From positions 620,001-684,000 of the forward strand of contig NZ_CP059560.1 in assembly GCF_017894385.1 (NCBI RefSeq): a stretch of DNA of 64,000 nt. Direction: 5' to 3'. The position numbers and the translations under genes are program-made. Numbering within the stretch: the stretch's first letter is position 1; each line of letters opens with the position of its first letter. The notes beneath the pieces are model-generated. The model had not been told where the DNA came from, did not search any database, and worked only from the letters and a program-made list of their open reading frames with translations. Shown here one piece after another: positions 1-64,000 of this stretch. Origin of the DNA: Aromatoleum petrolei. GTDB lineage: Bacteria; Pseudomonadota; Gammaproteobacteria; Burkholderiales; Rhodocyclaceae.

Positions 1-372
1 CATCATGCGCTGCGCACGCGGCCCTTCATGCAGGTCCCGGACGACGGCGCGACCGATCACGATCCCGGCACCCGCCGAGAAGCCCTGGAGTGCCCGCAGA
101 ACCCACAACTGCTCCACTTGTGTCGCAAGCGCGCATCCGAGCGACGCCAATGCATAGACGACCAGACCGGCCAGCACCACGCGGCGGCGCCCGAAGGAGT
201 CCGAGATCGTGCCATGCCACAGGGCCATGAAGGCAAAGGCGGCGAAGTAGATCGCCACTGTCTGCTGCAACGCGACTCGATCCGTGCCGAGCACCACCGC
301 CATTTCCCCGAAGGATGGCAGGTAGGTGTTGATCGAAAACGGGCCGAGCATCGCCAAGCCCGCCAGGATCAC
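1..372 (-). CDS. MFS transporter, Bcr/CflA-like, N-terminal part (runs off window)
   Basis: The minus-strand frame encodes the start of a drug/metabolite:H+ antiporter. The typical first-helix motif reads LAGLAMLGPFSINTYLPSF, followed by a second hydrophobic helix and the loop motif DSFGRRRV that joins TM2 and TM3 in MFS proteins. The C-terminal part lies beyond base 1. The start is uncertain: the frame is the same as that of the preceding Rieske-like gene, whose TGA ends at 421, and no ATG follows until one inside TM1. I chose the GTG at 370-372; a CTG closer to the stop codon is possible. It is the last visible gene of the long uptake/catabolic operon and may export or import a pathway compound. 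Confidence 0.72.
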   Translation of the reverse strand, partial: MILAGLAMLGPFSINTYLPSFGEMAVVLGTDRVALQQTVAIYFAAFAFMALWHGTISDSFGRRRVVLAGLVVYALASLGCALATQVEQLWVLRALQGFSAGAGIVIGRAVVRDLHEGPRAQRMM

Positions 373-420
373 GGTCGTGCCGAGTTGCCTTGTACCGGGA
401 CGGTATCCGGATTGCAGAAA

Positions 421-1473
421 TCAGCCCCGCATGCCGAGCACTGCCGAAATGTCGGCACTCGGGTCGGCATCGGCGCCGTAGCCGAAGTCCCCGCGCTGCT
501 GCCTCTCGGCGAGACGCACCATCAGCAATCGGTAGCGGTTGCCGGGGCCGTCGAAACGCGAGCTCAGGTCGCGGCGTTCGGTGGACTCGAAATAGCGCGC
601 GTTCTGAGGGCGCAGCACCGAGTTGTCCTGTGGCTGGATCACGTAGGAGATGCGCGGCATCAGCCAGCGAAACGGTGCCGGCGCATGGACGGTGTAGTTC
701 GTCTGGTCAACGCGAGAACGGTGCTTGCCGACTGGTACAAAGGGCTGCACGTTCGGAATCGGATAGCCCGGGGTGAAGTTCGGGTAAGAGATGCACACGT
801 TGTTGCGCAGATGGACATGCAGCACTGCGCGCAGATCCTGGTATTGGGCGCGTACGCCTCCGATCCAGCGCATCACCGGTGCCACCGACTTGCGGGTGAC
901 GTTGCGGATGCGAGTCACCGTCTCGGAGGTCGAATGGACCTCGACGACATCGTTCTCGGACTGGCCGTCACCGATCGCGTTGGCATGCAGGAAGTCGGCA
1001 TGTGTCAGATCGATGAGGTTCTCGACGGACAGCGGCGAGGCCGCATCGAAACGCACCGCGCGCTGCGTGTAGCGAGGGATCCCCTGACCATCGGGCGGCA
1101 GGAAGGGGATGTTCGGGATCAGTTCCTCGTGCGCATTATCGGGGTTTCCGTACCACGCCCAGATATACCCGTAGCGCTCGACGGCCGGATAGAAACCGGA
1201 GCCGTTCGTGAAGGCACTTGCACCTGCGCGCATCGCCTCGAGGCGGTCGGGGCGGAACTCGGCCGCATATAACCTCCCGCCATCGCGCCATAGATATACG
1301 TCCTGCGCATGGACAATACGGCGTACCGCCCGCTGGCCGATGTCGGCACTGTAGGCGACCGGAAACCAGGTGTCGCGCAGATCGAGATTGATCGGTACCC
1401 AGTCGCGCTTGGAGGTCGCCTCCGCTTCGCGCCCTACCGCATCCATCATCGGGACTTCGCTCATACTACGCAT
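421..1473 (-). CDS. Rieske-oxygenase-like protein lacking the Rieske cluster
   Basis: About 350 aa with the overall layout of a Rieske non-heme iron oxygenase alpha subunit. The N-terminal part aligns with the Rieske domain (DTWFPVAYS near residue 34, then YIWAWYG near 103), but both ligand pairs are gone: the place of the first Cys-x-His reads EFRPDRLEA (residues 72-80) and the second loop is deleted. The catalytic domain keeps the mononuclear-iron motif N152-x2-D155-x2-H158-x4-H163 (ENLIDLTHADFLH). The gene overlaps the upstream Rieske gene by 13 nt, and that neighbour has exactly the opposite loss. I infer that the two form one hetero-oligomeric oxygenase in which this subunit carries the active site. 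ATG at 1464 is an alternative start; the AGGAG upstream fits either imperfectly. Confidence 0.85.
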   Translation of the reverse strand: MRSMSEVPMMDAVGREAEATSKRDWVPINLDLRDTWFPVAYSADIGQRAVRRIVHAQDVYLWRDGGRLYAAEFRPDRLEAMRAGASAFTNGSGFYPAVERYGYIWAWYGNPDNAHEELIPNIPFLPPDGQGIPRYTQRAVRFDAASPLSVENLIDLTHADFLHANAIGDGQSENDVVEVHSTSETVTRIRNVTRKSVAPVMRWIGGVRAQYQDLRAVLHVHLRNNVCISYPNFTPGYPIPNVQPFVPVGKHRSRVDQTNYTVHAPAPFRWLMPRISYVIQPQDNSVLRPQNARYFESTERRDLSSRFDGPGNRYRLLMVRLAERQQRGDFGYGADADPSADISAVLGMRG

Positions 1474-2417
1474 CTCTCCTGCACCGGCACCACGCGCTCG
1501 GCCGGCGTCCTCGCATCGGTCTTCGCCAATCTGCGATCTCGTGACGGTGCGACTTCGAGTGCCGCCGCGGCTGCGCCGTCGATATGGGGGAAGATTGCGA
1601 ACGGAGCACGTCCGATCGCCCGCGCCATCCGCCACCGCCACGACAGCGGCGCTGCCGTGGCATGACGAAAACCGCGCCAGACCAGACTGGTGGTACCGCG
1701 CCTGTTCTCGCTGGCAGCGATGAAGATCGTGACGAGCGGCTCTTCGTCGGCGCTGAGGAGTTCCACGCGAATGTCACCGCCCCTTAGCGGTACGCGAGTA
1801 CGTACCCAGAGCGAATGGTCTCGCACGAAGGCTGGCCCATTTCCCTTGCCCTTCCACACCGCACCTCGATCGAGGACAAGATGCTCGCCGTCGCGGCGCG
1901 GATCGCCGAGGAAGAAATCGGTGATGTGCACGCCGGGGAAGGAAAGCAGGCATTCCGGGCCGTCGAGCATCACGTCGAGATATTGCTCAAACGCAATATT
2001 AGCCACCGCTGAACCGGTCTGTTCGCGACCGGCCGCGCGATACGACGCGCCCGGCAATACGGCGGCGGGCGTTCCCGCCCCCCGCCAGACGTGGATGAAG
2101 CCGTTCGCCTCGGCCGCCGGAAAGGCGCGCGCCGCATAACGCGCCGGCACCCGCTCATCGCGACGCAGGTTGGGAATGTCATTGCACAGGCCCGTCGCGC
2201 CGTCGAAAGTCCAGCCGTGGTAGGGGCACTGAAGACCACCGGCTTTCACGGGTCCGGGCGACAGTGGCACACGCCGGTGCGGACACCGGTCCTCCAGCGC
2301 GAACACGGCGCCCTTCCCGTCGCGAAACACGGCGAGTTGCTCGCCTTCGCAGGTCACCGCGAGCGCCTTGTCACCGTGCACCGCCTCGGACAGCGCGACC
2401 ACCCACCATCGTCCCAT
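1461..2417 (-). CDS. Rieske [2Fe-2S] oxygenase-like protein lacking the catalytic-iron histidines
   Basis: 318 aa. The start at 2415-2417 follows a GGGGAGG ribosome site. The N-terminal Rieske domain is intact: C45-P-H47, then C64-P-Y-H67 (CPHRRVPL and CPYHGW). In the catalytic domain the usual D-x2-H-x4-H reads YLDVMLDGPEC: Asp148, the residue that normally bridges the Rieske and iron centres, is kept, but the two iron-binding histidines are Leu151 and Cys156. This subunit could therefore carry electrons but not activate oxygen by itself. The next gene overlaps its 3' end and has the complementary defect. In Rieske trimers electrons pass from the Rieske centre of one subunit to the iron of its neighbour, so a mixed oligomer is structurally sensible. 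The electron donor may be the ferredoxin/reductase pair at 20.8-22.4 kb. Confidence 0.87.
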   Translation of the reverse strand: MGRWWVVALSEAVHGDKALAVTCEGEQLAVFRDGKGAVFALEDRCPHRRVPLSPGPVKAGGLQCPYHGWTFDGATGLCNDIPNLRRDERVPARYAARAFPAAEANGFIHVWRGAGTPAAVLPGASYRAAGREQTGSAVANIAFEQYLDVMLDGPECLLSFPGVHITDFFLGDPRRDGEHLVLDRGAVWKGKGNGPAFVRDHSLWVRTRVPLRGGDIRVELLSADEEPLVTIFIAASENRRGTTSLVWRGFRHATAAPLSWRWRMARAIGRAPFAIFPHIDGAAAAALEVAPSRDRRLAKTDARTPAERVVPVQERCVV

Positions 2418-2443
2418 GCTCAGCCTCCCCTGCCCCTTGCCGG

Positions 2444-3370
2444 TCAGCCCCTGATCCGCGCGGTGATCTTCGCGTGCGGCCCGGCAATCTGCGACGCCCA
2501 GGCTTCGACAGCCTGATCCAGCGTATAGTCGGCGTAGTCGACCTGGATATTCTCTGTGTGTGCAATGCGCAGCAGTCGCTCCCAGATCGCGCGGCGATCG
2601 GCCGGCGGACGCTGCCCCGTACCCACGCATGACAGCGTGCGGAAAAGCAGATCGGCGATGTCGAGATTGATCTGACGCCCCGCACCCGTGCCGATCGTCA
2701 TGATGCGTGCGCCCCATCGGGTCGCCTTGAGGGCGTTGAGCATCGGTTGCCCGCACACCAGATCGAGCACGACGTCGAAACCGTCGCCCGCCGCGTCCTT
2801 CAACGCCGCGACATCGTTCTCGCTACCGAGCGCCACGACTTCGTCGGCAATCCCGCGCGTCTTCAGGCGCTGCAGGGTCTCGGCGGAGCGTGCGGCCGCG
2901 ACGACCCTGCCCGCGCCGAGATAGCGCGCGAGTTGCAGCGCCACCTGCCCGAGCGTGCCGGTCGCACCGAGCACCAGCACCTGCTCACCCCGCTGGATGT
3001 TGGCTTGCTCGAGCGGCACCAGTGCGCCGGTGGCGGCGATGCCCATCGTGATCGCGGTCTTGTCGTCGACGTCGTCGGGCACGTCCCAGACCTCATCGGC
3101 CGGCACCAGCGTACGCTCGGCCCACGCCCCGAAGGGCATCACCGAGCGCTCGCCGAAATACACGCGGCGGCCGTCCGGCGCCCTGCCCACGCCTTCGCCG
3201 CGGATCACGCACGGGTATTGCACGCCCAGCCGGTACGCGCCGAGTACGTCCCAGCCCCCGAGCCCCGCCGTGTCCATGTCGATGAGGACGGCGCCTTCCT
3301 GGGACGCCGGTTCCGGAAACTCCTGCACGACTGGAGCGGCGCCCCGCTCGCTGATGACAGCTGCTTTCAT
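2444..3370 (-). CDS. Zinc-free MDR family NADPH:quinone oxidoreductase-like protein
   Basis: 308 aa, start ATG at 3368-3370. The N-terminal GroES-like domain is followed by a Rossmann fold with the nucleotide motif GATGTLGQVALQLARYLGA (residues about 134-152). The structural and catalytic zinc cysteines of alcohol dehydrogenases are absent, which places it with quinone-oxidoreductase/enoyl-reductase-like MDR enzymes that reduce or oxidise alpha,beta-unsaturated carbonyl compounds with NAD(P)H. It lies between an SDR and the Rieske pair in the same operon, so a redox step on the pathway intermediate is likely. The substrate cannot be read from the sequence. Confidence 0.82.
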   Translation of the reverse strand: MKAAVISERGAAPVVQEFPEPASQEGAVLIDMDTAGLGGWDVLGAYRLGVQYPCVIRGEGVGRAPDGRRVYFGERSVMPFGAWAERTLVPADEVWDVPDDVDDKTAITMGIAATGALVPLEQANIQRGEQVLVLGATGTLGQVALQLARYLGAGRVVAAARSAETLQRLKTRGIADEVVALGSENDVAALKDAAGDGFDVVLDLVCGQPMLNALKATRWGARIMTIGTGAGRQINLDIADLLFRTLSCVGTGQRPPADRRAIWERLLRIAHTENIQVDYADYTLDQAVEAWASQIAGPHAKITARIRG

Positions 3371-3380
3371 CGACGACTCC

Positions 3381-4211
3381 TTACATTCCCTTCGCGCCGG
3401 TCTGAGCGAAGAGGGCCTTCATTGCGACAAGCGAGGGCGTGTGGCATGAGAAACCGCCATCGGCGACCAGCGTCGTGCCGGTCACGAAGGACGACTCGTC
3501 GGACGCGAGGAAGGCCACCACGTCGGCGATCTGGCGCGGGGTGCCGACATCGGGCGTGAGGTGATTGTCGCGGATGATCTGGATCACGGCCGGCGGCATG
3601 CTCCCGTGGGCGTTCTCCGCCGGCGCGAGGCCGATCTGCAGCGCGTTTGAGCGAATGCCCTCCTTGCCGTACTGGGTCGCGATCGACTTGCTGAGCATCA
3701 TCAGCGCCGCCTTCGAAGCGGCGTAGGCCGACAGCGACAGGTCGCCTTGGGCGCCGAGCCCCGAGGTCGCGAAGATCAGGGAGCCTTTCTTCTGCTTGAG
3801 CATCTCGCGGATCGCATACTTGGCGCACAGCATCGAACCGCGCAGATTCACCGCCATCGCGCGGTCCCACGCCTCGACGTCCATGTTGGCAACGTCGCGG
3901 TCGCGCTCGCGTTGCTCGACGCTCAGGATCGCCGCATTGCTGTACAGGACATCCACTCGCCCGAAGCGGTCCACCGCCGCCGCGACCATCGCCGCGACGT
4001 CCGCCTCGGACGAGACGTCGGCCCGCACGGCAATCGCGCGCCCACCGCCCGACTCGATCTCGGCGGCCACCTTGCGTGCGCCGTCGAGATCGATGTCCGT
4101 GATTGCCACACTCGCACCGTGCATCGCCAGCACGCGGGCCGATTCGGCGCCGAGGCCGCCGGCCGCCCCGGTCACGATCGCGACACGGCCATCCAGTTTT
4201 CGCTCGCTCAT
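3381..4211 (-). CDS. SDR family oxidoreductase
   Basis: 276 aa classical short-chain dehydrogenase. The cofactor motif TGAAGGLG lies near residue 15; the active-site motif YAASK is present in LSAYAASKAAL, and an NAA motif (YSNAAI) precedes it. The acidic residue after beta-strand 2 (ITDIDLDG) favours NAD+. The start at 4209-4211 fits the classical length; the open frame continues upstream into the preceding gene without homology. It probably oxidises a hydroxyl group formed by hydratase or oxygenase neighbours in the operon. Confidence 0.87.
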   Translation of the reverse strand: MSERKLDGRVAIVTGAAGGLGAESARVLAMHGASVAITDIDLDGARKVAAEIESGGGRAIAVRADVSSEADVAAMVAAAVDRFGRVDVLYSNAAILSVEQRERDRDVANMDVEAWDRAMAVNLRGSMLCAKYAIREMLKQKKGSLIFATSGLGAQGDLSLSAYAASKAALMMLSKSIATQYGKEGIRSNALQIGLAPAENAHGSMPPAVIQIIRDNHLTPDVGTPRQIADVVAFLASDESSFVTGTTLVADGGFSCHTPSLVAMKALFAQTGAKGM

Positions 4212-4251
4212 CTGTCTGTCTCCTGATTCTTCTCTGCGCAGAGCGCGTCGC

Positions 4252-5088
4252 TTAGCGACCGGTGAAGCGCGGTTCGCGCTTTTCGCGAAAGGCGGTCGCC
4301 GCCTCCCTCGCGTCGTCGCTGGGTTTGAGCAGTGCGAAAAGATCCAGCTCGAGGTCCAGGCCCTTCTTGAGGTCGACGTCCAGTGCGGCACGCGCAGCGC
4401 GCTTCACACACAGCGTCGCCGCCGGCGCCCGTGAGGCGATGCGCATCGCGAAGGCACGCACCTCTTCCACCAGTTTGTCCGGCGCGCTCGCCACCCGGGT
4501 GACCAGCCCGATCGCCTTCGCTTCATCGGCGCTCAGGCGGTCACCGGTGAGCAGCAGGTCCATCGCCCGGCCCGGCCCCACCACGCGCGGCAGGCGCTGG
4601 GTTCCCCCGCCGCCGGGAATCAGGCCCAGGGCAGTCTCTGGCAGACTGAAAACCGCGTCGGGCGTGGCAAAGCGGATGTCGCAAGCGAGGGCGAGCTCCA
4701 TGCCCCCTCCCATGCAATAGCCATGAATGGCCGCAATCGTGGGTTTCTCGGCCGCATCGAACGCCTCGACCCAGCGCGCGCCCTGCATGCGCCGGCGCAC
4801 TTCGATCGAGGTCTCGGGGCCACGCTGTTCCTTGATGTCGGCGCCCGCGCAGAAACCCCGCGGGCCATCCCCACGAATGACGATCACGCGGATCGACGGG
4901 TCTGCCTCGAGATCCCGCAGAGCCTGCGGAACGCCGGTGCGAATCTCGTCGTTGATAGCATTGATCTGGGCCGGACGGGTCAGCACGATCCAGCCGATGC
5001 TGCCCTGACGCTCCACGACCACGGCGTCGTTGAGCGGGACCGCCATCGACTCGGCCCCGGCATTCTTGACCGCAAGGTCGGATGCCAT
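4252..5088 (-). CDS. Enoyl-CoA hydratase/isomerase family protein
   Basis: 278 aa crotonase-fold enzyme. The oxyanion-hole motif RGFCAGADIKE is present, and both catalytic glutamates of enoyl-CoA hydratases are kept: one in GGGMELALACD and one in FSLPETALGLIPGGGGTQRL. The C-terminus REKREPRFTGR is typical of the family. Hydration of a 2-enoyl-CoA intermediate in a beta-oxidation-like ring or side-chain degradation is the likely role. It ends 40 nt before the SDR gene begins and starts 1 nt after the VOC gene stops, so it is co-transcribed. Confidence 0.88.
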   Translation of the reverse strand: MASDLAVKNAGAESMAVPLNDAVVVERQGSIGWIVLTRPAQINAINDEIRTGVPQALRDLEADPSIRVIVIRGDGPRGFCAGADIKEQRGPETSIEVRRRMQGARWVEAFDAAEKPTIAAIHGYCMGGGMELALACDIRFATPDAVFSLPETALGLIPGGGGTQRLPRVVGPGRAMDLLLTGDRLSADEAKAIGLVTRVASAPDKLVEEVRAFAMRIASRAPAATLCVKRAARAALDVDLKKGLDLELDLFALLKPSDDAREAATAFREKREPRFTGR

Positions 5089-5089
5089 G

Positions 5090-6055
5090 TCAGACCTCCT
5101 CGAACTCGATGAGCTGCCCGCGCATCTCGCTCGGATCGATCCGGATCATCGCGCCGCCGCCGACGGCTTCGGACTCCTCGATCCATTGGAAACGGGTCCC
5201 GCGCGCGCGCAGGTCCTCAGCCTTGGCCTTGAGGCCATTCACTGCGATGCGGATGTAGTAAAGACCCGGCCCCCAGTTGTTCAGGTACAGGCCCGCGTCG
5301 CTGTTCCAGCGGCTGGGCTGGATCACGTCGAGGCTGGCGCTGTTGGCTACCGTAAAGGGCATCGTCGCGCGGCGGTATCCCTCGCGATGCAGCGCTTCGA
5401 CTTCGCCGCTCGGCTCCCAGTCGAGATTCTTCGAGCAGCAGCGCAGCGTCTCGTCCAGATCGCGCACGAGGAATCCGCGCGCGCTGACGCGCACCATGTC
5501 GCCCGGCTTCGGGTCGCGCGGCTGCATGGGTTGCGCGGCGAATGTCTCGGACGGCATCTGCAGCGGTTCGGTCGGCATCACCTCGATGCACAGGCCGCCA
5601 TCCACCACCGGGGTGTAACGCGGCCGCTCGGGCGTCGCGCCGAGCCACAACCGGTCGAACGGCATGTCCGGCGTGCGCTGGGCCATCCGGAACGGCAACC
5701 CGCGACGCATCAGCTTGTCGACGAAGGCGTCGAATTTCGGCCCTTGCAGCGCGAGCACGACCGAGTGGGTGAGCATCGGACGATGGCGTCCCTGGTAGTC
5801 CTTCAGGCTCTCGAGGAACTCGTGGAACATCGGGTCGCCCGGATTCTCGCGATCCAGATGCCATTGCGGTTCGAGTCGGGTCGGAGAGACCGCCAGCGAC
5901 TTGTGCACGCGCAGGAAATGCGCGATGTAGGGATGGTCGTCGAACGCCTGACGCCAGTTAGGATGGCCGTGCACGCCGAGCTTGTTCACCAGTCGCGCAG
6001 CCATGTCGTCGGGATCAGGCAGCATCATGTCGGCACTCAGCAAGAGGTCGAACAT
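5090..6055 (-). CDS. VOC-superfamily protein (glyoxalase/extradiol-dioxygenase fold)
   Basis: 321 aa with two vicinal-oxygen-chelate modules. One lies around residues 95-185 (MLTHSVVLALQGPKFDAFV through CIEVMPTEPL), the second around 195-320 (VSARGFLVRDLDETL through GQLIEFEEV). A His and Glu pattern compatible with a metal site is visible in the first module, but the His expected at the start of the second is replaced (ARGFLV), so an ordinary type I extradiol dioxygenase is unlikely. It may be an isomerase, lyase or epimerase acting on the pathway intermediate. The gene sits between the RND pump and the hydratase. Confidence 0.68.
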   Translation of the reverse strand: MFDLLLSADMMLPDPDDMAARLVNKLGVHGHPNWRQAFDDHPYIAHFLRVHKSLAVSPTRLEPQWHLDRENPGDPMFHEFLESLKDYQGRHRPMLTHSVVLALQGPKFDAFVDKLMRRGLPFRMAQRTPDMPFDRLWLGATPERPRYTPVVDGGLCIEVMPTEPLQMPSETFAAQPMQPRDPKPGDMVRVSARGFLVRDLDETLRCCSKNLDWEPSGEVEALHREGYRRATMPFTVANSASLDVIQPSRWNSDAGLYLNNWGPGLYYIRIAVNGLKAKAEDLRARGTRFQWIEESEAVGGGAMIRIDPSEMRGQLIEFEEV

Positions 6056-6136
6056 CGTCTTGTCTCCAGTTGTGGTCTGTCTTGTCCGCCAGCCGCCCGC
6101 CCGGGCGATGTCGGCTTTCTTGAATTTCTTGAGGAA

Positions 6137-8584
6137 TCAGGCCGCCGCGCGCAAAAGGGTTCCACGTGCGCCGCTCGGTTCGCGCGGGTTGAGCATGAAA
6201 TGCGACAGCGCCGGAATCAGGATCAGAGCACCGAGCATGTTCCACAGGAACATGAAGGTCAGCAGGATCCCCATGTCGGCCTGGAACTTGATCGGCGACC
6301 ATGCCCATGTGATCACGCCGGCAGCCATCGTGAGTCCCACCAACGCGACCACCTTGCCCGTGAAGTCGAGCGACTTGCGATAGGCATCGCGCAAGCTTCC
6401 CCCGCGGCGCTGGACGGCAATCTGCACGCTTAGCAGATAAAGCGCGTAGTCGACACCGACACCGACACCAACCGCGATGACCGGCAGGGTCGCGACCTTG
6501 AGTCCGATCCCGAGCCAGACCATCAGCGCCTTGCAGAGGATCGTGGTGATGACGAGTGGGATCAGTGCGACGATCGTCGCGCGAACGCTGCGGAACGTGA
6601 TCAGGCACAGCAGAGCCGTTGCACCATAGACCGCGAGATACATCGTGACGATGCTCTTCTGTACCTCGATATTGGTCGCCGCCTCGATCCCCGCGCTGCC
6701 CGCAGCGAGCAGGAACTGCACCGGCTCCTTCGCATCGGGCGCCGAATTGTTTGCGGCCGCATACGCTTCCCCGGTCTGCAGGATGCGCGCCAGGGTATCG
6801 GCCTTGTGGTCCTTCAGGTACACCACCAGCGGCGACACGGAGCAACTCTGGTTCGTGATGTCCGGCGTCGCGATGACGGCTGCCGACACGGAGCCGTCCG
6901 TGATCGACTGGTTACGGCTGATCGTGAGCCACTTGCCACTGCCCTCGAACATCGCCGAGGTCACGAAACGCACCGTTTCGGCCAGTGAGGTCGTCGTCTG
7001 GACCGCCGGATCCTGCCGCAGCAGTTGTGCCAGCCCGTCCATCTTCTGCAGGTTGGAATACAGGCGACAGCCCTCGTCGCTGGTCTTCATGATGACCACG
7101 AACTGGTCGCTCGAGAGCCCGTAGTGTTCCGTGATGTATGCGTTGTCGCGGTTGTAGCGCGACTCGGGACGAAGTTCGGGCGCCCCGGCATCCAGATCTC
7201 CGATGCGCAGGTCCTGCATGACGATTGCGGAGACGACGGTCACGATCGCGGCAATGGCGATGACCGCAATCGCCCACCTCCGCTCGGTGAGTTCGTCCAA
7301 ACCGTGCCAGATCCGCCCCGGCAACGAACGCCGGCCGCCCGCCCTCATGTCGTCCGCCGTGGCATGCCGGATGGCCGATTCGCTGACGCCGAGATAGGAG
7401 AGTGCGACCGGGATAAGGAAAAGCTTCGTGAAGATCAGGACCGAAACGCCGACGCTGGTGGTCAGGGCCAAGTCGCGGATAACCGGGATGTCGATGATGA
7501 TCAGTACAGCAAAGCCGACGATGTTCGCCAGCAGTGCCGTGAGACCGGCCATGAACAGGCGCCGGAAGGTGTAGCGTGACGCGACGTACTTGTGGGTGCC
7601 GCGGCCAATGTCCTGGATGATGCCGTTCATCTTCTGCGCGCCGTGCGACAGCCCGATGGCGAAGATCAGGAAAGGCACCAGGATCGAATACGGATCGAGC
7701 TCATACCCGAGCAACTGCATCAGCCCGAGCAACCACACCACGCCGATCACGGCGACCGTCACAAGAAGCATCGTGCTGCGCACGCAGCGGGTGTAGAGAT
7801 AGACGAAGAACGCGGCAACGACGACTGACACCGCGAAGAACACCATCACCTCGCGCAGGCCCGCGATCAGATCGCCGACGATCTTCGCGAAACCGACGAT
7901 GTGAATGCCGACCTTGTCACTCTCGTAGGTGCGGATCTTCGCTTCGAGAGCGTCCGCAAACTCACCGTAATTCAGCGCTTCACCGGTCTTCGGATGAATA
8001 TCCAGCAGCGGCGCCACGATCATGCTCGACTTCATGTCATTCGCGACGAGGCTGCCGACGATGCCCGCCTTGCCGATGTTCTCGCGCAGTTTCGCGACTT
8101 CGTTCGCGCTGCCGTCGAAGCTCGCGGGCATCACCGCGCCGCCGGTAATGCCGTCTTCGGTCACCTCGCGCCAGCGGACAATCGGCATCCAGATCGACTT
8201 CATCCACGAGCGATCGACGCCGGGAATCAGGTAAAGGTCGTCATTGACTTTCTTGAGCACGTCGAGGTACCCGGGGTCGAAGACGTCCCCCGACTTGTTC
8301 TCGACGACGATCCGGATCGTGTTGCCCAGGCCCGGTAACTCGCTTTTGTTATCGAGGTAATTCTTGATGTACGGGCTGCCGAGTGGAATCATCCGCTCGA
8401 AATTCGCATTAACCTGGATGCGCGTCGCGGCGAAGCCGAGTACGAGAGTCGCCACAAGGCATGCCAGGAGCACGACGATGCGATTGTTGAAGATGATGCG
8501 CTCGAGCACGCTGCCGGAACCGAAATCGAAATCCTTCAGGTCCCGAATCACCGGCATCACTCTTTGTTCGCTGTGGCCTGCCAT
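6137..8584 (-). CDS. RND/MMPL family transporter
   Basis: 815 aa inner-membrane protein with the duplicated RND plan: an N-terminal membrane helix (RIVVLLACLVATLVLGF), a large periplasmic loop, a block of five to six helices around residues 215-430, a second helix near 440, a second periplasmic loop, and a final helix block from about residue 640. The length and plan match MMPL/hopanoid-type RND proteins that move hydrophobic molecules. It is directly followed in the operon by catabolic genes and preceded by YCF48, DUF1329 and DUF1302 proteins, a set often found together in terpene, steroid and alkane degraders. I infer movement of the hydrophobic substrate between membranes. ATG at 8555-8557 is a possible alternative start. 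Confidence 0.88.
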   Translation of the reverse strand: MAGHSEQRVMPVIRDLKDFDFGSGSVLERIIFNNRIVVLLACLVATLVLGFAATRIQVNANFERMIPLGSPYIKNYLDNKSELPGLGNTIRIVVENKSGDVFDPGYLDVLKKVNDDLYLIPGVDRSWMKSIWMPIVRWREVTEDGITGGAVMPASFDGSANEVAKLRENIGKAGIVGSLVANDMKSSMIVAPLLDIHPKTGEALNYGEFADALEAKIRTYESDKVGIHIVGFAKIVGDLIAGLREVMVFFAVSVVVAAFFVYLYTRCVRSTMLLVTVAVIGVVWLLGLMQLLGYELDPYSILVPFLIFAIGLSHGAQKMNGIIQDIGRGTHKYVASRYTFRRLFMAGLTALLANIVGFAVLIIIDIPVIRDLALTTSVGVSVLIFTKLFLIPVALSYLGVSESAIRHATADDMRAGGRRSLPGRIWHGLDELTERRWAIAVIAIAAIVTVVSAIVMQDLRIGDLDAGAPELRPESRYNRDNAYITEHYGLSSDQFVVIMKTSDEGCRLYSNLQKMDGLAQLLRQDPAVQTTTSLAETVRFVTSAMFEGSGKWLTISRNQSITDGSVSAAVIATPDITNQSCSVSPLVVYLKDHKADTLARILQTGEAYAAANNSAPDAKEPVQFLLAAGSAGIEAATNIEVQKSIVTMYLAVYGATALLCLITFRSVRATIVALIPLVITTILCKALMVWLGIGLKVATLPVIAVGVGVGVDYALYLLSVQIAVQRRGGSLRDAYRKSLDFTGKVVALVGLTMAAGVITWAWSPIKFQADMGILLTFMFLWNMLGALILIPALSHFMLNPREPSGARGTLLRAAA

Positions 8585-8620
8585 GCTGTGTCTCGCAAAT
8601 TTCAGTATCAGGAGAGGCCG

Positions 8621-9748
8621 TTACCGGAGGGGCAAACGGATCAGATCAACACCATTGACCCGGGCGAGCAGGATCTCTTCCGGACCGGCCATCGCAGCGG
8701 CGAATACCTCCCCGCCGCGTGGCACCTCGAGCGCTGCCACGCTCGCCCCATCGTCATTACTCAGCAGGACCTGACCAGATTGGGTCACGAACACCAGCCG
8801 TCCCGCGCCGCGGTCGAGTGCGGCGACAACGCTCGCATCGCTGCCCATGGCGAGAGACGACCAGCTCGTTGCCCCATCGCGGCTGATAAACGCATTGCCG
8901 CGCAACCCGTAGGCGATCAGCTTCGAGTGCCCTGCCGTGATGCCGAAATACGTACCCTTATAGGGCGTTTCGATGGTCTCGAACCGGGCCGCGTCCCGAT
9001 CGAGGCGACGTACCAGACCTTGCTCTCCGGCAAGAAACACCCCACCGTCGGGCGTCGGCTCGATCGCATACAGGTGCATGCGACGCCCGTTGTCCGCGCG
9101 CTCGATCCACGGCTCCCATGTGGTGCCACCGTCAGTGGTATGCAGCAGGAGACCGAAAGCGCCGGCCAGAAAACCTTCGCCGCGCTCGTTTACGTGGATA
9201 TCGAGAAACGGATAGGCCAGCACGCCCGGCGTCGCAGACTGCTCGGCCGCCATCTCGACGTCCCGCAACACGCGTTCCGCCTCTTCGTTGCCCGCATTGG
9301 CCAGAGCGCCGTAGTGTTTGGAGAGCAGCTCGAAGAGAGCATGACCGTCCATCACCCGGGACCAGGTTTCCCCGCCGTTATCCGAACGCAGGACGACTGC
9401 ATCGTGTCCGAGCGCCCATGCGGTGCTGCCCGCCCCGAAGCGCACCGTCGTGAAGTCTGCGCTCACCGGCGCGACGATCTGGGACCAGTTCCGACCGCCA
9501 TCGCGTGACAGCAGAATGATCCCGCGCGGCCCGACGGCCAGGGCGCGCCCATCCTTGCTGGCGATTCCTGACATTGCACTCCGCAAGGACAGGGGAGAGA
9601 TCACCGCGGGGACGGCCAATACGTCGCGCACGGCGGAACCCGTGGCGAGCGCCACGCCTGCCGCGCCGAGAACCGCTGCCGCAAGGGTCAGACGCAGACG
9701 CCGGCCCGGGACCATGGAACGGGAGATCGAACTGCTAACGCGATTCAA
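8621..9748 (-). CDS. YCF48/BNR-repeat periplasmic protein (TTG start)
   Basis: About 375 aa. I chose a TTG start at 9746-9748 because AAGGAG lies 7 nt upstream; the ATG at 9713-9715 has no ribosome site. A signal peptide or N-terminal anchor follows (LTLAAAVLGAAGVALATG). The body contains repeated beta-propeller blades with Asp-box-like motifs such as LSRDGGRNWSQ, LRSDNGGETWSR, HTTDGGTTWEP and ISRDGATSWSS, as in YCF48/photosystem-II assembly-like proteins. It sits between DUF1329 and the RND pump, so it probably assists assembly or function of the envelope transport system for hydrophobic substrates. Confidence 0.82.
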   Translation of the reverse strand: MNRVSSSISRSMVPGRRLRLTLAAAVLGAAGVALATGSAVRDVLAVPAVISPLSLRSAMSGIASKDGRALAVGPRGIILLSRDGGRNWSQIVAPVSADFTTVRFGAGSTAWALGHDAVVLRSDNGGETWSRVMDGHALFELLSKHYGALANAGNEEAERVLRDVEMAAEQSATPGVLAYPFLDIHVNERGEGFLAGAFGLLLHTTDGGTTWEPWIERADNGRRMHLYAIEPTPDGGVFLAGEQGLVRRLDRDAARFETIETPYKGTYFGITAGHSKLIAYGLRGNAFISRDGATSWSSLAMGSDASVVAALDRGAGRLVFVTQSGQVLLSNDDGASVAALEVPRGGEVFAAAMAGPEEILLARVNGVDLIRLPLR

Positions 9749-9882
9749 GAGACAACTCCTTGCCGATGCGATCCCCGCCGCCCACAACAAGCACCGGGCG
9801 GGGGGATCTATCTGGAGTGAGCCGGAACCGGAAGGGGCAAGACGGCAAGCCGCGATGCCCGCTCCCACATGAGGACTGACGA

Positions 9883-11238
9883 TCAGCGCGCGGTTTCCTG
9901 CGCGACGATTGCCTCGGGGTTGAGTTCGCGGTTGGCCTTCGGCGCCTTCAGAACGCCGTAACCGCCTACCAGGCCGTCATTCACCAGCGCGTACATGCCC
10001 TTGTTGAAGTCATACACCACGTTCTTCACGGTGTAGGGCGCCTGGACGTCGTACAGCTGAACCATCGAGTTGAAGATCGAGCGATACAACTGGCCGCTCT
10101 GGTCGAAGGCGTCGTACAGGCCTGCGCCGTAAGTGTCCTCGTCGAAGTAGTACATGCGCTTGGCGTACACATGGCGGACGCCCGGCTTCAGCGTCGCTTC
10201 CACGACCCAGACGCGGTGAAGCTCCCAACGCCAGCAGGCCGGATTCGGGTGCTTGTCCATGAACTGCTCTTCGACGCCACAACCGAAATAAAGCTTGTAG
10301 GCGTTGTAGGGGATGTACATCTCCTTCTTGCCGACCAGCTTGAACTCGAAACGGTCCATCTGTCCCGAGAACACGAAGAGCTCGTCGAACAGCGTAACGC
10401 CCCCCATGCTTGCGACCGGCGTGTCGTAGGCGAACTCCGGGGCGAGCTTGATGCGGCGCTGTCCCGGCGTGTAGCTCCACGCGCGGCGTGGCTTCTCGGT
10501 CGGATCGAGGAAATCCGAAAGGCCGGTCGCCTCGCCTGCCTTGCGGATCGGCGCCTGAGTTACCGAGTAGGTGCGCCAGTAGAGCTTTGCGTCGCGGCCG
10601 TCCAGGTCGTCATGGTAGTAAGGCGTCTCTTCCATCGTCTTCTGCTGGGCCGCCATGACCACCTTGCCGTTGGAGTCTACGACCCACGAGCGCGACGACT
10701 TGGTGGTCGTATCGGCCTTGTAGCGAAGCTGCTGGTTCCACATGACCTCATAGCCGGTCTTGGGGATCGGGAACGGCAGACCGCCCCGGCACGCGTCCTC
10801 GACGGAAAGGCCGTTCTTGGCGGTATTGCACGTCGTCGCATTGCGCACCGTGTTGTTCAGGATCTTGGCCGGATACGACGCTGTCCGGTGCGACGGATAG
10901 ATATCCATATAGAAGCTCGGGTACTTCTTCAAAAGCTCCTTCTGCCCTTCCGACAGCTTGTCTGCGTGCTGCTGATAGTTCTTGCCGTCGATCCGGAGCA
11001 GGGGCTTCTCGTCCTTGAACGGATCGGCCCAGAAACCACTGTCGGGCTTGAAGTCGGCCGGAGCCTTGGTCAGCCCCCCGGTGTATTCGGGGATCGTCCC
11101 TTCCTTGTTGCCCGCCTGGATCGCGCCGTACTTGGTCAGCGTCGCACCGAGCTGTTTCGCCTCTTCTGCCGTAACTGCTGCCATCGCGTGGCTCGAGAGG
11201 ACCGCCGCGGCGGCCCATACGAAATTGCGCATCTTCAT
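9883..11238 (-). CDS. DUF1329 family periplasmic protein
   Basis: 451 aa with a signal peptide (FVWAAAAVLSSHAMAA). The mature part begins VTAEEAKQLG and contains the Trp/Tyr-rich segments typical of DUF1329, for example KLYWRTYSVTQAPIRKAG, PRRAWSYTPGQRRIKLAPEF and the late WELHRVWVVEATLK. The fold is related to the lipoprotein-binding LolA/LolB type. DUF1329 genes almost always pair with DUF1302 genes, as here, and are thought to take part in outer-membrane passage or handling of hydrophobic compounds. CAGGAGACGAGAGAC just before the ATG gives a good ribosome site. Confidence 0.88.
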   Translation of the reverse strand: MKMRNFVWAAAAVLSSHAMAAVTAEEAKQLGATLTKYGAIQAGNKEGTIPEYTGGLTKAPADFKPDSGFWADPFKDEKPLLRIDGKNYQQHADKLSEGQKELLKKYPSFYMDIYPSHRTASYPAKILNNTVRNATTCNTAKNGLSVEDACRGGLPFPIPKTGYEVMWNQQLRYKADTTTKSSRSWVVDSNGKVVMAAQQKTMEETPYYHDDLDGRDAKLYWRTYSVTQAPIRKAGEATGLSDFLDPTEKPRRAWSYTPGQRRIKLAPEFAYDTPVASMGGVTLFDELFVFSGQMDRFEFKLVGKKEMYIPYNAYKLYFGCGVEEQFMDKHPNPACWRWELHRVWVVEATLKPGVRHVYAKRMYYFDEDTYGAGLYDAFDQSGQLYRSIFNSMVQLYDVQAPYTVKNVVYDFNKGMYALVNDGLVGGYGVLKAPKANRELNPEAIVAQETAR

Positions 11239-11264
11239 GTCTCTCGTCTCCTGTTTGCGGCCTG

Positions 11265-12965
11265 TCAGAAAGCCGTCTTGAACGTGAAGGACAGCCAGCC
11301 ACGGTCGATCACACCAACCGAAGAGTTGCTGTGGGCGGCACCGCCGGTAATCCGTTCCTCACCGCGAACGACGCCCTTGCGCACTGGCAGAGTGCGGTCG
11401 GAGTAGTTGAGGGCGAATTCGTACTTGGACGCATAGGTCCAGGTGGTACCGATCGACCAACGCAGCTCACCCTCTGTGCCGCCACCTGAAGAGGGTGCGT
11501 TTCCGGAAAGCCCGTAGTTGATGCTGACCGGCACCGCCAGGTCCCATGACGGAAAGATGTTGAGATATTGCGGCGAGAACCTGACCGCGAGTTGCAGGGC
11601 ATCGACGGTCGAACAGCCGTCGCGCTTGGTGCCGGTCCTCGGGCGTCCGATTGCCGAATTGACGCAACTTGCCGCACCGACCTTGCGATACAGCTGCTCG
11701 TTCTCGGTCACGCGATCGAGTCGGTTGTATGCGACCTCCGCAATCAATGTCCCGGTATCCCACATCGGCGTCTGCGGTAACAGATAAACGCCATTCACCA
11801 CCGCATGCCAGGTGTCGCCGCGCGCGCCCGAGTCGAGCGTATGCGACGCCGGCGTATTCAAAGGCCCGTTCTTGCGGTACGACAACTCGGTACCCACGCT
11901 TACGCCACCGATCACGCGCGAGAAGCTCACACTGTATTGCTCGATGTCCTCGGGATACAGGAAGCGTGCCTTGCTGGGCAATACGGCGGGACCGAGGCGA
12001 ACGAAGTCCGAGAGCTGCACACCGAGTTCCGGCGCGTAGTCGTCGAATTTGCGGTAGTAGGCACCGAAGGTCGACTCGATCGCCTCGGCATTCCAGCGCG
12101 CACCCACACCCCAATTGCCGCGCTTGCTCGGTTCCTTCGCGTCGATGATCGAGGCCTTGAGCTGGCCGATCCCGAAGGAAAGGTTATCGGACGACGGCGC
12201 GGTGTCGGCACCCATCAGGTAAGTGCCGGCGTGCGGTACGCGGGTAGGCTCCCAGTCGTAGAAATACTGCCCGACGACGGTCACACTGTCCGTGAGCTGG
12301 GCACTTGCATGCACCTGCCCGATCGGAAGGAAAACTTCCTTGGTCTCGATGCCGGGGTTGGTTACGGCCTTCACCCCGTCGACCGGGGACTGTCCGTAGG
12401 AGATTGCATGCGCACCGATCAGCAGGCCTTCACCCCACACGTTGGTCTGGCGCCCGACCTTCAGGTTGAACGGCACCGTGCCGAGATCGAGGTTGGTCCA
12501 GACGAAGGCGTCGAGGATTTCGCCCGAGGGACCATTCACATAGCGCTTGACCGTGCCGTTGTACTTGTCGTTGCGGTAGGCGGTGGCAGTGCCGGTCGGC
12601 GCAGTCACCGAATGATCATCGTAGGCATGGTCATACCACGCCGCACCGGTTACACGAGCGCCGAATTTGCCGCGATAGCTAACATCGAATTCTGAGAGCA
12701 GATCGAGACGGTTGGTCACGACGTCGCCTCGATCGAACTTGCTGTCGCCCTCGTCATAGACCGGGTTGCGCATCAGCTTCTTGTCCTGATCCTCGACGCG
12801 CACGCCCGTCGTATATCGGATCGTGTTATCCCAACGCATCTTGACGTCCGGGTTGCCGGTTTCGACCTCGAACGCCGACGCCCCCCCCACCCATGCAAGT
12901 GCAAGCGCGGCAGTGACGCCTCGCAGCGCGAACCGGGTACGGACAGACCTGCTCCCATTATTCAT
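11265..12965 (-). CDS. DUF1302 family outer-membrane protein
   Basis: About 565 aa. The start at 12963-12965 has GAGGAGA upstream; the open frame extends further but without a ribosome site. A signal peptide (TAALALAWVGGASA) is followed by FEVETGNPDVKMRWDNTIRY, the usual opening of DUF1302 proteins, and the chain ends in SFTFKTAF with a terminal Phe, as in beta-barrel outer-membrane proteins. Many alternating beta-strand segments are visible. It is the first gene of the long uptake operon and is a likely outer-membrane channel for the hydrophobic substrate. Confidence 0.88.
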   Translation of the reverse strand: MNNGSRSVRTRFALRGVTAALALAWVGGASAFEVETGNPDVKMRWDNTIRYTTGVRVEDQDKKLMRNPVYDEGDSKFDRGDVVTNRLDLLSEFDVSYRGKFGARVTGAAWYDHAYDDHSVTAPTGTATAYRNDKYNGTVKRYVNGPSGEILDAFVWTNLDLGTVPFNLKVGRQTNVWGEGLLIGAHAISYGQSPVDGVKAVTNPGIETKEVFLPIGQVHASAQLTDSVTVVGQYFYDWEPTRVPHAGTYLMGADTAPSSDNLSFGIGQLKASIIDAKEPSKRGNWGVGARWNAEAIESTFGAYYRKFDDYAPELGVQLSDFVRLGPAVLPSKARFLYPEDIEQYSVSFSRVIGGVSVGTELSYRKNGPLNTPASHTLDSGARGDTWHAVVNGVYLLPQTPMWDTGTLIAEVAYNRLDRVTENEQLYRKVGAASCVNSAIGRPRTGTKRDGCSTVDALQLAVRFSPQYLNIFPSWDLAVPVSINYGLSGNAPSSGGGTEGELRWSIGTTWTYASKYEFALNYSDRTLPVRKGVVRGEERITGGAAHSNSSVGVIDRGWLSFTFKTAF

Positions 12966-13239
12966 GAATTTGTCTCCTCTGGTTATATCGATGACCGTGA
13001 CGCCCTGACCTTGTCTTTTCACGCCTCATTGAAGGGCGAATCCGGCCTCTTTTCAGATCAATCGCTGCGTGTCCCGGTACGGCGGGTTTTCACACAACTG
13101 AATTGTAGCGAGTAATTTCCTAAAATTCTACATTCGAACATAGATTCTCTAATTAGAATTTTACCCCGCATCACCCGCCTACCCAGCAATTGATTTGACA
13201 TCGTCAAAACACGCGCCGATCCAGATCGGCACCGACGAA
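12966..13239 (-). promoter_or_regulatory. Promoter region of the uptake/catabolic operon
   Basis: A 274-bp gene-free stretch upstream of the DUF1302 gene, strikingly AT-rich between 13100 and 13165. It holds a perfect 10-bp inverted repeat, TAAAATTCTA at 13122-13131 and TAGAATTTTA at 13155-13164, with a 23-bp spacer. A related shorter palindrome lies ahead of the iclR gene at 30537-30549. An operator for a regulator of the operon is the simplest reading. I could not place -10 and -35 boxes with confidence. Confidence 0.5.
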
Positions 13240-14091
13240 TCAGACCGTCGCCGAGCCCTCGTTGCGCCGCTTCACGGCTTCGGTGAAATCGCGCTTGAGT
13301 GTCGGGTAGTACGCGATCTGGCCCTGCAGCCCACCGGCGATATCGATCGAGGCCGCGCTGATGAAGCTGGCGTATTCGCTGGCGAGGAACAGCGCCATGC
13401 CTGCCACGTCTTCCGGCTTGCCGAAACGCCCGATCGGCACCACCTTGAGGACCATCTCGTTGAACTCCTCACGGGAGACTCCGGGGCCGACCTCCCTGAA
13501 ATGGCGCTCCCACTGGCCGGTGTCGATCCAACCCATGTTCAGCGAGTTGACGAGGATGTTTTCCTTCGCGAGCGACATCCCGAGGGACTTGGAGAGCGCG
13601 AGGCAGGACGCACGATTGATGACCGACGGGATGCCGTCCGGCGTCGGGATCGCACCGGCCAGCGCGTTGATCTCGATGATGCGACCCCAGCGTTGCCGGC
13701 GCATGTACGGGACCACCGCCTGCACGAAGCGGAAGTGCCCCATCTGCAGAATGTTGGCGTGCTCGAGGATCGCCTCGGGGGTGAGCGTGTCCAGATTCCC
13801 CCCCCGCCCCTGGCCGGCATTGTTGACGAGGACATCGACCCCGCCCCAGCTCTCGGCGACCTCATCCACGAAGGCCTTCACACCCGGCGTGTCGGTCACA
13901 TCCACCGCGTGCGCGATGACCGCCCGGGCCTGCTGTGCAAGCTCCCTGCCAGTCTCTTCGACCGCTTCGGGAGTGCGTGCGCAGATCGCAACGCGCGCAC
14001 CTTCCGCGGCGAAGGCACGCGCGATCGCACGCCCGATGCCGCGTGAGGCGCCGGTTACGATTACGCGCCGGTCGCTAAGGTCGATGTTCAT
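13240..14091 (-). CDS. SDR-fold protein without the catalytic triad
   Basis: 283 aa. The cofactor motif TGASRGIG and the NNAG motif (VLVNNAG) are intact, so nucleotide binding is likely. The active site is not: the catalytic Ser position reads INALAG and the YxxxK motif reads SVINR (in GIPSVINRASCLAL), replacing Tyr by Ser and Lys by Arg. The start at 14089-14091 gives the classical SDR length. It is the last gene of the operon with thiolase, hydroxyacyl-CoA dehydrogenase and FAH hydrolase. It may catalyse a non-redox step, use another residue, or serve as a partner subunit. Confidence 0.8.
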   Translation of the reverse strand: MNIDLSDRRVIVTGASRGIGRAIARAFAAEGARVAICARTPEAVEETGRELAQQARAVIAHAVDVTDTPGVKAFVDEVAESWGGVDVLVNNAGQGRGGNLDTLTPEAILEHANILQMGHFRFVQAVVPYMRRQRWGRIIEINALAGAIPTPDGIPSVINRASCLALSKSLGMSLAKENILVNSLNMGWIDTGQWERHFREVGPGVSREEFNEMVLKVVPIGRFGKPEDVAGMALFLASEYASFISAASIDIAGGLQGQIAYYPTLKRDFTEAVKRRNEGSATV

Positions 14092-14128
14092 GTCGTGTCT
14101 CCTGTCGTTTGCCTGCCGCGGCGCCCGC

Positions 14129-15301
14129 TTACATGCGCTCGATGATCGTCGCCGTGCCCATGCCGCCCGCGCAGCAGATCGCCTGCAGGCCGTAGCGCGC
14201 GTCACGCCGTTCCAGTTCGTGCAGCAGCGAGGTCATGATGCGCGAGCCGCTTCCGCCGAGCGGATGCCCGAGGGCGATCGCGCCGCCATTGACGTTGAGC
14301 CGGTCATGCGACACACCGAGCTCCTTCATCCATACCATCGGCACCGGCGCGAACGCCTCGTTGACCTCGAACAGATCAATGTCCTCGACATTCAACCCGG
14401 CTTGGGCGAGCACCTTCCGGGTTGCGGCAATCGGCCCGGTCAGCATCAGCGTCGGGTCGGAGCCGACCGTGGTGAAGGCGCGGATGCGCGCACGGGGTTT
14501 GACGCCGAGCCGGTCGACCGCCTCTGCGGACATCAGCAGCAGCACCGCTGCACCGTCGGAAATCTGCGACGAATTGCCGGCGGTCATCTTGCCGTTGTCG
14601 CGAAAGCTGGTCTTCAACGTGGCAAGCTTCTCGGCACTGGTGCCGGGGCGAATCGTTTCGTCAGCGGCGAAGACTTCCGGCGCGGGCTCTACGTAGTCCC
14701 GATCCTTGAGCGCAGCGACAGGTACCGGCGCGATCTCCTTGCGGAAATATCCCGCTTCGGCCGCGGCCGCAGCGCGGCGGTGACTCTCCATCGCGAAGGC
14801 GTCGAGCTGGACGCGGGTCAATTCCCATTTGTCCGCGACCCGCTCGGCCGCCTCACCCTGGCTGGTGAGCTCGTAGCGCTCGGAAGCCAGCCAGCCGAAG
14901 GGCTCGCCGTAGATTTCGCGGTTGCCGCCCATGCGCACGCGGCTCATGTTCTCGGCACCGCCCGCCACGACGACCTGCGCCGATCCGGCGGCGATCAGTC
15001 CTGCGGCGACGTGTACCGCGGCCTCACCGGAGCCGCACTTGCGGTCGATCGTGAGACCGGGAATCGTATCCGGCCAGCCGGCCCCCAGCAGGGAGGTGCG
15101 CGCAATGTTCGCGGATTGCTCGCCGACCTGGGTGACGCAGCCGAAGATGACGTCGTCCACCTCGCCCGCCGAGATGCCCGCGCGCTCGACCACGGCGTTG
15201 AGGACGTGGGCGCCGAGGTGGTCCGCGCGTACGCCGGCCAGACTCCCCCGGTACTTGCCGACCGGCGTGCGGACGGCCTCGACTATGAAGACGTCGCTCA
15301 T
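14129..15301 (-). CDS. Acetyl-CoA acetyltransferase (thiolase II)
   Basis: 390 aa, the usual thiolase length. The nucleophilic Cys is in DRKCGSGEAAVH, the catalytic His in NGGAIALGHPLGGSG and the second Cys in AICCAGGMG, so this is an active Claisen-type thiolase, unlike the Cys-less protein at 28.3 kb. It should release acetyl-CoA or propionyl-CoA from a 3-ketoacyl-CoA intermediate. Its start overlaps the stop of the hydroxyacyl-CoA dehydrogenase gene by 4 nt (ATGA), which indicates coupled translation of two consecutive beta-oxidation enzymes. Confidence 0.92.
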   Translation of the reverse strand: MSDVFIVEAVRTPVGKYRGSLAGVRADHLGAHVLNAVVERAGISAGEVDDVIFGCVTQVGEQSANIARTSLLGAGWPDTIPGLTIDRKCGSGEAAVHVAAGLIAAGSAQVVVAGGAENMSRVRMGGNREIYGEPFGWLASERYELTSQGEAAERVADKWELTRVQLDAFAMESHRRAAAAAEAGYFRKEIAPVPVAALKDRDYVEPAPEVFAADETIRPGTSAEKLATLKTSFRDNGKMTAGNSSQISDGAAVLLLMSAEAVDRLGVKPRARIRAFTTVGSDPTLMLTGPIAATRKVLAQAGLNVEDIDLFEVNEAFAPVPMVWMKELGVSHDRLNVNGGAIALGHPLGGSGSRIMTSLLHELERRDARYGLQAICCAGGMGTATIIERM

Positions 15302-16203
15302 AGGTTGCTCGCCTTCAGGCCCGAGCCCGGAACGCGCTGGCCAGTCTCGTCATACTTGTATACTCCGTGCCCGGTCTTGCGCCCGTAGCGGCCGGCCGCC
15401 ACCATCTTGATGATCAGCGGGCAGGGACGGAACTTCTCGCCGAGCGTCGAATGGAGGTAGCGCAGCACCGACAGGCGCGTATCCCAACCGGTCAGGTCAC
15501 CCAGCTCGAGCGGCCCCATCGGGTGGTTGAAACCCATCCGCAGCGCGGTGTCGATGTCCTCGGCGCTGGCAGTGCCTTCCTGCAGCATCCACATCGCTTC
15601 GTTCCCCAGCATCGCGGACATGCGGCTGGTCGTCAGGCCGGGGGACTCATTCACCAGGATCGAGGTCTTGCCGATCGCGTCGCACCATTCGCGGCTTGTC
15701 GCGACGGTGGCTTCGTCGGTTGCGATACCGAGCACCAGCTCGACGAGCTTCATCTTGTGCACCGGGTTGAAAAAGTGCATGCCGATGACGCGCTCGGGAC
15801 ACGGCACCGAAGCTGCAATCTCGGTGACGCTGAGCGCCGATGTGTTGGTCGCGATCACCGCGTTCGCGGCCAGTACGGGAACCGCCTCGCCCAACACCGC
15901 CTTCTTGACCGCGAGATTCTCCGAGACGGTCTCGACCAGGAGGTGAGCCCCCTCGGCAGCCTGTTTCAATGAGGTATTCGTGGAAAGCCGCGCCTTGGCG
16001 GCGTCGGCCACATCCACGACGAGCTTTCCGAGCTTCACGCCACCATCCAGGATGCCGTGAATGCTCTTCTCCGCCTTGGCGAGTGCGTCGGCGCTGGTAT
16101 CCACCAGTTGCGTCGCGAAGCCGCTGCTCGCGAACGCATGGGCGATGCCGGTGCCCATCAGGCCGGCGCCGACCACCACAACCTTGTGATTCTTGTCGAG
16201 CAT
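15298..16203 (-). CDS. 3-hydroxyacyl-CoA dehydrogenase
   Basis: 301 aa. The N-terminal NAD-binding motif GAGLMGTGIAHAFASSG is followed by the conserved SALSVTEIA and HFFNPVHKMKLVELV segments that carry the catalytic His and the substrate-binding region. The C-terminal domain has GFNHPMGPLELGDLTG. Single-function enzyme of normal length, oxidising a 3-hydroxyacyl-CoA to the 3-keto form with NAD+. The start at 16201-16203 was chosen for the family N-terminus; the open frame extends upstream without homology. It overlaps the thiolase gene by 4 nt. Confidence 0.92.
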   Translation of the reverse strand: MLDKNHKVVVVGAGLMGTGIAHAFASSGFATQLVDTSADALAKAEKSIHGILDGGVKLGKLVVDVADAAKARLSTNTSLKQAAEGAHLLVETVSENLAVKKAVLGEAVPVLAANAVIATNTSALSVTEIAASVPCPERVIGMHFFNPVHKMKLVELVLGIATDEATVATSREWCDAIGKTSILVNESPGLTTSRMSAMLGNEAMWMLQEGTASAEDIDTALRMGFNHPMGPLELGDLTGWDTRLSVLRYLHSTLGEKFRPCPLIIKMVAAGRYGRKTGHGVYKYDETGQRVPGSGLKASNL

Positions 16204-16220
16204 TTGTCTTGCCTCCTTGC

Positions 16221-17093
16221 TCAGACGCCGGGTTTGGGCCCGACGATGTTCGTGATCGTTCCGATCCCCTCGATTCCGGCTTCGACGACGTCGCCGGGAT
16301 TGAGGAATCGGCCTGTACCCTGGCCCACGCCGGCCGGCGATCCGGTAAACAGGATGTCGCCGGGCGCGAAACTGGAACGCTCTTCGACGAACTTCACCAG
16401 TTGCGCGACGTTCCACGTCATCTCGCCGGTATTGCCGTCCTGGCGCGTCTCGCCGTTCACCTTCAGGGTCAGTCGCAGTTTCGGGCTCCCCTCCGGGAAC
16501 TCGTCGCGCGTCACGATCCACGGACCGACTCCGGTGCTGCGGTCCTGGCTTTTCGCCGCGAAGAGATCCATGCCGATGCCGGCCGGACCGCTGCGCTGCA
16601 GGTCGCGCGCCGATACATCGTTGCCCACGGCATAGCCGAGAACGCTGGCGAGCGGGTCTTCCGGGTCGACCGGCACCTCCCCCACGATGACGACGAGTTC
16701 GACCTCGTGATCGAGTTCGTTCGTCAGCGGCGGATAACGGATCGGATCATTGGCACCGATCAGGGCGCCGTATGCCTTGAGGAAGGCGATGGGCTGCGGG
16801 GGAGACTTCAGGCCGAAGTCGTCCGCCAGATGCTTCGCGTAATTCGCACCCGCGACGACGACCCGATTGACCGGCTCGATCGGCGGCAGCAGTCGCACCG
16901 AATCCAGCGGCCGGGCATCGCCGCCGGGCGTCAGCACCGAATGGGCTGCTCCGCCCTGCCCCGCGGCAATCGCGCGGGTCAGCGCCGGTCCCCAATCCGC
17001 GAAGCTGCCGACGATCGGTGTGACCGTGCGGGCTTCGGCATTGACGACGGCCCAGAATGGCGCGCCGCCATCACTGCAGCGCGCGAGTTTCAT
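16221..17093 (-). CDS. Fumarylacetoacetate hydrolase (FAH) family protein
   Basis: 290 aa. The C-terminal FAH domain (from about residue 75) shows the metal-binding acidic residues in LDHEVELVVIVGE and in GYAVGNDVSARDLQ. Such enzymes cleave or decarboxylate C-C bonds of diketo or oxo-acid intermediates, often after meta-cleavage of an aromatic ring. The gene starts within 4 nt of the amidohydrolase stop, so the two are translationally coupled. A second family member lies at 26.0 kb. The exact reaction cannot be read from the sequence. Confidence 0.87.
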   Translation of the reverse strand: MKLARCSDGGAPFWAVVNAEARTVTPIVGSFADWGPALTRAIAAGQGGAAHSVLTPGGDARPLDSVRLLPPIEPVNRVVVAGANYAKHLADDFGLKSPPQPIAFLKAYGALIGANDPIRYPPLTNELDHEVELVVIVGEVPVDPEDPLASVLGYAVGNDVSARDLQRSGPAGIGMDLFAAKSQDRSTGVGPWIVTRDEFPEGSPKLRLTLKVNGETRQDGNTGEMTWNVAQLVKFVEERSSFAPGDILFTGSPAGVGQGTGRFLNPGDVVEAGIEGIGTITNIVGPKPGV

Positions 17094-18181
17094 GCCGCCA
17101 CCTCGGCCTTTGCGACGGCGCCCACTTTCGCCGGATCGAGGTGGAGCAGTTCGCAGGCATTCTTCCAGCGGATCTTCTGCAGATCTTCCTCCGAAAGGCG
17201 CAGGCCTTCGGTGAGGTCGTGACGCACCGCATCACTGCCTCCGAAATTCGAACCGTAGAGGATGCGGTCGGCCCCGATGACGTCGATCAGTGCCTGACGC
17301 ATCGGCAGCTCGTGCAGCTCCACGTCGAACCAGAAGTTGCGCATGTACTCCAGCACAGGCTTCTTGTTGTGGTACGTGTCGAGGTTGGGGTTGGTCTGCG
17401 CGAGGCGGCCGAGCTGATAAGGCACATAGCCACCACCGTGCGTGATGTAGACCTTGAGCTTGGGGAAGCGGTCGAACACACCACCGTTCACCAGGTACCA
17501 GAAGGCCTTGGTCTCGTCGTAGTTCATGCCGACGATGGCCGTGGTTTCATAGCGGTCGGTATTGGCCTTCTTGCCCCACGTCACCGACTGGTTGTAGCCA
17601 TGCACGAACATCGGCAGGTCGAGGTCGCACAGGGCCTCCCACACCGGATCCATCTCAGGCGAATCGAACTCCAGGCCGCCGAAATTCGACCCCCCCGCAC
17701 CCAGTCCCTTTGCGCCCAGTTGGGTGCACGCGCGGCGAATTTCCTTGGCTGCCTCCTTCGGATCCTGCAGGGGCGCCTGCGCCCAGAACATCAGTCGGTC
17801 GGACGCCGCCGAGCAGTACTCGGCGAGCACGTCGTTGACCTTGCGCGAGAACGGTATCGCGTAGTCGAGCTCCGTCCAGTACATGTAGCAATGCGAAGGC
17901 ACCGAGACGACCTGGGCGTTTTGGCCGGCTGCATCCATCCCCGCAAGGCGCGTCTTGGGGTCGCGCCAACGGCTCATGTAGTCCTGCACGTTCAGGGCAT
18001 TGCCCTCGGCCTTCGCCTTGCGCAAGGCGGCTTTTCGCTCGGGCGCGCCGAGCGTGAGGATCCAGTCGCCGACGCGAAGCTTGATGTCGCCGTCGGGCTG
18101 CGATTCGAAAGCCGGCCCCCAATAGGGGTGCTGGTCGTAGTAATCCGGATGGGGGGCGTGGGCGTGGAGGTCGATGAGCAT
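17090..18181 (-). CDS. Amidohydrolase_2 family protein (ACMSD-like)
   Basis: 363 aa TIM-barrel metal hydrolase or decarboxylase. The N-terminal metal motif is LHAH; further expected His residues are in MFVHGYNQ and YITHGGGYVPYQLGRL. The last motif, usually GSD, reads YGSNFGGSD, so the expected metal or catalytic Asp is Asn, which may alter the chemistry. The family includes hydrolases and non-oxidative decarboxylases of ring-cleavage products. It is the first gene of an operon driven from the promoter at 18.2-18.4 kb, next to a tetR gene. Confidence 0.82.
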   Translation of the reverse strand: MLIDLHAHAPHPDYYDQHPYWGPAFESQPDGDIKLRVGDWILTLGAPERKAALRKAKAEGNALNVQDYMSRWRDPKTRLAGMDAAGQNAQVVSVPSHCYMYWTELDYAIPFSRKVNDVLAEYCSAASDRLMFWAQAPLQDPKEAAKEIRRACTQLGAKGLGAGGSNFGGLEFDSPEMDPVWEALCDLDLPMFVHGYNQSVTWGKKANTDRYETTAIVGMNYDETKAFWYLVNGGVFDRFPKLKVYITHGGGYVPYQLGRLAQTNPNLDTYHNKKPVLEYMRNFWFDVELHELPMRQALIDVIGADRILYGSNFGGSDAVRHDLTEGLRLSEEDLQKIRWKNACELLHLDPAKVGAVAKAEVAA

Positions 18182-18338
18182 GTGGTGTCTCCCAGTGCAG
18201 GTTGGTGGAACCTGCCGAGTGCCGCAATCGCGGACGGGAGCATCGATGCGCCGGACGGACCTCGCCTGGCTATCGGGGATTTGTCTCCTGCCTGCGACAC
18301 TCGACCGGTGTCTTTGCAACGATAAGATTCATCATGCC

Positions 18339-18373
18339 AAACATAAACATATTTTGCAAATCTGTTTATGTTT
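18339..18373. promoter_or_regulatory. Perfect palindrome, likely TetR operator
   Basis: AACATAAACA at 18340-18349 and TGTTTATGTT at 18363-18372 form a perfect inverted repeat with a 13-bp spacer; the symmetry extends one base further on each side. It lies about 160 bp upstream of the amidohydrolase start and overlaps the last bases of the tetR gene. Half-site length and spacing fit a dimeric TetR-family repressor. A transcription terminator is less likely: the arms are AT-rich, and no T-run follows on the tetR strand. Confidence 0.6.
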
Positions 18374-19067
18374 TTTCTTTCTCGCGGCGGCGCGAGCCCG
18401 TGGAACGTGCCGGCGCAGCCACCTCGACAGCCTCATCGCCCTTGGTGGCAGGAAAACCGATCAGCGAGCGCACGAGACGCTCGATGCGTGCCGTGCCTTC
18501 GTTTACGCGCTCATTGGGGACGAGTTGTTCGCTCAATACGTAGCGGATCAGCATTTCGCACACGAGCTCGCGATCGATGCTGATGCCGAGACGCCCATCC
18601 CACGCGTCGAACACGGCCCTGAGGACGTCCTGCAAGCGCACGCGCGCGTCGTTGAAGACGCGGCGAAAAAAACTCATCGCATAATCGGGTGCCACCACCA
18701 GCAGACGCCGCGCCTGTCCGTGCGCCGCGTAGTGCTCCAGGTAACCGATCAGGGCGCGAAATTTCTCGTCGGGGTCGTCGTAAGGGGCGGTCACTTCCTG
18801 CATCGCCCTGTGAAAACCCTCGCGTTTGTGGCGCGAAAACGCATCGAGCAGATCGTCCTGCGACGAGAAATAGCGGTAGAACGTGCCCCGCGAGACACCT
18901 GCGTCGTCGCACACGTCGATGATGGAAATGCGCTCGGCACCTCCCTGGAGGATGATCCTTTCCGTCGATGCCAGAATTCGTGCAATGGTCGCGTCGGAGC
19001 GGCGATTGCGCCGAGCGGACTCCATTACCGGTCCGTCTTCAGCGACTGTCTCGGCTTCGTCGTTCAT
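18366..19067 (-). CDS. TetR/AcrR family transcriptional regulator
   Basis: 233 aa. The N-terminal helix-turn-helix covers about residues 25-75 and includes ISIIDVCDDAGVSRGTFYRYF, the typical TetR DNA-recognition segment. The rest is the ligand-binding helical domain; the C-terminus is basic (STGSRRREKEKT). The gene lies between the SDR gene at 19.1 kb and the amidohydrolase operon, all on the same strand. It probably represses these operons and responds to a pathway acyl-CoA or other intermediate; the nearby palindrome is its most likely target. Confidence 0.9.
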   Translation of the reverse strand: MNDEAETVAEDGPVMESARRNRRSDATIARILASTERIILQGGAERISIIDVCDDAGVSRGTFYRYFSSQDDLLDAFSRHKREGFHRAMQEVTAPYDDPDEKFRALIGYLEHYAAHGQARRLLVVAPDYAMSFFRRVFNDARVRLQDVLRAVFDAWDGRLGISIDRELVCEMLIRYVLSEQLVPNERVNEGTARIERLVRSLIGFPATKGDEAVEVAAPARSTGSRRREKEKT

Positions 19068-19128
19068 GCGTGTGCCTTGGGAATGGAGGGACCGCGGGGC
19101 GAACCGCAGGGCCCATCAGAACTTCGAT

Positions 19129-19929
19129 TCAGTATTCGCGCACCGGCACATCCGCCGGACGCGAGTTGTAGCCGGGCAAGTGCAGCCCGCCGTCGACATG
19201 CAGCATTTCGCCGGTGACATAGCGGGACATGTCCGATGCGAGAAAGACCACAACGGGGCCGATGTCGAGTTCCGGATCGCCGCACCGGCCGAGGGGGCGC
19301 ATCGCGGCAGAGCGTTCGGCGAAACCGGGGTTCTCCGCGGCCAGCTTGTGGAAGGTCGCACCCATTGCCGTCGGGGCGACGGCATTCACCGTAATGTTGA
19401 AGCGTCCCCATTCCGCCGCCGCACTGCGCGTGAGGCCGACGATGCCTCCCTTCGCCGTGTTGTAGTCGGCATGCAGCCACGCGCCGATCTCGACGTCGAT
19501 CGAGTAGAAATTGACGATCTTCCCGCCCCCGCGCGCCCGCATGTGCGGCAGCGATGCCTGCATCGCCCACCACGACGCCTTGATCGTCGAGGTCAGCGTC
19601 TGCTCGAGCATTTCGTCCGTCTTGTCTTCGAGGCGCACGTTCGGCGTCGGCACGAAGGCGTTGTTCACGAGGATGTCCAGCCCGCCGAAATGGGCCACTG
19701 CCGCCTCGATCGCTCCCGTCACGGACGCCTTCTGCATCACGTCGGTACGCACGAACAGCGCCCGCCCGCCCAACTCCTCGATCTCGCGCGCCACCTGGGC
19801 TCCAGTCTCTTCGTTGATCTCCGCGATCACCACGGCAGCCCCCTCGCGCGCGAAGCTGTGCGCCACGCCGCGCCCGATGCCGCCGCCGGCCCCGGTAATC
19901 AACGCAACCTTGTCCTTCAGCAAGCCCAT
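19129..19929 (-). CDS. SDR family oxidoreductase
   Basis: 266 aa. Cofactor motif TGAGGGIGRG, NNAF motif (ILVNNAF), catalytic Ser in NFYSIDVE and Tyr/Lys in ADYNTAKGG. The C-terminal part carries the usual RYVTGEMLHVDGG. The start at 19927-19929 follows GGAGACGAAA. A normal classical SDR, likely oxidising a secondary alcohol in the pathway. Its promoter region is shared with the divergent DUF2889 gene. Confidence 0.88.
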   Translation of the reverse strand: MGLLKDKVALITGAGGGIGRGVAHSFAREGAAVVIAEINEETGAQVAREIEELGGRALFVRTDVMQKASVTGAIEAAVAHFGGLDILVNNAFVPTPNVRLEDKTDEMLEQTLTSTIKASWWAMQASLPHMRARGGGKIVNFYSIDVEIGAWLHADYNTAKGGIVGLTRSAAAEWGRFNITVNAVAPTAMGATFHKLAAENPGFAERSAAMRPLGRCGDPELDIGPVVVFLASDMSRYVTGEMLHVDGGLHLPGYNSRPADVPVREY

Positions 19930-20015
19930 TTTCGTCTCCTGGCGTTTTTGCACACTATTTTTGTTATTGTACACATTAAGAAGAAAGAAACACTCCCCAA
20001 ACGGAAGCCATTGCA
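19930..20015. promoter_or_regulatory. Divergent promoter region with TTTGCACACTAT element
   Basis: An 86-bp AT-rich region between the SDR gene (minus) and the DUF2889 gene (plus). The 12-mer TTTGCACACTAT at 19947-19958 occurs identically at 36867-36878, upstream of the small secreted peptide gene. A further TGTACACA follows at 19969-19976. I regard this as a regulator site; the factor is unknown. Confidence 0.4.
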
Positions 20016-20759
20016 ATGCCCTCCTTTTGCCGACGGATCCAGCTTGAAGGCCGCCAGACCGGCCATGAGGGCGAAGTCCGTGCCGTCCTCGAAGACGACT
20101 TTCACCATTTCCGCGTCGCGCTGCGTCATCGCCTCGGCCGCGTGATCGAAATCTCCGCCGAGGCTCCGCGACATCCGTTCACGGAGTGTCCGAATGCCGC
20201 CGCACCGCTGAACGCACTACGCGGCATGCAACTGGACCCCATCGCCAGCGCAGTAACCCGCCATACCGACGCCAGCCTGCAGTGCACGCATATGTTCGAC
20301 CTCGCCGGCCTCGCGATCGCCGCAGCGGCGAGGGGGATCTCCCATCGCCTCTTCGACATCGAAATTCCCCGTCATGTCGACGGCCGTTCGCACGCCCGTC
20401 TGGTCCGTGACGACGGTTTGCGGCTCGACTGGGAAGTGCAGGACCGTACGATCGTGTCCCCCTCGCCCTATGCCGGCGTCGACATGCGCCAGGGCATGGC
20501 GCGCTGGGCGCTCAGCAGTCTCGCGGCCGACGAGGCGGAAGCGGCCCTCGTGCTGCGCCGCTGTGCGCTGATCGCGCTCGGACGTCTGCGGGACATCGAC
20601 AAGGACTTGCACGCCCGCCCGAGCGGCCGTTGCTTCGTGCAGCAACCCGAACGCGCGCCCCAGGCGATTCGCATCGTGGGCTCGACCTGGGACTTCACCG
20701 CGCATCCGGAACGCCTTTGCCGCGACGACCAGTCCTGGCTCCACGCTTTCGCGGAGTAA
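20016..20759 (+). CDS. DUF2889 domain protein
   Basis: 247 aa. Recognisable DUF2889 features are the opening RIQLEGRQT, LEDDFHHFRVALRH near residue 25, the arginine/cysteine segment RHPFTECPNAA and CTHMFDLAGLA near residue 90. The biochemical function of the family is not established. DUF2889 genes recur in clusters for steroid- or terpenoid-like compounds together with acyl-CoA enzymes, so a role in this pathway is likely. It is transcribed divergently from the SDR gene. Confidence 0.8.
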   Translation: MPSFCRRIQLEGRQTGHEGEVRAVLEDDFHHFRVALRHRLGRVIEISAEAPRHPFTECPNAAAPLNALRGMQLDPIASAVTRHTDASLQCTHMFDLAGLAIAAAARGISHRLFDIEIPRHVDGRSHARLVRDDGLRLDWEVQDRTIVSPSPYAGVDMRQGMARWALSSLAADEAEAALVLRRCALIALGRLRDIDKDLHARPSGRCFVQQPERAPQAIRIVGSTWDFTAHPERLCRDDQSWLHAFAE

Positions 20760-20771
20760 GCACGCTCCAGG

Positions 20772-20805
20772 TGTCGGCGCGAGCGCGATGCGGCGGACGC
20801 CGACA
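20772..20805. terminator. Possible bidirectional terminator hairpin
   Basis: TGTCGGCG at 20772-20779 and CGCCGACA at 20798-20805 form an 8-bp GC-rich stem between two convergent genes. There is no T-run, so intrinsic termination is uncertain. Confidence 0.3.
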
Positions 20806-20835
20806 TGCGATCGCGCCGAGTAGCACACCGGACGA

Positions 20836-22071
20836 TCAGGGCCGGTTGGCCGCTTCCCAGGCTTTCAGATCGAAGTCGGGGGCAGCGGCGGCAGCGGGCG
20901 TGAGCGCTGGGGGGCGTGCGAGGATCTTGCGTGCGAACACGTGATCGCCGGGACGGTTGCAGGACTCGACCGCGATCAGCTCGTCCCCGCGGAAGCACAG
21001 CACCGAGAGCTGCTGCGCGGCGGCGTCACCCAGCGTCACGTAGTTGTCTGCCCCGATCGACAGACCGGCGATCTGCAGCTTGAGATTGCCCTGGTCGGTC
21101 CAGAACCAGGGCAGCGCTGTGTAGGGTGCGGGTTTGCCCACGAGGCGGGCCGCGATGAGCTTGCCTTGGTCGACCGCGTTCTGCACGGACTCCAGGCGCG
21201 TGAGATTTTCGCCGTTTTGCACGCACGGGAAGGCGGCGACGTCACCCAGCGCCGAGATGTGCGGGTCCGAAGTGAGGAGACTGGAATTAACGCGAATCCC
21301 GTTATCGATGTCGAGTCCGGCCTCGAGCGCGAGCTGCACGTTGGGAATCACGCCGATGCCGTAGACGACCAGCTCGGCAGGCAGACGTCGTCCGTCCGAT
21401 GTCGTCACGGCGCTCACCTTGCCGTCCTCGCCTTCCAGCTCCGCCAGCCCGGTACGGAAGTTGAACTTCACGCCCCAGCCTTGATGTGCGGCACGGAAGA
21501 GCTCCGACATCTGCGGGGACACTGCCCGGGCCATCGGGCGGTCGCCGAGTTCAAGCACTTCGACCGCAGCTCCTTCGGCCGCCGCCACCGCGGCGAACTC
21601 CAGACCGATGAAGCCGGCACCGATCACGACGACGTTCCTGGCCTGCTTCACCAGCGGCGACAAGAAATCGGCATCCGCCTTGGTCTTGATGCCGAAGATG
21701 CCGCCCAGCGTCGAACCCGGCACGTTGAGCGGCCGATTGTGGGCACCGGTCGCGAGCACCAGATGGCCGAAGTCGAGCGCACTCCCCGAGTCGAGCATGA
21801 CACGACGGTTCTGCCGATCGATCGCCGCTACCCGATCATGGACGAGCTCGATGCGCTGATCGACGTAGAAGGTCTCCGGCCGGAAGAGCATCGCAGTGGC
21901 GTTGATCTTGCCGAGAAGGTAGGCCTTCGACAGGGGCGGTCGCTGGTAAGGCAGACCGGGCTCGTCGTTCACGAGCACGATGCGGCCCCCGAAACCTTCC
22001 TGGCGCAGCGAAATCGCCACTTGCACGCCCCCGTGTCCCGCCCCCACGATCACCACTGAATCGAGCGACAT
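20836..22071 (-). CDS. FAD-dependent NAD(P)H:ferredoxin reductase
   Basis: 411 aa, putidaredoxin-reductase type. FAD motif GAGHGGVQVAISLRQ at the N-terminus, the family signature LPYQRPPLSKAYLLG, a second Rossmann motif VIGAGFIGLEFAAVAA for NAD(P)H, and the C-terminal FAD contact ALGDVAAFP. It would pass electrons to the [2Fe-2S] ferredoxin encoded just upstream and from there to the Rieske dioxygenase, the P450 or the unusual Rieske pair. AAGGAGACGGGAAG precedes the ATG. Confidence 0.92.
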   Translation of the reverse strand: MSLDSVVIVGAGHGGVQVAISLRQEGFGGRIVLVNDEPGLPYQRPPLSKAYLLGKINATAMLFRPETFYVDQRIELVHDRVAAIDRQNRRVMLDSGSALDFGHLVLATGAHNRPLNVPGSTLGGIFGIKTKADADFLSPLVKQARNVVVIGAGFIGLEFAAVAAAEGAAVEVLELGDRPMARAVSPQMSELFRAAHQGWGVKFNFRTGLAELEGEDGKVSAVTTSDGRRLPAELVVYGIGVIPNVQLALEAGLDIDNGIRVNSSLLTSDPHISALGDVAAFPCVQNGENLTRLESVQNAVDQGKLIAARLVGKPAPYTALPWFWTDQGNLKLQIAGLSIGADNYVTLGDAAAQQLSVLCFRGDELIAVESCNRPGDHVFARKILARPPALTPAAAAAPDFDLKAWEAANRP

Positions 22072-22107
22072 CTTCCCGTCTCCTTGTCGTTTTTCAGATC
22101 GCCGTCT

Positions 22108-22428
22108 TCAGAACTGCGCAGCCGGCAGGCGCAGCGTGAGGCCGTCCATGTCCGCTCCGACGACCAGCTGGCAGGTGAGCCGACTGGTGGGCTGGCGCTC
22201 GACGACGTTCTCGAGCATGTCGTATTCGGTGCCTTCGGCGGGCGCAAAACGCCCCGCCCAGGCGTCGTCGACGTAGGCATGGCAGCTGGCGCAGGCGCAG
22301 GCGCCGCCACAGTCACCGGGAATGCCGGGAACGCCGGCAAAGGTCGCGGCCTGCATGGCCGACTGGCCGACTTCGGCGTGCACTTCGTGCCGGGTGCCGT
22401 TGTGTTCGATGAAGGTGATCGTGGGCAT
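22108..22428 (-). CDS. Putidaredoxin-like [2Fe-2S] ferredoxin
   Basis: 106 aa. Cluster ligands C40, C46, C49 (C-x5-C-x2-C in DCGGACACASC) and C86 (RLTCQ) match vertebrate-type/putidaredoxin ferredoxins. It is located next to its likely reductase and serves as the electron carrier for an oxygenase of this region. A [3Fe-4S]-type ferredoxin is also present at 31.6 kb, so the pathway has two electron routes. Confidence 0.92.
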   Translation of the reverse strand: MPTITFIEHNGTRHEVHAEVGQSAMQAATFAGVPGIPGDCGGACACASCHAYVDDAWAGRFAPAEGTEYDMLENVVERQPTSRLTCQLVVGADMDGLTLRLPAAQF

Positions 22429-22455
22429 TTGGTGGCTCCGATGAATGGGATGAAA

Positions 22456-23727
22456 TCAGGCCCGCTGCGCTTCGGCGTGCAGGGCAAACTGGGGACTGCG
22501 CCCGAGCGTCAGCAGCAATGACGCGCCGAGCAGGGTGGCCACGGTGCAATAGACGAGCATGGCAAAGTAGCTACCGGTGACACTCAGCATCGCTGCAAAC
22601 ATCAGCGGCGCGGCTGCCGACGCTACCGTGATGAGCCCCTGATGCACGCCGAACAACCGGCCGTAATCCTTGAGGCCGAAGTAGCGCGCGATGAGGAAGG
22701 CCGCGATGTCGAATTCGGCGCCGGCGCCAAGTCCGACCAGCGCCGCGGCAAGACTCATGACAGCCGGATCGGTGGTTCCCGACAGGAAAATCAGACAACC
22801 CACCCCGGGCAGGGAAAGGCTCAAGGCCGCCACGCCGGGCGGCCACAGCCGATCGAGCAGGTAGCCGACCACCAGGCGACCGCAAATCAGCGCAATGCCG
22901 AAGTAACCGAAGACCAGGGTCGCATCCGCCGCCGACAGCCCCTTATCTCGCAACATCGGCACGGTACTGGTAACGAGGCCCACCACCGCCGACACGACCA
23001 GCGACAACGCCACATTGCAGATCCAGAATCGCGGCAGGAGCATTCCTTCCTGGAAGCTCACGCCGCTCCGCACCAGCGGCGGACCGTCGTCTGCCTTCGC
23101 GCCGCTCACCGCACGTTCGCCAGGCAGGCGGAACCACCATAGGGTCAGCGGCAGTCCCACCAGCACATTGAGCAGCGCCAGGATGACGAAGGCGGCCCGC
23201 CAGTCCCAGTTCTCGACCCCCCAACCCAACAGTCTCGGTACCAGCGCGGCGGTGATGCCGGTGCCCGAAAGCCCGATCGCGAGCGCCAGTCCGCGGTTGC
23301 GGTGAAACCAGAGATTGAGGAGTTGCGTCCACGTGACCGCCAGCGCACCCATGCCGATGATCGGGAGCAGGAAAAATGCTGCGTAGAGCGACCAGATCGA
23401 GCCGCCAATCTGCGTCGTCGCCAGATAGCCGAGCGCCATCAGCAGCAGCGAAATCACTGTCACGCGCTTCATGCCGAAACGCAGGTTGAGCCAGCCGACG
23501 AGTTGCAGGCCGAGCACGGCGCCGCCGAACAGAAAGGTGATTGCTGCTTGCAGCGAACCACGGTCCCACCCGAAAGCCTGCTCGAGGGGGATCACCAGGA
23601 CGCCGAAGCCATACAGCAATGCGGCGTTGATGCTGATCGCCACCCCGATCACCGACAGAACCACGACCTGCCAGCCCTGCCTGAACTCGGTCAGATCGAT
23701 CGCCGCGTGATTTCCGTTTGATGCCAT
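22456..23727 (-). CDS. MFS transporter
   Basis: 423 aa with twelve predicted hydrophobic helices. The N-terminus (FRQGWQVVVLSVIGVAISINA) and loop LRFGMKRV fit oxalate/formate- or monocarboxylate-type MFS permeases. It lies between the dioxygenase beta subunit and the ferredoxin gene, so uptake of an organic acid substrate or intermediate is the likely role. In dit clusters a permease gene is also present. Confidence 0.85.
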   Translation of the reverse strand: MASNGNHAAIDLTEFRQGWQVVVLSVIGVAISINAALLYGFGVLVIPLEQAFGWDRGSLQAAITFLFGGAVLGLQLVGWLNLRFGMKRVTVISLLLMALGYLATTQIGGSIWSLYAAFFLLPIIGMGALAVTWTQLLNLWFHRNRGLALAIGLSGTGITAALVPRLLGWGVENWDWRAAFVILALLNVLVGLPLTLWWFRLPGERAVSGAKADDGPPLVRSGVSFQEGMLLPRFWICNVALSLVVSAVVGLVTSTVPMLRDKGLSAADATLVFGYFGIALICGRLVVGYLLDRLWPPGVAALSLSLPGVGCLIFLSGTTDPAVMSLAAALVGLGAGAEFDIAAFLIARYFGLKDYGRLFGVHQGLITVASAAAPLMFAAMLSVTGSYFAMLVYCTVATLLGASLLLTLGRSPQFALHAEAQRA

Positions 23728-23829
23728 TTTTCTACTCCGCTCCCCGTCCTGGCTCTCGTACCAGCCTCGTGCCGAAGGACAGAACGGGCACCGTCCGATC
23801 CGTAACCGGACCGGCGGCGCCCGGGTTGC

Positions 23830-24393
23830 CTAGAGGAAGATCGCGAGGTTCGGCGTGCCCAGCACCGCCTGGTCGAGAATGACTTCGCGACGCACGAGCT
23901 TGAATCCCTCGCCATCGACGCGCAGCAGATCGTTGCGCTCCCCGCTGATGACATCCATGTCCGGAAAGTCGAAACGGCTGCGTGTCAGCAGCAGATAGCT
24001 CACGACCGCGAACTCGTCGGGCCTGTCGGTAGCGAATACCTGCACGTTGCTGACCATGCGGCGGGTGCGTGACGGGGGATCCTCGGCCCACGCGCTACGT
24101 GTCTCGGTGAGCCGCATGATGCGCCCCATGATCGAGCGGTAGTTGTCGTGGTAGTGCTGCACGGTGCGGATAACCGACTGGGCCTGCTGGGACATCGGGC
24201 GGGTCTGTCGCAGAGGCACGGTGTAGACCAGGTCGGGCGCAAGCGTCGCGCCCCACTCCTTGAGACGGATCGTGTCGAGCAGGGTCGCTTCCTGGTAGAG
24301 GAAGCCGACGATGCGATTATAGACTTCGGCCCCGACCGGGATCGGGTTTCCGATGACGGGGGCGTTCTCGGCAACTTGTTGTGCGGCGCTCAT
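23830..24393 (-). CDS. ditA2: Ring-hydroxylating dioxygenase beta subunit
   Basis: 187 aa, normal size for the small subunit of aromatic-ring-hydroxylating dioxygenases (cystatin-like fold). Family features include FLYQEATLLDTIRLKEW near residue 30 and the late RNDLLRVDGEGFKLVRREVILDQAVL. It follows the alpha-subunit gene by about 40 nt, so alpha3beta3 assembly is expected. The dit symbol rests on gene context (separate [3Fe-4S] ferredoxin, IclR gene and extradiol dioxygenase nearby), not on a database match. Confidence 0.87.
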   Translation of the reverse strand: MSAAQQVAENAPVIGNPIPVGAEVYNRIVGFLYQEATLLDTIRLKEWGATLAPDLVYTVPLRQTRPMSQQAQSVIRTVQHYHDNYRSIMGRIMRLTETRSAWAEDPPSRTRRMVSNVQVFATDRPDEFAVVSYLLLTRSRFDFPDMDVISGERNDLLRVDGEGFKLVRREVILDQAVLGTPNLAIFL

Positions 24394-24432
24394 GTGTCGC
24401 TCCTTCGAAGGTGTTGGGTCGGACCGGACGGC

Positions 24433-25827
24433 TCAGGCCTTGGCGTTCATCAGTTCGTTCCAGTACAGCCACCAGTGCCACTGGGTGTCGTCCTTGGTGA
24501 ACCCTTCATTCACAATGCCCGGCCCGGGCCAGCCGGCAGGGGCGCCGGTCTCGTACACCGCCTGGTACTTGAGGGTCGAGCGACGCCCGCGCGCGCCCTT
24601 GGCGGCGAGGGTCATGTGGGGCCAGGTATCGGAGTCGTCCTGCTCGACCATGCCCGAGGTGCCGAACAACTGGATGCTCTGCATCAGCATCCTGTCCTTG
24701 AGCTCCTGCGGGGCATCCTTCTCAGCGAGCACCCAGTTCACGAACTCGAGTTGATCCGGCCCCTTCGGCACGTAGGCGTGCAGCAGCGTGAGGCCGAGCA
24801 CGGAGCCGTCGGCCTGCGGGATGTACACGAACGCGAACAGCACGTTGGGGAAAATCCCGCCCACCTGCGGCGGCATCGACACCATCACTTCGAGCTGCTC
24901 TTCGCTCAGGTGCTTCCTGAGCTGAGGCAACATTTCACGCGTCATCCCCGGCGGCGGCAGTGCTTCGAGTTTCTGATCCACCGTCAGCTCCGCCGGATCG
25001 AGGCCGGAGAGCTTCTTGATTTTGCGTCCGAGGTCGATGCAGCGCAGCGCATGGCCATGCGGCGAGCTCACCTCGACGCCGTACATCTCGGGCGACAGGT
25101 CCGCGCTGCCGCCGTCGCCACTCTTGGAGTAGTTGCCGACCTCACCCAGCCAGCGGTGCAGGGTCAGCGTGTGGTAGCCGTCGGCGGCGGACTGTTCGCC
25201 CGCGGCTTTCCAGTTCGCGCGCACGATGAAACGCTGCGGCGGGCCGAGCACTTCGAGCCCCTTGTCGCTGCGCTCGAACAGGGTGTCGAAGTACCATTTC
25301 GCATCACCGAGGAATTCTTCGAACGACGGTCCCTCCAAGTCCCAGGTCGCGAAAATGATGCCGCCGTAGAGCGTCACCCGCGCCTGCGGCAGGCCCAGCT
25401 CCTCCTTCGGCATCATCTTGCCGTGCATGCACTCCTTCTCGACAGGCGCTCCGATGAACTCGCCGCTCGGCTTGAATGCCCACCCGTGGTAGATGCACTT
25501 GTGAATCTGGGTATTGCCCGCGTCGACCGTCGAGATGCGCATGCCGCGGTGGGGACACACGTTAAGCGAGACGTGGATGTTCCCGTCCTTCGCACGCGCG
25601 ACGATGACCGAGTCCGACCCCATGTCGCGCACGACGAAATCGCCCGAGTTGGGCACTTCGGATTCGTGCCCGAGCAGCAGCCAGGTCTTGCCGAAGACGC
25701 GATCCATCTCCAGCTGATAGATCTCCGGATCCGACAGGGCCCGCATCTGGACTTCCCGCGTCGGGACGCGAACCAGATCGGACAGCGGCGTACCGTCCGC
25801 CAACGTGTAGCTTGCCTTGGTCAACAT
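24433..25827 (-). CDS. ditA1: Ring-hydroxylating Rieske dioxygenase alpha subunit
   Basis: 464 aa. The Rieske centre is complete: C91-P-H93 and C111-x2-H114 (CPHRGM and CIYHGW). The mononuclear iron motif is D216-G-Y-H219-x4-H224 in EQSAADGYHTLTLH; the Asn usually found after Glu is Gln here. Of two ATGs I chose 25825-25827, which has AGGAG six bases upstream; the ATG at 25831-25833 touches the ribosome site. Dihydroxylation of an aromatic ring, feeding the extradiol dioxygenase at 32.8 kb, is the inferred reaction. The dit assignment (diterpenoid dioxygenase) is by cluster layout. Confidence 0.88.
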   Translation of the reverse strand: MLTKASYTLADGTPLSDLVRVPTREVQMRALSDPEIYQLEMDRVFGKTWLLLGHESEVPNSGDFVVRDMGSDSVIVARAKDGNIHVSLNVCPHRGMRISTVDAGNTQIHKCIYHGWAFKPSGEFIGAPVEKECMHGKMMPKEELGLPQARVTLYGGIIFATWDLEGPSFEEFLGDAKWYFDTLFERSDKGLEVLGPPQRFIVRANWKAAGEQSAADGYHTLTLHRWLGEVGNYSKSGDGGSADLSPEMYGVEVSSPHGHALRCIDLGRKIKKLSGLDPAELTVDQKLEALPPPGMTREMLPQLRKHLSEEQLEVMVSMPPQVGGIFPNVLFAFVYIPQADGSVLGLTLLHAYVPKGPDQLEFVNWVLAEKDAPQELKDRMLMQSIQLFGTSGMVEQDDSDTWPHMTLAAKGARGRRSTLKYQAVYETGAPAGWPGPGIVNEGFTKDDTQWHWWLYWNELMNAKA

Positions 25828-25999
25828 TGTCATCTCCTGTGGAGTGAAGCCGTCCGTAAGGACGATCCTCGTTCGATGGGCCTGACGGCCACTTCTTGTG
25901 GGTTGTTCAATTGCTCGGGCACCGGTGTTCGGCACCCTGTATTTCGGTAGCCGTTGCCCACCGTCTAACGTCCTTATTGCGAAGGACTGCGTCTTCCCG

Positions 26000-26986
26000 T
26001 CACGGCTTCGTCACGCGCGTGCGCAACGTGCCGATCGCCTCGATCTCGAGTTCGACGACGTCGCCCGGTTTGAGATAGCGCAGCTGCTCGAGTCCGCAGC
26101 CGTTGCCGACCGTGCCCGAGCCCAGCACTTCGCCCGGATAGAGCGTTTCCGAGCGGGAGATGTGCGCGATCACGTCCTCGAAGGTCCAGCGCATGTCGCG
26201 CGTGGTGCCACGCCCCCATTCCTCGCCATTCACGCGCGCGATCATCTGCAGGTCGTAAGGATCGGGTACCTCGTCCGCAGTGACGAGGCAAGGCCCCATC
26301 ACGTTACCGGTGTCGAAGTCCTTGCTCTTCGCCGGGCCGAGCATGCCGGGCATCTCGAGGGCCTGCGCATCGCGGGCGCTCATGTCGTTGAAGATCGTGT
26401 AGCCAACGATGTAATCGCGCGCCTTGTCGCGCGGCACGTCCTTCCCCTTGCGGCCGATGTAGCAGGCCAGCTCGAGTTCGAAGTCCATCGCCTTGCTGTA
26501 CGCCGGCCACACGACGTCGTCGTCGGGACCGATCACCGCGAAGCGATTGCACTTGTAATAGATCGGCTGGCGATTGAAGGTCTCGATGACGCGCTCGTCG
26601 GCGCGCGTGTTCATCTGCCGCAGCGCCTCCTCGGGGTCGGGCAAGTGCGCCACGCGCGCGCGCCGCGCAGCAGCGAAGCTCTGTCGCAGATGCAGCTCGA
26701 AACAGGAGCAGTCGCGCATCTGCGGCGGCGGCTGGATGGGTGCGCACAGCTTCACGCCCTCACGCGCGATGACCGCCGCCGACGGAGCTTTCCGGACCAG
26801 GACGCGTGCCGCTGCAAGAGCCTCTTCACCGGCCTCGACCAAACCGAGCACGCTCGCGAAGGTGGGGGACCCATGGCCGTTTACGACTTCGCAAGCCGTG
26901 GCGAGGTCGACGATCGCCGAATCCGATTCGATCAGCGCGCCGGCACGCTGAAAGCCGTGAGAGTCACGATATGTGACGAGTCGCAT
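26000..26986 (-). CDS. Fumarylacetoacetate hydrolase (FAH) family protein
   Basis: 328 aa, about the length of two-domain FAH proteins. An N-terminal domain (MRLVTYRD) precedes the catalytic domain with metal residues in MDFELELACYIGR and TIFNDMSARDAQ. CAGGAGACAATAG precedes the ATG. It lies between the SDR and dioxygenase genes and probably hydrolyses a meta-cleavage product or related oxo acid. Confidence 0.87.
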   Translation of the reverse strand: MRLVTYRDSHGFQRAGALIESDSAIVDLATACEVVNGHGSPTFASVLGLVEAGEEALAAARVLVRKAPSAAVIAREGVKLCAPIQPPPQMRDCSCFELHLRQSFAAARRARVAHLPDPEEALRQMNTRADERVIETFNRQPIYYKCNRFAVIGPDDDVVWPAYSKAMDFELELACYIGRKGKDVPRDKARDYIVGYTIFNDMSARDAQALEMPGMLGPAKSKDFDTGNVMGPCLVTADEVPDPYDLQMIARVNGEEWGRGTTRDMRWTFEDVIAHISRSETLYPGEVLGSGTVGNGCGLEQLRYLKPGDVVELEIEAIGTLRTRVTKP

Positions 26987-27082
26987 CTATTGTCTCCTGT
27001 CGGGGACTCGTCCCGCTCGATGCGGGCGAATCCTCTCTTCTTCGAGTTCTGCCCCTCCCCACGGAAGAGGCGCTGGCGGTTG

Positions 27083-27784
27083 CTACACCCGGCCGCTCAC
27101 CGGCACGCAGGCTCCGGTGACGGCCGAGGCGTCATCCGAGAGCAGGAAAGCGATCACCGCGGCGAGCTTGTCCGGCGCCACCCAGCGGCTGGCATCGGCG
27201 TCCGGCATGTCGGCGCGGTTGGCGGGGGTGTCGATGATGCTCGGCAACACCGCATTCACGGTGACGCCACGGTCCTTGAGCTCTTCGGCAAGTGATTCGG
27301 TCAACCGCGCGACGCCGGACTTCGATGCGGCATACGCCGCCATCCCCATTCCGGCCTTCTGCGCGGCCAGTGCGCCGACATTCACGATGCGCCCCGCCCC
27401 GCGCGCCAGCAGATGCGGCAGAGCCGCCCGGCAACTCGCTACGGCGGTACGCACATTCATCGTGTACAGGCGATCCCAGGTCTCGAGCGCTCCGCCTTCG
27501 ATCGGCTCCCACGCGAAGCCACCTGCCACATTCACCACGCCGTCGATGCCACCAGCAGCCACACGCACGCGCGCATAGGCTGCCGCGCAGGCCGCTTCGT
27601 CGCTCAGGTCGACCCCGCCGAGCACAACCGCGACGCCTGCAGGCAGGCCGCCAGCGGGCGCCGCCGCACGGTCCACAAGCGTGACGTGCGCACCGTCTTC
27701 CACGAGGCGCTGCGCCACCGCGCGGCCAAGCGCGCCGAATCCACCGGTTACGACGATACTTCTAGCTTCGAGTCGAGTACTCAT
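27083..27784 (-). CDS. SDR family oxidoreductase
   Basis: 233 aa. Cofactor motif TGGFGALGRA and active-site YAASK (MAAYAASKSGVA). The usual Ser region reads NVGALAAQ, so the catalytic Ser is not obvious. The start at 27782-27784 gives MSTRLEARSIVVTGG; the upstream frame has no homology. First gene of the minus-strand operon with FAH hydrolase and dioxygenase; it shares the palindrome-bearing promoter region with the divergent DUF35 gene. Confidence 0.85.
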   Translation of the reverse strand: MSTRLEARSIVVTGGFGALGRAVAQRLVEDGAHVTLVDRAAAPAGGLPAGVAVVLGGVDLSDEAACAAAYARVRVAAGGIDGVVNVAGGFAWEPIEGGALETWDRLYTMNVRTAVASCRAALPHLLARGAGRIVNVGALAAQKAGMGMAAYAASKSGVARLTESLAEELKDRGVTVNAVLPSIIDTPANRADMPDADASRWVAPDKLAAVIAFLLSDDASAVTGACVPVSGRV

Positions 27785-27852
27785 GGGATCAGAGTTCCTT
27801 GTATGGCCTCCGCGTCGTTGCACGCTGGCAGGCAGGTCCTTGCGACAAACTT

Positions 27853-27877
27853 TAGACAGATTTTGCACTTCTGTCTA
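27853..27877. promoter_or_regulatory. Perfect palindrome in divergent promoter region
   Basis: TAGACAGA at 27853-27860 and TCTGTCTA at 27870-27877, perfect 8-bp arms with a 9-bp spacer, in the 150-bp region between the divergent SDR and DUF35 genes. It could control both operons. The spacer TTTTGCACT resembles the spacer TATTTTGCAAATC of the palindrome at 18340-18372. Confidence 0.55.
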
Positions 27878-27934
27878 TATGTGCATGTAGAATCCCGCTT
27901 GACCGATCGTCAAATCGTCGAGAGCGCGCAGACC

Positions 27935-28333
27935 ATGACCCGAAAACTCCCCCTCCTCACCGAGGACAACTCCCCGTTCTGGCAGGGCGGCGCGCAGGGG
28001 CGCCTCCTCATACATCATTGCGCGGACTGCACGCGCTTCTTTCATCCGCCCGCCCCGATCTGCCCGCACTGCGGCAGTTTCGAGGTGGCACCGCGGGCGG
28101 TCTCCGGCAAGGGCAAGGTCCTGAGCTACACGATCAATCACCAGGCATGGCGCCCCGACCTCACCGAGCCTTATGTGGTGGCGATCGTCGAACTCGCGGA
28201 ACAGAGCGGCCTGCGCTTCGTCACGAATGTCGTGGGACTTCCCGCCGAGGCGGTGCATATCGACATGCCCGTCAGGGTGCGCTTCGAGCAGCACGAGGAC
28301 GTGTGGCTCCCCCTCTTCGAGAAGGACGCATGA
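27935..28333 (+). CDS. DUF35 OB-fold / zinc-ribbon protein
   Basis: 132 aa. A rubredoxin-like zinc ribbon (CADC near residue 30, CPHC near 45) is followed by an OB-fold ACP/CoA-binding-like domain. Such proteins form complexes with thiolase-fold partners; the example ChsH2 DUF35 domain with Ltp2 performs retro-aldol cleavage in steroid side-chain degradation. The stop overlaps the start of the thiolase-like gene (ATGA), so the two proteins are made together. Confidence 0.88.
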   Translation: MTRKLPLLTEDNSPFWQGGAQGRLLIHHCADCTRFFHPPAPICPHCGSFEVAPRAVSGKGKVLSYTINHQAWRPDLTEPYVVAIVELAEQSGLRFVTNVVGLPAEAVHIDMPVRVRFEQHEDVWLPLFEKDA

Positions 28334-29523
28334 TGTTCGACCGAATCTTTGAAAAAGACGTCGCCATCACCGGTGTCGGCCAGTCCGCGGTAGGACGCCC
28401 GGTTGCCCGATCGGGCATGCGACTCACGCTGGACGCTTGCCTCGAAGCCATCGCCGACGCCGGACTCACGCGCGCGGACATCGACGGCGTGGCGTGCTGG
28501 CCGGGCGACAACAACAATGGCGATGCCTTCTCGCCCGTCGGCCCCAACGCGCTGATCGGCACCCTCGGCCTCCAGGTCAACTGGTACGGAGGGGGCTACG
28601 AAGGCCCCGGACCGCTCGCAGGCATCATCAACGGCGCGATGGCGATCGCATCCGGCCTGTGCCGCCACGTGCTGGTCTTCCGCACCATCACGGAAGCGAG
28701 CCGCCGCAAGGTCGACAAGAATGCCAGCGCCCTGACGAACAAGACGATCGGACGCGACAGCAGCTTCTTCTGGCAGTGGTACACGCCATTCAATGTGCTC
28801 TCCGCGATCAACCTCATGGCGCTCTACACCCAGCGCCACTTTCACGAATACGGCACGACGCCCGAACAACTCGCCCAGATCGCCCTCACCTGCCGCAGCA
28901 ACGCCGCGCTGAACCCCAAGGCGATCTACCGGACGCCGCTCTCGCTCGATGACTACTTTGCCTCGCGCATGATCTCGACTCCACTGCGCATGCTCGACTG
29001 CGACGTCCATTGCGACGCCTCGACCGCGATCATCCTTTCGCGTGCCGACGTCGCCAGGGACGGGCCAAATCCACCAATCCGCCTCGAAGCGATCGGCGCC
29101 GCACTGCACCAACCCTGGTCGTGGGACCAGATCGACCTCACCGCGACCGCCGCGCGCGATGTCGGCGAAATGATGTGGGCGCGCACCGATCTCAAGCCCA
29201 AGGACGTCGGCTCGGCCCAGCTCTACGATGGATTCTCGATCCTCACGATGATCTGGCTCGAAGCACTCGGGCTATGCCCGCGCGGCGAAAGCGGCCGCTT
29301 CGTCGAAGGTGGCCACCGCATCGCCCGCGACGGCCAGTTGCCGATCAATACCAACGGCGGCCAGCTCTCCGGTGGGCGCACGCACGGTCTGGGCTACGTT
29401 CATGAAGCCTGCTCGCAGCTGTGGGGACGCGCGGGCGAACGACAGATCGCGCCCCATCACGTTTCAGTGGTTGCGGCAGGCGGTGGACCGCTGGGCGGCA
29501 GTGTGCTGCTGGTCCGTGACTGA
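28330..29523 (+). CDS. SCP2/Ltp-type thiolase-fold protein without nucleophilic Cys (aldolase-like)
   Basis: 397 aa thiolase fold. The segment that normally carries the acyl-accepting Cys reads NWYGGGYEGPGPLAG, with no Cys, while the C-terminal NTNGGQLSGGRTHGLGY keeps a His. This pattern, together with the coupled DUF35 gene, fits the lipid-transfer-protein thiolases that act as retro-aldolases (Ltp2-ChsH2 type) rather than Claisen thiolases. A dit cluster also contains such a gene (ditF). A second ATG three bases downstream is possible. Expected role: C-C cleavage of a beta-hydroxy-acyl-CoA intermediate. Confidence 0.83.
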   Translation: MMFDRIFEKDVAITGVGQSAVGRPVARSGMRLTLDACLEAIADAGLTRADIDGVACWPGDNNNGDAFSPVGPNALIGTLGLQVNWYGGGYEGPGPLAGIINGAMAIASGLCRHVLVFRTITEASRRKVDKNASALTNKTIGRDSSFFWQWYTPFNVLSAINLMALYTQRHFHEYGTTPEQLAQIALTCRSNAALNPKAIYRTPLSLDDYFASRMISTPLRMLDCDVHCDASTAIILSRADVARDGPNPPIRLEAIGAALHQPWSWDQIDLTATAARDVGEMMWARTDLKPKDVGSAQLYDGFSILTMIWLEALGLCPRGESGRFVEGGHRIARDGQLPINTNGGQLSGGRTHGLGYVHEACSQLWGRAGERQIAPHHVSVVAAGGGPLGGSVLLVRD

Positions 29524-29597
29524 GCCCGGCCACGGTCGCAGGCGGATTCCTTCACAATCAGATTTACTGTCCAATTTTCGACTATTCGGAGGGGAGC

Positions 29598-30467
29598 ATG
29601 GCGATAAGAACACTCGTGGTGGGACTGCTCATTCTTGCGAGCACCTGGCTGCCGCCGGCAAGCGCGGCCGAAGCGGTTTCGGGTAGCCCGGTGTCAGCAC
29701 CGGATTCCGCCACGCGCGCGCAGGCATTGCTGGAGAAGGCCACCGCCCGACTTCGTGCCGTCGGCGACCGGGCACTGGCGGAATTCGGCCGGCAGGGCGA
29801 CTTCATCGACCGTGAGCTCTATGTGTACGTGCTCGACATGGACGGCACCATGCTGACGAGCGGGGGCTCGTCCACGACCCTGATCGGCCGCAAGGTCTCC
29901 GAGATGCGCGACGCCAGCGGAAAGGCTTTCTTCGCGGAGATGCTGAACAAGGCGCGTGCCGATGGCCGCGGCGAAGTCGAGTACCGCTGGGTCAACTGGA
30001 CCGACAACACTGTTCAGCGCAAGCATGCGTTCTTCGAGAAGGTTGGCGAACGAGTGGTCGCGGTCGGTTACTACATCAGCCGCTCGTCCCCGGACCAGGC
30101 GCAGGCCTTCCTGGAACAGGCCGTTGCGGCGATGAAGGCCGCGCCTGCCAGCGCAATTGCCGAATTCAACCGCATCGAGGGCCGCTTCGTGCGGGACGAT
30201 CTCTACGTGTTCGTAATCGACCGGAAAACGGGACGCTTCGTCGCCCACGGCACGATGCCGCGCCTGGTCGGCTCCGACGGTCGGGACCTGTACGACCAGG
30301 CCGGCACGCCCATCGTTCGCAAGATGCTCGAGCAGACCGCGAACCGACCGCGAGGCGAACTCGACTACCTGTGGAAAAACCCTGTCACGAAAAGAACAGA
30401 GGAAAAGCACACGCTGTTCGAAGTCGTCGGCGACCACATCGTCGCGGTGGGCTACTTCAAACCCTGA
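29598..30467 (+). CDS. Secreted tandem Cache-domain protein
   Basis: 289 aa. A signal peptide (LVVGLLILASTWLPPASA) is followed by two similar Cache-2-like domains, about residues 38-160 and 168-289. Each ends in the same motif: KHAFFEKVGERVVAVGYY and KHTLFEVVGDHIVAVGYF. There is no membrane or signalling domain. Periplasmic ligand binding, perhaps as a sensor partner or binding protein, is the best guess. A good GGAGGGG precedes the ATG. Function unknown. Confidence 0.75.
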   Translation: MAIRTLVVGLLILASTWLPPASAAEAVSGSPVSAPDSATRAQALLEKATARLRAVGDRALAEFGRQGDFIDRELYVYVLDMDGTMLTSGGSSTTLIGRKVSEMRDASGKAFFAEMLNKARADGRGEVEYRWVNWTDNTVQRKHAFFEKVGERVVAVGYYISRSSPDQAQAFLEQAVAAMKAAPASAIAEFNRIEGRFVRDDLYVFVIDRKTGRFVAHGTMPRLVGSDGRDLYDQAGTPIVRKMLEQTANRPRGELDYLWKNPVTKRTEEKHTLFEVVGDHIVAVGYFKP

Positions 30468-30536
30468 AGTCATTTCCCCTTGTCGTAAGCCGGCCCGGCT
30501 GTCGCCTTTTCGTCGTCGCCGTAGTATTCTGCGGAC

Positions 30537-30549
30537 AGAATTTAATTCT
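30537..30549. promoter_or_regulatory. AGAATT-T-AATTCT palindrome upstream of iclR gene
   Basis: A perfect 6+1+6 palindrome about 150 bp upstream of the IclR start, in an AT-rich patch. It shares AGAATTT/AATTCT with the inverted repeat ahead of the DUF1302 operon (13122-13164). Possible autoregulatory site of the IclR protein. Confidence 0.4.
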
Positions 30550-30701
30550 AATACGCAAACACAAAACCGTTTTACGTGCAGATTCTCCGGCTCACGGATG
30601 GGCACCCTGATTCCTTGGACGCCTCGCCTGGGGCACACGCGAGGAAGACGTCTCCCGTTTGCCGACCGGGACGCCTGCACGACGGACGGAGGAGACAAGG
30701 G

Positions 30702-31490
30702 ATGGACACCACACAAGAGGATGAAACCGCGGGCCGGTCGTCAAGCGGGGTCACCGTCAAGCCTGTCGTCAATGCGGTGCGGATCCTGCGTTTTCTGACG
30801 GAGACCGACACCCCGGAGCGCGCGGCGGACATCGCCCGGCAGTTGTCGATCAACCCCAGTACCTGCTTCAACATCCTGCGCACACTGGCCGCCGAGGACA
30901 TGGTTGCATTCGATCCCGCGTCGAAGACCTATTCGCCCGGCCTGGGGCTCGCCAAACTCGTAGGACACCTCGTAACACAAGGCCAGCGGCTCGACATCGC
31001 GCGCCCACTGCTTCAGCAATTCGCCGCCCGCTTCCATGTCACGGTCACCCTGTGGCGCCAGATGGGATACGACCGCATCGTGCTGGTGAGTTCCGAGGCA
31101 AGCCCGACCGATCTGCGCATCGACATGGCGATCGGTCAGCGCCTGCCCATCTTCATGGGCGCCAGCGGCAGACTGTTCGCGGCGGAGGTGGATCTCGACC
31201 CGACCGCGATGCGCGCCGCATTCGACAAGATCCGCTGGGCCCGACCGCTGGAGTTCGACGAGTACTGCCAGCAGGTGCAGTTCGCCAGGGAACACCAGTG
31301 GGCGATCGATGACGGCTACTTTTCCGCCGGCATCATGGCTATCGCGGCCCCCGTGCGCGACCGCGCCGGTGCCATTGCCTTTGCCGTATCGGCGGTGATG
31401 TTCCGGGGCCAGTACATCGGGGCCGACGCGGACAAGCTCGGGGGCGAGGTGCGCAAACTCGCAGACAAGCTGTCGAACCTGCTGTTTTGA
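30702..31490 (+). CDS. ditR: IclR family transcriptional regulator
   Basis: 262 aa. The winged helix-turn-helix (residues about 22-85) has the IclR pattern AVRILRFLTE and ARQLSINPSTCFNILRTL; the C-terminal effector domain includes RLPIFMGASGRLFAA and DDGYFSAGIMAIAAPV. GGAGGAGACAAGGG directly precedes the ATG at 30702. dit clusters have an IclR-type activator, DitR, near the ferredoxin gene; the symbol is by analogy. It likely activates dioxygenase or ferredoxin operons on sensing a pathway intermediate. Confidence 0.88.
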   Translation: MDTTQEDETAGRSSSGVTVKPVVNAVRILRFLTETDTPERAADIARQLSINPSTCFNILRTLAAEDMVAFDPASKTYSPGLGLAKLVGHLVTQGQRLDIARPLLQQFAARFHVTVTLWRQMGYDRIVLVSSEASPTDLRIDMAIGQRLPIFMGASGRLFAAEVDLDPTAMRAAFDKIRWARPLEFDEYCQQVQFAREHQWAIDDGYFSAGIMAIAAPVRDRAGAIAFAVSAVMFRGQYIGADADKLGGEVRKLADKLSNLLF

Positions 31491-31529
31491 GGGTCGTCGC
31501 GAGGGCTGCCGGCGGTCCTTGAGCAACCC

Positions 31530-31561
31530 TTTTTGCGGCCCCGCGACACGCCCCGCAAAAA
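31530..31561. promoter_or_regulatory. Inverted repeat between iclR and ferredoxin genes
   Basis: TTTTTGCGG at 31530-31538 and CCGCAAAAA at 31553-31561, perfect 9-bp arms with a 14-bp spacer. No T-run follows on the plus strand, so it is more likely an operator than a terminator. Just downstream is CACTTTTTCGTTTTCTGTGC (31568-31587), similar to the element at 58.6 kb. Confidence 0.4.
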
Positions 31562-31637
31562 CAGTGACACTTTTTCGTTTTCTGTGCATAATCATCCCGC
31601 AGGCCTCGATGGCCCCGAGCAGATGAGGAGACACGCC

Positions 31638-31862
31638 ATGAGCGAACAGAACGAAAAACTTCACAAGGTTATTGTCGATCGCAGCCGCTGCTGCGGTTAC
31701 GGATTGTGCGCGGCCCTGTGCCCCGACGTGTACAAGCTGGACGGCGACGGCATCGTCTATCTGGACAGCGAGTTCGTTCCCGCCGGCCAGGAAGAGGCCG
31801 CGATCGAGGGGGCTGCCGCCTGTCCCGCCGAGGCGATCCGGGTCGAAGCACCGGGCGCCTGA
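31638..31862 (+). CDS. ditA3: [3Fe-4S]-type ferredoxin
   Basis: 74 aa. The cluster pattern is C18-x2-Y21-x2-C24 and C62 (CCGYGLCAALCP and AACPAEAI). Tyr21 takes the place of the second ligand of [4Fe-4S] ferredoxins, which favours a [3Fe-4S] cluster; C28 matches the disulfide cysteine seen in related ferredoxins. Such ferredoxins serve bacterial P450s and, unusually, the diterpenoid dioxygenase (DitA3). GAGGAGACACGCC precedes the ATG. Candidate partners are the dioxygenase at 23.8-25.8 kb and the P450 at 58.7 kb. Confidence 0.9.
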   Translation: MSEQNEKLHKVIVDRSRCCGYGLCAALCPDVYKLDGDGIVYLDSEFVPAGQEEAAIEGAAACPAEAIRVEAPGA

Positions 31863-31922
31863 GTTCTTCGCCGGACTGGTAGCGCGAAAAGCGCTGGAAC
31901 TGCCCACTTCGCGGAGATCCGA

Positions 31923-32681
31923 ATGAATCGTCTTGAAGGAAAAGTAGCGCTGATCACCGGCACCGGCGGCGGTCAGGGTCGTGTCGCAGCCTTGCGCTTC
32001 GCGCGCGAGGGCGCCGTGGTGGTAGGTTGCGACACGGATGCAGCCGCCCACGCCGAAACGCGCCGGCTGGTCGAGGCCGAAGGATTCGAGTTGCACGGCT
32101 CCGCCCCGGTGGACCTCGGCGACCACGAACAGGCCCGCGCCTGGGTCGAGTCCGCGGCGGAACAGTTCGGGCGCATCGACGTTCTCTACAACAACGCATC
32201 GGCCGCGCGTTTCGGACCGGTGGCGGAATTCTCGATCGCTGACTGGCACTACACGATCCGGAACGAGATCGACCTCATCTTCTACACGACCAAATACGCG
32301 TGGAAGCATCTCGCCGTGCGCGGTGGCGTGATCATCAACATCGCCTCGACCGCCGCCTGGGGCGGCTCAAAGGTTGCAGGCATCAGCGCCCACTGCGCCG
32401 CCAAGGGTGCGGTCGTCTCCTTCACCCGCCAGCTGGCGGTCGAAGGGGCGCCGGTCGGCATACGCGCGGTCAGCATCAGTCCGGGCTTCGTGAAGACGCC
32501 CGGCACCGCGGCCTTCGTCGAGAACCCCGTCACCCGCCGGGCGCTACTCGATGGCGTGCTGCAGGATCGGCCGGGGGAACCCGAGGAAGTCGTGTCGCTG
32601 GCCCTGTACGTGGCCTCGGACGAAGCCGCCTTCATGACCGGTTCGGACCTCGTCATCGACGGGGGTCTGCTCGCAATCTGA
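31923..32681 (+). CDS. SDR family protein with Tyr-to-His active site
   Basis: 252 aa. The cofactor motif TGTGGGQGR and NNAS motif (VLYNNAS) are present and the catalytic Ser is in NIASTAAWGG, but the YxxxK motif reads HCAAK (ISAHCAAKGAV). By position (next to the ferredoxin and extradiol dioxygenase) it could be the diol dehydrogenase (ditB-like), yet the Tyr replacement makes normal SDR catalysis doubtful unless His replaces it. Length and C-terminus (TGSDLVIDGGL) are normal. Confidence 0.85.
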   Translation: MNRLEGKVALITGTGGGQGRVAALRFAREGAVVVGCDTDAAAHAETRRLVEAEGFELHGSAPVDLGDHEQARAWVESAAEQFGRIDVLYNNASAARFGPVAEFSIADWHYTIRNEIDLIFYTTKYAWKHLAVRGGVIINIASTAAWGGSKVAGISAHCAAKGAVVSFTRQLAVEGAPVGIRAVSISPGFVKTPGTAAFVENPVTRRALLDGVLQDRPGEPEEVVSLALYVASDEAAFMTGSDLVIDGGLLAI

Positions 32682-32811
32682 GCACGAGCCCGAAAGTTCG
32701 TAACCCAACAGTGAACGAACGGACGTCGTGCCCCTGCGGCACAGTCCGAAGTCTGCGCAAAGCGCGGTGTAAATCGCGGGCGCAGGTCGCTCAAAACAGG
32801 AGGAAGACAGC

Positions 32812-33753
32812 ATGGACATCATCGGTATCGGCTACCTGGGGTTCGAATCGGCGAACCTCGATGCCTGGCGCGAATATGGCCCGAAGGTCATGGGCTTTCA
32901 GATCGGGACATCCCCGACTGCGGATCCGGACACCCTCTACTTCAAGCTCGATGACCGTCGTCATCGGCTCGCATTCCATACGGGCAAGATCGACCGCCTC
33001 GCTTACATCGGCTGGGAAGCCAAGGGCAAGCTGGAGTTTCACGCCGCCGTCGAGCGCTTCCGCAGCCATGGTGTCGAGATCAGCTTCGGCGATCCAGAAC
33101 TGTGCGACAAACGCGGCGTGAAGGAGCTGATCCGTTTCCGTGACCCGGTCGGATACCAGCACGAGCTGTTCTATGCCCAGAAATGGAGCCCGCGCTCCTT
33201 CGTGCCGGGCCGTCCGCACGGCGGATTCGTCTGCGGCGAACGGGGCGTCGGCCACATCGTCGTGATCACGCCCGAATACACGCCCGAACTCGAACACTTC
33301 CTCACCGGCATCATGGGCATGCACTGGTACGGCTCGGGCGCCGGCAAGGGCAAGACGGGGTTCTTCCGCTCCAGGCTCAACGACAAGACGAGCCACGACA
33401 TCGCTTACGGTTTCGGCCCGGGCAAGGCCGGCGTGCAGCACATCGGCCTCTTCGTGCGCTCGGTTCGCGACGTCGGCGAAACCTACGATCTGGTCAAGAA
33501 GAACGGACTACAGATGATGATGACGCTGGGACAGCATTCGCAGGACCCGCACATGTCCTTCTATCACTTCACGCCGTCCGGCTTCGCGATCGAATGCATC
33601 ACCGAACTCGAACCCTGGCACGATGACGGCTTCGAACTCAATCCGGAGCAGCTCTCCACCTGGGGTCATGAGATCGTCGGCCCCATCCTCGGCCCTAGCG
33701 TGCGCACACCGGCGGAGGTCTTCGACCCCGAGGTTCTCCACGCCAGGGGCTGA
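32812..33753 (+). CDS. ditC: Type I extradiol ring-cleavage dioxygenase
   Basis: 313 aa, two VOC domains as in BphC/HsaC. The Fe(II) ligands appear as His in GVGHIVVIT (about residue 147), His in GVQHIGLFV (about 210) and Glu in FAIECITE (about 263). It would open a catechol-type ring made by the dioxygenase and diol dehydrogenase. The ribosome site AGGAGG lies upstream of the ATG. DitC in diterpenoid clusters has this type and context; HsaC-like steroid enzymes are the alternative. Confidence 0.88.
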   Translation: MDIIGIGYLGFESANLDAWREYGPKVMGFQIGTSPTADPDTLYFKLDDRRHRLAFHTGKIDRLAYIGWEAKGKLEFHAAVERFRSHGVEISFGDPELCDKRGVKELIRFRDPVGYQHELFYAQKWSPRSFVPGRPHGGFVCGERGVGHIVVITPEYTPELEHFLTGIMGMHWYGSGAGKGKTGFFRSRLNDKTSHDIAYGFGPGKAGVQHIGLFVRSVRDVGETYDLVKKNGLQMMMTLGQHSQDPHMSFYHFTPSGFAIECITELEPWHDDGFELNPEQLSTWGHEIVGPILGPSVRTPAEVFDPEVLHARG

Positions 33754-33867
33754 GTGCCTGCGAGCGCACCAGCCGGACCGGGTTCCGCACTGCGCGCGCC
33801 GGTTGCGGCGCCGGCCGCTACCGCGCACCCTATCGACATCATCTGAATGCAGCCACCGGAGCACGCG

Positions 33868-34920
33868 ATGTACAGCCATATCCTCGTTCCGACCGACGGT
33901 ACCCATCTCGCCAGCCAGACGATCTCTCAGGCCGTCCAGTTCGCCCGCAGCGTGGGGGCGCGCATCACGTTCTTCTATGCCGACCCGGATGCCGGCGCCT
34001 CTCTGACCGACGACGGTGCGCTGATCCACCTTCTCGACCCCGGCCTGTACCAGGACGACTTCGGCGGGCGCGCCCGCGAGATCCTCGCGAAGGCCGAGGT
34101 GTCGGCGCGCGCGGGCGACATCGACTGCGAGTGCGTGACCCGGCGGAGCAACCGGCCGCACGAGGCCATTCTCGCCGCGGCAAAGGAATTGGGCTGCGAC
34201 CTGATCTTCATGGCATCGCATGGGCCGCGCAGCATCGGCGGCGTCATGCTCGCCTCCGAAACGCTCAAGGTGCTCGCTGGCAGCCGCATTCCGGTGCTCG
34301 TGTCGTCGGTCGAAAAGAACGACCCGAACCCGGCGATGACGAAGGTCTGCGCGATTATCAAGGACGAGCACCGCTCGATCGCGGTCGTGTCCTACGGCAT
34401 GCGGATGCTGGCCGGCGGACTGCGCGACGGCAAACCTGCGGATATCGGCCTGCTCGACGGCATGCTCACCTACCTCGACGAGTTCCCGGCCAAACTGCAC
34501 CATCCAAAGGAAGATGCCTATCTCTTCGCTGCACTCAGGAGGCGCACGTCTTCGCTCGACCAAGTCATCGACGACCTGCAACAGGAGCACCTGGATGGCG
34601 ACCGACAACTTGCTGCCCTGCGCGCGGCGGTCGCCCACTATCAGGCGTCTCCCGACCCAGACGCAGAAACGCTCGCGAGCGCCATCGACGCCTTCGCCCT
34701 CGGGCAGCTCAGGCATATCGCACTCGAGGAGCGGGCGGTCATCCCGGGCGCCTGCGAACACCTCGCGGAACAGGACTGGAAGGAGATCGTGGCGGCCTTC
34801 GGACCGAACGGCGACGCGCGCTTCAACCATCGCGAACGCGAGACCTACCGACGCCTGTATTCGCGGATTGCCAACCTGCACCAGACGCTGCCCCGCATGA
34901 GCACGCCCGGCCAGTCATGA
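33868..34920 (+). CDS. UspA - hemerythrin (HHE) fusion protein
   Basis: 350 aa. Residues 1-140 form a universal-stress-protein domain (MYSHILVPTDGT, then MASHGPRSIGGVMLASE for ATP binding and VLVSS). Residues about 150-330 form a hemerythrin/HHE four-helix domain with iron-ligand candidates in DEHRSIAV, KLHHPKEDAYLF, QQEHLDGDRQL and LRHIALEERAVI. The ATG at 33868 has GGAG 7 nt upstream; the first ATG of the frame at 33847 does not. A soluble sensor or store responding to O2, NO or redox state through its di-iron site is plausible. Confidence 0.83.
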   Translation: MYSHILVPTDGTHLASQTISQAVQFARSVGARITFFYADPDAGASLTDDGALIHLLDPGLYQDDFGGRAREILAKAEVSARAGDIDCECVTRRSNRPHEAILAAAKELGCDLIFMASHGPRSIGGVMLASETLKVLAGSRIPVLVSSVEKNDPNPAMTKVCAIIKDEHRSIAVVSYGMRMLAGGLRDGKPADIGLLDGMLTYLDEFPAKLHHPKEDAYLFAALRRRTSSLDQVIDDLQQEHLDGDRQLAALRAAVAHYQASPDPDAETLASAIDAFALGQLRHIALEERAVIPGACEHLAEQDWKEIVAAFGPNGDARFNHRERETYRRLYSRIANLHQTLPRMSTPGQS

Positions 34921-34939
34921 CGACGCCGGTGCCCCGCCC

Positions 34940-36526
34940 GTGAGTGTCGAGCGCAATGCCACGGGTGCGTGGGCACCTCTCCTCCATCGGCCGTTTCGCG
35001 CGCTGTGGATCGCGGCGATCGCGGTCAACCTGTCGATGTGGATGCAGAACATCGGCGCCGCCTGGATGATGACCGAACTGCGGCCCGATTCGCCGCTCAT
35101 GGTGTCCTTGGTCCAGACGGCGATGGCGCTGCCGGCCTTTCTGCTCGGACTCCCGAGCGGCGTGATCGCCGATCTGGTCAACCGCAGGCGCCTCCTTCTG
35201 ATCACCCAGACCTGTTCCCTCGCATGCGCCTGCCTGCTCGCAGCCACGGCCCTGGCTGGCGGCATCGGCGCCTGGCTGCTCCTCGGCCTCACCTTCGCGC
35301 TCGGGTGCAGCAACGCGTTCGGCATGGCGGCGTGGATTGCCGCCAACATCGACAGCGCGCCGAAGGGGCAGATACCGGCAGCGATCGCCCTGTCCACGGT
35401 CACACCCAACATCGCGCGCGTCGTGGGACCGGCCGCCGCGGGGGCACTGATCGCATTCGCGGGCGTCCCGACGCTGTTCGTCGTGGTCGCGGTCGGTTTC
35501 TTGATCTCACTGGGGCTGCTGCGCGCCCTGCCCGACACGGATCTGCGGCCCGGCCTGCCGCCCGAGCGGCTGTGGAGCGGCATCCGCAGCGGCGTACGTT
35601 ACATGCAGCATTCCGCGCAGCTGCGGCTCGCGCTGCGACTGGTCTTCGCTTTCGTGACCGCAGGCAGCGCGATCTGGGCATTGCTGCCACTCGTCGCCCG
35701 TGACCAGCTCGGGCTCGCTGCGGGCGGGTTCAGCCTGCTCCTCGGCAGTCTCGGCGCGGGCGCAGTCATCGCGGCATTACAGGTCACCCGACTGTATCGT
35801 CGTTTCTCCGTGCGCCGCATCGTGACCGGCGGCGGCCTGTTGTTCATGGCCGTCACAGCGCTGATTCCGGTGGTACACAATCTCTTTGTCATGAGTGCAC
35901 TGCTCTTCGTCGGCGGAATGGCGTGGATGGCTGTCAATACCACCACCGGGACCGTGATCCAGACCTCCGCCGCAGCCTGGGTACGTGCTCGCGTTGCGTC
36001 GGTATACCTGCTCGTCATCATGGGGGCGATGGCAGCGGGCGGCGTATTGTGGGGCGCGATCGCCGAACGCATGGGCGTCGGGGCAAGCCTGTGGATTGCT
36101 GCCGGGTCGATTGCGGCCGGACTGATGCTGACCGGACGAGCTCGCATGCAAATGGGATCGGAGTCCGATTTCAGCGTCGCCGACACGCAGGAAACGGGGC
36201 CCGCTGCCAGCCCGGCCGACCATGAGCAGGGACCGGTTGCGGTCGAAATCACTTACCACGTGCCGGCCGAGCGGCGTGAGGAGTTCGTGCGCGCGGCCCA
36301 CGAACTCGGCATCTCACGCCGACGAAACGGGGCGATCGCCTGGCGCCTCTATAGGGATCTCGAACACACGGATTGTCTTGCCGAACGCTTCCTGGTGGAC
36401 TCGTGGCTCGACTACCTGCGCCAGCGCGACCGTGTCACTCGGCAGGACCGCGACATCGAGCGCCGCCTGGAGGCCCTCACCACGGACGGGAACTCGCGCA
36501 CACGCCGCTTCATTGCGGAAGCGTGA
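34940..36526 (+). CDS. MFS exporter (EntS-like) with C-terminal ABM-like domain
   Basis: 528 aa, GTG start. Residues 1-400 carry the transmembrane region of the MFS_3 group (ALWIAAIAVNLSMWMQNIGAAWMM start, GLPSGVIADLVNRRRLLL loop). After a hydrophilic linker, residues about 430-528 form a domain resembling the antibiotic-biosynthesis-monooxygenase fold (VAVEITYHVPAERREEFV, WRLYRDLEH, ERFLVDSW). This fusion is known in the family. Likely export of small organic compounds. It starts 20 nt after the Usp-HHE gene, suggesting an operon. Confidence 0.85.
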   Translation: MSVERNATGAWAPLLHRPFRALWIAAIAVNLSMWMQNIGAAWMMTELRPDSPLMVSLVQTAMALPAFLLGLPSGVIADLVNRRRLLLITQTCSLACACLLAATALAGGIGAWLLLGLTFALGCSNAFGMAAWIAANIDSAPKGQIPAAIALSTVTPNIARVVGPAAAGALIAFAGVPTLFVVVAVGFLISLGLLRALPDTDLRPGLPPERLWSGIRSGVRYMQHSAQLRLALRLVFAFVTAGSAIWALLPLVARDQLGLAAGGFSLLLGSLGAGAVIAALQVTRLYRRFSVRRIVTGGGLLFMAVTALIPVVHNLFVMSALLFVGGMAWMAVNTTTGTVIQTSAAAWVRARVASVYLLVIMGAMAAGGVLWGAIAERMGVGASLWIAAGSIAAGLMLTGRARMQMGSESDFSVADTQETGPAASPADHEQGPVAVEITYHVPAERREEFVRAAHELGISRRRNGAIAWRLYRDLEHTDCLAERFLVDSWLDYLRQRDRVTRQDRDIERRLEALTTDGNSRTRRFIAEA

Positions 36527-36600
36527 CGCCTGAAAGCGGTCGCGAGGACCTTCCGCAGCGTCCCGGCGCGGCCGAGGACGCATTGACGTCCCCTCGACAC

Positions 36601-36819
36601 TTAGCGGTGCATCAACAACATGCCGACGAACTCGTTCATCGTCTTGTGCGCATAGAGATGCGACACCGCATACGCGTGACTCTCCAGCGTCCCATCGCAC
36701 GATGGAGCTGAAGCACACGCCTGGGGGACACCTGGGGGGTGCAGCGAAACGAAGGAACCGTCGGTAGCGGTCAGCAACGCCGCCGCGACGGCGCTGATGC
36801 CGAGTGTTCTGAGAGCCAT
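36601..36819 (-). CDS. Small secreted peptide of unknown function
   Basis: 72 aa. The ATG at 36817-36819 has a strong ribosome site (AGGAGGAG, 5 nt spacing), which supports a real gene. A signal peptide (ISAVAAALLTATDG) is followed by a short mature chain with two Cys (QACASAPSC), which may form a disulfide, and a C-terminus rich in His, Met and Tyr. I recognise no family. A palindrome-bearing promoter lies about 50 bp upstream. Confidence 0.6.
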   Translation of the reverse strand: MALRTLGISAVAAALLTATDGSFVSLHPPGVPQACASAPSCDGTLESHAYAVSHLYAHKTMNEFVGMLLMHR

Positions 36820-36866
36820 GATGTCTCCTCCTGTCGAAGGTGCGCCTCTATCGGGCGATTTTTGTA

Positions 36867-36884
36867 TTTGCACACTATATGTGC
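36867..36884. promoter_or_regulatory. Regulatory element upstream of secreted peptide
   Basis: TTTGCACACTAT at 36867-36878 is identical to 19947-19958. Within it, GCACA (36870-36874) and TGTGC (36880-36884) form a perfect palindrome around CTATA. The sequence around it is AT-rich and lies between the divergent peptide gene and the MNT/HEPN pair. Confidence 0.45.
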
Positions 36885-36971
36885 TTGTGTTCAATATTAG
36901 ACAATACCCTGAACGAGCGCAAGGATTTTTTGCCGCATCCCTAGCGTGGTTGAATCAGGGCGTTTGTATAA

Positions 36972-37055
36972 TCCTCTAAATGGGGACATATATCCCTTAA
37001 TTGAGGATTTTGCGATAAATCCCTATAATAGGGACAGCCATCCCTAAAGTGAGGA
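36972..37055 (+). promoter_or_regulatory. Promoter with four palindromic operators for MNT/HEPN
   Basis: Four 15-bp palindromes of the form TCC(C/T)(T/C)N5(A/G)GGGA-like: TCCTCTAAATGGGGA 36972-36986, TCCCTTAATTGAGGA 36993-37007, TCCCTATAATAGGGA 37020-37034 and TCCCTAAAGTGAGGA 37041-37055; start-to-start spacing 21, 27 and 21 bp. The -35 box TTGAGG (37001-37006) lies in the second and the -10 TATAAT (37024-37029, 17-bp gap) in the third. The fourth includes the GAGG ribosome site of the next gene. Strong autorepression by the downstream winged-helix protein is expected. Confidence 0.8.
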
Positions 37056-37061
37056 TTCGCC

Positions 37062-37619
37062 ATGAGTCTTGCCGACTTTCTCTTCACTCCAGGCCTGCAA
37101 CGAGTGCTGGGGGCTACGCTGTTGCAACCTAACCGCAGCTTCACACTGCAGGAACTGCTACGCCTGGCGGACAGCGGGCGCGGAAGCGCTCAGAAGCAGG
37201 TGGACCGCCTGGTCGAGGCCGGCGTACTAAAAGAAGACGCCCGGCGAGGCCGGCAGCGGAGTATCCGGGCGAATACCGACTTCATTCTCTATCCGGAGTT
37301 GCTCAGCATCGCTCGCAAGTCATTTGCTGTTGTGGAGCCGCTGAAAGAGGCCCTGGCGCCTTTTGCTGACCACATCACCTCAGCGTTCGTATTTGGCTCT
37401 GTGGCCAAGGGCACCGACAGCGGCCAGAGCGATATTGACTTGATTGTAATCGGGAGTGCCCCGCTCCTCGAGCTATCCGAGGCCCTGACCCTCGCCGAGC
37501 AAGTTCTGCTGCGCCCCGTCAATTTCTCTCTGTACGAGCCTGCTGAGTGGGCTGCTCTGGTGAAGTCCGACCCCATCATGGCTCAAATTGCCCAAGGCCC
37601 AACCCTGAGGATACTGTAA
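37062..37619 (+). CDS. Winged-helix nucleotidyltransferase (MNT-type antitoxin)
   Basis: 185 aa. An N-terminal winged helix (about residues 10-70: SFTLQELLRLADSGRGSAQKQ, then a basic wing RRGRQRSIRA) is fused to a minimal nucleotidyltransferase domain with the motif FGS-x10-D124-x-D126 (VFGSVAKGTDSGQSDIDL). The third acidic position appears to be Asn (PVNFSLY). MNT proteins neutralise HEPN toxins, in some systems by adding AMP to the toxin. The winged helix and the four upstream palindromes indicate self-repression. Stop and next start are coupled. Confidence 0.85.
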   Translation: MSLADFLFTPGLQRVLGATLLQPNRSFTLQELLRLADSGRGSAQKQVDRLVEAGVLKEDARRGRQRSIRANTDFILYPELLSIARKSFAVVEPLKEALAPFADHITSAFVFGSVAKGTDSGQSDIDLIVIGSAPLLELSEALTLAEQVLLRPVNFSLYEPAEWAALVKSDPIMAQIAQGPTLRIL

Positions 37620-38056
37620 TGCCACGCCCGGCCGAATACGAAAACCTCATCAAGACAAAAGCCTTTGAAGCGGTCGCCCCGACACCCGGGGCTATATCGG
37701 GCTTTTTGCGTAACGCGGCGGACTACAAGGTCACCGCCGAACAGATAGACCCCACCCGACATCTGCAGGTCTTCACCTTAGCCTACGAAGGCTATTTTCA
37801 GGTGGTACAGGCCGTCCTGGAATTTTACGAGGTTCGGACCAAGGATGCTGGTCGTAACTTGGCCATTCAGCGGGTGTCGTCCTCGCTGGGTGTGAGCCCT
37901 CAAGAGTTTGCCTTCATCACGAAGGCTCATGAGCGGCGCAACGGCACTTCCTACCTTTCTCCGTTCCCCCCGGTATCGAAGGCTGAGGCAGCCACCATGC
38001 TAGCCATTCTCGCCAAGTACCTGCCTGTGGCACACACGCTGACCGGTACGCCGTGA
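37619..38056 (+). CDS. HEPN domain protein, likely RNase toxin of MNT/HEPN pair
   Basis: 145 aa, all-helical. The HEPN signature appears as H104-E-R-R107-N108-x3-Y112 (AHERRNGTSY), the RNxxxY variant of the HEPN RNase motif. It starts at the last base of the MNT stop region, a typical toxin-antitoxin layout. Expected role: RNA cleavage that stops growth when released from the antitoxin, for plasmid/island maintenance or phage defence. The composition of this pair is less GC-rich than the catabolic genes, suggesting acquisition. Confidence 0.78.
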   Translation: MPRPAEYENLIKTKAFEAVAPTPGAISGFLRNAADYKVTAEQIDPTRHLQVFTLAYEGYFQVVQAVLEFYEVRTKDAGRNLAIQRVSSSLGVSPQEFAFITKAHERRNGTSYLSPFPPVSKAEAATMLAILAKYLPVAHTLTGTP

Positions 38057-38363
38057 GGCCCTACTGCGAGCGATTACTTTAGCAAAGCGCCGCTGTCAGA
38101 GCCTCCACGCTCGACCGTTCGACAAGACCCTGGCCGGACACACGCTTGTGCGGTGCGCATGCAGAGGTTCCCTGACCATGGAAAAGACAATGAATGGGTC
38201 AGCTGCGCAGTAACACCCTTGAACCAAAAAAAACTCACCGGTTTGCGACCGATGGGCGAAGGGATCTTCGGCAGGGATTGCAGCGGGAGAGGAATAGCTG
38301 CCACCGAAGAATCCAACGGGAACGGGTTGGCATCACGGCCAGCGAATCGGCATGACCTGCAGA
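38057..38363. other. Gene-free stretch after HEPN gene
   Basis: 307 bp between the HEPN stop and the convergent etfA stop. Only short open frames without ribosome sites are present. An A8 run at 38226-38233 is the only notable feature. I see no clear hairpin terminator, RNA gene or repeat. Confidence 0.4.
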
Positions 38364-39293
38364 TCAAAGGCTCGCTGTCAGTTCGGGAACCGCGGCGAAC
38401 AGATCCGCTACAAGGCCGTAGTCCGCAACCTGAAAGATCGGCGCCTCGGGGTCCTTGTTGATCGCGACGATCAGCCGGGAATCCTTCATGCCCGCCAGAT
38501 GCTGGATAGCGCCGGAGATGCCGATCGCGATGTAGACCTGGGGCGCGACGATCTTGCCGGTCTGGCCGACCTGGAAGTCGTTGGGGACAAAGCCCGCGTC
38601 GACCGCGGCGCGGCTCGCTCCGAGCGCGGCGCCTAGCTTGTCCGCCAGCGGCTCGAGCAGGGTGCGGTAGTTCTCGCCGTTACCCAGCCCCCGGCCACCG
38701 GAGACGATGATCTTGGCGGCACCGAGTTCGGGGCGCTCACTCTTCGTGAGTTCGCGGCCGACGACACGGGTCAGGCCCAGGTCCTTCGCGGCGGGCACGA
38801 CCTCGATCGGCGCGGAGCCGCCGAGCGGCGCGGCGTCGAACGCAGCGGTGCGCACGGTCACGACCTTCACGCGGTCGGTGCTCTTGACGGTCGCTAGCGC
38901 ATTGCCGGCGTAGATCGGTCGCACGAAGGTGTCGGCCGATTCGACCGCGACAATGTCGGAGATCTGCGCGACGTCGAGCAGTGCGGCGACGCGCGGCAGC
39001 ATGTTCTTCCCGGCGCTGGTTGCCGCGGCGAAGACGTGACTGTAGTCGGCGGCGAGCGCACGCACGAGCTCGGCAACGTTCTCGGCGGTCTGTGCTTCGT
39101 ACTGGGCCGCGTCGCATACCAACACCTTCGCGACGGCGCTGATGGCGGCGGCGGCTTGGGCGGCGGTGGAGCAGCCGCTGCCCGCGACCAGGACGTGGAT
39201 GTCCGCTCCGACCGCCTGCGCGGCGGTCACGGCGTTGAGAGTCGCGGTCTTGATCGACTGGTTGTCGTGTTCCGCAATGACGAGGACGGCCAT
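38364..39293 (-). CDS. etfA: Electron transfer flavoprotein alpha subunit
   Basis: 309 aa, normal length. The N-terminal domain begins [15 protein letters not shown]; the C-terminal FAD domain carries [38 protein letters not shown] and [12 protein letters not shown], typical of EtfA. With EtfB it accepts electrons from acyl-CoA dehydrogenases, several of which are encoded at 53-64 kb. Its start overlaps the etfB stop by one base. Confidence 0.94.
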
Positions 39294-40054
39294 CAGATCA
39301 CCTTTGCTTCGTTCTTCAGTTTATCGACCAGCGTCGCGACATCCGGAACCAGCACGCCGGCACTGCGCCTGGACGGCTCGGCCACTTTCAGGATCGCCAG
39401 ACGCGGAGCCACATCGACTCGCAGATCCGTGGGCTTCACGGTCTCGAGCGGCTTCTTTTTCGCCTTCATGATGTTGGGCAGCGTCGCGTAGCGCGGCTCG
39501 TTGAGGCGCAAATCCGTGGTGACGACCGCGGGCAGCGTCATCTCGAGGGTTTCGAGGCCGCCGTCGATCTCGCGCGTGACCGTGGCAAGGTTCCCGTCCA
39601 CTGACAGCTTCGATGCAAAGGTGGCCTGCGGCCAGCCCATCAGGGCTGCGAGCATCTGGCCGGTCTGGTTCGCGTCGTCGTCGATCGCCTGCTTGCCGCA
39701 GATCACCAGCTGCGGGGCTTCCGTGTCGCACAGGGCCTTCAGGAGTTTGGCGACGGCGAGCGGCTGCAGCTCGGCGTCGTTCAGTTCACCACAATCGACG
39801 AGGATGCCGCGGTCGGCCCCGATTGCCATCGCCGCACGCAGGGTTTCGGAGCACACCGCCGCGCCGCAGCTCACCGCCACCACTTCGGTCGCGATGCCGG
39901 CTTCCTTCAGCCGCACAGCCTCTTCCACCGCGATCTCGTCGAAGGGGTTCATGGCCATCTTCACGTTGGCGAGGTCCATGCCCGAACCGTCCGCTTTCAC
40001 GCGGGCCTTCACGTTGTAGTCAAGCACGCGCTTGACGGGTACCAGGATCTTCAT
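39293..40054 (-). CDS. etfB: Electron transfer flavoprotein beta subunit
   Basis: 253 aa. Family features: [16 protein letters not shown] start, [26 protein letters not shown] and the AMP-binding segment [19 protein letters not shown]. Start at 40052-40054 with GGAGACTC upstream. It is encoded between the fused indolepyruvate oxidoreductase gene and etfA on the same strand, so the three may form one operon, with ETF perhaps also serving that enzyme. Confidence 0.94.
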
Positions 40055-40140
40055 GAGTCTCCTTGTTGTCGATTGCTGGTTGATTCGCGCCGTACGACCA
40101 TCAAGGGCGCGAGCGCCTCGATGTTGTTGTCCGGCGCACT

Positions 40141-43100
40141 TCAGGCTGCCCGTTCCGACCGGCCAGCCTCGAACCGGGCCTGCAGCTCTTCGCGACGCTT
40201 GGTCGCGCCGGCCATGCTGCGTTCCTTGACGTGGCCATAGCCACGAATCTGTTCCGGGATGCGCGCAAGCTCGATCGCGACATCCAGCCGGTCTCGCGAC
40301 AGGCCGTCGCAGATGCGGTCGATGAAGACGAAATAGTCCTTCACCAGTTCGCGCTCCTGGCGCCGCTCCGCGCTCCTGCCAAAGGGATCCAGGGCGGTGC
40401 CACGCAGGCCCTTGAAGCGGGAGAGCAGGCGGAAGGTACGCATCATCCACGGACCGTAGGCGCGCTTCTGGGGCAGGCCGTCAACGCCACGCTTCGCGAA
40501 CAGGGGTGGCGCGAGGTGGAAGTTGAGCCGGTAATCCCGGCCGGGCTCGCCCTCGAACTGTTCGCGCAACTGGGCGAGGAATTCGGGCGCGCTGTGCAAC
40601 CGCGCCACCTCGTACTCGTCCTTGTACGCCATGAGCTTCGCGAGGTTGCGCGCGACAGCCTCGGTCAGGGCGAGTCGGCCTTGTCCAACCACCGCTCGCT
40701 CGGCCTCTTGCACCCGCGCCACGGCCTTTCGGTAACGCTCGCCATAGACACCATTCTGATAATCGCTGAGCAGCCTGACGCGGCGTTCGATCAGCCGGTC
40801 CAGCGACTCCGGCATAGCCAGCACCACCGCCTCACCCCGCCCCGAAGCGTCGGCCACCGGCAGTTTTCCCGCGTCGTGTGCCGCAAGCCGTCCCCACTCG
40901 AACGCCTGCTGGTTCTTTTCGACCGAGACGCCATTCAGCTCGATCGCGCGCAGCAATGCCGCCTTGCCGACCGGAATCCAGCCTTTCTGCCACGCGAACC
41001 CCAGCACGAGCGGATTGGCGTAGATCGTGTCGCCGAGCAGCCGCAGTGCAAGCGCGTTCGCGTCGATGAATTCACAGGCATCGCCCACACTGGCGCGGAT
41101 GTCGCCCTCGGCCGCCGCCCCCGGAAACTTCCAGTCGGGATTCGACAGGAACTCCGCCGCCGGGGTCTGCGCGCTATTGACCACCGCTCGCGTGCGTCCC
41201 TGACGAACCTTGGAGAGCGCTTCGGCCGAAGCCGAGACGATCTCGTCGCAGCCGATCAGCACGTCGGCCTCGCCGGTAGCGATCCGGGTGGCGTGAATGG
41301 CCGCCGGGGTCGCCGCGATCTGCACGTGGCTCAACACCGCCCCGCCCTTCTGCGCGAGCCCGGTCATGTCGAGCACGGTGACGCCCTTTTGTTCCAGATG
41401 AGCCGCCATGCCCAACAGCGCACCGATCGTCACTACCCCCGTTCCGCCGACCCCCGTCACGACGATACCGCAGGGTTTGTCCAGCCCGGGCAGTGCGGGT
41501 TCAGGCAGCGCTTCCGAGGCAGTCACCGGCGCCGACTCGCGCGCTGCGGGCTTGCGCAATTGCGCGCCCTCGGCGGTCACGAAGCTCGGGCAAAAACCCT
41601 TCAGGCAGGAGAAATCCTTGTTGCAGCCGCTCTGATTGATCTTGCGCTTGGTGCCTAGCGGCGTTTCCAGTGGCTCCACCGACAGGCAGTTGGAGGCCAC
41701 GGAGCAGTCGCCACAACCCTCGCAGACTGCCGGGTTGATGAATGCGCGGCGGGCCGGATCAGGGTAATCGCCGCGCTTGCGGCGGCGGCGCTTCTCGGTG
41801 GCGCAGGTCTGATCGTAGATCAGGACCGACACCCCCGAACTCTCGCGCAGCTCGAGCTGCAACGCGTCAAGCTCATCCCGATGGTGCACCGTCACCGCAT
41901 CCGGCAGACCGGCGCGCATCGCGTACTTCTCCGGCTCGTCGCTCACGATCAGGACCCGGCTAGCACCTTCGGCGCTCACCTGCTGCGCGATCTGCGGCAC
42001 CGTCAGCACCCCGTCGACCGGCTGCCCCCCCGTCATCGCGACCGCGTCGTTGTAGAGGATCTTGTAAGTGAGGGTCGCCTTGGCGGCGATCGCCGCGCGG
42101 ATGGCGAGCAGGCCCGAATGGAAATAGGTGCCGTCACCGAGGTTCACGAAGACGTGCTTGTCGCCCGAGAAGTGCATCTGGCCGAGCCAGCTCACGCCCT
42201 CCCCGCCCATCTGCGTGAAAGTCTCGGTGCGCCGGTCCATCCACATCGCCATGTAGTGACAACCGATGCCGGCGAGCGCGCGCGAGCCTTCCGGCACGCG
42301 GGTGGACGTGTTGTGCGGACAGCCCGAACAGAACCAGGGCTTGCGCTCGACGGTCACGCGAGGCCGCGCCGCTTCGCGCTCCTTCGCCTCGATGACATCG
42401 ATGCGCGCGAACACGCGGGCGCGAAGGTCTTCGGGCAGCCCCACGCGCTCCAGTCGCGCGGCGATGGCCTTCGCGATGATCGCCGGCGACAGCTCGTAGC
42501 GCGCCGGAAGCAGCCATTGCCCACGCGGCACCGACCACTCGCCCCCCGAGTTGTCGCGCTCGTCGAATTTGCCGTAGACGCGCGGGCGGACGTCGTCGCG
42601 CCAGTTGTACAGTTCCTCCTTGAGGGCGTACTCGAGAATCTGGCGCTTCTCCTCGACCACCAGGATTTCTTCCAGTCCGGTCGCAAACGCGCGCGCATTG
42701 TGGGCGTCGAGCGGCCACACGCAGCCCACCTTGAAGAGGCGGATGCCGATCCGTCGACAGGCATCGTCGTCCAAACCCAGGTCCGTCAGCGCCTGACGCA
42801 CGTCGAGATAGGCTTTGCCTGCCGCCATGATCCCGAAGCGCGCGTCGGGCGAATCGATCACGATACGGTTGAGCTTGTTCGCGCGGACGTATTCGAGCGC
42901 CGCATACCACTTGTAATCGAGCATGCGCGCTTCCTGCGCGAGCGGCGTATCCGGCCAGCGGATATTGAGCCCGCCTTCAGGCATTGCGAAGCTATCCGGA
43001 ATGACGATCTGCAGGCGGTCCGGATCGATCTCGACCGATGCGGACGACTCGACGACATCGGTGACGCACTTCATCGACACCCACAACCCGGAGTAGCGGC

Positions 43101-43698
43101 TCATCGCCCAGCCATGCAGGCCGAAGTCGAGATACTCCTGCACGTTCGCCGGGTACAGCACCGGAATGCCACAGGCGATCAGCAGGTGTTCCGACTGATG
43201 CGCGACCGACGACGACTTCGCCGCATGGTCGTCGCCGGCGAGCATCAGCACGCCGCCATGGGGCGAGGTCCCTGCGGCGTTCGCGTGCTTCAGCACGTCG
43301 GCCGAGCGGTCCACGCCCGGCCCCTTGCCATACCACATGCCGAATACCCCGTCGCGCTGGGCGTTGGGGTAAAGATTCACCTGCTGCGTGCCCCACACGG
43401 CGGTCGCAGCGAGGTCTTCGTTGAGGCCGGGCTGAAAGACTACGTCGTGGGAGGCAAGATGCTTTTTCGCCTTCCACAGCGCCATGTCCAGCCCGCCCAG
43501 CGGCGAGCCGCGATAGCCCGAAATGTAGCCGCCGGTGTTCAGCCCCGCGCGCCGGTCGCGCTCCTTCTGCAGCATGGGCAGGCGCGCCAAGGCCTGAGTA
43601 CCGCTCAGGTAGATGCGTCCGGACTCCTGGGTGTACTTGTCCTCCAGCGTGACCGAAAGCAGTGCATCCCTCGCCTCGGCAGACAGCGGTGAGTTCAT
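40141..43698 (-). CDS. Indolepyruvate ferredoxin oxidoreductase family protein (fused)
   Basis: About 1185 aa, with the subunits of 2-oxoacid ferredoxin oxidoreductases in one chain. N-terminal pyrimidine-binding domain ([15 protein letters not shown]), thiamine-diphosphate domain ([10 protein letters not shown] near residue 460, [11 protein letters not shown]), a Cys-rich Fe-S region ([24 protein letters not shown] near 660-710) and a C-terminal gamma-like domain ([18 protein letters not shown]). It converts aryl-pyruvates or other 2-oxo acids to acyl-CoA with reduction of ferredoxin. Two adjacent ATGs exist; the second (43696-43698) is better spaced from GGAGGGG. LysR is divergent. Confidence 0.9.
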
Positions 43699-43725
43699 CA
43701 TCCCCTCCAGACTCTCTATTTATAT

Positions 43726-43756
43726 CGACACATAGTACGAATCTGTCTATGTATCG
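43726..43756. promoter_or_regulatory. Inverted repeat between oxidoreductase and LysR genes
   Basis: CGACACATAG at 43726-43735 and CTATGTATCG at 43747-43756, ten-base arms with one mismatch and an 11-bp spacer, in the 95-bp divergent promoter region. The size suits a regulator binding site, most simply for the LysR protein encoded next to it. Confidence 0.5.
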
Positions 43757-43795
43757 TAAAATCACCAATACTGAGTTCTGGTATTAGGAAAACGG

Positions 43796-44707
43796 ATGCC
43801 GGTCGACAACAATGTCACCCTGCGCCAGCTGCGCTACTTCATCGCCGCCGCGGAGACCGGCCAGTTCTCGATGGCCGCCACGCGCGCCCACGTTTCGCAA
43901 TCGGCCATCACCAATGCGGTGCTGCTCCTGGAAGAATCGCTGGGGGTGCGCCTGTTCGACCGCAAACCCCACGGCGTGGGCCTCACCGCCGAGGGGCACA
44001 GCTTCTATCGACGCACGCGCGACATCCTCGACGCGCTCGAAGACGCTCTGCGCGAACCGCGCTTCCAGGCCCACCACCTGAAAGGCGCGATCCGCATCGG
44101 TGCTTCGTACACCGTGCTCGGCTATTTCCTGCCCCCGCTGCTCGCCCGCTTTCGCGCGAACTATCCGGACGTCGAACTCGACCTCCACGACATGAACCGC
44201 GAAGCCATCGAAGCCGGCGTCGCGGCCGGCGATATCGAGTTGGGCGTGGTGATCCTGTCCAACGTCGTCGAGCGCGAACGCTTCGGCCACCACGTGCTGC
44301 TGCGCTCCCGCCGCCAGCTATGGACTTCGGCCGCCCACCCGCTCCTGCAAAAAGACAACGCGGCCCTCGCCGACGTCGCTGCCTATCCCTACATCCAGGT
44401 CACCGTTGACGAAGGCGAACTGTCGACGCAGCGTTATTGGGCAGCCAAGGGCATTCAGCCCGACATCGCGTTTCGCACCGGCTCGGTCGAAGCGCTGCGC
44501 GGGCTCGTCGCGCACGGCTTCGGCGTCACCATCCTGTCCGACATGGTGTATCGGCCGTGGTCGCTGGAAGGCAAGAAGATCGAGGCCCGCCCCATTCTCG
44601 ATGTGGTACCCGACATGGAAGTCGGGCTGATCTGGCGGCACGACGGCACGCTGGAACGATCCGCCGACGCGTTCAGGCAGTTCCTGATACAGGCTTGCGG
44701 GAGCTGA
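43796..44707 (+). CDS. LysR family transcriptional regulator
   Basis: 303 aa. The N-terminal helix-turn-helix reads TLRQLRYFIAAAETGQFS and AATRAHVSQSAITNAVLLLEE (about residues 7-50); the C-terminal part is the LysR effector-binding domain (GAIRIGASYTVLGYFLPPLL). The gene diverges from the fused 2-oxoacid oxidoreductase gene and probably activates it together with etfBA. Confidence 0.92.
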   Translation: MPVDNNVTLRQLRYFIAAAETGQFSMAATRAHVSQSAITNAVLLLEESLGVRLFDRKPHGVGLTAEGHSFYRRTRDILDALEDALREPRFQAHHLKGAIRIGASYTVLGYFLPPLLARFRANYPDVELDLHDMNREAIEAGVAAGDIELGVVILSNVVERERFGHHVLLRSRRQLWTSAAHPLLQKDNAALADVAAYPYIQVTVDEGELSTQRYWAAKGIQPDIAFRTGSVEALRGLVAHGFGVTILSDMVYRPWSLEGKKIEARPILDVVPDMEVGLIWRHDGTLERSADAFRQFLIQACGS

Positions 44708-45113
44708 GCGGCGCGGCGGTCGTTACGGGCACGTCAGACGGGATGGTCTAGCGGCGACGGTCGGACGACAAGTACTCGGCCTGAACGGTCGTTCGAAAGG
44801 AAGTGTGTACCGGTCAGTAATCCATTGGTTACCTGCCGCTCAACCGCGGACTACGACGAGCGGCAGATTTTCAATCCGGTGAACGCGAACTCCCGACCCA
44901 TAAGAGACCTTCGTTGACCCGGTTATTCAGTGGCAGGTTTATGAGAGGAACAGCCATGCAGCACCTCCACTGCTTATTGGCCGGAGGGATTGCCCTCCCC
45001 TCGGCGCGCATACGCCCGATGTCGCATACTTCGACTCAGAGACCAAGCCGCAAGCACTCCTAAAGAACAGCCCCATGAAAAAAATGAATACTAGTCGTTC
45101 GATTGCAAGCTGT
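44708..45113. other. Gene-free transition into the AT-rich island
   Basis: 406 bp between lysR and the response-regulator gene. The base composition changes here from GC-rich to clearly AT-rich (from about 45050). Small open frames lack ribosome sites. I see no tRNA, integrase fragment or clear attachment repeat, but the composition break marks the edge of an acquired segment. Confidence 0.45.
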
Positions 45114-45980
45114 TCATGATTCAGTAAAGTGGCTATTGATGTAAGCCAAAGCTTGACGAGTCCCAAGTTGCTCAGTTTGAGGGCCAGCCCTCACAAAGAA
45201 AAGCTCTTGAGCCCTCGATTCACCGGACGATTTCCATTTCAGAAAAACCGGGCGATTGGATTGGCGACAGTTAACCACAAAAATTTCCTCTCCCTTAACC
45301 GTTACGGGTTGGGCCGCAATGTACTCAGAAAACTCCGGGCCAATTGCGTCTCTAACGAGATTCCAGAAGTGAAGTTGAAATTTGTCGATATTTTGGAATT
45401 GATCTAACGTGAGACCAAGAACCTCCCCGTCATCCTTCACTCCGATGACTAGGGTGCCACCCGCTGTGTTCAAGAAGCCGACTATGGATTTAAGGCAAGC
45501 CAATTCGATATTCGAATCGGCGCGCTTTGCATGCAAATTAAAGCGGAGCGTCGACTTGAACTCTACCGAACCACATTCTCCACCAGAAATGACCTTTAGT
45601 GCATCAATTGCAGCACTATCTGAAGCTACGATATTTTGAACTTGTGTGAGCAATTCGGTAGATAGATTTTCTTTAGTTACGTAGTCGGCGGCCCCAAGCC
45701 TGATAGCTTGAATTGTTTCTTGCTGTGATCCTTCGCCGGAAACGACAATTACTGGCGGCGCCGAGGCTATGTGCTTGAGCCTTTCCAACAGCCACAACCC
45801 TCCCCAACGGCCGGGCGGCATTGCAAGGTCCGTCAAAATAAGGCTATACGAACACTGCTCAACCTTTCTGAGGGCATCTTCTCCATCCGTTGAAAATTCG
45901 ACATCAATGCCGTTAGACGAAAGAATATTCGCGAACGTCTGGGCGGTATCGACTTGATCGTCAACCCAAAGAATCTTCAT
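45114..45980 (-). CDS. Response regulator with AlbA_2/Schlafen-like output domain
   Basis: 288 aa. The receiver domain (1-120) has the acidic pair D7-D8, phospho-acceptor D51 (LILTDLAMPP), S81 (VVSGEGS) and K103 (YVTKENL), so all key residues are present. Residues about 130-285 form an AlbA_2 domain of the Schlafen superfamily (SVEFKSTLRF, IVGFLNTAGGTLVIGVKDDG). E135-x4-E140 and D183/D184 sit where eukaryotic Schlafens have their three acidic RNase residues. There is no helix-turn-helix. Its ATG overlaps the kinase stop by 4 nt. Phosphorylation probably controls a nucleic-acid-binding or cleaving output. Confidence 0.85.
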   Translation of the reverse strand: MKILWVDDQVDTAQTFANILSSNGIDVEFSTDGEDALRKVEQCSYSLILTDLAMPPGRWGGLWLLERLKHIASAPPVIVVSGEGSQQETIQAIRLGAADYVTKENLSTELLTQVQNIVASDSAAIDALKVISGGECGSVEFKSTLRFNLHAKRADSNIELACLKSIVGFLNTAGGTLVIGVKDDGEVLGLTLDQFQNIDKFQLHFWNLVRDAIGPEFSEYIAAQPVTVKGEEIFVVNCRQSNRPVFLKWKSSGESRAQELFFVRAGPQTEQLGTRQALAYINSHFTES

Positions 45981-48900
45981 TCCAGCATCACCTTTTCGAA
46001 TTCCGTTTCATCGGCCTCAGTGGTTTCTGAATTGCCTGTGCAATCAGGAGCGACCGGTTCCAGAGAAGGAAGATCGAAAGAGATTCTGCTACCGCCAGAA
46101 GACATTCTTTCGAATCGAATCCTTCCATGCAACTCCTTCATAATCATTAAAACAGTAAGAAGTCCAATACCTTGGCCGCTCCTTTTTGACGAATCTAGTG
46201 TCAATCCATTATTAAGAGCAATAAGTTGCGAATCTGATAAACCTGGGCCGGAGTCAGTAATCTCGAACGTAACAGTCTTTTCTACAGAGTCTACAAGGTA
46301 CTCAAGAATAACCTTGCCTTCAGAACCAACTGCCTCAATTGCGTTTCGTAATAGATTGGAGAGAACAGACCTCAATCCAGATTCATTTGACCATAACGCA
46401 AATTTTCCGGAAATACCAGGAGGGATAAAGGTTACTCCCTCTGGAACAATAGTCCATGTCTCTGAGACCAACGAGTGCATGAAGGGGCCAAGCTCTAACG
46501 GAGCGATGTCAAGTGAAAGCGAGGACTTGGCGAGCGATCGAATAGCAGAAATTTTGTCTTTGGCAGTATCGATATGGCGACTGGCATCAGTCGCCAATGA
46601 GTATCGTGCACGCATCTCAGCCGCGGCCCTTGCTCTTTGTGCAGCCTCTGAAAAGGCGAGGAGCTCATTTTTCATATCATGAAGAATTGCCGCAATAGAA
46701 TCATAGGTCCGCGAGTCCAATGCGTCCAGTTGGTGATACGCTCCCCAGCACTGCAGGACGATCATATCGAACTCCGTACGCGGAATACTGGGAATCAACA
46801 ATTCAATTGCAAGGCTAGAATTTTCAACGCCACTAACGGGCAACAATTCATTAATTGCACGCCATACCGGGTTGTTCGAAAAGACTTCATCTAAATTGAC
46901 TTTATAATGAGCCGGCTTTGAAACGGATAGGCGCAGGCAGTAATCCATTTGATCTAGTTGAATTACACTATTGCTTTTGTCGATTGATTCAAGAAGTTTT
47001 GCTAGCGCAGCAATTAGCGCCAAGTGAAACCCTTGAGGCTCCTGTATAACCGAGCTGACTGAAATCGATGACTCGACTCGACATCGCCGACGACGAAGCC
47101 CTATCTTGAGTTGGTCTATTAGATCGTCAGCCTCGACTGAACAAATTGTTCGACCACGTAATTTAAAGGCAGTGGCAAATTCAGTGAGCTTCTGAAATTG
47201 GTCATAACCTTGAATCGTATTTTCGAATGAAAGCGGATCGAGGTTGTCAAGCAGAGCCTGCAATTGATCGAGGTACTCAATCAAGCATTTCACTAAAGCC
47301 TGCTGGCGTGACTCCCTACCAGCTTGTGCGAAAAACTCAAAGAAACGCGAAACGTCATTTTCTCTGCGGAGACCAGACTCAGTTAGGAGGTCAGTAACTA
47401 TCCTATGGAACGACTGAAACTTGCCCTTCCTTGCGGAATCGAGACCCAGAACGTCAGTATCGCCTATACGTGATAGCCTTACACCGAACTTCTCCTTACT
47501 GATCGTGTGTATTGTTTCTACCAAGTGGGTGGCGAACCATTTTCGAATCGCACTATATGCCGCGAGAGACTGATGTTTAGCATTAAATGGAGATACCCCT
47601 ACCAAACTATCAAACTCACTTAACAGGGTGCGTGCGCACTGAATCTCAACTATTCGGTTCCCGTCAAACTCATGTGACAAATATGTACGCTCTGGAAAAG
47701 CAATGCAAAGATCTTTATCAGCAACCTCTGATTTAAATCGAACGGTGGGCTTAATTTTGACTTTGCTACCTGCTGACGAACGAGTTTCCCACCTGACGCG
47801 CACACCAATTGCTTGACACCTTTCATTGAGCAACGTTTTTGGGGATAGAGTATTATCTCGTGTCTTATGAAGAGCCAGCTTTGAGCGCAGATAATCGTCA
47901 ATATCTGGGATGTCTTCAAAACAGTCTATGGAAGAATTGATCGTTTGCTCTCGGGAGAGGAAAACAACAGCAATAACTGACTGAGCAAACTCAACAATAA
48001 CGCTTTTGCTCAGAGATTTTTCCCCAGGACCGATCAGACATGCATCTTTTGGAAGCAGTTTCTTGCAGAGTTGTTCGAAGGCATCTGGATTGATTAGTGC
48101 AGCACTCAGGTTCGCGAGCCCACCAGCTTTTTCGATATCCTCGATACTACATGTTCGAATAATGAAGTCCCGGAAGGACCACTGCAGAACGTAGCTACCA
48201 AGGAACGCTAGCAATTTGTTGCTTCGCCCAAAGGTAGGTGTTTGCCGAACCTCTGGATAACTGCAATGGACAAATGCCAGTCCGAGTAACCTAGTTGCCC
48301 AGCTCGGAAGCGACAGGCTAGCCGCTAGGGCGCGTACTTCGACTTCGTTCGGTAGCTTCTGGATTCCACTTGCGAGCTTTGGGATGTCGGTCGCCGGAGC
48401 AACCGGAATAGATTGCTTGCCGGACAGCCTAGGAAAAAGATGCTTCAAGAGAGCACCAGCGGCCTCCATCTCAGCCATTTTTTTTGATCGCGCTTCACCG
48501 CATGCCTTTTCCCCGGATGGTACTTCGACTTGCACAACGAAGATTGCGTCGTGCGCCTCCCCCCGTGTTTCGAGCAAAGAGTATTTAGGTAAGCCTAGTT
48601 TCCGCGCTTGCAGTGCCTCTTGCAGACTGGTCTTACTATCTTTGGCGGCACTTGCCGAAAAGGCTCGCAGGGGAGCAAGCGTAGGCAGAACAGTGCTAGC
48701 AACAAAGTTGTAACCAACTAAGTGAGCGCAGGCGCCAATAAATTGCGCCGCAATATCGGCTTGTGTTCGTACTGATAACCGCTCGGTATTGGTTACTCCT
48801 TGCCCAAACGTCACAAGGTCGGCCTGAATAAGTGCTTGCCCAACTCTCGCAATGAGAGGTTGGTTAAGTGATTGAAGCCTGCGACTAGCTTCTCCGGGAG

Positions 48901-49126
48901 ATCCGTCGGAAACCCCACCGAAAACACCACGAGCGCCGTACAGGGGAACGGTTGCCTTTCCGAGGTCCTCCCATACATGAAGAATAGCGCTAGGTAGGTT
49001 TGCCGCGCACAGGATTTCGTGAGCTTCTGTAATTGCCGAGCGATGGAATAGAGCGGCGCTTACTGTCGGATATTGAGAAAATATACGATTAATCAAAGCC
49101 CGAACGGAATTCATGTCGATTGACAC
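45977..49126 (-). CDS. RNase III-like/dsRBD histidine kinase
   Basis: 1049 aa. Residues about 22-155: RNase III-like domain (LFHRS, EDLGKATV, then TQADIAAQFIGA); of the four catalytic acids only the equivalents of E41 and D114 remain. 163-231: clear dsRNA-binding domain (SLQEALQARKLGLPKYSLLE, then EARSKKMAEMEAAGALLKHL). About 265-415: second RNase III-like domain (FVHCSYPE, NKLLAFLGSYVL), with no canonical catalytic acids. About 430-800: no recognised family. H816 in LHDMKNEL is the phospho-acceptor; N928, DSGPGL (958-963) and GQGIGL (984-989) form a kinase ATPase domain. No membrane helix. GTG start with AAAGGG 9 nt upstream; ATG at 49114 is the alternative. Confidence 0.85.
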   Translation of the reverse strand: MSIDMNSVRALINRIFSQYPTVSAALFHRSAITEAHEILCAANLPSAILHVWEDLGKATVPLYGARGVFGGVSDGSPGEASRRLQSLNQPLIARVGQALIQADLVTFGQGVTNTERLSVRTQADIAAQFIGACAHLVGYNFVASTVLPTLAPLRAFSASAAKDSKTSLQEALQARKLGLPKYSLLETRGEAHDAIFVVQVEVPSGEKACGEARSKKMAEMEAAGALLKHLFPRLSGKQSIPVAPATDIPKLASGIQKLPNEVEVRALAASLSLPSWATRLLGLAFVHCSYPEVRQTPTFGRSNKLLAFLGSYVLQWSFRDFIIRTCSIEDIEKAGGLANLSAALINPDAFEQLCKKLLPKDACLIGPGEKSLSKSVIVEFAQSVIAVVFLSREQTINSSIDCFEDIPDIDDYLRSKLALHKTRDNTLSPKTLLNERCQAIGVRVRWETRSSAGSKVKIKPTVRFKSEVADKDLCIAFPERTYLSHEFDGNRIVEIQCARTLLSEFDSLVGVSPFNAKHQSLAAYSAIRKWFATHLVETIHTISKEKFGVRLSRIGDTDVLGLDSARKGKFQSFHRIVTDLLTESGLRRENDVSRFFEFFAQAGRESRQQALVKCLIEYLDQLQALLDNLDPLSFENTIQGYDQFQKLTEFATAFKLRGRTICSVEADDLIDQLKIGLRRRRCRVESSISVSSVIQEPQGFHLALIAALAKLLESIDKSNSVIQLDQMDYCLRLSVSKPAHYKVNLDEVFSNNPVWRAINELLPVSGVENSSLAIELLIPSIPRTEFDMIVLQCWGAYHQLDALDSRTYDSIAAILHDMKNELLAFSEAAQRARAAAEMRARYSLATDASRHIDTAKDKISAIRSLAKSSLSLDIAPLELGPFMHSLVSETWTIVPEGVTFIPPGISGKFALWSNESGLRSVLSNLLRNAIEAVGSEGKVILEYLVDSVEKTVTFEITDSGPGLSDSQLIALNNGLTLDSSKRSGQGIGLLTVLMIMKELHGRIRFERMSSGGSRISFDLPSLEPVAPDCTGNSETTEADETEFEKVMLE

Positions 49127-49707
49127 AGAAACGTACCCTTTATTAAGAATGTATATACCTAACTATTGCCGGGCTCCCACAACGATAGCAAAAATATCCA
49201 TCGCGGCCTTCGTCCCAATTTCGGCAGAGGATAGGAAATTCAAGGTCACACTTGAAATTTGACGTCACTTCCCATGAAGACATCCGTTTGAGATGTAATC
49301 GACTTCGAAAGCATTACTTACGGAACAAGAAGATCCAGTATGCCAGCATTATGCGGAGATGGCGACGAGCTGTCAGTCGCTTGCGAAGGTCGCTTTCCTT
49401 AAGAGCAACCCGCCGTTCAGAACCGTACTTTTCGTTACTTTTCGATGATCGCTCGTGGCCGAACTGAGACCTCCGGCTTCGGACCCGCCCGGGTACAACG
49501 CGAAGCCAGTGCGACCGTCTCGACCCGACCAATTTCAGCCGGTCGCAGCGGATAAGGAGCCGACACTCGATCAGAGTCGTTGCCTACGAGTCGCGCATAT
49601 TCAATGATGCGATGGCAATATTCGGGCTCGTAGGCAATTCATTCTGCGGTGCGACGTATGCCGACCTCCCCAAACTTTGCCGTTATCGATATCGTGATTG
49701 TTAGCGC
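49127..49707. other. 581-bp gene-free stretch with large inverted repeat
   Basis: Lies between the kinase gene and the DUF2971 gene. It must contain the promoter of the kinase/regulator operon, but I could not assign boxes. A perfect 11-bp inverted repeat, TTGCCTACGAG 49580-49590 and CTCGTAGGCAA 49627-49637, encloses 36 bp. The short frames in this stretch lack ribosome sites and resemble no family. Confidence 0.5.
49580..49637. repeat. Perfect 11-bp inverted repeat with 36-bp spacer
   Basis: Arms TTGCCTACGAG and CTCGTAGGCAA. The spacer contains smaller symmetric elements (CGCAT and ATGCG). It could be a stem-loop of a small RNA or the trace of an element end, or a recombination site; no T-run follows. 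Confidence 0.5.
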
Positions 49708-50520
49708 TCACTCCTTGGGCGGGCTCGATACGACCACCTGAAGAAGCGTCCGGTGGTACAACTCAGATTCCCCAAAGCTGCCGCTGTAACCCAACGATCT
49801 CAATACAGCCTCTCGCTCCTTCCGTTCGGAGGTCTGCAGTCGTGGGTCAAACGTGATCTCGTCAAAAACTTCGTTGGGATCAAGCGGAATCGACAAGAGA
49901 TCGTGATCTTGATCGGTGTCGTGTTGTACGAAGATCGCGCGTACCTCGGCTTCGTGAGAAAAGGCTGATCGCTTCAGGAGAAGCAGCTTTGCGTGATTGG
50001 CTGGGTAGTAGAAGACTCTTTTCCCATGCGCGCCGATTGCGTTGGCCAGTTCCTGCAAGAGTTCCGTGCGACCTACATACTTCACCGCACCGAGAAACCA
50101 TTCCCCAGTGAGTCCTACGGGTGTCCCCCGCTTCAAGGCTCCGAGAAGTTTGCGCGGGGTGCTCCTGACCCGGACGCCTTCGTCTCTCGGGGATGTATTC
50201 CTGCCGAACAGCGCGTCCTTGACAACCCGAGAGTAAGCGCGCAGTAGCGTGTCAGACTCTTCGGTTAGCGACCAGCATTGTGCGTACGCTTGCGGCAACG
50301 ACTGATTGATGATCTCCGGGCCGTCCTGGCAATCCACAGAAATCGCGTTTCCGACAACCTCGAACGGGTCGTCCCAGCGACGGGGCGGTACCAACACCGC
50401 CCGCCGTAGGCGCACCGCTTCTTCAAGGTGCCAAACGGGAAAGATGCGGTAAATAGGAACGTCAAGGTTCGATATGCGGATGATCGCATCGTTGGGAAAA
50501 TCGCTCGCGGTGCGGGTCAT
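49708..50520 (-). CDS. DUF2971 family protein
   Basis: 270 aa. The ATG at 50518-50520 has AGGAG six bases upstream; the TTG at 50544 is less likely. Family features are IYRIFPVWHLEEAV near the start, PPRRWDDPFE near residue 45, AQCWSLTEESDTLLRAYS and, late, the block ELANAIGAHGKRVFYYPA with EVRAIFVQHD. DUF2971 proteins have no proven activity and are frequent in mobile and defence regions. Its composition is intermediate between island and host. Whether it works with the kinase system is unknown. Confidence 0.78.
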   Translation of the reverse strand: MTRTASDFPNDAIIRISNLDVPIYRIFPVWHLEEAVRLRRAVLVPPRRWDDPFEVVGNAISVDCQDGPEIINQSLPQAYAQCWSLTEESDTLLRAYSRVVKDALFGRNTSPRDEGVRVRSTPRKLLGALKRGTPVGLTGEWFLGAVKYVGRTELLQELANAIGAHGKRVFYYPANHAKLLLLKRSAFSHEAEVRAIFVQHDTDQDHDLLSIPLDPNEVFDEITFDPRLQTSERKEREAVLRSLGYSGSFGESELYHRTLLQVVVSSPPKE

Positions 50521-50790
50521 CTGATCTCCTGTAATGCCAGGCAAAACCTATCACCACCTATAAATGGTTCAGGCGCCGGGTCCGTTCGAAGCTCTCTGGT
50601 CTTGGCTTCTCGATCAGCCCGGCCGACCGGATTCGGGCAAACTGCCTGTGGGCCGGGGGAGGATGGCCCTCTATGGTCCGGTCCTTGTTGTGCCGGGCAG
50701 CCGACACCCGAACATGCTAATGCAAGTGCGAAGGGCGACTTATGGAAGAGAGCACGATCGACTGCTTGTGGCCGGCTCCCATCAGCCCGC

Positions 50791-51390
50791 CTAACACCCA
50801 AGTTCGCGATAGCGAAGCCTCATCTTTAGCAAGGTGCCTTGTATCGATGAGAGATGCGATCCGGAGGCAAGCCTTTCACGCTGCTCCATCGCTGCGAGGT
50901 CGCCATCCAAGGCGTAGCATTCCTGCCGGTCGGTGGGTTCAAGTTTGATCCGTCGCCGATAGACGTCCATCTGCTTCGCGTCCATGCCAGTGAGCGGCTT
51001 TAGGGCATCGGCCATGATTTCGCGGTGCCGTTCGAGGCGAACGTCGTTGCCAACGCGTTCGCTGCCCGATAACTTGCTTACCCCCCGTGTGGGTTCGACC
51101 TCGATCTTGCGCGCTCCTAGGCACGGGGAGTCCGAGTAGGTCACCTTGCCATCCGCTTCACACCTGAAGACCGTTCGCGAAGGCGGCGTCAGATTCTGCG
51201 CCCATGCGTCCATGCCTGGGGCTGCGATCACGAACAATGCGATCGCGGTCAGTGCAGAGCCCTTCGTCGTGCGGAGGACAGTCGCGCGCTCGACACTTTT
51301 CGACCGATTACAGTCGTTTAGCAAGTGGCCCCCGGGTACATGAAGATTCGCCCGACATCTTAAGTGCGTGGCATGCGAGCTGCCAAGCAC
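50791..51390 (-). CDS. DUF4124 domain secreted protein
   Basis: Up to 199 aa, but the true start is uncertain: there is no ATG and no convincing ribosome site; the GTG at 51388-51390 or the TTG at 51322-51324 are candidates. A signal-peptide-like helix (ALTAIALFVIAAPGMDAWA) is followed by the DUF4124 motif VFRCEADGKVTYSDSPC, typical of small exported proteins of beta- and gammaproteobacteria. The rest is a charged helical segment (DVRLERHREIMADALK) and a terminal Cys. Function unknown. Confidence 0.65.
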   Translation of the reverse strand: MLGSSHATHLRCRANLHVPGGHLLNDCNRSKSVERATVLRTTKGSALTAIALFVIAAPGMDAWAQNLTPPSRTVFRCEADGKVTYSDSPCLGARKIEVEPTRGVSKLSGSERVGNDVRLERHREIMADALKPLTGMDAKQMDVYRRRIKLEPTDRQECYALDGDLAAMEQRERLASGSHLSSIQGTLLKMRLRYRELGC

Positions 51391-51639
51391 TCCAACTGAG
51401 ATGGATACGACATCCCGTCGCTTGACTCATTCACCGCCACGGCCGGTGACCGACGCATTGCCGCCCTACACAGACCACCAGGCCGATGGCCGGTCTGGCC
51501 GAACGACGGTCAGTGCGCAGGGAACATCACAACTGAGTGATGAATGGTCGCACAAAGTGCACTTTGGATACCGCAGCCGACGTCACCGACCTAACCCGGC
51601 TCTGCCATAGCCACCGCAGCGCGCCTACCTAGCCGACTT

Positions 51640-52074
51640 TCAGGTCGTCACCGCGCGCTTCAGGACCAGCGGCACGCCCCCCGTACTGCGCTTGACCATC
51701 CATTGCGCCAGCGCCGAATCCATGTAGGTCGCATGGCCCGGGAACCACTCCTCGAGCGCGACCGCGAGGCGGCGCCCGACCTCGATGTTGCCCGCCGCGA
51801 CCATCTGCTGCACTTCGCGCACCGACGCCATGACCTTCTCGTGTTCCTCGATGTGGCAGTCCCGCGCCGGGAAGTTTCCCGCGGACATCCAGGCGGCTTC
51901 CTCCGCGAAGTGGTGCTCGGCGTGGGCGGCGAAACGGTCGAGCAGCGCCGGGAAGACTTCGTCTCCGACGACCTGCATGGCGTGCACGAGCTCGACGAAC
52001 TCGTGGTGGATGTCGTCCATCGGCCCATAGCCGAGGAGGAATTCGTCGCTCCAGGGGGTCGCCTGCTCGCTCAT
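51640..52074 (-). CDS. Bacteriohemerythrin
   Basis: 144 aa single-domain hemerythrin. Di-iron ligands are visible: His in DDIHHEFVE (23/24), H54-x3-E58 (HAEHHFAEEA), His in CHIEEHEKV (74/78), and H114-x4-D119 (FPGHATYMDS). It reversibly binds O2 and may store oxygen for oxygenases or act in O2 sensing. It follows folE by 13 nt, so the two are likely one operon; the functional link is not obvious. Confidence 0.9.
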   Translation of the reverse strand: MSEQATPWSDEFLLGYGPMDDIHHEFVELVHAMQVVGDEVFPALLDRFAAHAEHHFAEEAAWMSAGNFPARDCHIEEHEKVMASVREVQQMVAAGNIEVGRRLAVALEEWFPGHATYMDSALAQWMVKRSTGGVPLVLKRAVTT

Positions 52075-52087
52075 TTCCGGTCTCCGT

Positions 52088-52726
52088 TCAGGTATTCGGC
52101 AGGCCGCGCGGGCCGCCCATGCCGATCATCGCGAGGAATTCGCGGCGCGTCGAGGCGTCTTCGCGAAACGCGCCGACCATCCGGCTGGTGACGAGGCCTG
52201 CGCCGGGCTTGTGCACCCCGCGCGTGGTCATGCACTGGTGGGACGCCTCGATGACAACCGCGACGCCCTTGGGTTGCAGCACGGAGTGCAGCGTGTCGGC
52301 GATCTGCACCGTCATTTTTTCCTGGATCTGCAGGCGTTTTGCGTAGATCTCGACCAGCCGCGCGAGCTTGGAGATGCCGACCACGCGGTGGTTCGGGAGG
52401 TAACCGATGTGCGCCTTGCCGATGATCGGCGCCATGTGGTGCTCGCAGTGGCTTTCGAAGCGGATGTCGTTCATGACGATCATCTCGTCGTAGCCCTCGA
52501 CCTCGGAGAAGGTGCGAGCCAGGATTTCGGCCGGGTCCTGCGAATAGCCGGCGAAGAATTCTTCGTAGGCGCGCACGACGCGCGAGGGCGTATCGACGAG
52601 CCCCTCGCGGCCCGGTTCGTCGCCGGCCCAGCGGATAAGGGTGCGTACGGCGTCTTCCGCCGCCTCGCGCGATACGCCACCGCGCAGGTCCGCGTCACCG
52701 GCGTCGTCGGTTTGCCCTTCTTTCAT
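52088..52726 (-). CDS. folE: GTP cyclohydrolase I
   Basis: 212 aa. Zinc ligands C94, H97 and C165 in [13 protein letters not shown] and [15 protein letters not shown]-binding and catalytic segments are intact. It makes 7,8-dihydroneopterin triphosphate for folate and tetrahydrobiopterin. A folE copy inside a catabolic region may be a zinc-dependent second copy or may supply a pterin; this cannot be decided from the window. Confidence 0.94.
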
Positions 52727-52895
52727 GCTGCGTTCTCCCGTTTGTCCTGCGGCGTGCGGGGGCGCCCGTGACGCAGGGCGTCCCCACAGAAGAAAGAGCG
52801 GGACCGTGTTGCCGAGGTCCCGTAAACCGGCAGCGCACCGCGCACCGTCGGAGGAGAAGACATAATCTGCGTCACGCCCGCGCGGTCTGGTCTGC

Positions 52896-54020
52896 TCAGA
52901 GCGAGCGGGCGATGATTTCCTTCATGATCTCGGACGTGCCACCGTAGATACGCGCGACGCGTGCATCGACCCAAGCACGGCTGATCTTGTACTCGCTCAT
53001 GAAGCCGTAGCCGCCGTGCAGCTGCAGAAGTTCGTCGAGCACCTTGCCCTGCATCTCGGAACCGACCAGCTTGCACATCGCGCCGACCTCGGGCGAGAGT
53101 TCGCCGCGCATGGCCTTGCCCAGGCAGTCGTCCACAAACACGCGCAGCATGGTTGCCTGCGCCTTGCATTCGGCGAGCTTGAACTTGGTGTTCTGGAAAT
53201 CGAAGACCGTCTTGCCGAACACCTTGCGCTCGCGCACGTACTCGAGCGTGTCGTCGATCAGCGCCTCGATGGAGGCGGCAGCGCGAATGCCGATGATGGT
53301 GCGTTCCCACGCGAGCTGGTGCGTGAGATAGCCGAAGCCCTTGTTCTCGTCGCCGAGGCGATTCTCGACCGGGACACGGACGTCGTCGAAGAAGAGTTCC
53401 GAGGTGTCCTGGCCCTTCAGTCCGATCTTTTCAAGCAGCCGGCCTTTGGAGAATCCGGGGCGATCGGCCTCGACGCAGATCAGCGTGAGCTCCTTCGCAT
53501 TGGGGTCGAGCTTGGTCGCGGTGACCATCAGGTCCGCGTTGCCACCGTTGGTGATGAAGGTCTTCTGGCCGTTGATGACGTATTCGTCGCCATCGCGCCG
53601 TGCGCTGGTGCGCATCGAGCGCAGGTCGGAACCGATGCCGGGCTCGCTCATCGCGATGACGCCGATGATCTCGCCCGCAACCATCCGCGGCAGCCACTTC
53701 TTCTTCTGCGCCTCGCTGCCGTAGGCAACGATGTAAGGGGCGACGATCTCGGAGTGGGTCGTGAAGCCGATCGCGGTCGCATTGACCCGCGCCAGCTCCT
53801 CGATCATCACCGCCGAGTGGCCGAAATCGCCACCCGCACCGCCGTATTCCTCCGGCACCGTCGAGCACAGCAGGCCGACCTCGCCCGCCTTGCGCCAGAC
53901 CGACTTCGGCACGATCCCGACCGCCTCCCACTCGTGCAGGTGGGGGACGATCTCGTTCTCGATGAAGCGCCGCGCCATCTCGCGGAACATTTCATGATCT
54001 TCACGGAATACGGTCCGCAT
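52896..54020 (-). CDS. Acyl-CoA dehydrogenase
   Basis: 374 aa, start ATG at 54018-54020 with CGGAGGAACAAGG upstream. The family signatures [15 protein letters not shown] (about residue 125) and the C-terminal [37 protein letters not shown] are complete. The FAD/QFGK-type segment reads [14 protein letters not shown]. This is a typical homotetrameric enzyme, unlike the pair upstream. Electrons go to ETF (39.3-40.0 kb). Confidence 0.92.
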
Positions 54021-54057
54021 CCTTGTTCCTCCGCCTGTTCTCGTGCAGTTTCCCGGC

Positions 54058-54858
54058 TCAGCGGCCGGTGAATTTCGGTTCGCGCTTCTCGACGAAGGCT
54101 GCGACCGCTTCCATGTGATCTTCGGTGTGATGGGCAAGCGCCTGGTAGGCCGCCGACATCTCCAGCAGCGAATCGAGACGCATGTGCTGGCCTTCCCGCA
54201 GCAGGCGCTTGGTAAGGCGCAGGCCGTGGGCCGGATTAGCCGCCATGCGCCGGGCAATGCCCAGCGCCGCGGTCTCGAGCTCGGCTGCGGGTACCACCTC
54301 GGTCACGAGGCCCCACGCGAGCGCGGTCTGGGCGTCGATCATGTCGCCGGTGAGCGCCATCAGGCTGGCCCTGGGCATACCGACGATGCGCGGCAGCAGC
54401 CACGCACCGCCATCACCCGGCACGATGCCGAGCTTCACGAAGCTTTCCGCGAACTTCGCGGTGTCGGCGGCGATGCGCACATCGCACATGCACGCCAAGT
54501 CCAGGCCCGCGCCGATCGCCGGTCCGTTCATCGCCGCGATGACGGGCACGTCCAGGTCGTAAAGGCACAGCGGGATGCGCTGGATGCCATTGCGGTAGCT
54601 CTCGCGCACCTCATAGGGCGACCCGGCAAAGATGCCGCCGCGTTCGCGCATGTCCTTGACGTTGCCGCCGGCACAGAAAGCCGGTCCGTTGCCGGTGAGT
54701 ACGACGACCTTGATCGAGCGGTCCGTGCGGACGTTGGCGCACAGGTCGACGAACTCCTGCATCTGTGACGGGTCGGAGAGCGCGTTGCGCGTCTCCGGGC
54801 TATCCATGCGGACGGTGAGGATGGCGTCCTCGCGTTCGAGGATCAGAAAGGGTTTCAT
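54058..54858 (-). CDS. Enoyl-CoA hydratase/isomerase family protein
   Basis: 266 aa crotonase fold. Oxyanion-hole motif PAFCAGGNVKDM; the first catalytic Glu position is Asp (GAGLDLACMCD), the second Glu is kept (FAESFVKLGIVPGDGG). The Asp replacement suggests isomerase- or altered hydratase activity. Its ATG overlaps the stop of the 351-aa acyl-CoA dehydrogenase gene (ATGA), which indicates that they act in sequence. Confidence 0.88.
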   Translation of the reverse strand: MKPFLILEREDAILTVRMDSPETRNALSDPSQMQEFVDLCANVRTDRSIKVVVLTGNGPAFCAGGNVKDMRERGGIFAGSPYEVRESYRNGIQRIPLCLYDLDVPVIAAMNGPAIGAGLDLACMCDVRIAADTAKFAESFVKLGIVPGDGGAWLLPRIVGMPRASLMALTGDMIDAQTALAWGLVTEVVPAAELETAALGIARRMAANPAHGLRLTKRLLREGQHMRLDSLLEMSAAYQALAHHTEDHMEAVAAFVEKREPKFTGR

Positions 54859-55910
54859 GCTGCAGTCTCCTCGTATGCGGCGAGCACGCCGGCGGTAACC
54901 GATGGCCACAATGCCTGGGAGCCGGCGCCGCAGAGCGCGCGACCGAGCTGCTGCGACCAGTCGGTGAGCGAGCCGAACTCGCTGCGCCACGACCACAGCC
55001 TGCGGGTCGTCAGGTGCAGGGCGTGTTCGTGGGTGAAGCCGATCGCGCCATGCACGGCGTGGGCGACACCCGCCCCGATCCCCGCGGCCTCGGAGGCGCA
55101 GATCTTGGCCGCCATCACCGGCAGGCGTGCGAGCCGATCGTCCGACTCGGCGAAGGCCGCTTCGGCGGACATCACGGAGGCCGCCGCATGTTCGGCGAGG
55201 ACTGCAATCTGGTGCTGGATCGCCTGGAAACTGCCGATCGGCTTGCCGAACTGCACGCGCTCACCGGCATACGTGGTGGCCATCGCCAACACGGTTTCGA
55301 GCGCGCCCGCAATCTGCGCGGCACGCATCATTGCACCGCCAAGCTTGAGCACGTCGGCCGACAGTGCCGTCGGCAAAGCCGCGCTTGCGAGCGGCACCAC
55401 CGCTTCGAATTTGAGCGTGTCGCGCGGTTCGGCGGCCGTATTCACGGTACGCACCACCGTCGCCGCCTCGGTCGGCAGGAGCACCACCGCCGGCGCCGCG
55501 CCCGCTGCGACGGCCACCACGTGGCGGACGTGGCGCCCCCATGGCACATCGACAGCGGCCCCGGTCACACGGCCGTTTTCCAGGCGCAGTGTGCCGCGCG
55601 CGGCAACACTCAGCGTTCCCGACACGGCGGCCAGTCCGCTCGCACCCAGCAACCAATTGGCGAGCATCGCTTCGGGCAGCGGCAGCGGGAGGTTGAAGCG
55701 GCCGGCCAGACGCAGCACACCACATACATCCGCCCACGTGGCACCTGCACCGCCGAGCGACTCCGGCACCAGTGCCAGCGTGAATCCGGATGCTTCGACA
55801 GCCGTCCACAGCTCCGTCGGCCATTCGCCGCCCTCGCAAGCCAACACCGCGTCGGCGGTGACGAGGTCCGAGAACAGGCGCTCGACAGAGGAATCGAATA
55901 GGTCTCTCAT
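54855..55910 (-). CDS. Acyl-CoA dehydrogenase subunit (short, FadE-like)
   Basis: 351 aa. It contains the FAD/dimer segment ERVQFGKPIGSFQAIQHQ but lacks the C-terminal GGTxEI motif and the usual MxEPxxGSD middle motif; the centre is degenerate. Its partner immediately upstream (381 aa) has the reverse pattern. Such pairs form alpha2beta2 heterotetramers in steroid side-chain degradation (ChsE1-ChsE2, FadE28-FadE29). Start at 55908-55910; it ends overlapping the hydratase start. Confidence 0.87.
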   Translation of the reverse strand: MRDLFDSSVERLFSDLVTADAVLACEGGEWPTELWTAVEASGFTLALVPESLGGAGATWADVCGVLRLAGRFNLPLPLPEAMLANWLLGASGLAAVSGTLSVAARGTLRLENGRVTGAAVDVPWGRHVRHVVAVAAGAAPAVVLLPTEAATVVRTVNTAAEPRDTLKFEAVVPLASAALPTALSADVLKLGGAMMRAAQIAGALETVLAMATTYAGERVQFGKPIGSFQAIQHQIAVLAEHAAASVMSAEAAFAESDDRLARLPVMAAKICASEAAGIGAGVAHAVHGAIGFTHEHALHLTTRRLWSWRSEFGSLTDWSQQLGRALCGAGSQALWPSVTAGVLAAYEETAA

Positions 55911-55912
55911 GA

Positions 55913-57058
55913 TCAACGCAGCCCCAATCCGCGCGCGATGATGCCGCGGAGAATCTCCCGCGTGCCGCCGCGCAGTGAAAACGATGGCGCCATCTGGGTC
56001 AGATAGGCCAGCACCTGGGCGTGGTCGCTGCCGCCCTGAACGGTTGGCGGAAGCTCGCACAACAGCTGCGCGACTTCCGGAATCTCTTGCTCGAAAACCG
56101 CACCGAGATCCTTCACGACCGAGGCCTCCCACGCCGGGTTGTTGCCCGCCGCGAGTTGGGCCGTCACCGCCAACGACATGTTGCGCAGCGTCACCAGTCG
56201 CGCGGCGAAGCGGCCGATCTCCTTGGCCTGCAGGGCATCAGGACTACGGCCCACCGCGTCGATGAGCGTGTGGAGCAGCGCGATCGAGCTGAGGAAGCGC
56301 TCGGGACCGCTGCGTTCGAAGGCGAGTTCGGCGGTGACCTGCCCCCAGCCCTGCCCTTCGGTACCGATGATGGCGTCGGCATCGAGTACGAGTTCGTCGA
56401 AGAAGACCTCGTTGAAATGCTCGGCGCCCGTCAGGTCCTTGATCGGCCGGATGGTGATGCCCGGCAGACTGAGGTCGATGATGAACTGCGAGAGTCCTTC
56501 CTGGCGCTTGCTGTTCTCGCCGGTGCGTACCAACGCGATCATGTAGTGCGAGCGGTGGGCGTTGGTGGTCCACACCTTCTGCCCATTCACCACCCACTTG
56601 TCCCCTTCACGGCGTGCGCGCGTCTTGATCGAAGCGAGGTCGGAGCCCGAATTGGGCTCGCTCATGCCGATGCAGAAAAACTGTTCGCCGCGGCAGATCG
56701 CCGGCAGGTGGCGTTCTTTCTGCGCATCGGTGCCGTAGTGCAGGATCTGCGGGCCGCTCTGGCGATCGGCGAACCAGTGCGCGGACACCGGCGCGCCGGC
56801 GGCGAGCAGCTCCTCGATCACGACGTAGCGCGCGAAGGGACTCGCCTCGCCGCCACCATAGCGCTTGGGCAGAGCCATGCCGACCCAGCCCTTCGCTCCC
56901 AGGCGACGGCTGAATTCGGCGTCGAACCCCATCCAGGAATCCGCCCGGCGGACCGCCGGGTAGTCCTTCAGGGCTTCGGCGAGGAAGGCACGCACTTCCG
57001 CACGAAGTGCTTCGGCCTCCGGTGGAATGCGACTGTACTTGAACTGGTCTATGGACAT
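55913..57058 (-). CDS. Acyl-CoA dehydrogenase subunit (long, FadE-like)
   Basis: 381 aa. MSEPNSGSDLASIKTRARR (about residue 130) and the C-terminal SLRGGTREILRGIIARGLGL are intact, but the RxxFGxxIxxxQ segment that completes the FAD site is missing (the region reads FERSGPERFLSSIALLH). It is separated by 2 bp from the 351-aa gene that carries that segment, so the active enzyme is probably a heterotetramer. The pair would dehydrogenate a bulky acyl-CoA such as a ring-bearing side chain. Confidence 0.88.
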   Translation of the reverse strand: MSIDQFKYSRIPPEAEALRAEVRAFLAEALKDYPAVRRADSWMGFDAEFSRRLGAKGWVGMALPKRYGGGEASPFARYVVIEELLAAGAPVSAHWFADRQSGPQILHYGTDAQKERHLPAICRGEQFFCIGMSEPNSGSDLASIKTRARREGDKWVVNGQKVWTTNAHRSHYMIALVRTGENSKRQEGLSQFIIDLSLPGITIRPIKDLTGAEHFNEVFFDELVLDADAIIGTEGQGWGQVTAELAFERSGPERFLSSIALLHTLIDAVGRSPDALQAKEIGRFAARLVTLRNMSLAVTAQLAAGNNPAWEASVVKDLGAVFEQEIPEVAQLLCELPPTVQGGSDHAQVLAYLTQMAPSFSLRGGTREILRGIIARGLGLR

Positions 57059-57191
57059 GGCGCGTTCGATAGTGGGCCGTCGGCTTGAGCAACGGCGTGG
57101 ATGACCCGGGTCACGTCGCCCGCGAACGGCACGGACGACCGTCGGCCGGCGGACACGCCCCGCGTGCCCGCCAACCGCACTGCAGCCGGAC

Positions 57192-58499
57192 TCAGAGCGC
57201 GGTCTGCGCGTCCGCCGAGGCGAACATCTTGTTGATATCGCCCGAGGTCACCGGCTTGCTGGGATCGCGTTGCGGAGCTGCGCCGCCGAGGCCCAGCGCC
57301 GGCTCGATGCTGACATGCGTCGCCTGCGCGCGCAGCGCACCGACGGTGCAGTTCTCGCGCCCCAGGATGGCGAACGGGTCGTAAGAGAATTCGCGCATCG
57401 CGTTGAGGTGGCTGATCTTGTTGATGATCTCGTCGGGCAGGTTCTTCGCCTGCTGCCAGAACACGTCCGCGGAGTTCGGCCAGGTGCAGTCCGAGTGCGG
57501 GTAGTCGCACTCCCACGTGACCATGTCGACGTTGATCGAGTCGAGGTTCCTGAGCCCGAACGCATCCTCGATGAAGCAGGTGATGAAGTGCTCGTTGAAG
57601 ATGTCGCTGGGCTTCTTGCCGCCGAAGTTCGAGTTCGTCCAGGCGTGGTGGTGGTTGTGCGTGAAGTCGGCGCGCTCGAGCAGATACGGGATCCAGCCGA
57701 TGCCGCCTTCCGACAGGGCCATGCGCAGCTTGGGGTACTTCTTCCACATGGGTGCCCAGATCCAGTCCGCCGCCGAGTTGGAGATCGAGATCGGCATCGA
57801 CGTGATCCAGGCGTCGATCGGCGATTCATCCGAGGCGTGAGCCGCCTTCACCCCGGTGCCGATGTGGCAGCAGATCACGACATTGTTCTCTTCGCACGCC
57901 TTCCACAGGGGATCCCAGTGCGGGTTGTGGATCGACGGGTAGCCATGCACGGTCGGGTTGTCGGACAGCGTGATGGCATGCACACCCTGATCGGCCATGC
58001 GCTTCACCTCGGCCGCGGCGGCCTGCATGTCCCACCATGGCACCATCATCAAGGGGATGAAGCGACCCGGAGCAGCGTTGCACCAGTCATGCAGGTGCCA
58101 GTCGTTGTAGGCCTGGATGGCTGCAAGGCTGACGTTTTTGTCCGGCATGACCTGGAAGCGCTGGCCGGCGAAACCGGGGAAGGTCGGGAAACACAGCGAG
58201 CCGAGCACGCCGTTCGCATTCATGTCGTCGACCCGCGCCTTGATGTCCCAGGTACCACGGCGCATCTGTTCGTAGGAGAGCGGCTCCATGCCGTACTCCT
58301 CCTTCGGACGCCCGACCACCGAATTCAGTCCCATGTAGCCCGTTGCCTGCTCCTCGAACACCCAGATGTCGCGGCCGTTGCGGTTTTCGACGCGCGGCTG
58401 GCGGCCCTTGTACTTGGCGGGCATGTGGCGGTCGAAGGCGCCACGCGGTTCGATCGCATGGTCATCGACGCTGACAAGGATGAGATCTTCGAGCTTCAT
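57192..58499 (-). CDS. Amidohydrolase_2 family protein
   Basis: 435 aa TIM-barrel. The N-terminal motif reads SVDDHAIEP instead of HxH. Further motifs are ICCHIGTG, EGGIGWIPYLLERAD and the last Asp in WECDYPHSD. This longer amidohydrolase subgroup is frequent in clusters for steroid- and terpenoid-like compounds, where it is thought to hydrolyse or decarboxylate ring-derived acids. It is separated from the P450 gene by a palindrome-bearing promoter region. Confidence is high for family, low for reaction. Confidence 0.87.
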   Translation of the reverse strand: MKLEDLILVSVDDHAIEPRGAFDRHMPAKYKGRQPRVENRNGRDIWVFEEQATGYMGLNSVVGRPKEEYGMEPLSYEQMRRGTWDIKARVDDMNANGVLGSLCFPTFPGFAGQRFQVMPDKNVSLAAIQAYNDWHLHDWCNAAPGRFIPLMMVPWWDMQAAAAEVKRMADQGVHAITLSDNPTVHGYPSIHNPHWDPLWKACEENNVVICCHIGTGVKAAHASDESPIDAWITSMPISISNSAADWIWAPMWKKYPKLRMALSEGGIGWIPYLLERADFTHNHHHAWTNSNFGGKKPSDIFNEHFITCFIEDAFGLRNLDSINVDMVTWECDYPHSDCTWPNSADVFWQQAKNLPDEIINKISHLNAMREFSYDPFAILGRENCTVGALRAQATHVSIEPALGLGGAAPQRDPSKPVTSGDINKMFASADAQTAL

Positions 58500-58581
58500 G
58501 TGTGTGTCCCCTGTTGGAGTGGCGTCCGCGGTGGGCGCGAACCGGTTATGAGCCTCTATCTTAGAGCAAGAAATTCGTTTT

Positions 58582-58616
58582 GTTAAACACTTTTTTGCTT
58601 TGTGTTCATGTTTAAC
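58582..58616. promoter_or_regulatory. Nested palindromes upstream of amidohydrolase
   Basis: GTTAAACA at 58582-58589 and TGTTTAAC at 58609-58616 (19-bp spacer); inside them AACAC at 58586-58590 and GTGTT at 58602-58606. The region is AT-rich and lies about 85 bp upstream of the start. The central CACTTTTTTGCTTTGTG resembles the elements at 31568-31587 and 60051-60066. Confidence 0.55.
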
Positions 58617-58661
58617 GAAATTTCCAGATCGGCCGGAGGCTCAGCCGGTCCGCGCGCCACC

Positions 58662-59936
58662 TCAATCCCAGATGACCGGGACGGAGTGAGGGCCACGAAG
58701 CTGTGCGCCCGTAATCCGCGGCTTCGGCTCATCCGGGTCGAGGCGGATGTTCGGGAACAGATCGAGAATGGCGTTCAGCGCCACCTGGAGCTCGGTCTTG
58801 GCGATGAACTGCCCGATGCACATGTGAGGGCCGAAGCCGAAGCCGAATGAAGGCTTGAGCTTGCGATCGATGTCGAACTCTTCGCTGCTCTCGAAGGCTT
58901 CCTCGTCGCGGTTGGCGGAAGAAACGATGCACTGGACCATGGCACCCTTCGGGATGCGGACGCCGCCGAGTTCGAGGTCCTGTGCCGCCTGACGCACCTT
59001 GAAGGTCGCCACGGGCTCGAACCGGATCGCCTCGTCGATGGCCTTGCCGACCAGGCTGCGATCCTTGCGGACCCTGTCGAGCACGTCCGGACGCTCGAGC
59101 AGCAACACCATCAGCGAGCCGAAGGTCCGCGTCGTGGTCTCACCGGCAGCCGGGAGCAGCGAACGCACGAAGGTCGTGATCTCGTGGTCATCGAGCTTGC
59201 GCCCTTCGTATTCGGCCCGGATCAGGCGGCTGATGAGGTCGTTTCCTTCGGCGCCGCGTTGGCGCACGGCGACGACGGCTTCCTTCACCGCGTCGTAGAG
59301 CGCCTGTGCGGCTTCCATTGCAGCCTTGCGCGCAATCGCGGCCTTTTCGGCGTCCACCTGCGGGCCGGCAAGGATCGCCAGCGCCCATGCCGCATACTGT
59401 TCGACCTTCTCGGGTTCGTCGTCGGGAAAACCGATCAGCGCGTAGATCAGGCGAATCGGGAAGTGGAGGCCGAAGTCCATCAGGTCGGCCTTCTTCTTCG
59501 GCACCAGCGGCAACAGGTACTCGTTGCGCACGATGGGATCCATCTTGCTGTCGCGCCACGTGTTGACCACGTCGGGCATGAAGATGGGCTGCAGCAGGCC
59601 GCGTGCCTTCTTGTGCGCCTCGCCGTCCATGCCGGTGAGGATCAGGCCGTCGAAGAAGGCCCCCAGCCCTTCGGCGATGAAACCGCTGGTGTAGTTTGCG
59701 GCATCGCGCAGGACGGTCATCACGTCCTTGTATTTGAACACGGTGTAGGTCGGCCGGTTCGGATCCAGCCCTGCGATGTTCGGCACGCCGAGCTTGCCCA
59801 TGAAGTTCTCGGCAATGATCGGCGAGTTCTTCCGCATCTCGCGGTAGATCGCATGCAGATCGACATCCTCACCGCGGTAGTTGTCGGCCACTCCGGCGAA
59901 CGCGCTCTCCAGCGTAACGTCCTTGACACTGCTCAT
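58662..59936 (-). CDS. Cytochrome P450
   Basis: 424 aa soluble bacterial P450. I-helix oxygen-activation motif AAGETTTR (263-270), K-helix E302-A-I-R305 and heme-binding FGFGPHMCIG with Cys373. Start at 59934-59936 after GGAGGAAGACGAA. Likely hydroxylates the terpenoid or steroid-like substrate; electron partners in the window are the [3Fe-4S] ferredoxin (31.6 kb) or the putidaredoxin system (20.8-22.4 kb). dit clusters contain P450s for the first ring hydroxylations. Confidence 0.92.
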   Translation of the reverse strand: MSSVKDVTLESAFAGVADNYRGEDVDLHAIYREMRKNSPIIAENFMGKLGVPNIAGLDPNRPTYTVFKYKDVMTVLRDAANYTSGFIAEGLGAFFDGLILTGMDGEAHKKARGLLQPIFMPDVVNTWRDSKMDPIVRNEYLLPLVPKKKADLMDFGLHFPIRLIYALIGFPDDEPEKVEQYAAWALAILAGPQVDAEKAAIARKAAMEAAQALYDAVKEAVVAVRQRGAEGNDLISRLIRAEYEGRKLDDHEITTFVRSLLPAAGETTTRTFGSLMVLLLERPDVLDRVRKDRSLVGKAIDEAIRFEPVATFKVRQAAQDLELGGVRIPKGAMVQCIVSSANRDEEAFESSEEFDIDRKLKPSFGFGFGPHMCIGQFIAKTELQVALNAILDLFPNIRLDPDEPKPRITGAQLRGPHSVPVIWD

Positions 59937-60046
59937 TTCGTCTTCCTCCGTTGGCGCACCGCCCGGTCGTGAACGAACACGCTGTGCCGGCCATGTGCAA
60001 TGGCCTCGACACGGTGCCTTCACGCCGGATAAGACGGCGCTGTTTC

Positions 60047-60097
60047 TGAACACTTTTGCGCATAGTGCTCCATTTAATGCGTACTGCCAAGTGTTCA
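60047..60097. promoter_or_regulatory. Inverted repeat upstream of P450 gene
   Basis: TGAACACTT at 60047-60055 and AAGTGTTCA at 60089-60097, perfect 9-bp arms with a 33-bp spacer, about 110 bp upstream of the P450 start. A closer imperfect repeat GAACACT / AGTGCTC (60048-60054 and 60064-60070) could be the actual binding site. Likely operator. Confidence 0.5.
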
Positions 60098-60202
60098 AGC
60101 AGGGACCAGGGCAGGCCGGAGGACACCTGCCCTGCCTGGGGCGGGAATGCGGACGTGGCGCGCGTTAGTGCAGCCGACAGTGCAACGGTTCTCGCTCCTG
60201 CA

Positions 60203-60973
60203 TCACGGAATCATGAGTCCACCGTCGACGGCTAGCGTCTGGCCGCTGATGAAGCGAGCCCCGTCGCTCATCATGAACACCACGAAAGGCGTCATGTCGC
60301 GATCGGGGTCGCCGAGCTTGCCGCCGAGCGGGATCAACCCGGCCATCATCGCGTCGTGCGCCCGCAGGGCATCTTGGTCCATTCGTGCGCGGTGGGCGTC
60401 GTACATGGGTGTCCACATGCCCGGCGCAGCGGCATTCACGCTGATGCCGTGTCGCCCCCACTCCTTCGCCACCGTTCGGGTCCAGCCGAGGACCGCTGCC
60501 TTGGCGGCCGAATAGTGGGCACACCCGGGCAGCCCCATGACCCCCGCCGCGGAGCCGAAGTTGAGGATGCGACCGCCCTTCTCCCGCAGATGCGGAAAGA
60601 CGGCCTGGTTGGTGTTCAGGGTACCGCGCGCATTGACGTCGAATATGAGGTCCCAGTCGGCCTCGACGATCGCTTCGGCCGGCGCCGCGCGCTCGACGCC
60701 GGCGATGTTCACCAGTCCGTCGAGGCCGCCCAACCAGGCGACGGCCTGCGCGACGATCCTATCGACTTCGGCACGCTCGCGAATGTCGCAGTGGAAATAC
60801 CTCGCCTCGCCCGAGGCTCCCACATTGGCGCGCGCCACTTCCGCGCGGCCAGCCTCGTCATTCACGTCCAGCGCCGCCAGCCGCGCACCGGCCGCCACCA
60901 GTCCGCGCAGTGCACTCGCACCGATGCCCCCTGCGGTGCCGGTCACGATGAGGCGTTTTCCGCTCAGCTGCAT
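60203..60973 (-). CDS. SDR family oxidoreductase
   Basis: 256 aa. Cofactor motif TGTAGGIGASA, VNIAG motif (GLVNIAG), catalytic Ser in NFGSAAG and YSAAK. A complete classical SDR, with C-terminal ISGQTLAVDGGLMIP. Start at 60971-60973 with GGAGGAGAGGAC upstream. It overlaps the upstream MFS gene by 10 nt, and belongs to the operon acyl-CoA dehydrogenase - phosphotransferase - MFS - SDR. Confidence 0.9.
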   Translation of the reverse strand: MQLSGKRLIVTGTAGGIGASALRGLVAAGARLAALDVNDEAGRAEVARANVGASGEARYFHCDIRERAEVDRIVAQAVAWLGGLDGLVNIAGVERAAPAEAIVEADWDLIFDVNARGTLNTNQAVFPHLREKGGRILNFGSAAGVMGLPGCAHYSAAKAAVLGWTRTVAKEWGRHGISVNAAAPGMWTPMYDAHRARMDQDALRAHDAMMAGLIPLGGKLGDPDRDMTPFVVFMMSDGARFISGQTLAVDGGLMIP

Positions 60974-62193
60974 GTCCTCTCCTCCTGTTGTGGATGTTCC
61001 TCGCGGCGCCCGGGAGCCCCGTTGTCCGTGTCGATCCGCCGGGCCTGCAGGCCCCCGAGACCGAGCGCCGCGGCCATCACCCAGAACAGCACGGCCGCGC
61101 CGGCACTCGCCCCAATGGCGCCAAAAAGGAGGGGCATCGCGGTCATCCAGGCGTGCACCGTCATCGAGCGGAAAGCCAGCGCCTCGCCGTGCCGCTCGCG
61201 GGGCGTGACCTGATGCAGCGTCGCGAGAATCGTCGGTTGGATCGCGCCCAGCGCAAGGCCGAGGGTCGCGGCGCACAGCGCCATGGCCCATGCACTCTGG
61301 AGCAGTGGATACAGCACGAACACCAGACACGTGATGAAAAGCGCCCCCGCAAGCAAATGGCGTCGCGGCAGGCGTTCGGCCACAAACGGGATCACGACGC
61401 GCACCGACATCGACGCCACCGCATAGGCCGCCAGCACCGCCCCCAGCGCCGATGCGCTGAAGCCGCGTTCGACCCCGAGAATCGGCAACGCGAAGCCATG
61501 CACGTCCCAACTGGCCGACACCAGCCAGTTGACGAGGAGCAGGCGCCGGAACGACGGCAGGCGGAGCAGGCCCCAAGCGGACGGCTGCTTGCGGTTCAAC
61601 GCGGAGACCGGCGCCCGGCTTTCATGCGGGACCGCCTGGGCGATCACCAGGGTCGCGAACGGAAGCAGCGCGAGCGCGGCGAACGCCGCCGAAAAGCCGA
61701 GATGATCGATCAACACGCCGGCCATCATCGGCCCGAAGAGTCCCGCCACGGCCGGAGCGAGCGCGATCCAGCTGAACACGCGAAGTCGATCCGCCTCGTC
61801 CCGCGCGAATCGGCTGGCCGTGCGCTGGATCGCGATCATGCCGAAGCCCGAGCCCGCGCCGCACAACGCAGCGGCCGCACACAGGGCAATGAGATGGGGT
61901 ACCGACGCTGCGAGCAACGCACCCGCGAGCGACAGGCCGGCCGCAATGCGCAGCGGCAGATGGTAGCCGTGCCGATCGGCAAGCCGTCCGGCCGGGATCG
62001 CGAAGATCGCGGGAAATAGCGCGAACATCGTCATCACGAGCCCCACTGCCCACTCGGAATGCCCCAGCCGCAGGACGCTCAGCGGCGCGGCCAGGCGAGC
62101 CCCCTGCACGCAGGCGTGCAGTCCGACCTGGCATGCGACCAGCGCCACCAGGGCGCTGCGCATGGATGCCGGGGAAACCCCGTGCCCATTCAC
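60964..62193 (-). CDS. MFS transporter (GTG start)
   Basis: About 409 aa. GTG at 62191-62193 overlaps the TGA of the phosphotransferase gene (GTGA), which supports this start. Twelve hydrophobic helices; loop RLADRHGYHLPLR after the second helix is a typical MFS motif. The C-terminus (RREEHPQQEERTCS) is hydrophilic. Role: uptake or export of a pathway compound. Weak match to any specific subfamily. Confidence 0.84.
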   Translation of the reverse strand: MNGHGVSPASMRSALVALVACQVGLHACVQGARLAAPLSVLRLGHSEWAVGLVMTMFALFPAIFAIPAGRLADRHGYHLPLRIAAGLSLAGALLAASVPHLIALCAAAALCGAGSGFGMIAIQRTASRFARDEADRLRVFSWIALAPAVAGLFGPMMAGVLIDHLGFSAAFAALALLPFATLVIAQAVPHESRAPVSALNRKQPSAWGLLRLPSFRRLLLVNWLVSASWDVHGFALPILGVERGFSASALGAVLAAYAVASMSVRVVIPFVAERLPRRHLLAGALFITCLVFVLYPLLQSAWAMALCAATLGLALGAIQPTILATLHQVTPRERHGEALAFRSMTVHAWMTAMPLLFGAIGASAGAAVLFWVMAAALGLGGLQARRIDTDNGAPGRREEHPQQEERTCS

Positions 62194-63245
62194 GCCCGCA
62201 CCTCGATCCCCGCGATCGCCGCTTCGAGCAGGCGCACCGCGGACGAATGATGCTGCGCGCCGGTTTCCGCCGGAGCCTTGCCTGCGCAGGATCGCGCATG
62301 GCTGGCCTCGAGCATGATGCCGAGCTTGAAGCGTGCCATCGCGACGTACCAATTGATCGCCGACAGATCGCGCGCGCTGCGCTGGCGATAGTGTTCGACG
62401 AGTTCGGCGGTCGAGGGAAGACCGTCGGCGGGCGCGATGCGGATGGTGCCGGCGCCCCGCCCGTCGCGGTCGGGCCAGGTCGCGACGAGCCAGCCGAGGT
62501 CGAGCAGCGGATCCCCCAGCGTCGCAAGCTCCCAGTCGATGATCGCTGCAAGCGCCGGCCGGTCATGCCGGAACATCACGTTGCCGAAGTGATAATCGCC
62601 GTGCATCAGCCCCGGAACGTTGGCTGCCGGCACGTGCGCTTCGAGCCAGTCGGCCACCTCGCGCACACCAGGCAGCGCCTGCGGCCCCGGCCAACCGGGC
62701 TGCTCCGCGCAGCGCTCGAGGTGCATGAGCCAGCGCGGCACTTGCCGCTCAAGAAACCCTTCCGGCCGCCCGAAGTCCGCCAGTCCGACCGCATCGGGCG
62801 CGACCTCGCCCAGGCGCAGCAAGGCATCGACCATCGACAGCCCCATCGCATGGCGCCACGTCGGATCAGTGGCATAGAGCCCCCGGAGCGGCGTGGGCGT
62901 TGCGGTAAAGCCATCCACCGGAGCCATCAGGTAGAACGGCGCACCGAGCACCGACGCATCCCTGCAGGCAGCAATCAGGCGCGGGTGGGGTACCGCCGTG
63001 CCGGCAAGTGCTCCGAGCAGCCGCGCCTCACGGAGAAAGGTCGCGTGGATCTCGGGCTTTGCGCCCGGCGGCGGGCAGCGCAGGACGTACTCGGCGCCGT
63101 CCCGAAAAAAGCGCAGCAGGACGTTCTGCGTGCCCCCGGTGAGCGGCGTGACCGAGTCGATCGCCCCACTACCCAGCCCCTGCGCATCCATCCATTCGGC
63201 GAGTCGTCCGAGATCGACCTCCGCCGCCCACCCGTGAGCGCTCAT
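62190..63245 (-). CDS. Aminoglycoside phosphotransferase (APH) family protein
   Basis: 351 aa kinase-like fold. ATP-binding loop region PLTGGTQNVLLRF, catalytic loop MHGDYHFGNVMF and the Mg-binding Asp in IIDWELATLGDPLLDLG. This group often occurs next to acyl-CoA dehydrogenases (ACAD10/11-type pairs), as here: its ATG overlaps the stop of the acyl-CoA dehydrogenase gene by 4 nt. In the ACAD10/11 model, the kinase phosphorylates a 4-hydroxyacyl-CoA and the dehydrogenase-like partner processes it. I infer such a two-step function. Confidence 0.88.
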   Translation of the reverse strand: MSAHGWAAEVDLGRLAEWMDAQGLGSGAIDSVTPLTGGTQNVLLRFFRDGAEYVLRCPPPGAKPEIHATFLREARLLGALAGTAVPHPRLIAACRDASVLGAPFYLMAPVDGFTATPTPLRGLYATDPTWRHAMGLSMVDALLRLGEVAPDAVGLADFGRPEGFLERQVPRWLMHLERCAEQPGWPGPQALPGVREVADWLEAHVPAANVPGLMHGDYHFGNVMFRHDRPALAAIIDWELATLGDPLLDLGWLVATWPDRDGRGAGTIRIAPADGLPSTAELVEHYRQRSARDLSAINWYVAMARFKLGIMLEASHARSCAGKAPAETGAQHHSSAVRLLEAAIAGIEVRA

Positions 63246-64000
63246 CCCAGCACCGCGCTGAACTTCGCCCGTGCAGCGGCCTCGGCCGTCGGCCGGTGAT
63301 AGTCCGGGAACAGGTCCTCGCAACCGGTGTACTCGCGCAGCAACTGCTTGGCGACGGTGACCTTGTGCACCTCGGTGGGACCGTCCGCGAGCCCCATCTG
63401 GTAGGCGCGCACGATCAGGCCGACGAAGGGCATCTCGCACGACACCCCTATCGATCCATGCACCTGCAATGCGCTCGACGCGATGTCGTGCAGCACCTTG
63501 GGCATCGTCGCCTTCACCGCGGCGATGTCCTTGCGCACCTTCATGTAGTCCTGGTACTTGTCGATGCGCCAGGCAGTGCGCATGACCAGCAGGCGGAACT
63601 GCTCGAGCTGGATCCACGCATCGGCGATCCTCTCCTGCACCATCTGCTTGTCCGCGAGCAGCGAGCCCTGGGTGCTGCGCGACAAGGCCCGCTCGCACAG
63701 CGCGTCGAGCGCCTTCTGCGACTGGCCGATGACGCGCATCGCGTGGTGCACGCGCCCCCCGCCGAGGCGCACCTGCGCGACGACGAAGGCCTCGCCCGGC
63801 GCGCCGAGCATGTTCTCCGCCGCCACCCGCACCCGGTCGAAGTTCAGGTAGCCATGAGTCGCCTCGGGATCGTCAGGGACGCCGACGTTACGGACGATCT
63901 CGATTCCCGGCGTGCAGGCAGGCACGATGAACATGCTCATGCCTTTGTAGGGCGACACGGTCGGATCGGTGATCGCCATGACGATGTAGAACGCGGCATA
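63242..64000 (-). CDS. Acyl-CoA dehydrogenase, C-terminal part (runs off window)
   Basis: 252 codons of the open frame are visible; the N-terminus lies beyond base 64000. Signatures: SMFIVPACTPGIEIVRNVGV (middle beta domain), QVRLGGGRVHHAMRVIGQSQ, and the C-terminal ALQVHGSIGVSCEMPF and GLADGPTEVHKVTVAKQLL. The ADGPTEVH motif and the coupled phosphotransferase gene fit the ACAD10/11 group. The Met at 63977-63979 is internal; the frame stays open upstream. Confidence 0.9.
   Translation of the reverse strand, partial: YAAFYIVMAITDPTVSPYKGMSMFIVPACTPGIEIVRNVGVPDDPEATHGYLNFDRVRVAAENMLGAPGEAFVVAQVRLGGGRVHHAMRVIGQSQKALDALCERALSRSTQGSLLADKQMVQERIADAWIQLEQFRLLVMRTAWRIDKYQDYMKVRKDIAAVKATMPKVLHDIASSALQVHGSIGVSCEMPFVGLIVRAYQMGLADGPTEVHKVTVAKQLLREYTGCEDLFPDYHRPTAEAAARAKFSAVLG

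Follow-up and report, generated by a model that had tools for sequence, protein, structure and literature searches.

Gene pair and domain architecture

The window, a 64,000-nucleotide stretch of the Aromatoleum petrolei genome, carries two overlapping minus-strand genes, the first for a 1049-aa protein with a GTG start codon and the second for a response regulator (Table 1). The 1049-aa protein consists of two consecutive RNase III–dsRBD modules and, C-terminal to them, a histidine kinase complete with DHp and CA.

Table 1. Location of the two genes, their domains and the neighbouring gene within the window
Feature	Position	Strand	Evidence or remark
Histidine kinase, tandem pseudo-RNase III/dsRBD input, 1049 aa	45977..49126	-	domain profiles, hhalign
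RNase III copy 1, residues 18-158	48653..49075	-	TIGR02191, hhalign, catalytic columns; 2/4 metal ligands gone
dsRBD 1, residues 160-232	48431..48649	-	PF00035 E 7.4e-10, hhalign E 4e-23, pLDDT
RNase III copy 2, residues 258-410	47897..48355	-	hhalign E 9.3e-15, PF14622, catalytic columns
dsRBD 2, degenerate, residues 420-512	47591..47869	-	hhalign E 7.2e-9, reversed control 0.33
Alpha/beta block, residues 609-779	46790..47302	-	both structure models
DHp-CA histidine kinase core, residues 800-1024	46055..46729	-	
H816 of kinase core	46679-46681	-	
Kinase stop codon overlapping regulator start codon, 4 bp (ATGA)	45977..45980	-	
Response regulator, receiver + SLFN_AlbA_2, 288 aa	45114..45980	-	PF00072 8.7e-21, PF04326 2.7e-18
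Receiver domain, residues 1-119	45624..45980	-	D7, D8, D51, S81, K103
AlbA_2/Schlafen effector, about 135-275	45156..45578	-	E135, E140, D183 at rat SLFN13 triad positions
Neighbour gene, candidate defence family PDC-S31	49708..50544	-	PADLOC E 2.2e-55

The first-pass annotation had described an RNase III-like domain, a dsRBD and a second RNase III-like domain, and had proposed an HMM search. The profiles and hhalign bear this order out. TIGR02191 matched residues 19-229 with E 9.6e-30 and 103.7 bits, below its cut-off of 166.25 for genuine enzymes. The dsrm profile PF00035 matched residues 165-230, and Ribonucleas_3_3 residues 279-391 at a level below its cut-off (E 1.1e-4). For hhalign we compared profiles of 12 family members with 23 RNase III proteins from the retrieved loci. 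Copy 1 gave an E value of 2.5e-6, the other three domains gave the values listed in Table 1, and controls with reversed sequences ranged from 0.003 to 0.79. RNase III domain and dsRBD homology is present in both copies, which assigns them to the RNase III family.

For dsRBD 1 the assignment is supported by an alpha-beta-beta-beta-alpha arrangement with G..H and SKK..AE, and the structure model has a pLDDT of about 69-85 there. The second dsRBD is helix-strands-helix in both structure models; PF00035 gave a sub-cut-off match on this segment in three of six relatives tested and none in the 1049-aa protein. What had been called a long uncharacterised helical region starts with this overlooked domain. 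AlphaFold confidence was low over the RNase III copies (pLDDT <50 nearly throughout copy 1, about 35-65 in copy 2), and the matches listed by the fold searches (Foldseek, VIA) were kinases, with no RNase III or dsRBD among them. As stated in the first pass, no stretch qualifies convincingly as a membrane segment: averaged over 19 residues, Kyte-Doolittle hydropathy peaks at 1.76 at residue 372, inside RNase III copy 2.

Six protein clusters share the kinase design and are 32-76% identical to the 1049-aa protein over the full length. Two further, more distant proteins of the same design, a colinear one among them, are encoded on Streptomyces plasmids. A frameshift or assembly join can therefore be ruled out, because homologues from other sources have the same architecture.

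Catalytic and RNA-binding residues

Catalytic and dsRBD residues were counted in an alignment of 12 family members, using the E. coli RNase III numbering for the acids. Left out were Rhodococcus sp. NJ-530, with the same scores as R. qingshengii, and three partial matches (R. rhodochrous, Streptomyces NBC_00846 and S. antimycoticus). P0003 was exchanged for the complete frame from Nitrosospira; in P0004-P0007 and P0011-P0016 only the kinase part matches, and they served solely as kinase controls.

Both RNase III copies lack essential acids in all 12 aligned members. Positions D45 and E117 are lost in both copies throughout, and in copy 2 every member has E41 replaced by A and E117 by Q. For the 1049-aa protein the earlier count of acids holds: copy 1 keeps two of the four metal ligands, E53 and D124, and copy 2 keeps none unchanged, with K, A, S, E and Q at the positions of E. 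coli E38, E41, D45, D114 and E117. The D114 position, a Glu in this protein, is still acidic in 11 of the 12 members (D in 5, E in 6). The set found in active enzymes (E41, D45, D114, E117) is incomplete, and we class the protein as a pseudo-enzyme, not as a ribonuclease III.

In dsRBD 1, G189 and S214 are present in 12/12 members, as is K or R at 216; K215 and H192 are each present in 9/12. The first Lys is a Val in three members, all of them kinase-less, and H192 is an Asn in three others, so RNA binding may differ among members. Within the six close members K..LQE and SK(K/R).AE are found in all and G..H in four. For E. coli RNase III, the substitutions E117K/A/Q and D45A are reported to abolish catalysis with dsRNA binding retained (PMC8708148). 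The proposal that the front half is an RNA-binding sensor and not a nuclease is thus well supported at the level of sequence, because key catalytic positions are lost in 12/12 members, the dsRBD 1 signature is largely kept and the copy 2 change E117→Q corresponds to a cleavage-dead, binding-competent mutant.

Kinase core and partner regulator

All elements of the histidine kinase reported earlier (H816, N928, DSGPGL and GQGIGL) are present, and HATPase_c matched residues 914-1021 (E 5.2e-15). The H-box, K-N, N-box and G2 glycines are kept in 8/8 kinase-type members, as is the G1 box with the exception of one Gly in the Nitrosospira kinase (DSSSGF); every box residue checked is retained in 7/8 cores. 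Membership of the two-component family is supported by these boxes, and together with the overlapping receiver gene they speak for signalling by phosphotransfer, as had been suggested.

Upstream of the core, the block of residues 609-779 contains 13 predicted helices and strands in the same order as a real DHp-CA in both models. This comparison was picked after the models were seen, and the same order arises in 114 and 127 of 200,000 shuffles for the two models. The profile comparison of the block with the kinase by hhalign was not significant (E 0.029 and 0.25). Judging by the models, the block is possibly a pseudo-kinase.

We found the 4-bp overlap of kinase and regulator in all four loci with DNA. 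D7, D8, D51, S81 and K103 of the receiver are invariant in the four regulators, which also share the motif MPPxxWGGLWLL…SGEG. The first pass had proposed a survey for homologues next to receiver-AlbA_2 genes; the pairing with a receiver holds at 4/4 loci, whereas the effector is swapped. Two loci have Schlafen/AlbA_2 with an E…E…D triad and two have a weakly HEPN-like region. HEPN RNases carry the motif Rx4-6H; the Streptomyces effectors have RNDIFH and RNGLAH at residue 245, and PF18735 matched one of the two below its cut-off (E 0.0068) and the other not at all. The AlbA_2 domain scored 67 bits with PF04326 (67.5 in the Nitrosospira regulator) compared to a curated cut-off of 25.3. It retains the E-x4-E and GVxD spacing of SLFN13, and the putative triad was placed by this motif spacing and a weak SLFN13 alignment (E 0.12). 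In SLFN13, E205A and E210A are each reported to abolish cleavage (PMC5862951).

Distribution and genomic context

Close relatives of the kinase are scarce. Among 101 genomes, 17 of them of the same genus, we found it in its own genome only; the same was true for full-length matches among 398 genomes of the phylum, and within the taxonomic family to which the Nitrosospira homologue belongs it occurred in 1/125 genomes. Each protein search scored a capped set of about 8,000 candidates, so members may have been missed. There was no relative in viral contigs, none of P0017 (the only query used) in phage records, and none of the plasmid records covered 80% of the 1049-aa protein, so within these records the window's own subfamily can be rejected as phage- or plasmid-borne. 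The distant kinase-type relatives sit on two Streptomyces plasmids. With the Streptomyces regulator P0018 as query 164 plasmid records matched, only two of them over 80% coverage; these are the two known pairs, and the other 13 of the 15 listed are receiver matches.

The GC content of the kinase (47.5%) and regulator (47.8%) genes is far below that of the window (63.4%). The pair forms part of a low-GC insert of 6.8 kb; the other pairs lie on plasmids or an island. Four sister genomes have the two flanks together on a single contig; there the site holds other inserts of about 2.1, 8.0, 19 and 73 kb, and 10 ORFs chosen from their longer ORF list gave no PADLOC match. The PDC-S31 gene is located 581 bp upstream of the kinase gene. 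Neighbours at the Nitrosospira locus are a WD40 protein whose N-terminus is Avs1b-like and a primase of the VapE type, and integrases lie next to the S. europaeiscabiei pair; one of the four kinase loci, which is plasmid-borne, has no recognised defence or mobile neighbour (one ORF tested). Two of the four kinase-less relatives are near defence-type genes, one about 2.5 kb from BREX and another adjoining a type III methyltransferase; no recognised defence or mobile gene lies beside 2/4 kinase-less loci, both on plasmids. No kinase-regulator pair was found within a known defence operon. PADLOC matched none of 5027 models to the kinase at E up to 1, and none to P0017 and P0021 at 0.001. We saw no fixed third gene at the pair loci, where the Nitrosospira contig ends 387 bp upstream, the plasmid annotation is incomplete and PDC-S31 was looked at in the window only. 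Rfam matched nothing between 44600 and 51600, no tRNA was found anywhere in the window, and predicted promoters and terminators were not above shuffles.

Proposed function and alternative explanations

We give roughly even weight to the reading of the gene pair as a two-component defence system, probably anti-phage, with a dsRNA-binding kinase input and an RNase output. We infer the following course of events. The two catalytically impaired RNase III–dsRBD modules likely bind double-stranded or structured RNA. Placed in tandem in one chain they would stand in for the RNase III homodimer, and they could hold a duplex fast while leaving it uncut. This grip would switch the kinase at the C-terminus (DHp-CA, H816), the phosphate would pass to D51 of the partner receiver, and the phosphorylated partner would release or assemble the AlbA_2 RNase (E135/E140/D183). 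Probable targets of this RNase are tRNA or other RNAs, and their cleavage would halt growth before phages are released. The Streptomyces sensor-kinase, of the same kind, would act on a receiver joined to the weakly HEPN-like effector. Phage dsRNA is suggested as the signal because some of the loci have mobile or defence-type neighbourhoods and RNase-type effectors.

We know of no two-component system with a dsRNA-binding input, and none was described among the papers listed by our literature searches. If the reading is correct, the pair would be the first such system, and bacteria would have recast RNase III, the classic duplex-RNA enzyme, as a signalling receptor. It thereby becomes testable whether bacterial cells, like those of animals, can recognise phage dsRNA directly and respond by deploying an RNase.

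A second possibility is that the kinase reads the host's own structured RNA and that, under stress, the receiver-AlbA_2 protein tunes transcription or the turnover of RNA. Precursors of rRNA and antisense duplexes are substrates of RNase III, AlbA_2 can also serve as a DNA-binding regulator module and is found alongside transcription-factor domains, and the alternative inserts yielded 10 ORFs without a PADLOC match. However, the rare and patchy occurrence of the kinase, its low GC, the mobile settings and the exchanged effectors are atypical of housekeeping regulators, and we consider a host role unlikely. Somewhat less probable is a reversed polarity, in which the kinase keeps the regulator phosphorylated and harmless until binding of RNA, or damage that a phage does to the sensor, frees it, similar to a toxin-antitoxin pair. 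The overlapping genes and the predicted toxic RNase would suit such an arrangement and many histidine kinases double as phosphatases, but 7/8 kinase cores keep every box residue checked.

We see only a slim chance that the pseudo-RNase III module has lost RNA binding and responds to a protein, one conceivable mode being association with the host's own RNase III or with a phage protein. A separate 295-aa frame of the genome also matches RNase III, dsRBD 2 is degenerate, dsRBD 1 lacks its first Lys in 3/12 members, and the RNase III domain is described as a dimerisation domain (PMC8708148); against this stand the dsRBD 1 motifs of the close members. That a functional RNase III is joined to the kinase here is hardly credible: copy 1 of this protein does retain E53 and D124, but in 12/12 members D45 and E117 are lost in copy 1 and E41, D45 and E117 are changed in copy 2, and these columns rule out an active nuclease.

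Comparison with known systems

Coming back to the proposed dsRNA-triggered defence system, one of its closest known counterparts is Detocs, which is likewise made of kinase and receiver and used in phage defence. Detocs is described as a family of three genes, and the effector best described for it is an ATP-destroying PNP (PMC11249213). Here two linked genes combine an RNase III/dsRBD input with an AlbA_2 or HEPN-like effector; the regulator has no Pfam match to a PNP effector and AlbA_2 instead.

Bacterial RNase III (Rnc) has an RNase III domain followed by a dsRBD, as do both copies in the kinase protein, which differs in carrying the module twice in one chain, in the loss of key acids and in the attached histidine kinase. 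Dicer and Drosha also have two RNase III domains per chain, whereas in the kinase protein each copy is followed by a dsRBD, the active site is not conserved and the output is a kinase. In animals PKR and OAS-RNase L turn structured RNA into a shut-off of translation or RNA, a likeness that would apply here by analogy, and the way in which different effectors are paired with one kind of sensor is CBASS-like. For CBASS CdnE03, a phage cabRNA is reported to trigger bacterial immunity (PMC10686824). Compared to these systems the sensor fold is another one, and the signal would be phosphotransfer instead of eIF2alpha phosphorylation or cyclic nucleotides.

More tentatively, and with less confidence than in the defence reading itself, the pair could be a prokaryotic counterpart of the PKR/OAS-RNase L alarm that arose independently out of dead RNase III. 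A pseudo-dimer within one chain, perhaps with the kinase dimer fused too, would grip viral duplex RNA and fire an exchangeable RNase (Schlafen-type in Betaproteobacteria, HEPN-like in Streptomyces). It would belong to a wider, so far undescribed tandem pseudo-RNase III family with kinase-less members near BREX or restriction genes, and the effector exchange also suggests a wider family yet to be found.

Schlafen/AlbA_2 RNases share the AlbA_2 domain with its E-x4-E…D pattern, and some Schlafen-linked systems are said to defend against phage via tRNA cleavage (PMC12839542). In the BREX-linked Schlafen RNases described there, Schlafen is fused to a minimal histidine kinase and a wHTH, whereas in our pair a receiver has AlbA_2 as its output, and the RNase III-type sensor kinase next to it is a protein of its own.

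Domain architecture of the kinase and its regulator

The kinase gene overlaps by 4 bp the gene of a regulator in which a receiver and an AlbA_2 domain are fused (see the table for positions and matches). With Pfam we detected a dsrm domain at kinase residues 165-230 (E 7.4e-10), a HATPase_c match (E 5.2e-15) and, below the cut-off, Ribonucleas_3_3 at residues 279-391 (E 1.1e-4). The NCBIfam ribonuclease III model aligned over nearly its full length to residues 19-229 (E 9.6e-30). The profile search suggested in the first-pass annotation has therefore recovered both the dsRNA-binding domain (dsRBD) and RNase III. The score of 103.7 bits lies below the cut-off of that model (166.25 bits), as would be expected for a degenerate copy. 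No single family in Pfam, NCBIfam or PADLOC spanned the whole protein.

Profile comparisons matched both RNase III-like domains (copy 1: E 2.5e-6; copy 2: E 9.3e-15) and the first dsRBD (dsRBD1, residues 160-232; E 4e-23) to the corresponding parts of RNase III, and the CA domain to kinases (E 3.7e-22). Reversed-sequence controls lay between 0.003 and 0.79, and no off-diagonal segment pair scored better than 0.011. The order RNase III-dsRBD-RNase III proposed from the sequence was thus borne out; the region following copy 2, which had been called uncharacterised, opens with a second dsRBD (dsRBD2, residues 420-512). This segment reads KTLLNERCQAIG…VRWET…VKIKPTVRF…A..LLSEF, in dsRBD order. We computed a profile of it from 12 aligned family members, some with and some without the kinase. 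Against the dsRBD from 23 RNase III proteins this profile scored E 7.2e-9 at 95.8% probability, with 0.33 for the reversed control; it also matched dsRBD1 from those 12 members at E 9.5e-10. Both AlphaFold2 models show helix-strands-helix here with a pLDDT of about 70-85. With Pfam alone the segment was found below the cut-off in three of the six relatives given and had no match in the window protein. Given the dsRBD2 match, the input half can be written as (RNase III–dsRBD)×2. Bacterial RNase III is described as a dimer of RNase III-dsRBD units (PMC8708148), so a single kinase chain would hold both halves.

We also observed that in two models residues 609-779 are predicted to run through 13 helices and strands in the same order as the following DHp-CA kinase. 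They are possibly a pseudo-kinase, which would make the kinase half tandem too, though sequence profiles gave no support for this identity.

Positions of the features discussed, in the window or in the fetched loci
Feature	Sequence	Position	Strand	Remarks
Kinase ORF	window	45977-49126	minus	1049 aa; the plus-strand translation is riddled with stops
Regulator gene	window	45114-45980	minus	PF00072 8.7e-21 and SLFN_AlbA_2 PF04326 2.7e-18, fused (Pfam)
Residues 609-779 of the kinase	window	46790-47302	minus	possible pseudo-kinase
PDC-S31 gene	window	49708-50544	minus	candidate defence family, PADLOC E 2.2e-55; same variable segment, 581 bp upstream of kinase gene
Variable site	window	44740-51490
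Nitrosospira kinase	L052	13580-16759	minus	G1 box DSSSGF
Phosphoesterase and WD40 protein	L052	5989-11930	plus	Nitrosospira
Receiver protein	L053	8648-9856	plus	Streptomyces plasmid
Receiver protein	L054	8648-9856	plus	Streptomyces plasmid
Kinase-less protein	L056	5467-8397		Streptomyces or Rhodococcus plasmid
Kinase-less protein	L057	5791-8151		Streptomyces or Rhodococcus plasmid
Kinase-less protein	L058	5452-8280		Rhodococcus qingshengii
Kinase-less protein	L059	5077-7908		Rhodococcus opacus

Loss of catalytic residues

The metal ligands of E. coli RNase III are E41, D45, D114 and E117 (PMC3839596), and the earlier reading that these acids are mostly lost agrees with the alignment. In copy 1 the D45 and E117 positions are lost in all 12 members; the window protein retains E41 (as E53) and D114 (as D124). 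In copy 2 all members carry A at E41, S or A at D45 and Q at E117, and the D114 position is acidic in 11 of the 12 (D in five, E in six). Three RNase III proteins aligned alongside kept all catalytic positions. For the E. coli enzyme, E117K, A or Q and D45A are reported to abolish catalysis with dsRNA binding retained (PMC8708148). As the loss spans two phyla and the Gln is fixed, the pattern argues for binding without cutting. In dsRBD1, G189, S214 and K or R at 216 occur in every member, H192 and K215 in nine each. Position 165 is Val in three members, all of them kinase-less.

Relatives with and without the kinase

Protein searches over 5.8 billion sequences, with about 8,000 candidates scored in each, gave at least six family clusters: that of the window protein (P0001), P0002 (76%), P0003 (71%), P0008 (39%), P0009 (33%) and P0010 (32%). 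Their lengths are 1045-1053 aa, except for P0003 from Nitrosospira briensis, whose late annotated start gives it a listed length of 967 aa. The full frame at that locus has 1059 aa and overlaps a 288-aa receiver-AlbA_2 gene as in the window. The G1 box of the Nitrosospira kinase reads DSSSGF, compared to DSGPGL in the window, and for this reason the kinase may be weak or inactive. For the effector part of the regulator we noted AlbA_2 relatives on the plasmids CP140933.1 (H11, 36% identity) and NZ_CP011038.1 (H13, 29%), where the annotation names a DUF262 protein and an N-6 DNA methylase.

A tblastn search of plasmids added two Streptomyces pairs, in S. europaeiscabiei (1013 and 402 aa) and Streptomyces sp. 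NBC_00841 (1045 and 402 aa). The S. europaeiscabiei kinase aligns colinearly with the family profile across 903 columns at 23% identity (E 1.4e-33) and shares 40% identity with that of NBC_00841. Both receiver proteins have a conserved RNxxxH region and a conserved C-terminal part, LAVxTSMxYDGATY, which in the one protein compared had no PDB sequence match. They are possibly a new HEPN-type effector.

Further Streptomyces and Rhodococcus plasmid proteins retain the tandem RNase III/dsRBD part with no kinase domain by Pfam (for R. qingshengii the scan covered the shorter annotated frame). Four of them entered the alignment. A putative N-terminal extension, NRW.G...L, is common by eye to L056, L058 and L059. 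In R. opacus, brxA and brxB (Pfam) and brxC (annotation) start about 2.5 kb downstream of the kinase-less gene. The genes directly downstream in R. qingshengii encode a type III methyltransferase (E 4.9e-133) and, by annotation, a helicase. At the two kinase-less Streptomyces loci the annotation names no known defence gene.

Proposed mode of action

The anatomy of the pair alone is established; dsRNA sensing, phosphotransfer and RNA cutting are its likely working mode. By spanning the two dead RNase III units, an RNA duplex would alter the tandem input and switch the kinase. Phosphate would then pass from H816 to the receiver D51. This would free or assemble the AlbA_2 RNase, which would cut RNA, likely tRNA, so that growth would halt ahead of phage release. 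This reading is weakened by the finding that no kinase-regulator pair was located inside a known defence operon, by the G1 box change in Nitrosospira and by the possibility that AlbA_2 is a DNA-binding regulator.

Among the matches listed for kinase combined with RNase III, dsRNA and phage topics, judged by title or opening lines of the abstract, we found no two-component dsRNA sensor in the open literature, a scope outside which most subscription journals and bioRxiv fall. The nearest defence system in principle is Detocs, a defensive system with a PNP effector (PMC11249213); this effector was not found in our pair, in which we saw two linked genes. Structured phage RNA is reported to be able to trigger bacterial immunity through CBASS CdnE03 (PMC10686824), and a role in phage defence has been reported for bacterial Schlafens (PMC12839542).

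Genomic setting and distribution

The GC content is 47.5% for the kinase gene and 47.8% for the regulator gene, compared to 63.4% for the window. We searched several overlapping genome samples. In a sample of 101 genomes, of which 17 belong to the genus, the window's own gave the sole match at E 1e-30. At E 1e-13, 62 of 399 genomes of the order matched, at full length only the window's own, the remainder being RNase III or kinase matches. The phylum sample of 398 genomes gave three matches at 1e-25, again at full length only in the window's own. Within the family of Nitrosospira, the kinase occurs in one genome out of 125.

The site of the pair has a LysR-type gene on one side and hemerythrin-like/folE-like genes on the other (named by eye). 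In four sister genomes with both flanks on one contig the inserts are different ones, about 2.1, 8, 19 and 73 kb long, and the site is therefore variable; 10 ORFs from these inserts had no PADLOC match. The PDC-S31 gene matched nothing in Pfam or NCBIfam.

For the S. europaeiscabiei pair the annotation lists a CHAT protein along with two integrases as neighbours; the single ORF examined at the NBC_00841 locus gave nothing recognisable. The Nitrosospira neighbours include a VapE-type primase and a Calcineurin-like phosphoesterase, the latter followed by a WD40 protein of 1527 aa. Residues 56-227 of this protein match the Avs1b N-terminus (E 5.5e-12), as well as LmuA and HamA; it has 12 WD40 stretches and, by eye, a P-loop. 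The phosphoesterase and the WD40 protein look like a separate conflict system.
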